Virus record (IMG/VR): IMGVR_UViG_3300046167_000307
Coordinates: 1-39,460 of that record
DNA length: 39,460 nt
Reading direction: 5' to 3' (one strand)
Source: a virus
Shown here: one piece after another, positions 1 through 39,460 of the stretch
Layout: each line of letters starts with the position of its first letter
How positions within the stretch are numbered: position 1 is the first letter of the stretch
Notes under the pieces: model-generated
Seen by the model: the letters and a program-made list of their open reading frames with translations, nothing else
Told to the model about the DNA's origin: nothing
The model's database searches: none
Program-made: the position numbers and the translations under genes

Positions 1-139
1 AGAAGCCTGGTATGCAGTTCCTGCTGGAATTTACAAGAGTAATAAACATTCAATGTTCGGTGGTAATTTTATCCACACTTCAGATTCAAGGTTTCCTGGC
101 AGAGCGCCGATTCCTGTTCACGATAGAGTAGAAGCATAA
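1..139 (+). CDS. 3' end of an unknown protein (partial)
   Basis: The frame starting at base 2 is open from the window edge to a TAA at 137-139 and encodes about 45 residues, ending in PIPVHDRVEA. The start lies outside the window. The stop overlaps the ATG of the next gene in a TAATG junction, a form that recurs in this genome and suggests translational coupling. The residues are rich in glycine, proline and aromatics. I do not recognise the family. Confidence 0.5.
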   Translation, partial: EAWYAVPAGIYKSNKHSMFGGNFIHTSDSRFPGRAPIPVHDRVEA

Positions 140-348
140 TGAGCATCTACTCACTACCAAAAGGCACTTCGTGGTATTACCGCGAGATGGGTTCCAGAAG
201 CAAAAAGACTGGTAAGTTATCCTACTACAATGTAAAGGTAACAGATCATAAAATTGTGGACTGTGAATGTAAAGCCAGAGAGTTTAGCCGTTATACTCCA
301 TGTAAGCACATGAAAAGATTACATGAAAAAATTGGCCATAGTTTGTAA
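139..348 (+). CDS. Small SWIM-type zinc-finger protein
   Basis: A 69-residue basic protein with C42-x-C44, ten residues, then C55-x-H57, which is the CxCx(n)CxH signature of SWIM zinc fingers. SWIM domains bind DNA or protein and usually sit inside larger transposases, SNF2 helicases or ubiquitin ligases, so a stand-alone copy of this size is compact. The region before the finger (YYNVKVTDHKIVDCEC) looks like the short beta strands that normally precede it. The gene overlaps the upstream stop by one base and lies just before a nuclease-like gene. The motif is seen; a nucleic-acid-binding role is inferred. It could also be a structural zinc knuckle. Confidence 0.6.
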   Translation: MSIYSLPKGTSWYYREMGSRSKKTGKLSYYNVKVTDHKIVDCECKAREFSRYTPCKHMKRLHEKIGHSL

Positions 349-378
349 GTTTTAAAATAAACATGTAATTATATTAAT

Positions 379-900
379 ATGAAAGCAATACAACAAATAC
401 AATCACTTCTGCAAGAGGCAGAACAGATCGCCAAAGATCAACTAGGACTTGACAATATATTCTATAATGAGAGGTTCATAGAGATGTTCATGGCAAATCA
501 TTTAGGCCATGAGTATGGTAACAATACTCAGGGTGGCGACGCCTTAGATGCCACTGAAACGCCTACAGAGTATAAGGCAATCAACATGAGAAACAAGGGT
601 AAATCTGGTACTTTCCAGTTCCATTGGTTATCAAAGAACAAAATCGAAAAGTACGCGCAAACGAATAATATGTACTTTGCCGTCAGAGATGGAGTTACTA
701 TCAAGAAAATCTACGAAGTACCGACTGATGTTATCATGCCAGTTCTAGAAGCTAAAGCTACTGGAGGCAAATCAATCCATGGTCACGCAGGATTTAATGA
801 AAAGAAATTAATCGAAACGTTTAACGCAACACTAGTTTATGACAGCGAGAAAGAATACTGTGCATATTCTGGTCTAACATCACCAGCAGCTTATGAGTAA
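379..900 (+). CDS. PD-(D/E)XK-like (restriction-type) nuclease
   Basis: A 173-residue protein. Residues 52-66 read G-G-D-A-L-D, a short gap, then E64-Y-K66. This matches the D...(D/E)xK catalytic signature of restriction-endonuclease-fold enzymes, with D54 or D57, E64 and K66 as candidate metal and catalytic residues. The following strand and helix (FQFHWLSKNKIEKY, then YFAVRDGVTIKKIYEV) fit the core of type II restriction-like nucleases. No methyltransferase gene lies nearby, so a role in host DNA degradation, phage exclusion or DNA processing is more likely than a restriction-modification pair. The stop overlaps the next start. The fold is inferred from motif spacing only. Confidence 0.5.
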   Translation: MKAIQQIQSLLQEAEQIAKDQLGLDNIFYNERFIEMFMANHLGHEYGNNTQGGDALDATETPTEYKAINMRNKGKSGTFQFHWLSKNKIEKYAQTNNMYFAVRDGVTIKKIYEVPTDVIMPVLEAKATGGKSIHGHAGFNEKKLIETFNATLVYDSEKEYCAYSGLTSPAAYE

Positions 901-1141
901 AAGAAAAACACCAGTCTCGTTATTAATCGAGGCACTACAAGATGAATTAGAAAGTAGCCCAAAAGAAGTATGGCAAGGAATGGAATATGCAATTGCAATA
1001 GCAAGAACATTCCTAGATGAAGAGAAGAAGATTATGTGCAAATTTGCAGATGATTGGGCAGATGCTCGCGAGGCAACAGAACGCCAACGCAAAATAGAAG
1101 AAGATGAATTCAATAGCCACCTAGGCAGATTCAGACCGTAA
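893..1141 (+). CDS. Small charged helical protein, unknown function
   Basis: An 82-residue protein starting at an ATG eight bases inside the end of the nuclease-like gene, so the two are probably co-translated. It is strongly helical and acidic (EALQDELESSPKEVWQ, then TERQRKIEEDEF) with no signal peptide, membrane segment or metal motif. An antisense open frame covers almost the same bases, but the plus-strand frame fits the operon and its overlaps. The close coupling leaves room for a partner or inhibitor role, but nothing in the sequence proves it. Confidence 0.5.
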   Translation: MSKRKTPVSLLIEALQDELESSPKEVWQGMEYAIAIARTFLDEEKKIMCKFADDWADAREATERQRKIEEDEFNSHLGRFRP

Positions 1142-1170
1142 ACATTAACTAATTTTAAACTATAAACTAT

Positions 1171-1383
1171 ATGACTTTAGAAAATCTTAAAAAATACGCA
1201 GAGGGAATGTCCAACACATATCCTGACTTAGACAACGAAATCAGAGACCTTTACTTTCTAGCAGAAATGGAAGTAGAAGATGGAGAGTCTGAAACACATG
1301 AATGCGAATTAGCAATTCATGATATTAAACAGCTTATTACTGATTGGGATAAATCAGTACAAAAATTAAAAAGAGGTGAGTAG
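1171..1383 (+). CDS. Small acidic protein, unknown function
   Basis: A 70-residue acidic protein (for example DLYFLAEMEVEDGESE) predicted to be mostly helical, with no recognisable motif. The ATG follows an A/T-rich leader without a Shine-Dalgarno sequence. The last eight bases overlap the GTG start of the next gene. It belongs to the run of small accessory genes at the left end of the window. Confidence 0.5.
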   Translation: MTLENLKKYAEGMSNTYPDLDNEIRDLYFLAEMEVEDGESETHECELAIHDIKQLITDWDKSVQKLKRGE

Positions 1384-1966
1384 ACAATTCACATGGTGGC
1401 GAAGATTTCATGGTAGTGCAAAAATACCTAAGAAGTATTTGTACAAAGCTGCTAGTGAATTACAGCAGAGAATTGAGTTCGGCGAATATGAAGTTGATAA
1501 CCTAGGTAGAGAATATATGCTCGAAGAGTTAATCTATGAAAAGAAAGAAAAAGAACTTAGAGCAGAAAAGCCATGGGCAGACGAAGAGTCTATCTGGGAG
1601 TTCTTACATCCTATCAACAAGCAATATAGGAAGAGGCAAAATCTAATTATGAAAGCACATCTTCTAGCCGAACAAAAACTGCTACGCAAACTGCGAGATG
1701 ATTTACATAAAGAATTTAATACGGTATCTCAAGAAAGAATTGCAGAAGAAATGGAAACATTCGATGGCACAACTAGAGAATTCTACTTTCATATTAAATC
1801 AATTGCGTTAGGTAAAAAGTTCGATCCTAATAAACAGCAAAGATTTATACAAGAGCAGCCAAGACATATCCTCAAACCCAAAGAAAGAAAATATGTAGAT
1901 CTTTGGATGAGATTAGTAAAGAAACATAAATGGGAACCTTTCTTAAATTGGAACAATTACCAATAA
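1376..1966 (+). CDS. Basic helical protein, unknown function (GTG start)
   Basis: A 196-residue protein that begins with GTG, overlapping the previous gene by eight bases. It is rich in Lys, Arg, Glu and Trp, with long charged helices (for example EQKLLRKLRDDLHKEF) and no membrane segment or catalytic motif that I recognise. The GTG start is chosen because it gives the same short overlap seen at neighbouring junctions and because the open frame starts there. A nucleic-acid or protein-binding role would fit the composition but is only a guess. Confidence 0.5.
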   Translation: MSRQFTWWRRFHGSAKIPKKYLYKAASELQQRIEFGEYEVDNLGREYMLEELIYEKKEKELRAEKPWADEESIWEFLHPINKQYRKRQNLIMKAHLLAEQKLLRKLRDDLHKEFNTVSQERIAEEMETFDGTTREFYFHIKSIALGKKFDPNKQQRFIQEQPRHILKPKERKYVDLWMRLVKKHKWEPFLNWNNYQ

Positions 1967-1970
1967 ACCA

Positions 1971-2159
1971 CTGAGCGACATCATTTGGTATATTTTTTTA
2001 GGTGTACTATTCAACTGGTTTTGGGACTGGATGTCTGATGTAACTAAACAAGAAGACATGCGACTAACATGGTTTCAACGTTTTACTGCTATCTTTCTTT
2101 GGCCAGCATACTTGATTTCGTTCTTATATCATTTTATTAAAGCAATGAACAATGACTAA
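1971..2159 (+). CDS. Short membrane protein with unclear start
   Basis: The frame is open from a TAA at 1944-1946 to a TAA at 2157-2159, overlapping the next ATG (2152) by eight bases. It encodes two hydrophobic stretches: IIWYIFLGVLFNWFWDW, then AIFLWPAYLISFLYHF near the C terminus, separated by a charged linker. No ATG, GTG or TTG precedes the first segment. A CTG at 1971 gives 62 residues. The first ATG (2031) gives 42 residues and loses that segment. The rare start, or a lost base at the start, is unresolved. The composition and the overlap argue that this is a real small membrane protein. Confidence 0.4.
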   Translation: MSDIIWYIFLGVLFNWFWDWMSDVTKQEDMRLTWFQRFTAIFLWPAYLISFLYHFIKAMNND

Positions 2160-3075
2160 CTACGGATATTGTTGCATTAATATGCAACTCAGACAACAAA
2201 AACCATCAATTACTACAAATCGTTCTATGATTAAACGTACGTTCCAGGCTAAAGGCATGGACTACGCGTCAGAACTTATTGTACAGAACGTACGAGATCT
2301 ACGTGAGATTATCAAATGGAATGAAGCCAATGGTATCAAGCTTTATCGTATGTCTTCAGATATTATGCCGTGGATGTCAGAGTATAATATATCAGATCTT
2401 AAAGATTTTAGAATTATCAGAACTATTCTAGAAGACTGTGGCGATCTGGCAAGGGAGTACGGTCAGAGGATTACATTCCACCCTGGACCATTCGATGTCC
2501 TCGCATCACTAAATGAAAACGTTGTCACCAAATCTATTGCTGATCTCAACAAGCATGGTGAAATATTTGACCTTATGGGTCTACCGCGTACTCCCTATGC
2601 TGCGATCAATATTCATGTCAATACTACACAAGGTGGTAAAGAAGAAGCTATGCAGAGATTCGTAGATAACTTCCACTTACTTGACCCTTCTATTAAAAGC
2701 AGACTTGTAGTAGAAAATGACGACAAACAAAAGCAATATGCTGTAGAAGATCTTTATCAAGGTATCTATAGTAAGATTAACATTCCAATTACATTTGACT
2801 ATCATCACCATTGGTGTCATCCAGGTGAGTTGACTCAAGAGGAAGCACTTAAAATGGCTTCAACAACTTGGCCTAAGGACATCAAACAACTTTGCCATTA
2901 TTCTTCATGCAAGCAAATACATGAGGATTCATCCGTAATGGCTAGGGCTCACGCCGACTATATTTATGAACATATTAATACTTATGGCCTTAATCTGGAC
3001 ATTGAGTTAGAGGCAAAGGCAAAAGAATTAGCTGTTCAAAAATATGTGAAACAATTTGCATCACAATTAGTATAA
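2152..3075 (+). CDS. uvsE: UV damage endonuclease, UvdE/Uve1 family
   Basis: A 307-residue protein with the family hallmarks in order: GYCCIN at 5-10, YRMSSD at 65-70, the HPG turn (H110), VEND ending in the acidic pair around E188-D191, and DYHHH at 216-220. These belong to the metal-binding TIM barrel that nicks DNA 5' of UV photoproducts and starts alternative excision repair. The length is typical. The start overlaps the small membrane-protein gene. T4 itself uses the unrelated DenV glycosylase, so this is a different solution to UV repair, plausible for a phage of sunlit water. Function is inferred from strong family resemblance. Confidence 0.9.
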   Translation: MTNYGYCCINMQLRQQKPSITTNRSMIKRTFQAKGMDYASELIVQNVRDLREIIKWNEANGIKLYRMSSDIMPWMSEYNISDLKDFRIIRTILEDCGDLAREYGQRITFHPGPFDVLASLNENVVTKSIADLNKHGEIFDLMGLPRTPYAAINIHVNTTQGGKEEAMQRFVDNFHLLDPSIKSRLVVENDDKQKQYAVEDLYQGIYSKINIPITFDYHHHWCHPGELTQEEALKMASTTWPKDIKQLCHYSSCKQIHEDSSVMARAHADYIYEHINTYGLNLDIELEAKAKELAVQKYVKQFASQLV

Positions 3076-3093
3076 CCCTTAAATAATATCATT

Positions 3094-3300
3094 ATGACAA
3101 AAGTTTTAAACACGTTAAAATCAGTATTAACCAATTAACTCAATCTTAAGCCAATGGTTCTATCTTATCGGATTATTATGGATGTTTAGCTCATTTCTCT
3201 ACATTGGTAAAGCCTCAATTTTGGATAGTTCTTAGGTTTTGCGAATTCTTTTTACTGGAGTCAAAACATTATCAATGAAATTAAATTAAATAAAAATTAA
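3094..3300 (+). pseudogene. Small membrane protein gene broken by frame shifts
   Basis: An ATG at 3094 opens MTKVLNTLKSVLTN and then hits a stop. Shifting one frame continues into a hydrophobic segment, QWFYLIGLLWMFSSFLYIG. A second shift near 3230 continues as LGFANSFYWSQNIINEI and ends at TAA 3298-3300. The joined product would be about 68 residues with one membrane helix. Two breaks in 200 bases resemble indel errors seen elsewhere in the window, although real decay cannot be excluded. The family is unknown. Confidence 0.35.
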
Positions 3301-3302
3301 AT

Positions 3303-3552
3303 ATGGAGTTTAAAAGTAGACGCTCTTAAGAGCAAAGTATCAAGCTGAAAAGCTTGAAGCAATCGCAACCCTTGAAGTATACGTTAAAAATTCAGTTGGT
3401 ATCGGTGAGCACCCGCAAATCATCGAAGAGATGGCAAACTTGTAGAACAAGTAGCCAATGCTAATGATTGTTTAGCAACATTAGACGAAATCTTCATTCA
3501 AGATGGAGATGATACCACTAACGTCGCTCAAGAAGGCTCCGTAAATAGTTGA
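3303..3552 (+). pseudogene. Small conserved-looking phage protein, frame-shifted
   Basis: ATG 3303 starts MEFK. After one or two single-base shifts the frame reads QAEKLEAIATLEVYVKNSVG and then IGEHPQIIEEMANL. A further shift gives VEQVANANDCLATLDEIF and ends at TGA 3550. The pieces join into an acidic helical protein of about 82 residues. I have an impression that T4-like marine phages carry similar small proteins with an LEVY...GIGEHP pattern, but I cannot confirm it. The gene sits directly before the terminator at 3587-3617, so it is the last gene of its transcription unit. Sequencing indels are the simplest explanation. Confidence 0.4.
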
Positions 3553-3586
3553 TTTATTTAGGCTAGACATAGACGACTTAAGGAGC

Positions 3587-3617
3587 AAGGGACCTATTAA
3601 TTTAGGTCCCTTTTTTT
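3587..3617 (+). terminator. Rho-independent terminator
   Basis: A perfect 10-bp stem, AAGGGACCTA (3587-3596) pairing with TAGGTCCCTT (3603-3612), around a six-base loop and continuing into a run of T to 3617. It separates the left accessory operon from the head-core-like cluster beginning at 3634. Confidence 0.9.
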
Positions 3618-3633
3618 GTTTGATATATAATAA

Positions 3634-4647
3634 ATGAATACATTCACTGGACAAGAGGTGGCAGATCATATTGAGTATATTACTCCGGAAGAATCTGACG
3701 TGCCTGATTATTTTATTGACAAGTATATTCTACCTAATGATGGCTGGAAGAATAAACCTATTAAGTTAAAAGATCTACTAAAAGATAGAGACTTTAAAGA
3801 CTACTATAAATCTGGCGAAGAGCGTTATGAAGATTGGGAAGTTAGTGGTGATGACCTATACCAAGAATTAGTTGTATATAAAGGTAAATTACTAGATGGT
3901 TATTCTAGAGCAACGAGAATGTTAAGAGCGGGCGAGAAGACCGCAGGTGCTTATGTATTAGAACATAATAAATTTGTAATGGAGTCTAAGGTATTTGAAA
4001 GATATACAAAACTAGATTCTATCTCAAATAAACTATTAGGTGATTGCTTTAGACAGTGGGTATTAGATTTTAAGAACGGTAAAAAATCTTCTAGCTACTC
4101 ATTTGAAGTACAGAACCCAGGGTTAACATTCGACTTAAATTGTGCTATCTATTTTAAAGGTAAAGGATTTGAGGTCCTAAACTCTACTGGAGCTGATGGT
4201 AGAGATGAAGACGATGATGGTGATTGGCAAGATCCATTTATTAATGTAGACTTTGCTTGTAACCCAGATTGGTTACCTACCTACTGGTCAGATATTTACT
4301 TTCATTTAGCAGATGTCCTAAGACATGAGATCGAACATATTACTCAAGATGGTATTGATATTGGTAATTATAGAAAGGGCAAACCTAATGAGCCAGATGA
4401 TATGATGAGGATGATGATTAATAATGGTATGTTATCTAAAATGTACTATTTACTTTTACCTAAAGAAGTGGATGCAAATTTACAAGGCTTAAGATTTGAG
4501 GCTAAGAAGAGAGGCGAGAAGACCATTGATGCTGTAAATAGATACTTGGATTCTAAAGTAGAAATGGGAGAGATAAATAATAAAGAAAGAGCTGAAGTCC
4601 TGGTAAAATGGACTGCTCGTGCAAAACACCTAGGATTCAAGCTATGA
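3634..4647 (+). CDS. ParB-like plus HExxH metallopeptidase-like protein
   Basis: A 337-residue protein with two recognisable parts. Around residues 85-110, KLLDGYSRATRMLRAGEKTA and the following AYVLE resemble the ParB/sulfiredoxin-like fold (DGxxR...A...aG...pv.V). In the C-terminal half, LRHEIEHITQDG gives H231-E-x-x-H235, the zinc-binding HExxH motif of metallopeptidases. The stretch before it is rich in Asp. It is the first gene after the terminator and heads the cluster of proteins with capsid-targeting-like N termini, overlapping the next gene by four bases (ATGA). A maturation or processing role in the head is possible but inferred. Confidence 0.5.
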   Translation: MNTFTGQEVADHIEYITPEESDVPDYFIDKYILPNDGWKNKPIKLKDLLKDRDFKDYYKSGEERYEDWEVSGDDLYQELVVYKGKLLDGYSRATRMLRAGEKTAGAYVLEHNKFVMESKVFERYTKLDSISNKLLGDCFRQWVLDFKNGKKSSSYSFEVQNPGLTFDLNCAIYFKGKGFEVLNSTGADGRDEDDDGDWQDPFINVDFACNPDWLPTYWSDIYFHLADVLRHEIEHITQDGIDIGNYRKGKPNEPDDMMRMMINNGMLSKMYYLLLPKEVDANLQGLRFEAKKRGEKTIDAVNRYLDSKVEMGEINNKERAEVLVKWTARAKHLGFKL

Positions 4648-5000
4648 AACATATAATACAATTTAATGATTTTGTTTTAGAGAATAGAAAGAACAAGCCT
4701 AATACTAAGAAGGCTGTTGCTAAAATTCAAAAGGTTATAGTTAAGCAAAGTGAAAAGATAGGTAAAGAAACTGAAAAAGCAAAAAAGCTATCTCAATCCT
4801 CAGAGGTTGTAAATAAAATGTCAGCTTCATTAGCTAAAATGAAGATACAGTTAGCACAGGCAGAAGCTCAGAAACAATCAGTTAAACAACAGATTGAAAT
4901 TAAGAAAGGGCAGATTAGAACTGCTAAAGATCAGGCTAAAGCTAACAAAGAAGTTAAAAAGAAAGCTAAAGAAACTAAAAAAGAAGAGTCTGATAAATAA
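4644..5000 (+). CDS. Lys-rich coiled-coil protein, possible head core/internal protein
   Basis: An ATG at 4644, overlapping the upstream stop as ATGA, is preferred over an in-frame ATG at 4608 that lies inside the previous gene. The product is 118 residues. Its N terminus, MKHIIQFNDFVLE, resembles the short capsid-targeting peptide of T4 internal proteins (MKTYQEFIAE), which is removed by the gp21 protease after a Glu. The remainder is an extended helix of Lys, Glu, Gln and Ala with no globular motif, ending in a highly charged tail. This suits a scaffold or DNA-associated internal protein. The assignment rests on N-terminal pattern, composition and position. Confidence 0.5.
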   Translation: MKHIIQFNDFVLENRKNKPNTKKAVAKIQKVIVKQSEKIGKETEKAKKLSQSSEVVNKMSASLAKMKIQLAQAEAQKQSVKQQIEIKKGQIRTAKDQAKANKEVKKKAKETKKEESDK

Positions 5001-5004
5001 TAAT

Positions 5005-7089
5005 ATGAGATTTATTAAACCACTTAACGAAAAGAAGCCGAAAGGCGCTCCTGAATTTCATCATTCAGATGCTCCTGATGCTGAGGGTAGATTTAAAGAC
5101 CTAGGTATCAAGGATCTTGCAGCATGGTTAATTAAAACCAGAAAGAAGGATGTAAAAAAGATTAGCGGTTCTCTAACTCAGCAAATAGTTTTTAATAGAG
5201 GTGACGATCCTAAATATGCAGAGAAAATGGAAAAGGTAAGAAAGGAAGTCTATAAACAATTAGGTAGAGAAGACCTAATCGATAAAATGGATGAAAGTTT
5301 ACAAAAGCCTCTTTACAATTCTTTTTTTCTTTTAGAATTTCAGAAATGGGTTTACAAGAATAGAGCCAAGATTAATAGAATGTCTAAAGAGGAAAAGATT
5401 GAATATCTAGAAGATAATTATATTAAGAAGTACGGTAAGTCACATTTAGGTAGTGAGGATTTAAGAGGTGTAGGTTATGACATTTATCATACGTTAGTTT
5501 TAGATAATATTATTAAAGAGTCGGTTAATGAAGCTAAGATGCCGAAGAAATATATTGGCAATGATGAGATAGTCTATCTTAAAACTAAAGAGGATTCAAG
5601 AGGTGCTCATTACAACCTTTACTATAAAGGACATAATATTGATGTAGGTGGTTATAGGTTCGGTAGTGAAAAGGAATTAGAAGATTTTGCTGGTAACTAT
5701 ATTCTATCTAATCAACTATATAGAAAACTAAGATATGAAGATTCAATACCTCTACCAGAATCTATAGATATGCATTATTTAGACAATGCTAAAGATAGTC
5801 TTCAACCTAAAAATGTTTACCAACATTTAGGTGTTGAGTATGGTCAAACTAGAAGAGGTGACAAGTATGTTATGATTAACTATATACCTGTATCAAGACC
5901 TCAGAGTCAACAACCTGAATGGGTCAAAGTATTCTATGATAATGATAAAGACCTAAAGAAAATCAGTAAAGAACTTGATATGGACCTTAAAGAGTCTGTA
6001 TTAAACGAAGAAGATTCATATAACGATTATCCAGCTGCTGCAAAGAAGAATGCACAAATGGCTATTGATTGGAAAGAGAAGTATGGTAGAGATGAAGTAC
6101 CTGCTGGAACTCCAGTTGGTTGGGCAAGAGCTCATCAATTAGCTAAAGGTGAAAAGATCTCAGCAGATACTGTAAAGAGAATGTCTGCATTTAATAGACA
6201 TAGAAAAAATTCATCAATTGCGCCAGAACATAAAGACGAACCTTGGAAAGATAACGGCTATGTAGCTTGGTTAATCTGGGGTGGCGACGAAGGTGTTGAT
6301 TGGGCAATTGAAAAATCAAAAGAAATAGACGCTATGAAAGAGTCAAAACAAATGAAGTATATTAAACCATTACATGAAGCTAAAAGAGGTGCAATCCATA
6401 AAGCTGCAAAGAAAGGAAGTTATCCTGTAAGTATTGTAGTAATTAATAGTGGTATGGTTGTTAAACAAGAATTAGTTGATACACCAGCTGCGGTTCCTGC
6501 AGTATTTAATGAATTACAAAAGCAATACCCTAACGCTGTAATAAGTGTTGAGTCTAGTACTGGAGAAACTCTATTTAGCGAGTCGGTAGTTAACGAAGGC
6601 TACTGGAGTGGCTATGACTATGATAAGTGGACTAAAGAAAATGGTAAACCTAAATATCCAAAATGGGTAAAGACTACTCTAAAGGAAATTGTTAAAGGTG
6701 GGTTCATGGACTCGGTTTACGATTCTGAACACATGTACATGGTTTTATGGTTAGGCTCATTTGATAATCAAAGAAGATCAGAACTTTCTGCGTATGACAA
6801 AAAAGGTATTAAGGAGTTTGGTAAAGTAGGCTATAAATTAGTTAGAGATAAATGGAATGACCTAACAGGCTACAATATGTTCTTTATGATGGGAGCAATG
6901 TATGCTCTTGAAGTCTCTAAACAAATTCAAGATAAAATAGCTAATGGTGAGCCTGTTGAACCAGCATATTATCTAATGAAAGAATACTTTAATAATTTCG
7001 GTATGGACACTAAGAGGAGTAGAATTTTTAATGCTGCTTATGAGAAACTAGAGAAGTGGATGAAGGATAATAACATCAAGACTCTATAA
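5005..7089 (+). CDS. Concatenated internal/head protein with repeated protease-like sites
   Basis: A 694-residue protein. The ATG at 5005 is chosen because the longer frame from 4894 lies inside the preceding coding region. It begins MRFIKPLNE and repeats the pattern internally as MKYIKPLHE (450-458). Further (L/V)-x-E sites lie in ESVNE (172-176), ESVLNE (330-335) and ESVVNE (526-531). T4 gp21 cleaves after Glu in (L/I)xE, so the chain could be cut into five or six pieces. Residues ~341-440 (YPAAAKKNAQMAIDWKEKYG through VAWLIWGGDEGVDWA) form a module I associate with phage head or virion proteins. The other segments are unknown. The upstream neighbour also has a targeting-like N terminus. 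Confidence 0.55.
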   Translation: MRFIKPLNEKKPKGAPEFHHSDAPDAEGRFKDLGIKDLAAWLIKTRKKDVKKISGSLTQQIVFNRGDDPKYAEKMEKVRKEVYKQLGREDLIDKMDESLQKPLYNSFFLLEFQKWVYKNRAKINRMSKEEKIEYLEDNYIKKYGKSHLGSEDLRGVGYDIYHTLVLDNIIKESVNEAKMPKKYIGNDEIVYLKTKEDSRGAHYNLYYKGHNIDVGGYRFGSEKELEDFAGNYILSNQLYRKLRYEDSIPLPESIDMHYLDNAKDSLQPKNVYQHLGVEYGQTRRGDKYVMINYIPVSRPQSQQPEWVKVFYDNDKDLKKISKELDMDLKESVLNEEDSYNDYPAAAKKNAQMAIDWKEKYGRDEVPAGTPVGWARAHQLAKGEKISADTVKRMSAFNRHRKNSSIAPEHKDEPWKDNGYVAWLIWGGDEGVDWAIEKSKEIDAMKESKQMKYIKPLHEAKRGAIHKAAKKGSYPVSIVVINSGMVVKQELVDTPAAVPAVFNELQKQYPNAVISVESSTGETLFSESVVNEGYWSGYDYDKWTKENGKPKYPKWVKTTLKEIVKGGFMDSVYDSEHMYMVLWLGSFDNQRRSELSAYDKKGIKEFGKVGYKLVRDKWNDLTGYNMFFMMGAMYALEVSKQIQDKIANGEPVEPAYYLMKEYFNNFGMDTKRSRIFNAAYEKLEKWMKDNNIKTL

Positions 7090-7107
7090 TACCATATTAG
7101 TAAGATA

Positions 7108-7115
7108 TATAAATA
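7108..7115 (+). promoter_or_regulatory. T4-type late promoter box TATAAATA
   Basis: An exact TATAAATA octamer 18 bases upstream of the ATG at 7134, in an AT-rich gap after the polyprotein-like gene. This is the -10 element recognised by the T4 late sigma gp55 in T4-like phages. Position and exact match support it as the late promoter for the BACON/FN3-like protein gene. Confidence 0.75.
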
Positions 7116-7133
7116 AACAAAGCAAATTAAAAC

Positions 7134-8903
7134 ATGCCAGGTACACACGTAAAAACAGTAACAGTTAATCCAGTTGATGATACTTATGGATGGTCAATAG
7201 TGGATAATGATACACAGAGTATTCCTAATTGGGTTTCAGCAGTACAACAAGGTAGTTCAGATAGCTGGGACTTTATAGTCGTAGATAATACTGGATCCGC
7301 AAGGTCTGCTATTGCAACAGTAACACATTCAAACGGTGTAACTACAGATTCTTTTCAAATAGATCAGGCAGGTGTTAGCCAACAGGCTCCTAGTCAAATT
7401 CCTGTACTTACGACAAACGCACCAACTAATGTTAGTCACAATGGTTTGCAAGCAAATGCAACTATTACAACACCAAATGGTACTATTATTAATAGAGGTT
7501 TTTTATGGGGTACTTCCCAAAGTAATTTAACAGGAGATGTTAGTCCTAGTGGAGTTAGCTTTAGTGCTAATATTTTAAGCCTTAATCCAAATACTGCATA
7601 TTATATTCAAGCGTATGCAGAAAATGGCTATGGAACTGGATACGGTAATATAGTTGCTGTAACGACTGCACAGCCAGCAGCACAATATGATAGTATCAAC
7701 GGTACACTTAACCCTGCGAATGAAAATGAAAATAATTTAACGTTTACTGTTAATACTACAGGTATCGCACAGGGAGTTATTCCTACTTATGAATTAGTAC
7801 CTGTATCTGCTGGATTTAATTCAGATGATATTGTTGGTGGTGCATTATCTGGTAGTATGTCCCCTATTGACGCTAATGGTCAATCAAGTGTGGTAATTCA
7901 ATATCGTGCAGACCAAACCCTAGAGGGTAATGAAACTTTTGACTTTACAATTACAGGTGATAATAGTGGTAATAATTACAATGGACAATTTCCAATTTTA
8001 GCTAATAGAATAATTAACGATAGTAGTACTGGTACTCCTATGTGGACTGGTGCCACGCTTAGCTTTACTACTACTGGATCTAATATTACAAATTCAGCGG
8101 GTATAAATGAAGGTTTCACATACCACGTTATACTTGAAGGTGAAAGTCAACCAGGTGGTACAACGATTTACTGGGAAATAGATAGTACGGGCTATACGTC
8201 TGTTCTAGGTCAGCAAGCAGGAGCAACTGCTGGTGATTTTACAAGTGGGATGCTAGGTAGTTTTGTGACTGGCCAAGCTCCGTTGATGGATCCAAATAAG
8301 GGTTCATTTGAGATTACTACTATTGCAGATGCTAATACTGAAGGTAAAGAAGGTTTTACTGTTAGATTTTATTCTGACCCACAGATGCAAAACCCTTTAA
8401 CTTATTCTAACGGGATGCATGTTAAGGTTAATAATATGGGACTTAACGATACGTCTCAAAGTCCAGCTGCTAATTTTACATGGGCGACTGTAGATTCTCT
8501 TAATAACTACATCCCAGCGCCGCTTTATGAAGATCATGTTACGGAGAGTGGTATTTCATATTTACTAGTACATTTCGTATCTGATGTTCAGCCATACCTG
8601 ACTGATTTTACAATTACTGGAGCCAATGGCGTGCCGGGTAATCCAACTCCGAATCCACCGTCAACGAATCCTAGCTTTTTCAATTTGGTTGGTGGAGGCT
8701 CTCCACCCCCTCTATCGTATAGTTCGACAACAAATGAGGGTGTGCTTAGGTTTGCCATGGCAGAACTTCCTAACGGAACACCTGCCAGGTTTGCACAGAT
8801 TACGACTAGTTTGACGATGCAAACAGATCCAAATATAACTTATTCTGATACTGCAACAATATTCCAAACTGATTTTATCGGAATACCTGAAACAAACGAC
8901 TAA
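7134..8903 (+). CDS. BACON / FN3-like / Calx-beta-like surface protein
   Basis: A 589-residue beta-rich protein without a signal peptide. Residues ~1-82 match the BACON pattern (GWSIVDN, IPNWVSAVQQG, then R-S-A-I-A-T-V-T and SFQIDQAG). BACON domains are known from Bacteroidota surface proteins and their phages and are linked to glycan or mucin binding. Residues ~95-180 are FN3-like (NPNTAYYIQAYAENGYG). Next comes Calx-beta-like sequence (LEGNETFDFTITGDN, and a related stretch EGKEGFTVRFY). The C-terminal ~170 residues are unassigned. It has its own late promoter and lies between head-core-like genes, so a head decoration or adhesion fibre is plausible. Domains are read by eye. Confidence 0.65.
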   Translation: MPGTHVKTVTVNPVDDTYGWSIVDNDTQSIPNWVSAVQQGSSDSWDFIVVDNTGSARSAIATVTHSNGVTTDSFQIDQAGVSQQAPSQIPVLTTNAPTNVSHNGLQANATITTPNGTIINRGFLWGTSQSNLTGDVSPSGVSFSANILSLNPNTAYYIQAYAENGYGTGYGNIVAVTTAQPAAQYDSINGTLNPANENENNLTFTVNTTGIAQGVIPTYELVPVSAGFNSDDIVGGALSGSMSPIDANGQSSVVIQYRADQTLEGNETFDFTITGDNSGNNYNGQFPILANRIINDSSTGTPMWTGATLSFTTTGSNITNSAGINEGFTYHVILEGESQPGGTTIYWEIDSTGYTSVLGQQAGATAGDFTSGMLGSFVTGQAPLMDPNKGSFEITTIADANTEGKEGFTVRFYSDPQMQNPLTYSNGMHVKVNNMGLNDTSQSPAANFTWATVDSLNNYIPAPLYEDHVTESGISYLLVHFVSDVQPYLTDFTITGANGVPGNPTPNPPSTNPSFFNLVGGGSPPPLSYSSTTNEGVLRFAMAELPNGTPARFAQITTSLTMQTDPNITYSDTATIFQTDFIGIPETND

Positions 8904-8920
8904 TAAAAAATTAAAATTAA

Positions 8921-8928
8921 TATAAATA
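8921..8928 (+). promoter_or_regulatory. T4-type late promoter box TATAAATA
   Basis: An exact TATAAATA 14 bases before the ATG at 8943, within a purely A/T leader. It is identical to the box at 7108 and probably drives the acidic core-like protein and the gene after it. Confidence 0.75.
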
Positions 8929-8942
8929 AAAACTAAATTAAA

Positions 8943-9695
8943 ATGGCAAAAAAAATACTATCATTCGAAGAATATCAAGTTCAGTTAAAGGCTGAGCAAG
9001 ATAACGTAGATACTACTGAAGAAGTAGAAAACGAAGAATGCCCTTGTGGAGAAGACGGGGATGGTAACTGTCTTCCATGTGAAGATGAAACTCCTTCTGA
9101 AATAGAAGACGAAGAAATAGACGACGAAGATGATGATTCTGATGACGATACTGATGATGTTGAAGACGGCGCTGATGAAGATGACGACGACGATGACGAC
9201 GATGACGACGATGATGACGAAGATGACGATGAAGAAGATGATGACGATGATGAAGAAGAAGATGAAGAGTCTGATGAAGAAGAGTCTGAAGAAGAAGTTG
9301 AAGCAGAAGATGAAGAAGAAGGAGAAGAAGCAGAAGTAGAAGAAGCTCCTGAGGAAGAAGGAGAAGAAGAAGCTCCTGAGGCAGAAGCAGAAGCTCCAGC
9401 TGAAGCTCCAGCTACAGTAGAAGAAATGCTGATCGAAGGCTATTCAAAAGTAAAAGAAGCTGCATGTGCTTATGAGAAAGACGAATACCAAGACCACACA
9501 TTAGAAATGTACATGAAAGAGAACGCTGCACTAGTAGCAACTCTTGCTGCAACAGCAATGGAAGAAGGTTATGGCGAAGTTAAAGAAACTGAATTAACTC
9601 AAGAAATGTATGAGGCTCACTGTAATGAGATGAAAGAGGCTTATGCTAAGAAAATGGATGAGTTAAAAGAAACTTACGGCGCTGGAAAAGAATAA
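8943..9695 (+). CDS. Very acidic prohead-core-like protein
   Basis: A 250-residue protein. The N terminus MAKKILSFEEYQVQL is basic then amphipathic. It is followed by a four-cysteine cluster (C33-x-C35, C43-x-x-C46) that could bind metal, and then about 100 residues of nearly pure Asp and Glu (roughly 50-150). The C-terminal ~95 residues are helical (VEEMLIEGYSKVKEAACAYE onward). Strongly acidic, helix-rich proteins are typical of phage prohead cores (for example T4 gp67 and gp22), and the neighbours carry capsid-targeting-like peptides. It has its own late promoter. An acidic DNA-mimic role is an alternative. There is no direct homology evidence. Confidence 0.5.
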   Translation: MAKKILSFEEYQVQLKAEQDNVDTTEEVENEECPCGEDGDGNCLPCEDETPSEIEDEEIDDEDDDSDDDTDDVEDGADEDDDDDDDDDDDDDEDDDEEDDDDDEEEDEESDEEESEEEVEAEDEEEGEEAEVEEAPEEEGEEEAPEAEAEAPAEAPATVEEMLIEGYSKVKEAACAYEKDEYQDHTLEMYMKENAALVATLAATAMEEGYGEVKETELTQEMYEAHCNEMKEAYAKKMDELKETYGAGKE

Positions 9696-9702
9696 TAGAA
9701 CT

Positions 9703-10329
9703 ATGAAATACATTAAGTCAATTAGCGAATTAAATGAGGCAAGACAAGCTCCTGCTAAGAAACTATTTAAGATGGTAGTTAAAGGTAGCACTTCTGAAAT
9801 TGAAGGTCAAAAGATCTCTAAGGAAATGGCTCAAGCTGCATTGGATTGGTTTGACAGATCTGTATACGCTAGAAAATATGCTAATCAAGTTCAAAAGGCT
9901 GGTATGGGCGCTGTTGCTCCACTAATCTTTGGTGAATATTGGGGTATTAAGAAAACTATTGGTAATAAACTAAAACCAGAATTTAAAGAGCTGCAACAAG
10001 TATATAAAAGAGAAATGGCTGAGTCAGTTTTAACTGAGTCAGATGCAACTCCTACAATGTTATTAGCTCAAGAGATTGAAGGTGGTGAATATCACATGGC
10101 TTTCTCAGACGGTGGTATTGGTGTAGACGCTAGATCGACTAAGAAGACTTGGGAAGATGGAGTACCAGTACTTAAATATATTGCAAGAGCACCTAAGAAA
10201 TCTGTAGAATTACCAAAGGGTAAATTTGAAGTAGTTATCGATGATAAATACGGATGGTACTACTGGGAGAACAAGGGTATCTGGTATGGAATGGAACAAG
10301 ATGGAGAAACACCTCCATTTGAGTATTAA
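9703..10329 (+). CDS. Internal/head protein with capsid-targeting-like N terminus
   Basis: A 208-residue protein starting seven bases after the acidic protein. The N terminus MKYIKSISELNE|ARQ ends in an L-x-E site like those cut by T4 gp21. A second site, ESVLTE (107-112), separates a basic helical half (10-105) from a beta-rich C-terminal half with many Trp and Tyr (YGWYYWENKGIWYGME). Both the N-terminal pattern and the ESV(L)xE motif are shared with the 694-residue protein at 5005, which suggests a common maturation route. The functions of the pieces are unknown. Confidence 0.5.
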   Translation: MKYIKSISELNEARQAPAKKLFKMVVKGSTSEIEGQKISKEMAQAALDWFDRSVYARKYANQVQKAGMGAVAPLIFGEYWGIKKTIGNKLKPEFKELQQVYKREMAESVLTESDATPTMLLAQEIEGGEYHMAFSDGGIGVDARSTKKTWEDGVPVLKYIARAPKKSVELPKGKFEVVIDDKYGWYYWENKGIWYGMEQDGETPPFEY

Positions 10330-10345
10330 AAAAAGAACCACTATT

Positions 10346-10411
10346 ATGAATTGCGAATGTCAAGTATGTAAATGTGGAACATCATGTAATTGCTCTTGTT
10401 GCGATTGCTAA
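10346..10411 (+). CDS. 21-residue cysteine-rich metallothionein-like peptide
   Basis: A very short frame encoding MNCECQVCKCGTSCNCSCCD plus a final Cys: nine cysteines in 21 residues, arranged as CxC, CxC, CxCxCC and CxC. This spacing is that of metal-thiolate clusters in metallothioneins. It starts 16 bases after the upstream stop, behind an A-rich leader, and ends just before a strong terminator, which is where a real last gene of an operon would sit. Such a cysteine-dense frame is unlikely by chance in 31-35% G+C-looking DNA. Expression is unproven. Confidence 0.5.
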   Translation: MNCECQVCKCGTSCNCSCCDC

Positions 10412-10438
10412 GCAGGCACACATTTTAATAAACTTTTT

Positions 10439-10479
10439 AAAGAGTCTATGTATAACAATAGTAACATAGACTCTTTTTT
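10439..10479 (+). terminator. Rho-independent terminator
   Basis: A perfect 13-bp stem, AAAGAGTCTATGT (10439-10451) pairing with ACATAGACTCTTT (10464-10476), with a 12-base A/T-rich loop and a T run to 10479. It ends the head-core cluster and lies only two bases before the ATG of the deaminase gene at 10482. Confidence 0.9.
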
Positions 10480-10481
10480 AT

Positions 10482-10988
10482 ATGCCAAGAATTCCGGTTG
10501 ATTTAATTTATATGCAGATGGCTTATCAGATAGCCAAGCTATCCTATGCTAAACGTAGACGCGTTGGTTGTATTATCGTGAAAGATACACAGGTAATATC
10601 AACTGGATATAACGGTACGCCACATGGCTTTGAAAACGACTGTGAAGAGATACAAGTCAGAGATATAGATAATAAAAATCATAAGAAAGTCTTAGAAGAA
10701 AAGGGCTATGATTGCGATGATGCCTGTTGTTCTAAAGAGGTAACTAAAAGAGAGGTCTTACATGCAGAGTCTAATGCCTTAGCAAAGGTAAGTAAATCTA
10801 CATTAAGTGCAGAAGGTGCAGATATGTATATCACTACATGTCCATGTTTTGATTGCGCAAAATTAATTATTCAATCAGGTATTAAAAGAGTATTCTACTC
10901 AGAGGATTATAGAGATATGTCTGGGATAGGACTATTAGAAAAAGCAGGTATTGAAGTAAAAGAAGTTATATGTTGGAACGCGGAGTAA
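10482..10988 (+). CDS. dCMP deaminase (ComEB / T4 Cd type)
   Basis: A 168-residue zinc deaminase that would convert dCMP to dUMP, feeding thymidylate synthesis. The zinc and catalytic signature is H94-A-E96 with P121-C122-F-D-C125. The N-terminal VGCIIVKDTQVISTGYNGTP strand-loop is characteristic. Extra cysteines near residue 78 (YDCDDACC) may bind a structural zinc, as in T4 dCMP deaminase. The ATG at 10482 directly follows a terminator hairpin, so an in-frame ATG at 10512 (M11) is an alternative start. The gene overlaps the helicase start by 19 bases. Confidence 0.88.
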   Translation: MPRIPVDLIYMQMAYQIAKLSYAKRRRVGCIIVKDTQVISTGYNGTPHGFENDCEEIQVRDIDNKNHKKVLEEKGYDCDDACCSKEVTKREVLHAESNALAKVSKSTLSAEGADMYITTCPCFDCAKLIIQSGIKRVFYSEDYRDMSGIGLLEKAGIEVKEVICWNAE

Positions 10989-12703
10989 CCGAAATCATAA
11001 ATGAGGCACTAGTCACAAATGTATTTGGCAAAGACTTTAAATTTAGAGAGGGCCAAAGAGAGGTTATTGAAGCTATTTGTAATCACTATCTTGAAGATCC
11101 AGAAGGGACAATTATCTTAGATGCCCCAACTGGAAGTGGTAAATCACTAATTGCTATGTGGTCCGCGCACATCTTAAAAGAACTCGGTAACCGAGGCTAT
11201 CTCGTCACATCCGATCTAATGCTACAAGACCAGTATGAAGAAGACTTTAAAAACTTTAAACTTAATTGGCCCAGTGTAAGAGGAGTAGACAATTATGAAT
11301 GTGATGTAAATGGTCTGCCGTTCTCTCTAGCTGATTGTAAGATGAAAGGTATTGGGTATGAAGCTGCAGAGAAACTTTCATGCTGGAACACCTGTGGGTA
11401 TCTTCAAGCTAGACGGCGCGCGAAGGAGCTACCTGTAGCTCTCTTCAACTATTCATATTATCTAATACAAAGGAATTATGTAGAAGACAAGATGTTAGAA
11501 CAGGATAGAGAGGTACCCTTTCCACAGAGAGACTTTGTATTCTTTGATGAAGCACATAAGGTAGATAATATAGTACAATCACACTTTAGTCCTAGAATAG
11601 ACAGAACCACTACTAAGATATTTAAAGAAGTTAATAGGTTTATACAGAAGCAAGCAATTGGAGCTGCCTGGGTAACCGAGAACAGAATAGCAGATCTTGT
11701 CGACCGCTTAATGCGGGAAGACAACCACCAGGAGTTGATGAAGCACATCGGAGAGTTCAGAGGTATTGCCGTGGTTTACCGCAAGGTCAGATCGGCGGCC
11801 CTAAAACAAAGTAAGTCAAGATTTAAAGGGGGAGATGTCCCTAAAGAATGGCAGACTTTTTTTGGACGAATGGATAGACTTAAAGATATATGGTGTAAGT
11901 TTGATGACTATCATGATATAATTAAAGAGCTCGGCAATGATGCAATTGTTATTAATCGAAAAGAAACTGAAACTCAATTCTTATGTTTAGAAGAAGCAAT
12001 AATGATTGATAAATTCTTACAAAAGAAAAGTGGCTTTAAAGTTTTTATGTCAGCAACTCTAGGTGATATTAAATCATTTGCAAAACATACTTCAATGGGT
12101 AATGCTAGAGTTATTAGAATGAGTAATAATTTTGATTACAAAAAATCCCCCGTGGTTTTCATTAATAGGCACAAATTGTCTTTTAGAGAACGCGAACAAA
12201 ATCTCCCCAAGGTCATAAAGGTTCTTGACAAGATCTTGGAGAAACACAAAGGACAAAGTGGAATTATTCACGCCGGCTCCTATCAGTTCATGAATGAAAT
12301 AAATGCTCAGTCTAAACACAGTTTTAATTTCATAACCTATGATGTAGCCAAGGAGAGACAGAATGCAATTAGAAACTTTAACGAACAAGATGGTAAAATA
12401 CTTGTAGGTCCTTCTCTGTTAGAAGGTTTAGACCTTAAAGATGACAAGTCCAGATTTCAGATCTTCTTTAAAGTACCATATCCATCATTGGGCGATCCAC
12501 TTGTAAAAGCTAAGATGACCGCATTTCCAGGATGGTATGATTGGAAAACAGGGATAGCAATACAACAAGGGGCAGGAAGATCTATTAGATCGAAAGACGA
12601 CTGGGCAGTAACATATATTTTAGACGCGTGCTTTAGAAGCCTGATAAATAAACAGGGATTCTTTCCACCGTCATTTGAAGAAAGACTTAAAACAATATAC
12701 TAA
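10970..12703 (+). CDS. Rad3/DinG-like (XPD-type) Fe-S superfamily 2 helicase
   Basis: A 577-residue ATP-dependent helicase. Seen: FREGQREVIEAI (25-36), Walker A DAPTGSGKS (51-59), the DEAH box (193-196), SATLGDI (motif III region), and a C-terminal helicase half with GPSLLEGLDLKDD and QQGAGRSIRSKDDWA (motif VI arginines). Four cysteines between motifs Ia and II (C111, C123, C138, C142) are placed like the 4Fe-4S ligands of XPD and DinG. Such enzymes unwind 5'-3' at forks, R-loops or repair intermediates. The start overlaps the deaminase gene. Two antisense open frames here are shadows. Confidence 0.88.
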   Translation: MLERGVTEIINEALVTNVFGKDFKFREGQREVIEAICNHYLEDPEGTIILDAPTGSGKSLIAMWSAHILKELGNRGYLVTSDLMLQDQYEEDFKNFKLNWPSVRGVDNYECDVNGLPFSLADCKMKGIGYEAAEKLSCWNTCGYLQARRRAKELPVALFNYSYYLIQRNYVEDKMLEQDREVPFPQRDFVFFDEAHKVDNIVQSHFSPRIDRTTTKIFKEVNRFIQKQAIGAAWVTENRIADLVDRLMREDNHQELMKHIGEFRGIAVVYRKVRSAALKQSKSRFKGGDVPKEWQTFFGRMDRLKDIWCKFDDYHDIIKELGNDAIVINRKETETQFLCLEEAIMIDKFLQKKSGFKVFMSATLGDIKSFAKHTSMGNARVIRMSNNFDYKKSPVVFINRHKLSFREREQNLPKVIKVLDKILEKHKGQSGIIHAGSYQFMNEINAQSKHSFNFITYDVAKERQNAIRNFNEQDGKILVGPSLLEGLDLKDDKSRFQIFFKVPYPSLGDPLVKAKMTAFPGWYDWKTGIAIQQGAGRSIRSKDDWAVTYILDACFRSLINKQGFFPPSFEERLKTIY

Positions 12704-12704
12704 A

Positions 12705-13280
12705 ATGAGAGACTTAATAATTTGCGATGACTTTTACAATAATATAGATGAAGTTAGAGCTTTTGCTTTAGAGCAAGATTTTAATGTGGATGGTAATTAT
12801 CCAGGCCATAGAACAAAATCATTTTTAAACCAAGGTATTGCCGATTGGATTGGTGAAGTAGTAGGAGGTGAGTTTATTATGCCTGACGATCCGGATGATA
12901 CTTATTGCGGAGCATATCAATATACAACTGCTAGAGATAGAACATGGATTCATGCAGATGGTTGGAATGATTGGGCAGGAGTAGTTTACTTAACCCCAGA
13001 CGCACCTGTATCTGGTGGTACAGGTATTTATAGACATAAACCTACTGGTGCATATAAGACGCCTAGATTATCAGATGGTAGTATAAATAATACATTGATG
13101 GAATTAATTAACAATGATGGTCAAGATTATACTAAATGGGAATTGGTTGATGTGGTAGGTAATAAGTATAATAGAGCTGTTTTCTATAAAGGAGACTTAT
13201 TTCATGCATCATTAGACTACTTTGGTAGAGACCTACAAGACGGTAGATTATTTCAAACATTTTTCTTTAACACAAAATAA
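12705..13280 (+). CDS. 2OG-Fe(II) oxygenase-like protein (DUF6445-like)
   Basis: A 191-residue protein. The ATG at 12705, right after the helicase stop, is chosen over an ATG 30 bases upstream inside the helicase gene. It shows the 2-oxoglutarate/iron signature H83-A-D85, distal H167 (YKGDLFHASLDYFG) and R181 (GRLFQTFFF) on a predicted double-stranded beta-helix (WAGVVYLTPDAP). Phage members could hydroxylate a nucleotide, protein side chain or small molecule, but no substrate can be read here. Co-location with a deaminase and a helicase suggests nucleotide or DNA metabolism, which is an inference. Confidence 0.65.
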   Translation: MRDLIICDDFYNNIDEVRAFALEQDFNVDGNYPGHRTKSFLNQGIADWIGEVVGGEFIMPDDPDDTYCGAYQYTTARDRTWIHADGWNDWAGVVYLTPDAPVSGGTGIYRHKPTGAYKTPRLSDGSINNTLMELINNDGQDYTKWELVDVVGNKYNRAVFYKGDLFHASLDYFGRDLQDGRLFQTFFFNTK

Positions 13281-13286
13281 TAAATT

Positions 13287-13514
13287 ATGGGATTTAACAA
13301 ACTACACCTTCCAGATCTAGAATACTTAAAACAAAGCTTAAGAGAAAAGGGCAATGAAGAATTTACAGAATTCTGGAAATCAAGATATTTTAAAGCTGAT
13401 GCAATCATGGGCCCATGTGATTCTATGGACTTTATTAAACAATTTTTAAATCGTGAGTATAATTATAGAACAACTGGTCAAATCGAGCTTGACTTTGATG
13501 AAATCGGTTATTAA
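13287..13514 (+). CDS. Small protein, unknown function
   Basis: A 75-residue protein six bases after the oxygenase-like gene. It contains LPDLEYLKQSLREKGNEEF and a single cysteine at GPCDSMDF. It is mostly helical and mildly acidic, with no membrane segment or recognised motif. Tight spacing suggests co-transcription with its neighbours. Confidence 0.5.
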   Translation: MGFNKLHLPDLEYLKQSLREKGNEEFTEFWKSRYFKADAIMGPCDSMDFIKQFLNREYNYRTTGQIELDFDEIGY

Positions 13515-13524
13515 AAATAAAGAT

Positions 13525-14131
13525 ATGTCAACAGAAACTAAAGAACAAACAAAACCTAAAATGTACGTTTGGGCTAGAACTGAACGTGCTGGAGATATAG
13601 TAACTGTAGAAGGTACCTGATGGTCAATTTACTACATTTACAGATGGTACAAAATGTGCAACTGCTTTAATCGGTGAAATGTTAATGGAGGCGAGAGATG
13701 AAGTAAATGCTAATAACATAGCAAAAGACTTTAGCGCCTCAGTTGTAGAACCACAGAGAGATCCAGAACCTGTAGCAGAAACTAAAGCTACTCAACCTAC
13801 TGGAGAAGTAAATGTAATGTTAGAGATGTTAAGAAAGATCAGTGCTAAGAATACTATTTCTATGCCACTCGAACTTAATGTACCATCAAAAGAAGTCTAT
13901 GACCTATTCAGGGACCAGATGGATATTACTAAAGAAGAATTAAACAATCAAATTTTAGACCTTGTACTGAGTCAGATAGATAATTTACAAGAACAATTAA
14001 AACCACAAGCACAAGAATTTATTAATAAGTATTACTATGGCAAAAACACAAGAAGAGTCAGTACAACTGACGAAGGAGCAACAAGAAGCAATAGATCAAG
14101 CAGTAACTCAGCCCCAGACATCACCTACTAG
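13525..14131 (+). CDS. Unknown structural-region protein, one frame shift
   Basis: ATG 13525 opens MSTETKEQTKPKMYVWARTE and stops at TGA 13618. Removing one base there lets the frame run on as TDGQFTTFTDGTKCATALIG into the open frame at 13679, giving about 201 residues. The C-terminal part holds a helical region (VMLEMLRKISAKN, then TKEELNNQILDLVLSQIDNL). The final ~30 residues, after NKYYYG, overlap the next gene and look like out-of-frame translation (Arg and Ser rich), so the true stop may be near 14037. I do not recognise the family; it sits in the run of small genes before the baseplate genes. Confidence 0.45.
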
Positions 14132-14498
14132 TTACAATAGACGTCAAAGACGTCACATGATGAGACAGCAGGGTATACTTAAATATCTAAGTAAATTAGA
14201 TTTCTTAGGTGAGGTTAGGTCTAACTTCCGTACTCAAAATATGGAGAATGGTAGAAAACTACATCAGCAAAATATAGATGCTAATGATAAAGTTAACCAC
14301 TCTATGTTAGAAGCTAAATTAGAGTCTATGAAAGAGACTTGGAAATCTATAGGCTACAATAAGAGCGAGATAGATAAATTAGAAGAGGCTTGGTCTTTAT
14401 CTACTATTAAAGATAAAGAAACTCGTAAAGAGGACAAGAAGACAATTAAGAAATTACAGAGAGAAGTGCAAGAGTCATTTCAATCTAGAAAAAAGTAA
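14037..14498 (+). CDS. Basic helical protein, unknown function
   Basis: A 153-residue, Lys/Arg/Gln-rich, strongly helical protein with the motif YNRRQRRHMMRQQGILKYL around residue 35-53 and a long C-terminal coiled-coil-like stretch ending KKLQREVQESFQSRKK. The ATG follows TATTACT at the end of the previous frame. The 95-base overlap with that frame probably reflects an indel rather than a true overlap. Its place just before baseplate genes would suit an assembly chaperone, but that is only positional. Confidence 0.5.
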   Translation: MAKTQEESVQLTKEQQEAIDQAVTQPQTSPTSYNRRQRRHMMRQQGILKYLSKLDFLGEVRSNFRTQNMENGRKLHQQNIDANDKVNHSMLEAKLESMKETWKSIGYNKSEIDKLEEAWSLSTIKDKETRKEDKKTIKKLQREVQESFQSRKK

Positions 14499-14507
14499 CG
14501 GTACAAG

Positions 14508-14831
14508 ATGATTACTATCCAAATAGAACCCGCTGATAACGGGGTAGTCAAATTTTTGATTGATGATAACGTAAACGGTGGAGGTGAAGAATACACTTCT
14601 AGAGTTGTCTATGATTTTGATGGCTACTTAGGTAGGCAACAACAAGTTAAATTTTTAAATGACTTGATATTAGATCTAGGCCTAAGTACGGGTAGTGATA
14701 TTGACCGTGACAAATTGGAGATTAAATTAGATTGGGGAGGTACATACAAACCATCTGAAACAGAAATTAAACAAAGAGTAACGCAACTCCAAAAAGAAAT
14801 AAAAAAGCTTACTCGCATGATAGAGAAATGA
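14508..14831 (+). CDS. Small protein, unknown function
   Basis: A 107-residue protein with a beta-rich first half (VVKFLIDDNVNGG, SRVVYDFDGYLG) and a helical C-terminal end (EIKQRVTQLQKEIKKLTRMI). It overlaps the next gene by four bases (ATGA). No catalytic motif is visible. An antisense frame here is discounted. Confidence 0.5.
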   Translation: MITIQIEPADNGVVKFLIDDNVNGGGEEYTSRVVYDFDGYLGRQQQVKFLNDLILDLGLSTGSDIDRDKLEIKLDWGGTYKPSETEIKQRVTQLQKEIKKLTRMIEK

Positions 14832-15235
14832 AACTACACGTAGAAGGTGTATGGTGTAAGACTAGAACTGAGTTTGAGAGATTAGCAAAGTCTGGTGAGT
14901 ACGATTTAACAGTCTCGTATTTTGATATATTCAATAGACTAATTAAATCAGATCCTTATAGTAAGGAACCATCAGATATTATTGTATCTCTCTATATTAG
15001 AAAATTAATACAAAGACTACTTAGTGATACTCTAGAAAAAGAAAAAGAAGGAGCTAAGATTTTATATATGTTTAAGACTTTGGATACTGGATCTGTATCC
15101 GGATTCAAAGATTTTGTAAACGACCTAATCGAAGAACCTTTTGATTTGGATCTTATTATCATTAATAGATGCGACTATCCTAAAAGAGGTGTGTTGAGTA
15201 AATTTGATAACGTAAGATTCATTGACCATGATTAA
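14828..15235 (+). CDS. Protein of unknown function in small-gene run
   Basis: A 135-residue protein starting in an ATGA overlap and ending 14 bases inside the next gene. It has a short beta N terminus (MKLHVEGVWCKTRTEFE), then helices, then a Rossmann-like strand (FDLDLIIINRCDYP). I cannot place it in a family. Overlaps on both sides imply coupled translation with its neighbours. Confidence 0.5.
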   Translation: MKLHVEGVWCKTRTEFERLAKSGEYDLTVSYFDIFNRLIKSDPYSKEPSDIIVSLYIRKLIQRLLSDTLEKEKEGAKILYMFKTLDTGSVSGFKDFVNDLIEEPFDLDLIIINRCDYPKRGVLSKFDNVRFIDHD

Positions 15236-15791
15236 GCATAAGATATTTACCAAAGGTGAATTAATTCAAGCTCTAATCTCTACTACACAAGCACCTAATG
15301 TACTGATTCCTGTAAGGGCTATGATACACGACGTTAAATTCGACGATGTCAACCCACAGTATCAAATTAAGATTAGAAAGTTCTATGACCCAATTAATTT
15401 TCTAAAGAGAAACTTATTTGGTGGTCGATTTATTAGAAACTTTGAAGGTAAAGATACTAGGATTAACCTAAAGAGACAGGAATATAATACTGTTAAAGAA
15501 CTAGAAGATAGAGTCTTTAATGGTGATAAATGGCAACAGTATCTAATTGTTGTAGATTCAGTATTCTGTGTAAAGACAAAAGCTGAACAAGATAAACTCT
15601 TTAACAAGATACAAGATTTCCAGGTAGAAACTAATATTAGAGATCTATTTAATCTATCAAATCGAACTACATATACTGGTAATTACAACTTTCATACAAA
15701 AGGTGAGTTTGTTAAAGCACTTCAAAAGTTTTTAGGTGATAAATACCCTAAAGATGCTGATTGGTCAGATTCTGTACTATATAGACCCTAA
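15222..15791 (+). CDS. Protein of unknown function before baseplate genes
   Basis: A 189-residue basic, mixed alpha/beta protein with NVLIPVRAMIHDVKFDD near the N terminus and a duplicated-looking phrase: TKGELIQALI near the start and TKGEFVKALQKFLGDKYP near the end, both with F-x-TKGE-(L/F)-(I/V)-x-AL. That internal echo may mark a repeated helical element. The stop at 15789-15791 is followed by an 88-base gap with a late-promoter-like box. Function is unknown. Confidence 0.5.
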   Translation: MTMIKHKIFTKGELIQALISTTQAPNVLIPVRAMIHDVKFDDVNPQYQIKIRKFYDPINFLKRNLFGGRFIRNFEGKDTRINLKRQEYNTVKELEDRVFNGDKWQQYLIVVDSVFCVKTKAEQDKLFNKIQDFQVETNIRDLFNLSNRTTYTGNYNFHTKGEFVKALQKFLGDKYPKDADWSDSVLYRP

Positions 15792-15856
15792 TCACGATGA
15801 AATGGACCGCGGAGAGTGGGTCTAAACATATTACTGTAATATATTGCACAGATATA

Positions 15857-15864
15857 TATAAAAA
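15857..15864 (+). promoter_or_regulatory. Late-promoter-like box TATAAAAA
   Basis: A 7/8 match to the T4 late box TATAAATA, 15 bases before the ATG at 15880, in a run of TATATATA. Its position in the gap before the baseplate block suits a late promoter. An AT-rich background makes chance matches more likely than for the exact boxes at 7108 and 8921. Confidence 0.45.
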
Positions 15865-15879
15865 ACAATAGGATTTTTA

Positions 15880-17630
15880 ATGGCTGTTAAATATACACTT
15901 AATGACGTTCTTCCTGGACCTCCTACTAAATTCTCTTATACAGAGATAGCAACTGGTGATACGATTGTTAGAAATAGCAAGTTTCCAGATGATGAGGTAG
16001 TGGGCGATGAGCCTCAAGATGGGGGCGATGAAGCTATTACTTCTGGGCATACAACTTTTGTTGAAAGTCCGGAGGGAGCAGAGCAATCCAGCTTTTATGG
16101 AACGAGTGCTATAGGTTCTAGAACTTTTAAGACTAAAGACCCAGATAAAGATATTAATATGGGTGATGGTGTTAGGTCTTTATATAACAAATGGTCTCTT
16201 CATAATTATATGAATAGAGCAGGTGGTGCGGCAGGTGAAAAGAATGCATATCTAAACTATAACAAAACTGTTATGGATGGTAATGATAATAATATTCTTA
16301 ATCCTACTGCTAGAAGAATTGTAAACTATTCACAAGATCAGGGTGGTATCGGTTACTCGTACAAGTTTTCTGATTTTGCTTCAACTGAACATTATGGTCA
16401 AATTTCAAATGAGTATCTAATTACTCTAAGACGTTTTGCATATCCAACAGGAGATGATATTATGAATGTAATGGGACTTGATTCAAAGGGTAATCCTATA
16501 GATATGTCTCAGCCTGATTTAGCCAGAGCCTTAACATGGATGTCACCTGCTTTAGGTAACGATATGAAAGAGGTATTAAAGTTTGGTACTGGATTCCCAT
16601 GGAAAGATATTGAGTCTCAAATTCAAGAAGTACAGGGTAATTCACAGAAAAGAGGTAAGCTCGGTGCGATGATGGATTCATCTTCATTAGGTCGTGCTGT
16701 TGAAGCAGGTCTTAATGGTAAGTCTGCTGCAGAAGCTGAGACAATTAGAGATAAGGGAGCTGGTTTTGACCCAATGAAAGAAACTTACCCTAATAAAGTA
16801 TTTGGACCTTTAAATGTAATTAAGAAAGTTTTAGCTAGAGAGCAAGGCTTAGAATTCGATAGTGAATTTGCTTTAACTTTCCACTATGATATTAAAGGTT
16901 TACCTGGTACTTCGCCTAAGGTTGCGTTTATGGACCAACTGTCGAATATCTTAGCACTAACATATAACAATGCTCCTTTCTGGGGTGGTGCGGTTAGATA
17001 TACTGGAAGTGGTTCTGTAGGTAAACCATTTGGTGACTATAGTAAATTAAAGAATGGAGACTATGCAGGTTTCTTAGGCTCTTTAACTACACAATTAAAA
17101 TCCTCAATGGGTGCGGCATTCACTGATATAGGTAAAGCTGCAGATGGACTATTAAGTGGTAAGGGTATAAATGCATTAGGCGACTCTAAGATTTTAGATA
17201 ATATTGTCGGTGGTGGTTTAATGAAATTAATGAATGGACCTCAAGGTGGTACAGTAATTAATGCATTCTTAACTGGAGACCCGACAGGACAATGGCACAT
17301 GACAGTAGGTAATCCTATGAACCCGATGATGGTTTGTGGTAACTTGGCTTTACAATCTTCTTCAGTAGAATTTGAAGGCCCTTTAAGTTATGAAGGTTTC
17401 CCTAGTAAAATAAAATTAACAGTAAACTTAAAACCAGCACGACCTAGAGATAAAGGTGAAATTGAAAGTATGTTTAACGCTGGTAGAGGTAGAATGTATT
17501 TACAACCGGACGTTGAAGGAGCAGTAGATATAAATGACGTGGTAGATGTATCAGCATACGGAAATAAAGACAGAGGTAAATTTTACTCCTGGCTTCTCAG
17601 AAAAACTATCAAACTTTGGTCACGGATAAT
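15880..17630 (+). CDS. Large tail/baseplate structural protein
   Basis: The open frame runs to 17757, but gp53 begins at 17629. Shifting one base near 17575 gives VNFTPGFSEKLSNFGHG and a TAA at 17628-17630 overlapping that ATG (TAATG), so I take 17630 as the true end (about 583 residues). The sequence is Gly and Asn rich, with a C-terminal part GDPTGQWHMTVGNPMNPMM, GFPSKIKLTVNLK and RPRDKGEIESMFNAGRGRMY. I associate this arrangement with myovirus tail or baseplate proteins. The exact T4 counterpart is unclear; the gp48/gp54 region is one option. No membrane or catalytic motif is seen. Confidence 0.5.
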
Positions 17631-18452
17631 GGATTTAAGAACACTATTAAATAAAACTTTTGATGAGGTTAAATTAATTTTAGCCCAACCTACTATGCTC
17701 TTTAGAAATAGAGACAAGGTTCAAATTATCGCATATCATATTGTAAAAAGAAGATGAGGTGGGAAGACCAGACTTAATATCTTTAGAATACTATAATACT
17801 GATAGTAAAACTGATATTATTCTAAAATGGAATGGTATATCAGATCCTTTTGCATTAAGCGTAGGTGAAGAACTAGAGATACCCACATGACCAGGTTCCT
17901 TTCTATAAATTAGATAGACCAAGAGTCTTTGAGGATAATAAAATTAAGAACGAATTTGTACAGGGTAAAAAGTTAAGTCAAAAAGACAAGAACAGAATAG
18001 AGGCCCTAAAAAAGAAATATAATAAGGAAGTGCTACTACCACCTAATGTAATTCCTGTCGGTAAGAAGAACTATAAGTTTACTGCAGATGGAAATGTTAT
18101 ATTAGGAGCGCAGGCCCAGAACGATGAGGTAACTGAATCAATAATTTCAGATCTTTCAAATCAATTAATACAAGATAGGATAGATCAATTAGGAGGTCAG
18201 ATTGAAGATTTAAAAGATGCACTAGGCAGTGGATCTGGATCTGGTACTGGAATAGGTGGAGCAGGTTTGACTGAAAGTCAATTAGATAAAAATTTACAAA
18301 ACCAAGCTGGTAAAGGTGGCTTACCATCTACTGGAGCTGGTGTCGGAGCTGGAACTGCAGATGAAACTGGCGGAGCAGCAGGAGATGGTACTGCACCAGA
18401 GTCTACTGGTGGTGCTAATGACATCGCAAACGACGGCGCACCTTGTAACTAA
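17629..18452 (+). CDS. 53: Baseplate wedge gp53-like, LysM domain, frame-shifted twice
   Basis: ATG 17629 opens MDLRTLLNKTFDEVKLILAQ. Shifts near 17755 and 17885 join it to EDEVGRPDLISLEYYNTDSK, WNGISDPFALSVGEELEIP and then HDQVPFYKLDRPRVFEDNKI, ending at TAA 18450-18452. The YHIVKR...RPDLIS...NGISDPF.L..GEELEIP pattern is a LysM-like domain, as in T4 gp53, which helps clamp baseplate wedges to the hub. The product would be about 273 residues. The C-terminal tail is a Gly/Ser/Ala linker (GSGSGSGTGIGGAG) followed by low-complexity sequence, longer than in T4. The frame breaks look like indel errors. Confidence 0.7.
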
Positions 18453-18462
18453 ACTTTAGAAT

Positions 18463-19971
18463 ATGGAGTTAGATAATCATTTATTAGCGGTTGTAGAACC
18501 GGCTATCCTACCTACAGAAATTAAGATTGATAATCTCGGTGAAGACGGAGGTGGTAATAAACAGACTAAAGCAATAGGTACTTTAAAACCTTTTATCTTA
18601 GTTAACTCTTACCAATTTGGACCTGGTGATATTCAATCTTTTAGATTAGATTGTAGTGGTATTACACCAAAATGTTCAGTGACTGTAATGGATAATAAGA
18701 ATGCATTTCAGGTAGAGTCATATCCACGCGATGGGGATTTCTTTACTATTCTGCTTAATTCAAAACACCAAGAAACATTTAAGTCTATTCACATGGATTT
18801 TGATATTGTTGAGATAGAAACTTCTCCGGAGGTTGAGGGTGGTAATCCTACAATCACAATGGAAGGTATTGCAAAGATACCTAGATTATTTGCTGAAGAT
18901 TGTCAGAACTTAGATGCTGATAATTCATTAAATCATTTAGAGTTAGTGGCAAGAGATTTAGAACTAGGCCTAGCAACTAATGTTGAGGCACCAGATGATA
19001 ATCAACCAAGATTACAGGCTTATATTACTTATGCAGATTTCATAAAAGAAATTGTAGAAGATTCTTATATCTCGGATGATGCTTTTACAAAATACTACAT
19101 AGACCAATATTACTATTTGACCTATGTGAATATTAATAAAATATTTAATGCACCAAATCCAAAATTAGACGAGGTGATGACAGTTCTTGCATCCTTTGCG
19201 GCTTCAATGTCAGAAGGAGCAGAACAAGAAGAGGGTGGTGAAAATAAAGGTGACCAAGTTGAAGTACCTTTAATGTTAACCAACCATAAAGATACAAACG
19301 GTATGTCCTGTTATGTTGATAAGTATGAATTGATAAACAACTCATCTAAGGTTAGCCTCGCAGCTGGATATGCTAGAAACATCCAGGTGTATGACAATAA
19401 TTCTGATAAAGGTGAAAGACTACAAGAGTTTAAAGTAGAAGCTCTAGTAACTGAAGACCTACCAGATATTGAAGCGCCACTAAAAGGTAATGAGAAAGAT
19501 AATCGTTATGAGACTCAAGTAAAACATAAATACATGGGTAGACAAAATGCTGGTGAGGATGGCCTAGGTAATACTCACCCTAATGCAGCTTTTTCTAAAT
19601 TACATAATATGCAGAATAAAATGGAGATTGAGAAGATGAAGGTTAAAATGATTTTGTCTTCATTTAATCCTTCGATCTATAAGTTTCAAAAGATTCCAGT
19701 AATAATGTATCACTATGATGGTCAAAGAGCTGAAGCATCAAAGCAGGGTGATTACAAAAGAGAAGAAGCTGGGTTTTCAGATCAACCATTTAGTGCTGGA
19801 AAGGCAGAAGATGCAAACGATGCACAACAAGTAATGGATAGATTCCTAAGCGGTCATTATATTATAGAGAATATTGATTATGTTATTGATGAACCAGAGG
19901 GTGGTCTAAAACAAGTGGTTACTTTAATTAGAAGAGAGTGGCCTACAAGAATTAAGAATTTAGAGGAATAA
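18463..19971 (+). CDS. Baseplate hub protein, gp27-like candidate
   Basis: A 502-residue intact protein. The first ~170 residues are beta-rich, with FRLDCSGITPKCSVTVMDNK, YPRDGDFFTILL and ITMEGIAKIPRLFAEDC, resembling the tube-like domains of phage hub proteins. A middle region is rich in Tyr and Asp (TKYYIDQYYYLTYVNINKIF), and the C terminus holds GHYIIENIDYVIDEPEGGLK and QVVTLIRREWPTRI, like the end of gp27/gpD-type hubs. Its position between gp53 and the tube initiator and spike genes fits the central hub, which trimerises and holds gp5. Homology is inferred from layout and fold-like patterns. Confidence 0.6.
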   Translation: MELDNHLLAVVEPAILPTEIKIDNLGEDGGGNKQTKAIGTLKPFILVNSYQFGPGDIQSFRLDCSGITPKCSVTVMDNKNAFQVESYPRDGDFFTILLNSKHQETFKSIHMDFDIVEIETSPEVEGGNPTITMEGIAKIPRLFAEDCQNLDADNSLNHLELVARDLELGLATNVEAPDDNQPRLQAYITYADFIKEIVEDSYISDDAFTKYYIDQYYYLTYVNINKIFNAPNPKLDEVMTVLASFAASMSEGAEQEEGGENKGDQVEVPLMLTNHKDTNGMSCYVDKYELINNSSKVSLAAGYARNIQVYDNNSDKGERLQEFKVEALVTEDLPDIEAPLKGNEKDNRYETQVKHKYMGRQNAGEDGLGNTHPNAAFSKLHNMQNKMEIEKMKVKMILSSFNPSIYKFQKIPVIMYHYDGQRAEASKQGDYKREEAGFSDQPFSAGKAEDANDAQQVMDRFLSGHYIIENIDYVIDEPEGGLKQVVTLIRREWPTRIKNLEE

Positions 19972-19991
19972 AAAAGAGAGATAGATAATAC

Positions 19992-21371
19992 ATGGCAGAC
20001 TTTAAAAGACAACAGGATTTTAGAAAAGGATCGTTGCTTCGTAAAATAAACGAAGATCCAACGTATCTTAGCTTCTTTCTAGTATTTGATACTCAGAATA
20101 GAGAAGAGTCTCCCCTGTTTGCAGGTCCAGCAATGGAATACCTAACTCAAGTCTTAAACCAAGACTATGCTGCTAAATATTCAGTAGCATTAGAAAACTT
20201 TCAAAAAGTATTATTAAAGATTAATAAAGAGTTGCCTTGGTTTTGGCAAACTATCTCAGGTGTTGATGTTGCAATGACATATAACAATCTTGCAGACCCT
20301 TGGTGGGGAGCTGAAACACCTAAACTAGAAATAGAGTGTTTAGAGGAGAATGTTGAATTAACAGCAATCGGCCTAATGGATTTATACAAGAGAGCTTGTT
20401 ATGATTTTACTAGATGGGTAGAAGTTATTCCACCAAACTTAAGACATTTTAGAATGCAAGTTTGGGTTAGTGAGGTTAGAAGATTCCAACAAGATACTGG
20501 TGCTAAAGACTTAGGCTTTTTTGATAATCCAGAAAATTCTGGTAAAACAGGTAATGTAACTAAAATAAATCAAGAGCTTAGTCTATCAGCTAAACCTTTT
20601 ATACAATTACAATTTTCACACTGTGAGTTTGATATAGATAGCATTGCTCCAATGTTTGCAGATATTTCTAAAAACCCAGAGTTAAAGAAACCGAAGATTG
20701 GAATTAAGTGGGGGAATGTAGAACAAATTAATCAACAACTAGGAGCTAATCTAGTTACTGAAGTAAATGATAGTCCTTTATCACAGGCGGCACAAGGCGT
20801 TGGTGGTGAACTTTCATATACACCATTTAATCCTGATGCAGATAGAAAAACTATTACTCCACGTGAAACTGCAAGAGGCGGTTTCTCATTACCTGGAGAT
20901 CCTACTTTTAAATCTGTACTAAAAGATAATACATTAGGTAAGATTGGAGATGCTGTCGATGATGCTATTAGTGGTATTACTGGTAGAATTGATTCTGCTA
21001 AAAACTCATTAACATTACAAAACAATTCTGATATTGGTAATGTACATGGTAAAACTACAGGCCTAGCTTCAACTCTAATTGATAGAGCTACTGAGTCTGT
21101 TTTAAGTAAATTATTATTAGGTAATGTACACGGTATATCTGGAGGTTCATTACTAGATGCCGTTCAAGCAGGTTCAATAAACGCAATTGCAAATCAATTA
21201 GGCGGTTTATTTGGTGGTGCTAATAATTCCGGAGGTTCCGGCGGTATAAATGAAAAAATTCATCCAGCGGGAGTTGATTCATCACCAGATGGATTCTTAA
21301 ACTACAGAATACATGAGTCTGGCGTGGACTCTACTCCAGATGGTAACTTAAACGAAAACGTACATGAATAA
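19992..21371 (+). CDS. Tail tube initiator/baseplate tube-like protein (gp48/gp54-like)
   Basis: A 459-residue protein. The N-terminal ~250 residues include LPWFWQTISGVDVAMTYNN, HFRMQVWVSEVRRFQQ and IQLQFSHCEFDIDSIAPMFA, which has the look of tail-tube-type domains found in T4 gp48, gp54 and gp19. The second half is Gly, Asn and Ser rich. It ends in two 17-residue repeats (21255-21305 and 21306-21356; core IH-x-x-GVDS-x-PDG-x-LN) and a partial third (NVHE). The gene overlaps the spike gene by eight bases. A role in capping the hub and starting the tube is inferred from position and pattern. Confidence 0.5.
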   Translation: MADFKRQQDFRKGSLLRKINEDPTYLSFFLVFDTQNREESPLFAGPAMEYLTQVLNQDYAAKYSVALENFQKVLLKINKELPWFWQTISGVDVAMTYNNLADPWWGAETPKLEIECLEENVELTAIGLMDLYKRACYDFTRWVEVIPPNLRHFRMQVWVSEVRRFQQDTGAKDLGFFDNPENSGKTGNVTKINQELSLSAKPFIQLQFSHCEFDIDSIAPMFADISKNPELKKPKIGIKWGNVEQINQQLGANLVTEVNDSPLSQAAQGVGGELSYTPFNPDADRKTITPRETARGGFSLPGDPTFKSVLKDNTLGKIGDAVDDAISGITGRIDSAKNSLTLQNNSDIGNVHGKTTGLASTLIDRATESVLSKLLLGNVHGISGGSLLDAVQAGSINAIANQLGGLFGGANNSGGSGGINEKIHPAGVDSSPDGFLNYRIHESGVDSTPDGNLNENVHE

Positions 21372-22080
21372 CAGTGAATTATTTAGAGACAATTTACGTG
21401 ATGCTCATTGGTTAGGAGAGGTAGTTGATATTGAAGACCCTCTTCTTCAAGGTAGGGCAAGAGTAAAAGTATACGGTAAATTTGATAAGCTTCCAAATGA
21501 AGCTATTCCATGGGCAACTCCACAAAACAGAGAAGCACCTGGTATGCATATTGTACCTAGAGTTGGAGATATTGTTGCAGTAAGATTTGACAATGGAAAT
21601 ATCTACCATCCAGAATACTGGTTCCAAGTAGATCAAAATGAAGAATTAAAAGCAGATATTCTTGAAGCATCAGGAGAACCACACAATGTAATTAGTTTGG
21701 TATACGATGCAGAACGTAATGTAAGAATTTATCACTCACCAGAAGATGGCCTAGTAATTACTAGAGGTGAGGGCGCAAAAGAAAGACCTATGATGCAAAT
21801 CGATGAAGAAGGTTTTATTAAGATCTCAACAGATGCTAAAATCTTTATGGACTGTGGAGATATATTCATATCTAACGAGGGCGAACCTGGTGCAGATGAA
21901 ACTGAACCAGCAGTAAGAGGTCAATCTCTACAAGATTGGCTACAGGCTTGGTTAGATGATTACAATGCACATATACATCCAACTGGTGTTGGACCATCAG
22001 GTCCACCAATGCCACCTACTCCTGCAACAGTAGCAAAATTATCCGGTACTCATATTAACTATCAACAAAGAAATAAGTAA
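21364..22080 (+). CDS. 5: Baseplate central spike, gp5-like OB-fold protein without lysozyme
   Basis: A 238-residue protein. Residues ~10-90 are the gp5 OB domain: HWLGEVVDIEDPLLQGRARV, then PWATPQ, RVGDIVAVRFDNGN and PEYWF. The C-terminal part carries YNAHIHPTGVGPSGPPMPPT, a tail widely seen in phage spike proteins (gpV/gp5 type). T4 gp5 has a lysozyme domain between the OB fold and the beta helix. None is present here: the middle (RNVRIYHSPEDGLVITRGEG) goes straight to short beta repeats. Cell-wall digestion must therefore be done by another virion protein. It overlaps the preceding gene. Confidence 0.85.
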   Translation: MNNSELFRDNLRDAHWLGEVVDIEDPLLQGRARVKVYGKFDKLPNEAIPWATPQNREAPGMHIVPRVGDIVAVRFDNGNIYHPEYWFQVDQNEELKADILEASGEPHNVISLVYDAERNVRIYHSPEDGLVITRGEGAKERPMMQIDEEGFIKISTDAKIFMDCGDIFISNEGEPGADETEPAVRGQSLQDWLQAWLDDYNAHIHPTGVGPSGPPMPPTPATVAKLSGTHINYQQRNK

Positions 22081-22082
22081 TC

Positions 22083-22535
22083 ATGCCAGCGAATTGGGGA
22101 GCATTTATTCCAGCACTTAACTAATACATTACATAGTCAGAAGTTTACAAAACCAGGAGGTTCAGAGATTTCCTACAAAACACCTGAGATCGGTGCGACT
22201 AAAGTTTTAGGTAAAGACTTTAAGCTAGATGGTGATGGTAACCCAGTTCCTTTTGCTCCAATAAGTATTATAGGTGGTGGTAAAACTCCGGTAGGTAATC
22301 CAGCAAACGCAGTCTTAGCAACTAACCCTGCAACAATGGTTAATGCTAATGATAAAAATCCTCTATCTGGTAGATATGATTTTGGTAAACAGGTTGCTCA
22401 ACACTATTTAGATGCTGTTAAAAGGTTATGGCACAAACACATGTTGGTGAAAACTCATACTAATAATCCAGGTGCAGAGACGCATATTAAAAGAGGGTTA
22501 TGGTATTGCATTCGAAAGACTTTTAAGAGAGGGTG
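22083..22535 (+). CDS. N-terminal piece of large baseplate-region protein (frame-shifted)
   Basis: ATG 22083, two bases after the spike stop, begins MPANWGAFIPALN. One base shift near 22122 continues as LTNTLHSQKFTKPGGSEISY, VLGKDFKLDGDGNPVPFAPI and GRYDFGKQVAQHYLDAVK. At about 22415 a further shift gives KVMAQTHVGENS, and near 22490 another leads into the frame of the next entry (EGYGIAFERLLREGD). I therefore read it as the N terminus of one ~670-residue protein with 22472-24094. The repeated shifts look like sequencing indels. Its position directly after gp5 suggests a virion protein. Confidence 0.45.
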
Positions 22536-24094
22536 ATATACCTCTACAAGACCAATACGATGAAGATGGTAATTTAACTGAGATGGGTAAAGAGTCTCAT
22601 CCTGCCTATGCTGATTTTTGTCCTGAAGTTGAAGAGCCTGATGCAGAAGCTATAGCTGCACTAGAAATAGAAAACAATAAAGCGTTTAACGCCTTTGCAT
22701 CCGGTGAGAATATACAGAACTATAACTTGTATAAATTTAAGTTCTATCAATTCCCATGTTTAAGTGGAGCTGAGAGCCAAGAAGAATTAGAGGTAGTATT
22801 TGCTAATAGAATTCTTATGGGTTATGAGTTTATGACGTCTGCAAATGAAAGATGGGAATACTTTGTTTGGGTATGTCATTTAGGTAAAGAAAACTACAAC
22901 GGTAGTGGTGGATATAATAATTCAAGTCACTATAAAAATCTAAACTCAAAGTGTAGACAAGATATTGAAGACGCTGGATATGACTATAAACTATTAGCTG
23001 ATAATGTATCGGCTATGTGTAAGGCTGGTATTTTAGCTGCACATCCTGAAAATGAAAACGATTGGATAAGAACTGGTACGGACTCTACGCTAGAGGTTAG
23101 AATTAAGAGACCAGCTACAAAGGATATTGAATTTCCAAAGATAATAAATGAGGATGAAGTAGATGTGACGCCAGCAGTATGTCCTATTAATCCATATAAA
23201 ATGCAGATTGCACGTGACTTTGAAAAAGACTCTGATGATTATGTAAATCAAAGACCTAAGATCTTAACCATGAATGTGGTTGCTAGCATTTACATATTAT
23301 CCTGGTATGAGAGGCAAATTATAGTTATGGTACTAATGGAGATGCTTATGTTATTAATAATGAGAAAGGCCTTATTTCAAAAGGATCGTATTAAATATGA
23401 TAAAACGGATAACTGGGTAAAGAGCAAGTACAGAGATTTTGAGTATAAGAAGAAGTGGAGAAGATGTCCACCTGAAGGTAAATTAGATGCAGCTGCTAGA
23501 GCTACTGACGATCTTAAGTTTATGGGTAAGTCAAAACCTGGCTATGCATTCTTAGCCCTAGGTTGGAATGGAGATAATTTTAGTGGTGGTGAAGCAGGTA
23601 CTCAATATAAATTTGAATACCATAGAGTTTTATGTGCGATTAGAGCTGCTGAAAACTGTGAAGAGCCAATGACTGAAGTTCCACATCCATGGGACCCAAG
23701 TGGCACAACTCCAGGTGGTAAGACTTATTCTGGCGATCCATATATGATGATGGCTAGAGTGACAATTGCATATTGGTATGCTTGTATTGTTAAACCATTT
23801 AAGCCAACTCCATCTGCACCACCTGCACTGATTCCAGCACCTCTAACAGGAATTTACATTCCAATCTATTATGGAAGTGCAAATCGTCTAGCAAATAATC
23901 TGAGAAGAGCTTGGAATACAGGTAAGTCTTTTGCAACACCTGGAACTCAAGCGCCAGCATCGAATGCTACAGCAACAGCAGTTGCAGGAGCTTATGCCCT
24001 GCATCTACTAGAATTTAAGTTGCTTTATCTTGGTGGTATTCCAACTCCTGCCGGACCAGTTCCAATGGTAGGTTTTGTACCGATTGTATTTTAA
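22472..24094 (+). CDS. Main piece of large baseplate-region structural protein
   Basis: A 540-residue frame whose true N terminus lies in the previous entry. It shows GIAFERLLREGDIPLQDQYD near the start, and a central Asn/Gly/Tyr-rich region with KSKPGYAFLALGWNGDNFSG. The C terminus is Pro/Ala rich (PAPLTGIYIPIYYGSANRLA, then ALHLLEFKLLYLGGIP). The stretch at about 23290-23385 reads as Met-rich noise in this frame but as GTNGDAYVINNEKGLISKGS in another, so two compensating shifts are likely. The hydrophobic C-terminal part could associate with membrane or other virion parts. I do not recognise the family. It ends convergently with a minus-strand gene, overlapping it by four bases. Confidence 0.5.
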   Translation: MQRRILKEGYGIAFERLLREGDIPLQDQYDEDGNLTEMGKESHPAYADFCPEVEEPDAEAIAALEIENNKAFNAFASGENIQNYNLYKFKFYQFPCLSGAESQEELEVVFANRILMGYEFMTSANERWEYFVWVCHLGKENYNGSGGYNNSSHYKNLNSKCRQDIEDAGYDYKLLADNVSAMCKAGILAAHPENENDWIRTGTDSTLEVRIKRPATKDIEFPKIINEDEVDVTPAVCPINPYKMQIARDFEKDSDDYVNQRPKILTMNVVASIYILSWYERQIIVMVLMEMLMLLIMRKALFQKDRIKYDKTDNWVKSKYRDFEYKKKWRRCPPEGKLDAAARATDDLKFMGKSKPGYAFLALGWNGDNFSGGEAGTQYKFEYHRVLCAIRAAENCEEPMTEVPHPWDPSGTTPGGKTYSGDPYMMMARVTIAYWYACIVKPFKPTPSAPPALIPAPLTGIYIPIYYGSANRLANNLRRAWNTGKSFATPGTQAPASNATATAVAGAYALHLLEFKLLYLGGIPTPAGPVPMVGFVPIVF

Positions 24095-24501
24095 CCCCAG
24101 TCCTTTTCGAAAGTATACCAATGGTCTGCGGACGCACAGTCGCGAAGAGCATCAAGAACCATATAAACCTTTTCGTCAATAGTTAGATTGTTTAGAACTG
24201 CGCCTACGTGCATCTCAATTAGCTCATCAGAGTCAAGGTAAGAAGATACATGTCCAGCAATTCCAGTAACCAATCTGTAAGCATTATCTTCTACACTGTT
24301 ATATCTAATACCTGAATGATAATCAGTATAAGTATCTACTTCAGATGCTTGCTTAATCATTTTATCCCAGAGTTTATCGCCGAGTAAGTCTCGAACCTCT
24401 TGACAAATAGATTGAATTTGGTCTTTGTGTTTAAGAACGGCTTGGTAGCCTGAGCCACCAACACCGTTACATTTGATTTCTTTATAGTTAAATTGTTCCA
24501 T
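24091..24501 (-). CDS. Minus-strand protein of unknown function (second of pair)
   Basis: A 136-residue mostly helical protein, one of only two convincing genes on the minus strand. It starts MEQFNYKEIKCNGVGGSGYQ and contains EDNAYRLVTGIAGHVSSYLD. The ATG overlaps the stop of the gene upstream of it by one base (TAATG), so the two form a small operon. Its end overlaps the end of the plus-strand structural gene. The opposite orientation in a late structural block suggests early expression or recent insertion. The family is unknown. Confidence 0.55.
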   Translation of the reverse strand: MEQFNYKEIKCNGVGGSGYQAVLKHKDQIQSICQEVRDLLGDKLWDKMIKQASEVDTYTDYHSGIRYNSVEDNAYRLVTGIAGHVSSYLDSDELIEMHVGAVLNNLTIDEKVYMVLDALRDCASADHWYTFEKDWG

Positions 24502-24974
24502 TATGCTTCTACTAAAGTTATATTTTTAAAAGAGTCTTCTAATTTGTAAGCGTTATCGGCCCAAGTTTTAGAACCAATGTTTTTCCAGTGACCATGATCA
24601 GCCATCTTTGGGAAGCTACTATGGATGGTACCTATAGTTATGTTCTCCAAGATACAGTTTGCCACTGTGGCGAACTTATTGGCTTTAAGTGCCAAGGCAG
24701 TTAAATAAGTGTCTGACCCAGGGTGAGTAGACTTAAGTTCGATCGTCTGTAGGGCATTCTTCTTATACCTATTGACTAGGGCTGCAAGAGTGGATTTACC
24801 TTCAGTAATAGTCATCCAACCAGCTACACATTTCGTAACGACTCTATAGTCATATTCTACATCCCATTTAAAGCCATATTCGCTAGTATGGAATTTGTGC
24901 ATCTTGTTACCGATTTTTTGTTCGATTGAGTAAACTGTTTCCCCGCTAAATCCTTCGTGTTCTTTAATATACAT
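24501..24974 (-). CDS. Minus-strand protein of unknown function (first of pair)
   Basis: A 157-residue protein, MYIKEHEGFSGETVYSIEQK onward, with a beta-rich N-terminal half (WDVEYDYRVVTKCVAGWMTI) and a helical C-terminal half. It shares the phrase DNAY(K/R)L with its downstream partner (TWADNAYKLED here, VEDNAYRLVTG there), hinting at a related fold. The upstream gap (24975-25190) is divergent toward the metallopeptidase-like gene and holds overlapping inverted repeats. Function is unknown; it may act early in infection, given its orientation. Confidence 0.55.
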   Translation of the reverse strand: MYIKEHEGFSGETVYSIEQKIGNKMHKFHTSEYGFKWDVEYDYRVVTKCVAGWMTITEGKSTLAALVNRYKKNALQTIELKSTHPGSDTYLTALALKANKFATVANCILENITIGTIHSSFPKMADHGHWKNIGSKTWADNAYKLEDSFKNITLVEA

Positions 24975-25019
24975 AGTTTGTGTTTGTTTTTAATTACAGT
25001 ACTAATATACGAAAAATAA

Positions 25020-25066
25020 TTGACATAAAAAAATCTAGAGGCAATTATTTTGCCTAAAATGGCAAA
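25020..25066. promoter_or_regulatory. Divergent intergenic region with promoter-like and operator-like repeats
   Basis: In the gap between divergent genes, TTGACA (25020-25025) and TTATTTTG (25045-25052) resemble a Bacteroidota-type plus-strand promoter (TTG ... TAnnTTTG, one mismatch). Two overlapping inverted repeats share the same bases: AGGCAA/TTGCCT (25039-25044, 25050-25055) and TTTGCC/GGCAAA (25049-25054, 25061-25066). Such alternating arms over a promoter are typical of an operator. Chance is possible in AT-rich DNA. Confidence 0.3.
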
Positions 25067-25192
25067 GTTTTTTGCAGATACATATAATAACAATCATATC
25101 TACATATTATCCTTAAAAGACTGCTTTACATATCGTTGCTACTCGTGTTTTTTCTACAGTTCATAGAAGAGCTTAAGCCAAAACAAACAAAG

Positions 25193-25609
25193 ATGCTACG
25201 TCCTGTAAAAATACCCACAATAGCAGAAGTCTTTGCAAATGGAAGTACTTTAAGGTTTATAGAAGATTCACTTATGTGGAACCCTCCTAGAAGATCTCCA
25301 CATATTCTAACTAAAATAGCTCCATTACACCCTAGAATAATAGGATTAACAACAGAGGTTAGTAAAGGTACATATCTAATTCAATTAAATGGGATATACC
25401 CTATTGAAATTTTACAAAGAACATTATTTCATGAATTGGCACATGTATATCAATTTGAAAAAGGCCTACTAAAAGAAATGGGTAAAAGAATAATATGGAA
25501 AGATAGTCTATACGACTGGAGTCAACCATGGGGTGAAAGACCTTGGGAGATACATGCTGAAGAATTAGTCGAACAACTCTTTGTGCCTATTTGTGAAGAT
25601 GATATATAA
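25193..25609 (+). CDS. HExxH (SprT-like) metallopeptidase-like protein
   Basis: The longest frame begins at a TTG (25136). I prefer the ATG at 25193 because the extra 19 residues are hydrophobic leader-like sequence with a poor start, though a short signal or anchor cannot be excluded. From 25193 the protein has 138 residues with H80-E-L-A-H84 in LFHELAHVYQFEKG, the zinc-binding motif of SprT-like or related metallopeptidases. A later E-rich helix (WEIHAEELVEQLF) may supply the third ligand. The gene is followed four bases later by another HExxH-type gene. The substrate is unknown. Confidence 0.6.
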   Translation: MLRPVKIPTIAEVFANGSTLRFIEDSLMWNPPRRSPHILTKIAPLHPRIIGLTTEVSKGTYLIQLNGIYPIEILQRTLFHELAHVYQFEKGLLKEMGKRIIWKDSLYDWSQPWGERPWEIHAEELVEQLFVPICEDDI

Positions 25610-25612
25610 ATT

Positions 25613-25978
25613 ATGAAAACACCTATTGTTAAGTATAACGATAAATTATTAGATCGACTAAGCTGGTTTATGAAGATTGGCGGTATAACTCTTTGGCCAT
25701 ATATTATTTTAAGAGAAAGATATAACTCTACAAAGTATTGGAGAAAGAGAGCTGCTAGAATTATTAACCACGAGTCTATTCATATCAGACAACAAGAAGA
25801 ACTTTTAGTCTTACCATTCTATGTACTTTATATTACAGAATGGTTTATTAAGCTATTCTTTTACGGCAGAAAATCTTACTATAATATTTCATTTGAGAGA
25901 GAAGCCTATGATAATGATGATAACTTAAGCTATCTAGGTAAAAGAAAGAAATACGCTTGGATAAAAAGAATATTTTAA
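25613..25978 (+). CDS. Membrane-associated NHESIH metallopeptidase-like protein
   Basis: A 121-residue protein with NHESIHIRQQEELL: H53-E-S-I-H57 is an HExxH zinc motif, followed by a hydrophobic segment (LVLPFYVLYITEWFIKLFFY) and a conserved-looking FEREAYDND whose Glu could be the third zinc ligand. The arrangement (HExxH, RQQ-E-L, one membrane helix, FEREAY) resembles a small protein type I associate with Flavobacteriia genomes, which supports a flavobacterial host or a gene taken from one. It pairs with the upstream HExxH gene. The role is unknown; membrane stress or envelope modification is a guess. Confidence 0.55.
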   Translation: MKTPIVKYNDKLLDRLSWFMKIGGITLWPYIILRERYNSTKYWRKRAARIINHESIHIRQQEELLVLPFYVLYITEWFIKLFFYGRKSYYNISFEREAYDNDDNLSYLGKRKKYAWIKRIF

Positions 25979-26034
25979 GTGATATATAATATGTTACTAA
26001 CATGGTATACGATAACCTTTTAAATAAAAAATAA

Positions 26035-26979
26035 ATGTCAGCAAAACGAAGACGCATCGGAGCAGATGCAACCACAACAATCGCAGTCGAAGAACAGACT
26101 CAATCAACACAAACGCAGGTAGAAGTTAAAACTACAACTAAAGAAGAAAAACCTGCAGACCCCTACGCAGAATTTTATGATGACAATGGAGATTTTCTTT
26201 GGGAAGCCTATGAAGGTACTTGCCCAACTAGAAATAGAACTCCAAATCCACATGTTAAAACTAACAACGGTGATAAGGTCTACTCAAGAGAGCCTTATGC
26301 ACAGGAGTTATATGATAAGATGGAACAATATGGCCAAGATATTAAACCAGTCATAAATGAGGGTGAAATACATGATGGTATTATTTATGGCATTGACCAT
26401 AATTATATCACAGTAGATATAGGTTATAGAGAATTAGTTTATGTAAAGTTTGGTAAGGAGTCTGATGAAGTTAAAGCATCTTCAGTAGGCGACGAGACTG
26501 CAGTTTTAATTACAGAAACTAAAGGTACTTTAACAGGTACGATTACAGGTGGTGTAAAACATAAAACGTTTACAGATCTTAGAGACGGAATTGAAGAAGG
26601 TAGAACAGCCTGGATTGGCCATGTGAAGAACATGATTGACAAGGGTGGTTATGTAGTTACTGTACAAGGTATTAATTGCTTTATGCCAGGTTCATTAGCA
26701 GGTATAAATAAATTATCTGACTTTAGCTCTATTGTAGGTGAAGAGATTTATGTGGTACCAGTTAGTTTCTCTGCAGATAGAGGTACGATTGTAGTTTCAC
26801 ATAGAAAATATTTACAAGCACTTATTCCAACTGCAATAGAAGAATTAAAACAGACGATTGAAGAAGAAAGAGAAGGTATAGTTACAGGTACTGCTAAATA
26901 CGGAGTATTTGTAGAGTTTAGCAAATGCCTAACTGGTATGATTCACAATAACGACCTAGACGAAGAGAACTTTAGTTAA
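26035..26979 (+). CDS. S1-repeat RNA-binding protein, N-terminal piece (three S1 domains)
   Basis: A 314-residue frame. After a disordered Thr/Glu-rich N terminus (~1-105) come S1/OB domains: GEIHDGIIYGIDHNYITVDI (~106-170), TAWIGHVKNMIDKGGYVVTV with VGEEIYVVPVSFS and GTIVVSHRKYL (~190-270), and EREGIVTGTAKYGVFVEFSK from ~285. The third is cut by a stop, but one frame over it continues as KARDIKPGDPIKFKVKDIIS and KITLTQKD. With the next entry this gives four S1 repeats in a ~430-residue protein, as in a shortened ribosomal protein S1. It would bind mRNA or the 30S subunit; see the findings. The frame breaks look like indels. Confidence 0.65.
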   Translation: MSAKRRRIGADATTTIAVEEQTQSTQTQVEVKTTTKEEKPADPYAEFYDDNGDFLWEAYEGTCPTRNRTPNPHVKTNNGDKVYSREPYAQELYDKMEQYGQDIKPVINEGEIHDGIIYGIDHNYITVDIGYRELVYVKFGKESDEVKASSVGDETAVLITETKGTLTGTITGGVKHKTFTDLRDGIEEGRTAWIGHVKNMIDKGGYVVTVQGINCFMPGSLAGINKLSDFSSIVGEEIYVVPVSFSADRGTIVVSHRKYLQALIPTAIEELKQTIEEEREGIVTGTAKYGVFVEFSKCLTGMIHNNDLDEENFS

Positions 26980-27078
26980 AGTTTAAAGCTAGAGATATTA
27001 AGCCAGGAGATCCAATTAAGTTTAAGGTAAAAGATATTATTAGTAATAAGAAAATTACATTGACTCAAAAAGATGTAG

Positions 27079-27327
27079 TTGACGGTTAATCCTTGGATAA
27101 ATATTTCTAAGAGATATACAATACCATCTACAGTAGAAGCAACTGTTAAGTCTAGAAAAGACTATGGTTTATTTATTACAATCGAAGATGGTGTGACTGG
27201 ATTACTACATATTAGTGAAATAGGCGAAGAAACTATGTCCGTATTTAACCCTGGTGATAAAATAACCGTTCAGATCACTAGAATTGATGAGGCGACTATG
27301 AAGGTATTCTTGAAGATGCCCCAATAA
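27079..27327 (+). CDS. S1-repeat protein, C-terminal piece (fourth S1 domain)
   Basis: An 82-residue open frame that is the continuation of the gene at 26035, joined through the 26980-27090 stretch by two single-base shifts; its apparent TTG start is not real. It holds one complete S1 domain: STVEATVKSRKDYGLFITIE, GVTGLLHISEIG, NPGDKITVQITRID, KVFLKMPQ. This domain is the closest to the S1 consensus (the GVTGLLHISE core). Frame and function match the preceding piece, so the two should be read as one gene, 26035-27327. Confidence 0.65.
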   Translation: MTVNPWINISKRYTIPSTVEATVKSRKDYGLFITIEDGVTGLLHISEIGEETMSVFNPGDKITVQITRIDEATMKVFLKMPQ

Positions 27328-27377
27328 CTCTCTAAAAGGAGTTTGATATATATTGAAAGTAATATTATACTCTCAAT

Positions 27378-27644
27378 ATGCAAAAACTAAATAGAGACTC
27401 TAGTAGAATTTCGATCCTGAACGGAAGCCAAATTGGTGTCGAGTTTGAATTCTATTCTAATCTAGAACTTGAAGAGACTCAGAAGTCTTTATCTAAACTA
27501 CTTAATCGTAAGATTAGGCTAGAAGATAAAGCACATTCTGACTTCCAACCAAGCAATGAGGTTTTTAAAATGGAACCAGATATGTCTGGTGGTAAAGGGC
27601 TAGTCGAACTAGTTACTGGTGCCATGCAATATCGCGATGCCTAG
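27378..27644 (+). CDS. Amidoligase-like protein, N-terminal piece
   Basis: An 88-residue frame opening with SQIGVEFEFYSN, then KMEPDMSGGKGLVELVTGAM. This matches the start of amidoligase-type (COOH-NH2 ligase) enzymes: (G)xExEF, a metal/ATP-binding (E)PDxS and an E-(L/I)-V-T/S stretch. The frame stops at TAG 27642; with one base removed it continues into the next entry as RLVIIKMLGWIRENGY. It is one gene of about 438 codons reaching 28694. Confidence 0.5.
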   Translation: MQKLNRDSSRISILNGSQIGVEFEFYSNLELEETQKSLSKLLNRKIRLEDKAHSDFQPSNEVFKMEPDMSGGKGLVELVTGAMQYRDA

Positions 27645-28515
27645 ATTAGTTATTATTAAAATGTTGGGATGGATTAGAGAGAATGGTTATACATCTGACC
27701 GTGCCTCTATCCACCTTAATATGTCTTTTAATCCTGATTACTTGGAAGACCCTATGATGATTTCTAAAATGAATATTTTAAAGTTTATTTTAGAATTTGA
27801 TGAGAAGAGAGTTTACAAGTATTTTCCAAACAGAGAGAATTCAACCTATGCAAAATCTATTAAATGGGTTATGCCTAAACATGAAGCTTTCTACTATAAT
27901 GAAGATTTAATTAGTTCGGATAACTTTACCTTTGCTAATACTAAATATTATGGTATTAACTTTGAGAAAGCACAAAAGAACTATTTAGAGTTTAGATATG
28001 TTGGTGGTAAAGATTATGAGAAAAAAACTGATGATATTCTACATTTAGCAGAAATGTTTATTATGTCAGTATGGAAATCTTGCTTTAATCCTACATTCAC
28101 TCCTGAGAATAAAATTGAGATGAAAAGGATTTTACAGAAGAATGCTCCCCTTATGGAGATGTTAAAAGACTATACCGCCGTAAATAAGCATTGGCCTAAG
28201 ATACATATACTAGTAGATTTGCAAGATAATCCACAGGTAATTGAAGTTCAATGGGCTAGATTTAAGACTAAAGTTTTAGATCTTCTAGCGCACGGAGGTA
28301 TGGAAGAAGGTATAATTAACTATGACTCAGACTATTCTGAAGTTCAAGTTAAGGATGGTAAATTTAAAACAGCATACCTATTAGATGGGTTTGAGTTTGT
28401 AAACTGTGAATTGTCAGGTAATATTGAGAACAGTGGAATTTATTCATGTAAAATCACTGGAGCTCAGATATTAAGGTCAAAGTCTATACCAAGGTACAGA
28501 AGTTTGGGACTCTAA
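27619..28515 (+). CDS. Amidoligase-like protein, main piece with beta-helix-like C terminus
   Basis: A 298-residue frame continuing the amidoligase-like gene: GWIRENGYTSDRASIHLNMS carries the conserved (S/G)xH-x-(N/H) strand of the family. Its first ~13 residues are out of frame. The C-terminal part (FEFVNCELSGNIENSGIYSC and KITGAQI) resembles short beta-helix repeats. The reading continues through two more shifts as EVWDSKVESSFVHGSCTLNN and ends with VIVSKKIKA at TAA 28692-28694, three bases before the next ATG. Amidoligases make amide or peptide bonds. In a phage the target could be a virion protein or the host wall, but this is unproven. Confidence 0.5.
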   Translation: MPCNIAMPRLVIIKMLGWIRENGYTSDRASIHLNMSFNPDYLEDPMMISKMNILKFILEFDEKRVYKYFPNRENSTYAKSIKWVMPKHEAFYYNEDLISSDNFTFANTKYYGINFEKAQKNYLEFRYVGGKDYEKKTDDILHLAEMFIMSVWKSCFNPTFTPENKIEMKRILQKNAPLMEMLKDYTAVNKHWPKIHILVDLQDNPQVIEVQWARFKTKVLDLLAHGGMEEGIINYDSDYSEVQVKDGKFKTAYLLDGFEFVNCELSGNIENSGIYSCKITGAQILRSKSIPRYRSLGL

Positions 28516-28696
28516 AGTAGAGTCAAGTTTTGTACATGGGAGTTGTACTTTAAATAACTGTTATGTCTTTGGCAAGGACGGTATTTTTAAAGGTAAGGAT
28601 GGAAGGTGGAATTTTTAGAGAAGGCGGGGTTGGACCCCATGCTAGATTCTCGAAAGAAACTGAAGTCATTGTAAGTAAAAAAATTAAAGCGTAAAA

Positions 28697-29539
28697 ATGA
28701 GCGAAATTAGAGAAGGTAATAATACTAACTTAGGCACCGAAAGAGATTTTGGGGATAACTGCCTAAATGAGTTTTTACAAGAACTAGGTGATGATTTAAC
28801 TGGTGCTTGTATGGTTCCTATTAATTTACCACAAAGAGAAATCGTTAACATTATTAAGAGAGCGAAGAAATGGTTCTATAAGCAATATGAAGATAGTGTA
28901 CAAGAGAACTACTATGTTGTTCCTAGCAATGTTTTTGATTCTGCATATTTTAAAAATACTAGATGTTTAAACCTACCTGGAGCTAATGCTGACGGTGGAG
29001 GTTCTGTATATTCAGTTTTTGGAGTACATGATTTATCATCTGGATTTAATGGAACAGGCCAAGGCATGGATGTTAGATTCAGTGGCGGTGGTGACTTCTC
29101 ATTAGATAAAATGTTATTCAGAGGTATGTATGAAGGATCCGGTCCTGCTGAAGCCGCTGAAGAATTACAATACTACGTACTAAATGCGTCATTGGCAGAT
29201 ATGTCAAGACAGATTTTAGAAAACCCTATTAGCTTTCAGTATGCTAGACTAAACGGTAAGCTGAAAATAATGGGAGACACTCCAAAAGGAGATTGTATAC
29301 TACATGTATACGAAACTATACCAGACTGTGCACTTTACTCAGATGAAATTTTCTTTAGATATTGTTCTGCGAAGATTAAATCTGCACTTGGTGCTAAGCT
29401 AGGTATATTCAAGTTTGCATTACCGGGTAATGTAGAATTTGACTATGATGCTATTAAAGACATGGGAGACACCGAATTAGAGTCAATAATAGAAGAAATC
29501 AAAGGCGACGAAGGCGTAGACTATATGTTTCACTCGTAA
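28697..29539 (+). CDS. Virion structural protein before gp25
   Basis: A 280-residue intact protein. The N-terminal ~60 residues include a helix NLPQREIVNIIKRAKKWFYK followed by YEDSVQENYYVVPSNVF, a pattern reminiscent of phage neck or adaptor proteins (helix, then Y-x-V strand), and then a Gly-rich loop (FNGTGQGMDVRFSGGG) and mixed alpha/beta sequence. Its position ahead of gene 25 and gene 6 suggests a virion protein, a neck or baseplate component. I cannot assign a T4 counterpart. The stop is followed by a 21-base gap with a TATAAATG sequence over the next ATG. Confidence 0.5.
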   Translation: MSEIREGNNTNLGTERDFGDNCLNEFLQELGDDLTGACMVPINLPQREIVNIIKRAKKWFYKQYEDSVQENYYVVPSNVFDSAYFKNTRCLNLPGANADGGGSVYSVFGVHDLSSGFNGTGQGMDVRFSGGGDFSLDKMLFRGMYEGSGPAEAAEELQYYVLNASLADMSRQILENPISFQYARLNGKLKIMGDTPKGDCILHVYETIPDCALYSDEIFFRYCSAKIKSALGAKLGIFKFALPGNVEFDYDAIKDMGDTELESIIEEIKGDEGVDYMFHS

Positions 29540-29560
29540 TTAAGCCGAATACATATATAA

Positions 29561-29917
29561 ATGGATTTTTATATTAAATACATAGGTGACCCGAATTACA
29601 ACGCGACACAACTACAGAATAACGGTGAGATCGAGCAATTAATTACTCAGATTGAGACCATTCTATTTACTAGAAAGTCTGAAGTTTTAGGCTCGCCTGG
29701 TTTTGGTTGTAATTTAGAAGATTTAGTTTATACATTAAATCAAAATGAGTACAATATTAAACAAGAGGTTACAAATCAAATAAATACTTATTGCCCACTT
29801 GCTACTAAATATAATGTAGTTGCAGACGTAAAATTCTTTAAAGGTACTGTTAGAGATATTGCATATATTGATATTACAATTGATAGTAAATATTTAGTAC
29901 AAATAAACCTAAGATAA
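29561..29917 (+). CDS. 25: Baseplate wedge protein gp25-like
   Basis: A 118-residue protein with the gp25/W-type lysozyme-related fold: QLITQIETILFTRKSEVLGS, PGFGCNLEDLVYTLNQNEYN, and VRDIAYIDITIDSKYLVQIN. The G-x-(R/P)-x-FG and L-E-x-(L/V)-V(F/Y) region is diagnostic of gp25, which is the conserved part of the sheath-baseplate junction in contractile injection systems. The length matches T4 gp25 (132 aa). It is followed immediately by gene 6, as in related phages. Confidence 0.85.
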   Translation: MDFYIKYIGDPNYNATQLQNNGEIEQLITQIETILFTRKSEVLGSPGFGCNLEDLVYTLNQNEYNIKQEVTNQINTYCPLATKYNVVADVKFFKGTVRDIAYIDITIDSKYLVQINLR

Positions 29918-29921
29918 AAGA

Positions 29922-29929
29922 GATAAATA
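29922..29929 (+). promoter_or_regulatory. Late-promoter-like box GATAAATA
   Basis: A 7/8 match to TATAAATA four bases before the ATG at 29934. The distance is short for a promoter of gene 6, so it may instead be part of a shared start context: nearly the same string precedes the start at 19992 (GATAGATAATACATGGCAGA there, GATAAATAATACATGGCAGA here). Confidence 0.25.
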
Positions 29930-29933
29930 ATAC

Positions 29934-31763
29934 ATGGCAGAGTTAAAATTTTTAGAGACAGTTAGGACTAACGCGGAGCAGATTAAGGCCGACACTAGAA
30001 CTTATGTTAGCAGAGTTTACAAGAGAGCTAACACACTTTTTACTGAGGCGTCTCCTTTTGCTCAGATTATTTCTGTATTCTCAGAATTATATGAACTAAT
30101 TATGTTCTATATTGAGGATGCTGTAGTAGAACAAAACATATATACTGCTCAACAAGCAGAATCTATATATGGTATGTCAAGATTGACAGGCCATGATGCA
30201 ACAAGAGGTTTTGCTGCAACTGGAGAAATAGAATTTAGATGGAAGCCGGGTGCAGACCTTAGTAAGATTTCCGGTACTGGATTAAATATAGATCCAAGAG
30301 CTGAATTAAAATGTGAGTTAAATGGATTATTCTATACGTTACTATCTTCAAAGGATAGATTTAGATTAGAAAAATCTAATAACACAAAAATTAAAGCAGC
30401 AATAATTCAGGGTAAATATGAAAGACAAAACGTAACAGGTACTGGAGAAAAGTTACAGTCTTTTAATATACAAACTCAAAAATTATCAGATCATTCAAAG
30501 GTGGGTGTTTCTGTAAATGGTGAAAAATGGACTAAGCATAATTCATTATATGATTTACTAAATAACGAAAAAGGCTACTTGTTAAAAACAGGTATTGCTG
30601 GAGGTATTGATGTTTATTTTGGTAACGGTGCTTTTGGTGCTATCCCTCCTACAGGCTCTACAATTGAAGTTGAATATGTAAAACATGATGGTTTTATGGG
30701 TAACATAGATGATGGTAGAGATATAACATTTAAGTGGCAAGCAGAGGGAACTGATTCTTTAGGAGGCGAGCACGATCTAAATGAGTTTTTAGATATAACA
30801 TGTACTTCATCTCCAAAAATGGGAGCAGATAGAGAGTCAACAAACTTTACTAAGATTATGACGCCACTTGCTTCAAAATCTTTTGTTTTAGCAACTCCAG
30901 ATAATTACGAGTATTTTCTATCAAGATATGGAATGTTCTCGTATATAGATGCTTACAATACCACATCGGATGAGTATTTAGATGACGACAATGTTATTTA
31001 CATATTTGCAGTGCCGGATGTAAGAAAGAAACTAACTTCTGGTCAAGACTACTTCTCTATTCCAGAGAACGAAATGTTCTTCGACCAAAATGAATATGAT
31101 AAAATGGGACAAGTAATTCAGGACAGTGGCCAACAAATGGTTACAACTGAAGTTGTCTTTGTAAAACCTCAGGTTAGAAAATATAGTATGGATATTAATA
31201 TTAGATATTTTGAAGGGTTTACGAAAGAAGAGATTTTTAATGATGTCAGAGCGAAGGTAAGTGATTACATGTTAAATGTAACAAGAAGAGATAAATTACC
31301 TAAGTCTGATATTGTCTATATTCTAGAGGAAATAGAAGGTATTGATGCTGTTAACGTTAGGTTTATTTCAGAAACTGAAGAAACAGCTAGAAGACTAGGC
31401 TACTTTGAGTCGGTTACAACAACCATCCAGCCACAAGAGCCAGTAGTCTTAGAAGATATAGGTAACGGTAAACAAAAATACATCTTTTTCAAAAAGGTAG
31501 AAGAAGTCAAAGTCGTTGACGTTGATGAAACTACACAGATACCGTACACTGTTGCTGGCTTAGACCAGTGGGGTGATATAATTATGGAGAAAGAGGAAGT
31601 TGCAGTCTTTAGAGGCGGATGGCAAGATCGTGATGGTGACGAGATTGTTGACAAAGCTCTAATTAATGCAGAAGCAGCAATGTCTGTTAACTTCGACCCA
31701 ACGCCAGTACCTAGCACGATTTATACTAGAGTACAGGCTGGAAACAGAAAAGCCTTGAAATAA
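29934..31763 (+). CDS. 6: Baseplate wedge protein gp6-like (baseplate J family)
   Basis: A 609-residue protein in the position and size class of T4 gp6 (660 aa). It shows FAQIISVFSELYELIMFYIE in the N-terminal part, the J-like domain (KASFVLATPDNYEYF region, YIDAYNTTSDEYLDDDNVIY) and MDINIRYFEGFTKEEIFNDV followed by LPKSDIVYILEEIEGIDAVN, typical for gp6/J C-terminal repeats. gp6 connects neighbouring wedges around the hub. The stop overlaps the next start by one base (TAATG). An antisense frame at 31400-31717 is a shadow. Confidence 0.8.
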   Translation: MAELKFLETVRTNAEQIKADTRTYVSRVYKRANTLFTEASPFAQIISVFSELYELIMFYIEDAVVEQNIYTAQQAESIYGMSRLTGHDATRGFAATGEIEFRWKPGADLSKISGTGLNIDPRAELKCELNGLFYTLLSSKDRFRLEKSNNTKIKAAIIQGKYERQNVTGTGEKLQSFNIQTQKLSDHSKVGVSVNGEKWTKHNSLYDLLNNEKGYLLKTGIAGGIDVYFGNGAFGAIPPTGSTIEVEYVKHDGFMGNIDDGRDITFKWQAEGTDSLGGEHDLNEFLDITCTSSPKMGADRESTNFTKIMTPLASKSFVLATPDNYEYFLSRYGMFSYIDAYNTTSDEYLDDDNVIYIFAVPDVRKKLTSGQDYFSIPENEMFFDQNEYDKMGQVIQDSGQQMVTTEVVFVKPQVRKYSMDINIRYFEGFTKEEIFNDVRAKVSDYMLNVTRRDKLPKSDIVYILEEIEGIDAVNVRFISETEETARRLGYFESVTTTIQPQEPVVLEDIGNGKQKYIFFKKVEEVKVVDVDETTQIPYTVAGLDQWGDIIMEKEEVAVFRGGWQDRDGDEIVDKALINAEAAMSVNFDPTPVPSTIYTRVQAGNRKALK

Positions 31764-32035
31764 TGTCGTTATACAAAGATTTATTAGCATATAAAAGAAG
31801 AAGCCTTTACAAGGTAGCCAGAACTAGAAAGGACTCTAAGTTGAATGTCGGTTCCGACTATCAAGATCGTGGTTTATTACAAAATATGCTATCAAAACAT
31901 ATACAAAGAAATCAAACTATTAGCGAGTTTATTGATTTTTTAAATGATTATCTTTTAAATATTCTAAAAGGTCCTAGATTTCTAAAAGGTTACAAGAATT
32001 ATACAGTTAAAAAAGACGATACGTATATTAGATAA
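31763..32035 (+). CDS. Small basic protein between gp6 and gp7-position gene
   Basis: A 90-residue basic protein starting in a TAATG overlap with gene 6 and ending two bases before the next ATG. MSLYKDLLAYKRRSLYKVAR is followed by helices with FIDFLNDYLLNILKGPRFLK. The small size and tight coupling suggest a baseplate accessory or chaperone. The family is unknown. Confidence 0.5.
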   Translation: MSLYKDLLAYKRRSLYKVARTRKDSKLNVGSDYQDRGLLQNMLSKHIQRNQTISEFIDFLNDYLLNILKGPRFLKGYKNYTVKKDDTYIR

Positions 32036-32037
32036 TT

Positions 32038-34788
32038 ATGTGGAATAATTTAAGATTTTTTAACGGAACAACAAGTGAGTTACAGCTTGAGCAAGTAGAT
32101 GGCATCTGGGAAGGTTCTATCTATTTACCTGTTGTATCTACTCAATTGTATGAGACAGTTAATCTATTTATTCTAGAAGAGGGTCTAGATACTAATGGTG
32201 ATTCTATTGTTAATACTCCAGTTTCTCCGGATGGTGTAATAACTTCATTTGATTTTAAATGGGAGCCTACTAAAATAGATGAGTCTGAAGATATTATCAT
32301 GTATGGTTATACTGTAACTGATGGTAAACCATTTATTAAAGAATTAAAAACTCAAAGCAAAGACTTAGGTTTATTTTCAAATATTGCAAGTCAAGATGCT
32401 GATTACTTTAAAACTTTAAACGAAAATAATAACGTTGCAATTCAAATTAATATAGCTCTTAACTCTATGACCGAAGGTGTTCATAAGAGAATATTGGAAG
32501 TTAAAGCTGGGACAGAGGTAATTGCAAGAATCCAAGTTTATGGTGAGGTTGAAGGTGAAGATGAAAGACTAAAAGTTTTATTAGCTAACCTAGGTGCAAC
32601 ATTAGACGACTCTGATTTCTTACTATTCAAATCACATGATATATCTGAGCAATCTCCTGACCAGGTTTTAATGAACCAAAAGAGAAAGGAGCTATTATTA
32701 GAATTACATAATATTAAGCCTTTTGTTGGTACATATAAAGCTATCCTAAATGCGATAGATTATTTTGGCTATGACAAAATTACTTTAAAAGAATATTGGA
32801 TTAATGTAGATAAATCAGAGAATAACTTTGGTAAGCTACATGCTATTCCAGTACCTAACTCATCAGTAAGAGGTGAGATGACTAGAAAGAGATTAAAGTT
32901 TAAAGTACCTTCTTCGACTATGAAGAAGACTAGTAGATTTTCTTTAGTCTATAGATTAAATGAGCCTAATGGAACTTTTGATGATTTTGATATTGCAAAT
33001 GTAGATGAGGTATTTGATTATACACCCGATGAAGTTATTATTAAGCTATATGGTTTAAAGAATAGACTACAAAGAGACTATCTACCACTTGAAGCTAAGA
33101 TTATAGATATTACTGGAGAAGGTGATTACTTTACAAATAGAAACTTAAACATCTGGAAAATTCAGAACCCAATTGGTTTCTTTACTGAAGGACATAAAAT
33201 TAAGTATCAGGTATTTCCTAATGATAGAGATCTTTTTATTGAAGATACATCAATGGTTTTAAAATCTGTCTTAGATCAAAACGATGCTACTAATAACTAT
33301 AATACTTTTTTAAATCTTAAACCAGCAGAAGAGAGCACTTTAACTGAGGCTCAAAGAACGGAGATGAAAGATATTTACAGAGAGTTTTATAGAACATATC
33401 ACGATAGAGAACTACATTCATATAATAAGGATATTCCAATTGGATGTCCAGTTATTTTAGATGGTGTACCTTCTTTCGATGACACATGGGATGAGGCTGT
33501 TTTTGTTTGGGATGACGCAGTAGATGCAAATGCAAACTTAAGAGTAACTTGGGATAACTGGTGGAAGAAATGGGTTTATGAGATTGAATGGTTAATCGAT
33601 GGACCTAATGGTTTACACCAGGAATATAGAGGCCCGATTGATGACTACAAACAATTACCACTTAGTTTACCTTATGTAGGTTCATATACTGTAGAGATGA
33701 GAACATACGACCTATTCGGCCACATGTCTTTCTACAAAACAGAGGACTTATTTAATGTTAAATTAAAAGATTTAGAATTATATGGTATCTATAAATGGTT
33801 AGATGTAGATACTGAGTCTCGTCAGTTTACATGGGATTCTAAAAAGATAGAGTGGAATAAGTCTGGAGGTTACTGGGGATTCCCTCAGGACAATCAAACA
33901 AAAGTCGAGGATGCTATTGCAACTATGTATTTAACCCTAGACAGATCGAACTATGTACAAGATGAAGAACAGGGAGTTAGATTCTCTACTGTTAGAAGAT
34001 ACCAAGATGTATATTCAGAAACTGGATATTCAGAAACTACTGGACCGTATACTTATGACGAGTCTACTTTTAGATGGAAAGATACAAGCCACTTATGGTG
34101 GGAAGCAATGAGAGTTGGACCAGATTTAGCGGCTTCTTTTAAAATAGATTGGATTGAGCAGGGGGATACTTTAAGAATTGTATATAAAGACCCTGTAACT
34201 GAGGTTCAATCTTTTGGTGAGCATACTATTACGGTATCTACTCCGGTAAATGCTGCAGATTTTGCAGGATGGCAAGCTGTAGTTGCAGACTTAGAATCAA
34301 GTGAAGACCCTATCATAAATAAATTTAATTTTAATCCTGTATTTGAGGACTTTGATGATGGTGGACAAATATTAGATTTTATGCACCATATACTTTGTGT
34401 AGGTAAACAATATTCAAGAACTTTTGATTTCGAAAGTGTGGATATTATTAAGGCAAGTATTGCATCTAATGCTCAAGTTAGTGGGTTTATTCACCAAAAA
34501 TCTTTTAACCCAACATGGGATGATACTAAAGTATTTAAACAACATGCAACAGTAGATAGATCTACGCATGTAACTATATCAACTGATATTTCTAAGTTTC
34601 CTGGAGCTAAAAATCCAATATGGACTATTACGAATCTAAGTAACCCAGAAATCAATGATATATACTATAATAATATGTGGCTAACGTACATTTTTAAGGA
34701 GCCGGGTGACTACTCTATTCAACTTGAAGCGGAAGATACATATAACAACAAAAACGTCATAAGACGTAATATGATAAAAGTAAAATAA
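32038..34788 (+). CDS. Large baseplate wedge-like protein (gp7 position) with PKD-like C terminus
   Basis: A 916-residue intact protein rich in Trp, Asp and Tyr, directly after gene 6. Repeated Trp-containing blocks (RVTWDNWWKKWVYEIEWLID, FTWDSKKIEWNKSGGYWG, YTYDESTFRWKDTSHLWW) suggest tandem beta domains. The end (GDYSIQLEAEDTYNNKNVIR) is PKD/Ig-like. Its size and place correspond to T4 gp7 (1032 aa), the wedge that contacts gp6, gp8 and gp10, though sequence similarity is not obvious. No frame breaks occur in it, so the indel problem is local. Confidence 0.55.
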   Translation: MWNNLRFFNGTTSELQLEQVDGIWEGSIYLPVVSTQLYETVNLFILEEGLDTNGDSIVNTPVSPDGVITSFDFKWEPTKIDESEDIIMYGYTVTDGKPFIKELKTQSKDLGLFSNIASQDADYFKTLNENNNVAIQINIALNSMTEGVHKRILEVKAGTEVIARIQVYGEVEGEDERLKVLLANLGATLDDSDFLLFKSHDISEQSPDQVLMNQKRKELLLELHNIKPFVGTYKAILNAIDYFGYDKITLKEYWINVDKSENNFGKLHAIPVPNSSVRGEMTRKRLKFKVPSSTMKKTSRFSLVYRLNEPNGTFDDFDIANVDEVFDYTPDEVIIKLYGLKNRLQRDYLPLEAKIIDITGEGDYFTNRNLNIWKIQNPIGFFTEGHKIKYQVFPNDRDLFIEDTSMVLKSVLDQNDATNNYNTFLNLKPAEESTLTEAQRTEMKDIYREFYRTYHDRELHSYNKDIPIGCPVILDGVPSFDDTWDEAVFVWDDAVDANANLRVTWDNWWKKWVYEIEWLIDGPNGLHQEYRGPIDDYKQLPLSLPYVGSYTVEMRTYDLFGHMSFYKTEDLFNVKLKDLELYGIYKWLDVDTESRQFTWDSKKIEWNKSGGYWGFPQDNQTKVEDAIATMYLTLDRSNYVQDEEQGVRFSTVRRYQDVYSETGYSETTGPYTYDESTFRWKDTSHLWWEAMRVGPDLAASFKIDWIEQGDTLRIVYKDPVTEVQSFGEHTITVSTPVNAADFAGWQAVVADLESSEDPIINKFNFNPVFEDFDDGGQILDFMHHILCVGKQYSRTFDFESVDIIKASIASNAQVSGFIHQKSFNPTWDDTKVFKQHATVDRSTHVTISTDISKFPGAKNPIWTITNLSNPEINDIYYNNMWLTYIFKEPGDYSIQLEAEDTYNNKNVIRRNMIKVK

Positions 34789-34794
34789 ACTAAA

Positions 34795-35358
34795 ATGGCA
34801 AACATTACAGAAATTTTAGGTACCGATTCGGTATCGTCTTCAAGACCAACTATTAACAGTAACTTTGAGTTGTTAAACGACGAGTTAGCTTCAGTAATTG
34901 CACTATTAAATCCTACTACAAATAACTTAAGTGGAATGGATGGTGTAACTACTAAAACATTGACAGTTAATAATGGTGGGAATCTTTTAGTAGTAGGTAC
35001 TTCTGGTCTAACAGTTAGCACAGAAGCTACATTCTCTAACAACGTTTCATTAGGTGGAAGAATTGTTAAGTCTGGTGTTATTGGAACTGCTTCAGTTCCG
35101 GCAGCAAACTTAGCCCCATCTGTTATTGATAAAGGTTCTTATTTTATTGGCGGTGGCTTTACAATTCCACCTGCAGTCGATGGGACAGAAGTAACTTTAA
35201 TTAGCACATCTGCTAGCTCTATTACAATAGGTGCTGGACAGAACGCTAGTTTAGCTGCAACTAATATAGCATTAGATGCTGTAAACTCAACGATAACGTT
35301 AAGATGTTTTGAAAACAAATGGTATATTATAGCTCAATACGCTTGTACTATATCCTAA
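34795..35358 (+). CDS. Fibre or whisker-like structural protein
   Basis: A 187-residue protein with SSRPTINSNFELLNDELASV near the N terminus, a helical attachment pattern common to phage fibre and baseplate proteins, and then Ser/Thr/Val/Gly repeats (TLTVNNGGNLLVVGTSGLTV, EATFSNNVSLGG) typical of beta-structured fibre shafts. The last ~60 residues form a compact beta domain (IDKGSYFIGGGFTIPPAVDG). It probably sits on the baseplate. The length is short for a host-range fibre, so a connector or short spike is likely. Confidence 0.5.
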   Translation: MANITEILGTDSVSSSRPTINSNFELLNDELASVIALLNPTTNNLSGMDGVTTKTLTVNNGGNLLVVGTSGLTVSTEATFSNNVSLGGRIVKSGVIGTASVPAANLAPSVIDKGSYFIGGGFTIPPAVDGTEVTLISTSASSITIGAGQNASLAATNIALDAVNSTITLRCFENKWYIIAQYACTIS

Positions 35359-35384
35359 TAATTAATTAAACCGAAACCTAATAG

Positions 35385-35924
35385 ATGGCAACTCCTTTAG
35401 TTAGAATACCACAGCCACAAGGTGGCACGATGTATGCTTTTGCTTCTTCAGCAAGAGATATGACTAGGGCGTTTAACAGTTCTGATTTAAAATTTGAGTT
35501 TAGTAAATTCGCTTTACTAGACCTACCAGATTTTACAGACTCTGTGAACGGCTCTAATACTATTGACTTTGAATTGAATTTAAAGCAAGCATCAGGACAA
35601 GCTTATGTAGCTGGACAACCTAATATAGATTGGGCACAGACTTTCCAGAACTATGCTTTAAATATGGAAGAGATTCTTTTAAAGGACGATGATTATGACC
35701 CAATTATTTTAGCATCTGACGCTGAAAAGATTTTCTTCAAGTGGATGTCTGCTCTTGGTGCAATTGGCTTTAGACCTACAGATTCAAATGAGTCTACGAC
35801 AGGCGCTTATGCTGAGAATGATAATGCAATTCTAGGAGGTTCGAACTACGATAGAGTAGTTAAGTATTTAGGTACAATCGACGCAGAGAATGATGTGGCT
35901 TACCAAGGTAATACAGTATCATGA
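35385..35924 (+). CDS. Large baseplate/tail protein, N-terminal piece
   Basis: A 179-residue frame, MATPLVRIPQPQGGTMYAFA onward, that stops at TGA 35922-35924. A shift continues it as HEVYINVPTSVGNTPLVLFK and then the next entry. The whole gene, 35385-37331, would encode roughly 648 residues. Domains cannot be named, but FSKFALLDLPDFTDSVNG and FFKWMSALGAIGFRP are globular alpha/beta-looking. The breaks near 35920, 35990 and 36175 look like indels. Confidence 0.45.
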   Translation: MATPLVRIPQPQGGTMYAFASSARDMTRAFNSSDLKFEFSKFALLDLPDFTDSVNGSNTIDFELNLKQASGQAYVAGQPNIDWAQTFQNYALNMEEILLKDDDYDPIILASDAEKIFFKWMSALGAIGFRPTDSNESTTGAYAENDNAILGGSNYDRVVKYLGTIDAENDVAYQGNTVS

Positions 35925-36208
35925 AGTTTATATTAATGTACCAACGTCTGTTGGAAATACTCCTCTGGTTTTATTTAAGCCAACTGACGTACAATACAAC
36001 AGCTAATAAATTATTCCCTACTGATACAGAAGCTGCGAATATTGAGGGAAGAGAGGGTCAAACACATCCAGACCCAAATATTAATCTTGCACCAGTTGTA
36101 GATAACTGGACTCAAAGCCAAGGAGCATATTATGATATTCATACAAATGCTACAGATTCTGTAGGTATTGATTGGAGACACATTATCTTATGCAGGAATT
36201 CAAAATAA
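35921..36208 (+). CDS. Large baseplate/tail protein, middle piece
   Basis: A short frame bridging the two larger pieces. Only the part from ~35990 (YNTTANKLFPTDTEAANIEG to DIHTNATDSVGIDW) is thought to be real; the first ~25 residues and the last few are out of frame. Reading on one base over at ~36175 gives IGDTLSYAGIQNNPDVKSLL in the next entry. It is not a gene by itself. Confidence 0.35.
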   Translation: MKFILMYQRLLEILLWFYLSQLTYNTTANKLFPTDTEAANIEGREGQTHPDPNINLAPVVDNWTQSQGAYYDIHTNATDSVGIDWRHIILCRNSK

Positions 36209-37331
36209 CCCGGATGTAAAGTCTCTATTAGACTTTGCAAAGACTGGCCAACAATTTAGATTTAATGCCGTTTTAGTTTACTATGATTTATATAGCCAGT
36301 CAGTTCCAGCAAACAGATCTACCAATCTATATGGTATCTTAATATTAGATGATATTTTAGATGCTTATGGTCCTGGTACAAAAATTCACGAACAAATTAA
36401 GTTTAAGCCTAATGAAGTTACCGGTCTTAATGGTAACGCATACTCATTAAAGTTAAATCTTAAATTTAATTCATCTCTAGATAATGTAGGGGTTGAGACA
36501 AGTGTAAATGACTTTACTACTTTCTCGATGGACCTTTTTATGGACACGACTACAGCTTTAGAAAATGCAACAGATTTATTATTACAGACTAATAATAGAT
36601 ATGCAAAAGTTACAGAGAGACTAGATAGTCTAGAGAATATAATTCTAGGTACTGCAAAAGCTGCAGAATTAGAAGCTAGAATAAAAGAGATAGAAGATGA
36701 CTTTACAGCATCTTCATTACAGTTACAAGATTCATCAGCTTTGCTAAATCTTGTAAATAACGCACACTCTAAAATTAATCAACTGATTGATGGTACAATT
36801 CCAGTAGAATTACAATATAATACAGATGTAATTTTTGCAGGAAAGGGAACTACAGTTGATAAATCAATTGCTGGTAAAATTAAGGTAAACAATACTGTTG
36901 ATGGGTATATGGTTGCTGATGTATTTAGATGGGATATTAATTCAAGCGCTGTAGTAAATCAATTATCTACTAGTAACCTATTCGATCCAGGTGAAGCAGA
37001 TCAATATGGAGTATGGTCTAAATTAGTACCATTTTCTAATAGGTTAAGCTTAAAGAACATAACCACTACTGGTAATGCGTTCAATGGAAATCTAAATATA
37101 TACATTGATGATTCTACTAACGGATGGACAAAGGGTCAAATCTTTAGAGTTGCATTAGATAATATAGACATTAACGGAAATAATATAAAAATTTGGACGA
37201 GTACATCTACCGGATTCAATCAAGAAGTTGCAAATATCAGCCCGATACAGTTGATTACTTCAACTCCTTATATTGAAGTTGTATGTATGGACCCATCCAA
37301 TTATATATTTGAAGCAGATATTTTAAGATAA
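36168..37331 (+). CDS. Large baseplate/tail protein, main piece
   Basis: A 387-residue frame that is the C-terminal part of the gene beginning at 35385. It has SVNDFTTFSMDLFMDTTTAL, a coiled-coil stretch (ERLDSLENIILGTAKAAELE), and C-terminal beta sequence ending EVVCMDPSNYIFEADILR. The coiled coil suggests an oligomeric, probably trimeric, virion component. It is followed after one base by the next gene. No clear T4 match; baseplate or tail function is positional. Confidence 0.5.
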   Translation: MIGDTLSYAGIQNNPDVKSLLDFAKTGQQFRFNAVLVYYDLYSQSVPANRSTNLYGILILDDILDAYGPGTKIHEQIKFKPNEVTGLNGNAYSLKLNLKFNSSLDNVGVETSVNDFTTFSMDLFMDTTTALENATDLLLQTNNRYAKVTERLDSLENIILGTAKAAELEARIKEIEDDFTASSLQLQDSSALLNLVNNAHSKINQLIDGTIPVELQYNTDVIFAGKGTTVDKSIAGKIKVNNTVDGYMVADVFRWDINSSAVVNQLSTSNLFDPGEADQYGVWSKLVPFSNRLSLKNITTTGNAFNGNLNIYIDDSTNGWTKGQIFRVALDNIDINGNNIKIWTSTSTGFNQEVANISPIQLITSTPYIEVVCMDPSNYIFEADILR

Positions 37332-37332
37332 T

Positions 37333-38073
37333 ATGAACACAAACAACTCTATTTCTAACTCATTAAAAAAGCTCTTAGAGCTTAACACTAATTCATTAAA
37401 AACTTTTGAAAGAATTAATGAAGCAGTTACTACTAATCAAAAAAGTATTCCATTAGAGATACTTACTGACGAGGGTACTAAAATAGTATCTATACCTGGG
37501 TTTGGATTTATGCAAAAAGAGTTGCAAAGATTAGATACTAATCTAAAGGCTCTAACTGGTTTAGGTAAAGGTACAACTAGAATTAAATTACCAGATGGAA
37601 CTTTCCAAAATATTATTACATCTGCACTTAAGAGTCCAGCAAATGATTTAACTGCGGTAGCAAGACCGATTAACTTCTCGACTGCTCCAAACTATTTTGC
37701 TGAAGACTTTTTAAACCCAATGCTTAAAACTTCTTTTGATGTAAGTGGTCAGATTCCAAATGACACTGAAAGAGTTTTAGTAAAAAGAATTATTTTTGAT
37801 TCTTCAAATCAAACTGCAGTAGACTGGTTTAATGAAAATTATAGAAACCAGGAGAACATAGATTATTTAACTGCTATTAGAGATGTAGTAAATAATAGTA
37901 TTGCATATATCGTTGATGAAGAATTAAGAGATATGCCATATAGAACTGGACAATATACTGGAAAGTTTGATGTCCTATCAATTTCAAATTCACAGAGAGA
38001 AGTTATTGAAGGTGGTGTAACTAAGAAACAAGCTATTAAATTATACACTCTAGACAAGTTAACTTACTTCTGA
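37333..38073 (+). CDS. Large FN3-containing structural protein, N-terminal piece
   Basis: A 246-residue frame starting one base after the previous stop. It begins with helices (ISNSLKKLLELNTNSLKTFE), followed by TRIKLPDGTFQNIITSALKS and helical/beta sequence to KLYTLDKLTYF. It stops at TGA 38071-38073. Shifting frames continues it as SDKSKDLDQTEL, FRVGDELMVAGGALKTQDIE, RIDKLDSSTRQVELRLIEGY and YKNEDNNLQVELPCGFNERV into the next entry, with about five shifts in 270 bases. It is a single very large gene with the following piece. Confidence 0.45.
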   Translation: MNTNNSISNSLKKLLELNTNSLKTFERINEAVTTNQKSIPLEILTDEGTKIVSIPGFGFMQKELQRLDTNLKALTGLGKGTTRIKLPDGTFQNIITSALKSPANDLTAVARPINFSTAPNYFAEDFLNPMLKTSFDVSGQIPNDTERVLVKRIIFDSSNQTAVDWFNENYRNQENIDYLTAIRDVVNNSIAYIVDEELRDMPYRTGQYTGKFDVLSISNSQREVIEGGVTKKQAIKLYTLDKLTYF

Positions 38074-38340
38074 CAAATCAAAAGATCTAGACCAGACTGA
38101 ATTACTTCCGCGTAGGTGATGAATTGATGGTCGCTGGTGGTGCTCTAAAAACACAAGATATAGAATTGACAAGCTAGACTCTTCAACTAGACAGGTTGAG
38201 CTTAGATTGATTGAGGGCTATGAACCAATTAAGATTGGGGCTAATGTACTTAGGTATCTACAAGAACGAAGATAATAACTTACAAGTTGAATTACCATGT
38301 GGATTTAACGAGAGAGTCTTAATGTTTATGAAAGCCAATT

Positions 38341-39460
38341 GATGCTGATTCTAAACTATTAGCAGAGAACTGGTCTCCAGGTGTTGGTTATTATACAAAT
38401 GAATTAACTCTTACTCAAGAGGATGGTGTAGAAATTACACTTGCTGAATACTATAAAGATAATGTAGCTGATTTCAGTAGAATGATTGATGCGTTAAAGG
38501 TGGATTCAGTTCCTCCAGCTGCAATTGGTGTAACTCCAGATGCTCCGGTTTTAAATTCTGAAAACTTTAAAGTTGTACAGGTTAATACTCACTTAAGTGC
38601 AAATGATGCTAAGGGTAAGATTACAAAACTACAAGCTGATAAAATTACAGTTGATGAAGCAGTTAAAAAATTAGATTCTACAGTTGCTAAAAAGCGTGGA
38701 GAAATTGCTACTAAGAAATATAGATCTGAAGTACAAAGAGATAAAGATAAATCAGAATTAAACTCTTTAATAGAAGAAAGAGCTTCAGAGGCTAAAATGT
38801 TTAGCTCTATTGTAAATCAAATACAAAGTGTTTCTGCAGATACTAACGTTAAGAAGGCATCTCCTAAATATAGAATTAGAGGTTTCTGGGCAATACCAGG
38901 TGCTAAGAAGGTTGCAGATACTGCAGACCAAGAAGTAGTACAGTTTATTGTTGCATATAGATACCTATCAACTTCTGGTAAATCAGGAGAGGCTGCTCAA
39001 CTTAAATTCAAAGAGGATGGTAGAGAGAAAACAGCAGTATTCTCAAACTGGAATGAAAAGAAAACTAAAGTAAGACCAAGGGCTAAGTCGATTGCACCAG
39101 ATGGTACAGTTGCTACTAAGTTTACATGGCAGCCATCAAGAGTAGAAGATGGTCAAGAAATTAACTTTAACCAATTGGATATTGCAATTAGTCAAGGTGA
39201 AACTGTAGAGATTAGAGTTAAATCAATTTCTGAAGCAGGTTATCCTCAGAATCCAATTATGTCAGATTGGTCAGAGTCAATGACAGTTGCTTTCCCAGAA
39301 GCTGAAATTGATACTACTGATATTGCAGCAACAGTTGAAGCTAACCTAGCTGAATTAGCTAGAGTAAGAATGAACGAGGAGTTAACTGCTCAAGGTATTT
39401 ACACTCACGTTGAAGATTCATTTACTGCTAACGAAAGCTATTACGCTCACTGCTACAAAT
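38341..39460 (+). CDS. Large FN3-containing structural protein, piece open at window edge
   Basis: An open frame of 373 codons from DADSKLLAENWSPGVGYYTN to the window end, with no stop. It has a long coiled coil (GKITKLQADKITVDEAVKKL and onward to EERASEAKMF) and an FN3-like domain pair (KYRIRGFWAIPGAKKVADTA; QGETVEIRVKSISEAGYPQN, then SDWSESMTVAF). It joins the 37333 piece through multiple frame shifts. A fibre or baseplate protein with an extended trimeric stalk is the likely role. Its C terminus lies beyond the window. Confidence 0.45.

Follow-up and report, generated by a model that had tools for sequence, protein, structure and literature searches.

The micro-ORF at positions 10346-10411 of IMG/VR virus record IMGVR_UViG_3300046167_000307 is well supported as a real, conserved protein-coding gene. 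The product is likely a free-standing, one-domain metallothionein-like microprotein of marine-Bacteroidetes phages that would buffer copper or zinc. The stretch analyzed (positions 1 to 39,460 of the record; hereafter the window) has the ATG at 10346-10348 and the TAA at 10409-10411, which confirms the 21-residue, nine-cysteine ORF proposed in a first-pass annotation. The encoded peptide, MNCECQVCKCGTSCNCSCCDC, carries Cys at residues 3, 5, 8, 10, 14, 16, 18, 19, and 21. The host of the window virus is likely a marine Bacteroidetes, as suggested by a helicase that is closest to that of an uncultured phage and, among isolates, to those of Bacteroidetes phages (Tenacibaculum pT24 and PTm1, Chryseobacterium MA9V-2). 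The locus comprises the following features.

9703-10329, plus strand: 208-aa upstream gene without a PHROG or Pfam match, used to anchor 17 relatives
10327-10345, plus strand: stop codon of the upstream gene and A-rich leader, no Shine-Dalgarno (SD) site (window sequence; family start context)
10330-10411, plus strand: 82-nt presence/absence unit, missing in contigs L002-L005
10346-10411 (stop included), plus strand: micro-ORF, 21 aa, nine Cys, mini-metallothionein-like peptide (ORF reading and family)
10352-10408, plus strand: family core CxCxxCxCxxxCxCxCCxC (single window match; shuffle control)
10439-10476, plus strand: intrinsic terminator, 13-bp stem and U run (hairpin -16.2 kcal/mol, z -4.7)
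10482-10988, plus strand: dCMP deaminase, a zinc enzyme, first gene past the terminator (PF00383, E 5e-24; phrog_174)

The nine-Cys DNA pattern has a single match in the 39,460-base window, and 100 dinucleotide shuffles of it gave none, even with three mismatches allowed. IMG/VR was scanned for CxCxxCxCxxxCxCxCCxC and then with more specific patterns; poly-Cys repeats were removed, as were poly-Cys matches arising from TGT repeats in bacterial genomes. The scans yielded at least 201 virus loci, a few of which may be overlapping stretches of one contig, and at least 122 distinct cores with the nine-Cys pattern. Among the matches listed, members are usually 20-22 residues long and follow the pattern CxCxxCxC-xxx-CxCxCCxC-stop, with the ATG one to three codons ahead of the first Cys and the stop immediately behind the last. 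A single contig (L087) encodes a longer, 36-residue form with one extra CxCxxCxCxxx unit. All nine Cys and their spacing are constant while the non-Cys residues vary widely, and His and aromatic residues are found in only 4 and 1 of 246 cores, respectively. A tblastn search of isolate phages with the 21-mer, a short query that was probably filtered as low-complexity, gave no match, which therefore carries little weight, and the motif is absent from the whole records of pT24, PTm1, MA9V-2, and immuto (Bacteroidetes phages), LR756500, and C75C1. Separately, virion-region proteins that start MC(N/D/K/S)CGCNTCE are encoded by four contigs of one neighbor cluster (cluster 0; L073, L090, L114, and L404); their Cys-rich start resembles half of the peptide motif and is followed by a long body with LNES-like motifs.

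Because the scan patterns already demand the Cys codons, an argument for coding from conserved Cys would by itself be circular, and other tests were used. On non-Cys codons, pN/pS was 0.43 (95% CI 0.33-0.59; independent nearest pairs); neutral simulations with the observed transition bias gave a mean of 0.72, and 0 of 300 were as low as 0.43. Cys codons exchange TGT and TGC freely (pS 0.28 vs 0.25 at other silent sites), so it is the protein and not the DNA that is conserved. A scan for the C-terminal half retrieved 29 contigs, every one of which has the N-terminal CxCxxC and an ATG. A survey anchored on a flavoprotein gene covered 64 phage loci whose upstream DNA was long enough; the peptide was intact in 11, decayed in none, and absent from 53. 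The start context is of the Bacteroidetes type: A is found at -3 in 86%, at -6 in 76%, and at -12 in 83% of the family, and an SD-like site lies upstream of the ATG in 1 of 153 members. Translation initiation in Flavobacterium has A-3 as a determinant and proceeds without SD (PMC6847099). The leader in the window has A at -3, -6, and -12 to -14 relative to the ATG. Thus, the wider family has both in-frame purifying selection and a start signal, as protein-coding genes do.

Close relatives, defined as the 17 virus contigs that encode the upstream 208-aa gene, show how the site varies. In L001, whose upstream gene is 92% identical, all 21 peptide residues are retained with two synonymous changes; frame and Cys are kept, the pattern that the first-pass annotation had proposed to look for. 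The only indel between L001 and the window is one A in the A-run ahead of the ATG, outside the ORF. The ORF is therefore independent of the upstream frame, and a frameshift extension of the upstream gene was rejected on the same one-base difference in A-run length. L232, found through the motif, has an identical peptide in the same place. In L002-L005, the upstream TAA joins directly to GCAGGCACAC, which in the window comes right after the stop codon of the peptide. L006-L008 and L016 instead have a different 20-aa ORF (MKKAKQIFWEYWIKPWNPIY and variants) right behind the same upstream gene, L009-L013, L015, and L017 have neither micro-ORF, and L014 has unrelated sequence at the site. No further nine-Cys copy was found elsewhere in the records of the 17 relatives. 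In every state checked, the terminator hairpin precedes the dCMP deaminase gene whether or not the peptide is present, and both are retained in L002-L005 and L009, which lack the peptide. The peptide gene comes and goes as one complete unit at operon ends, and only a minority of related phages carry it. The alternative micro-ORF at this position, M(K/R)KxKQIFWEYWIxPW, is itself conserved in four phages (starts at L006:5624, L007:4386, L008:5618, and L016:2613).

The interpretation in the first-pass annotation is supported as a whole: both outcomes that it had named as counting against it were examined, and the frame proved intact in a close relative and a translation-start signal present in the wider family. 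Its proposal of a natural last-gene position before a strong terminator also holds, given the 13-bp hairpin and U run downstream of the ORF. The micro-ORF starts 16 nt past the stop of the 208-aa gene, whose description as head-core-like was not borne out by any PHROG or Pfam match; in other phages, the nine-Cys peptide sits between head genes and terminase. At loci with recognizable genes, the median distances place the start of a major head protein gene ~2.9 kb upstream of the peptide, the start of the head maturation protease stretch ~4.7 kb upstream, and the terminase large subunit ~3.5 kb downstream. Phages with recognizable head genes thus have the peptide in the head and packaging region, and many phages of the family have head and packaging genes of the T4 type. 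A terminator-like hairpin occurs within 150 nt downstream in 45 of 154 members, compared with 2.3 expected. Head-region placement and the excess of hairpins together indicate that a late, operon-end position is a common plan, the window included.

The peptide had further been suggested as a zinc donor for many zinc proteins nearby. In the window, the basis for this is one zinc dCMP deaminase just past the terminator, and nothing specific supports the suggestion, given that the peptide is the same in form beside quite different genes among phages and hosts. No metal-homeostasis genes were found among its phage or host neighbors, which, like its presence in only a minority of related phages, counts against a role in metal buffering. 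Elsewhere in the window lie genes for an extremely acidic protein that carries, close to the N-terminus, a CPCG...GNCLPC motif (8943-9695; CPCG...GNCLEC in the L001 version), a phage-encoded UvdE UV endonuclease (2152-3075; PF03851, E 6e-61), and a PvuII-like restriction endonuclease (379-900; PF09225, E 5e-8).

An RNA element was observed next to the peptide gene in many phages. A conserved leader, present at L457:2054-2181, L150:3148-3272, L140:2609-2730, and ~120 further loci, lies ~90-100 nt (~240 nt in some) ahead of a gene for an FAD-dependent oxidoreductase and is often right behind the peptide gene. It contains a hairpin with a covarying 5-bp stem and the invariant loop ATTCATAGC; all five pairs change on both sides, and 99.5% are paired across 39 sequences. 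The hairpin is followed by an invariant CTGTG, a terminator hairpin, and a TATATT box. A putative pseudoknot would join CTGTG to CATAG in the loop, a pairing without covariation. With no match at threshold in Rfam, the leader looks like a riboswitch-like or RNA-binding element new to that database.

Beyond viruses, chromosomal copies among the scanned bacteria were confined to marine Bacteroidota (marine Flavobacteriales). In the genus to which MED-G11 belongs, with genome sizes of ~0.8-1.3 Mb (about 1.1 Mb), at least 18 of 25 genomes have the motif, a lower bound because the assemblies are incomplete drafts. A neighboring gene was likewise not found in the seven genomes that lack the motif, which may reflect gene loss or missing sequence. 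Two genomes of another marine Bacteroidota group also carry the motif, and only one true copy turned up in 395 genomes sampled broadly across the order. Nine chromosomal copies in the genus share one neighborhood, in the order glnA, a Na/Ca-exchanger-like gene, the peptide, and then, a few genes off, pirin and MsrA (names read from sequence). No phage genes adjoin the peptide in this genus, and the next gene is on the opposite strand in several chromosomal copies. A 119-aa gene lies directly upstream of the peptide in 7 of the 9 syntenic copies. This protein (MNIFL..NGLYKEY; L334 and other chromosomal loci) is encoded in 17 of the 25 genomes, in 12 of them immediately ahead of the peptide and in others at a different site, and it has no PHROGs match and, over its first 80 residues, no Pfam match. 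Viruses and chromosomes share no identical core, and any exchange is therefore not recent; in the core middle, viruses prefer CGxSC and chromosomes C[TN]KSC.

The peptide has the hallmarks of metallothioneins (MTs) in being small and Cys-rich (21 aa, nine Cys), with repeated CxC, one CC, and few or no aromatics and His; its composition and nine-Cys count fit the first-pass label of metallothionein-like. Nine thiolates in CxC/CC spacing, scarce His and aromatics, and variable spacers read as the signature of a metal-thiolate cluster. No model in Pfam, NCBIfam, or PHROGs matches the peptide. A control, a known 26-aa fungal MT, is likewise missed by Pfam, so the missing library match says little. 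A control mammalian-type MT matches the animal metallothionein profile PF00131 at 1e-22, and the nine-Cys peptide does not match this profile. The best match among solved structures, wheat Ec-1 metallothionein (2kak), has a local CxCGxxCxC resemblance at a nonsignificant E of 5.8. Neurospora-type fungal copper MTs, at about 25 aa and 7 Cys, are comparably short, one-domain proteins with a CNCGxxCxC-like stretch, whereas the peptide has nine Cys instead of seven (43% Cys), a different spacing, and a phage or bacterial origin. The animal MT beta-domain also has nine Cys in CxC/CxxC spacing and no aromatics. In mammalian MTs this domain is Zn3Cys9, with three zinc ions bound by nine Cys (PMC10243857), and by analogy the peptide would likely hold three divalent metals per nine thiolates. 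However, the peptide is free-standing at 21 aa, whereas the animal beta-domain is half of a ~60-aa protein; it also has a CxCC-x-C end and no detectable homology to animal MTs. SmtA/BmtA are, like this family with its putative metal role, bacterial Cys-rich metal proteins. SmtA-type MTs combine a zinc-finger fold with His ligands and a hydrophobic part (PMC10612145), whereas the 20-22-aa peptides are shorter and nearly without His or aromatics, which places them outside the SmtA family.

Other explanations of the locus were weighed against metal buffering. A chance ORF might be suspected in a reading frame of 21 codons spotted by eye; the family, the selection, the start signal, and the zero count in shuffles led us to reject it, and we assign it practically no probability. 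The order of Cys-codon ORF, terminator, and dCMP deaminase gene in the window looks like an attenuator with a leader peptide. Yet L002-L005 and L009 have terminator and deaminase without the peptide, the next genes differ elsewhere and lie on the opposite strand in several chromosomal copies, and non-Cys residues are under selection. With no fixed link among peptide, terminator, and following gene, this highly improbable reading was also rejected.

Two alternatives accept a real microprotein. A thiol redox buffer only would agree with the very high Cys content and the nearby MsrA and pirin in the bacterial locus; we find it improbable, since such a role would not need the strict CxC/CC spacing seen in every member found, with no decayed intermediate. 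Somewhat less improbable, but still unlikely, is a peptide whose thiols act on proteins or redox state instead of storing metal, whether by stripping zinc, by blocking a host Fe-S or zinc enzyme, or as a virion-packaged product. Host-takeover genes are often present or absent at a spot able to hold another micro-ORF, as here, and in many phages the peptide gene closes a late operon of head genes. The near-core bacterial gene without adjoining phage genes argues instead for housekeeping metal handling, and fixed Cys and spacing amid variable non-Cys residues suit a metal cluster above a protein interface. The lack of a head-targeting N-terminus also counts against this reading.

Under the metal-buffering reading, the nine thiolates would fold round metal as a single cluster in the reduced cytosol, which would hold either three ions of the Zn/Cd type, on the model of Zn3Cys9 domains, or several Cu(I). 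Made late, as the last gene of a late operon, the peptide may buffer or sequester Cu/Zn (or Cd) released or mis-handled during host dismantling, which could protect replication and assembly enzymes. The chromosomal copies would perform the same buffering in the host lineage.

A search of open-access literature found no phage metallothionein, and the family is not mentioned in a phage small-protein review or in the main text of a global small-protein catalogue. It may already be present, unnamed, in the catalogue's own data or in subscription literature. On balance, we think these sequences probably represent unnamed 20-22-aa nine-Cys mini-metallothioneins of marine-Bacteroidetes phages that also belong to the near-core genes of a streamlined genus of flavobacteria; virus and host lineages would have exchanged or shared this metal-buffering gene, presumably missed because gene finders skip such short ORFs. 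If metal-binding, these peptides would rank with the smallest natural metallothioneins and those densest in Cys, and they would be the first phage metallothionein findable in the open-access literature. Phages of ocean Bacteroidetes would then control Cu/Zn while they infect, and a gene that is near-core in streamlined marine bacteria would have escaped notice until now.
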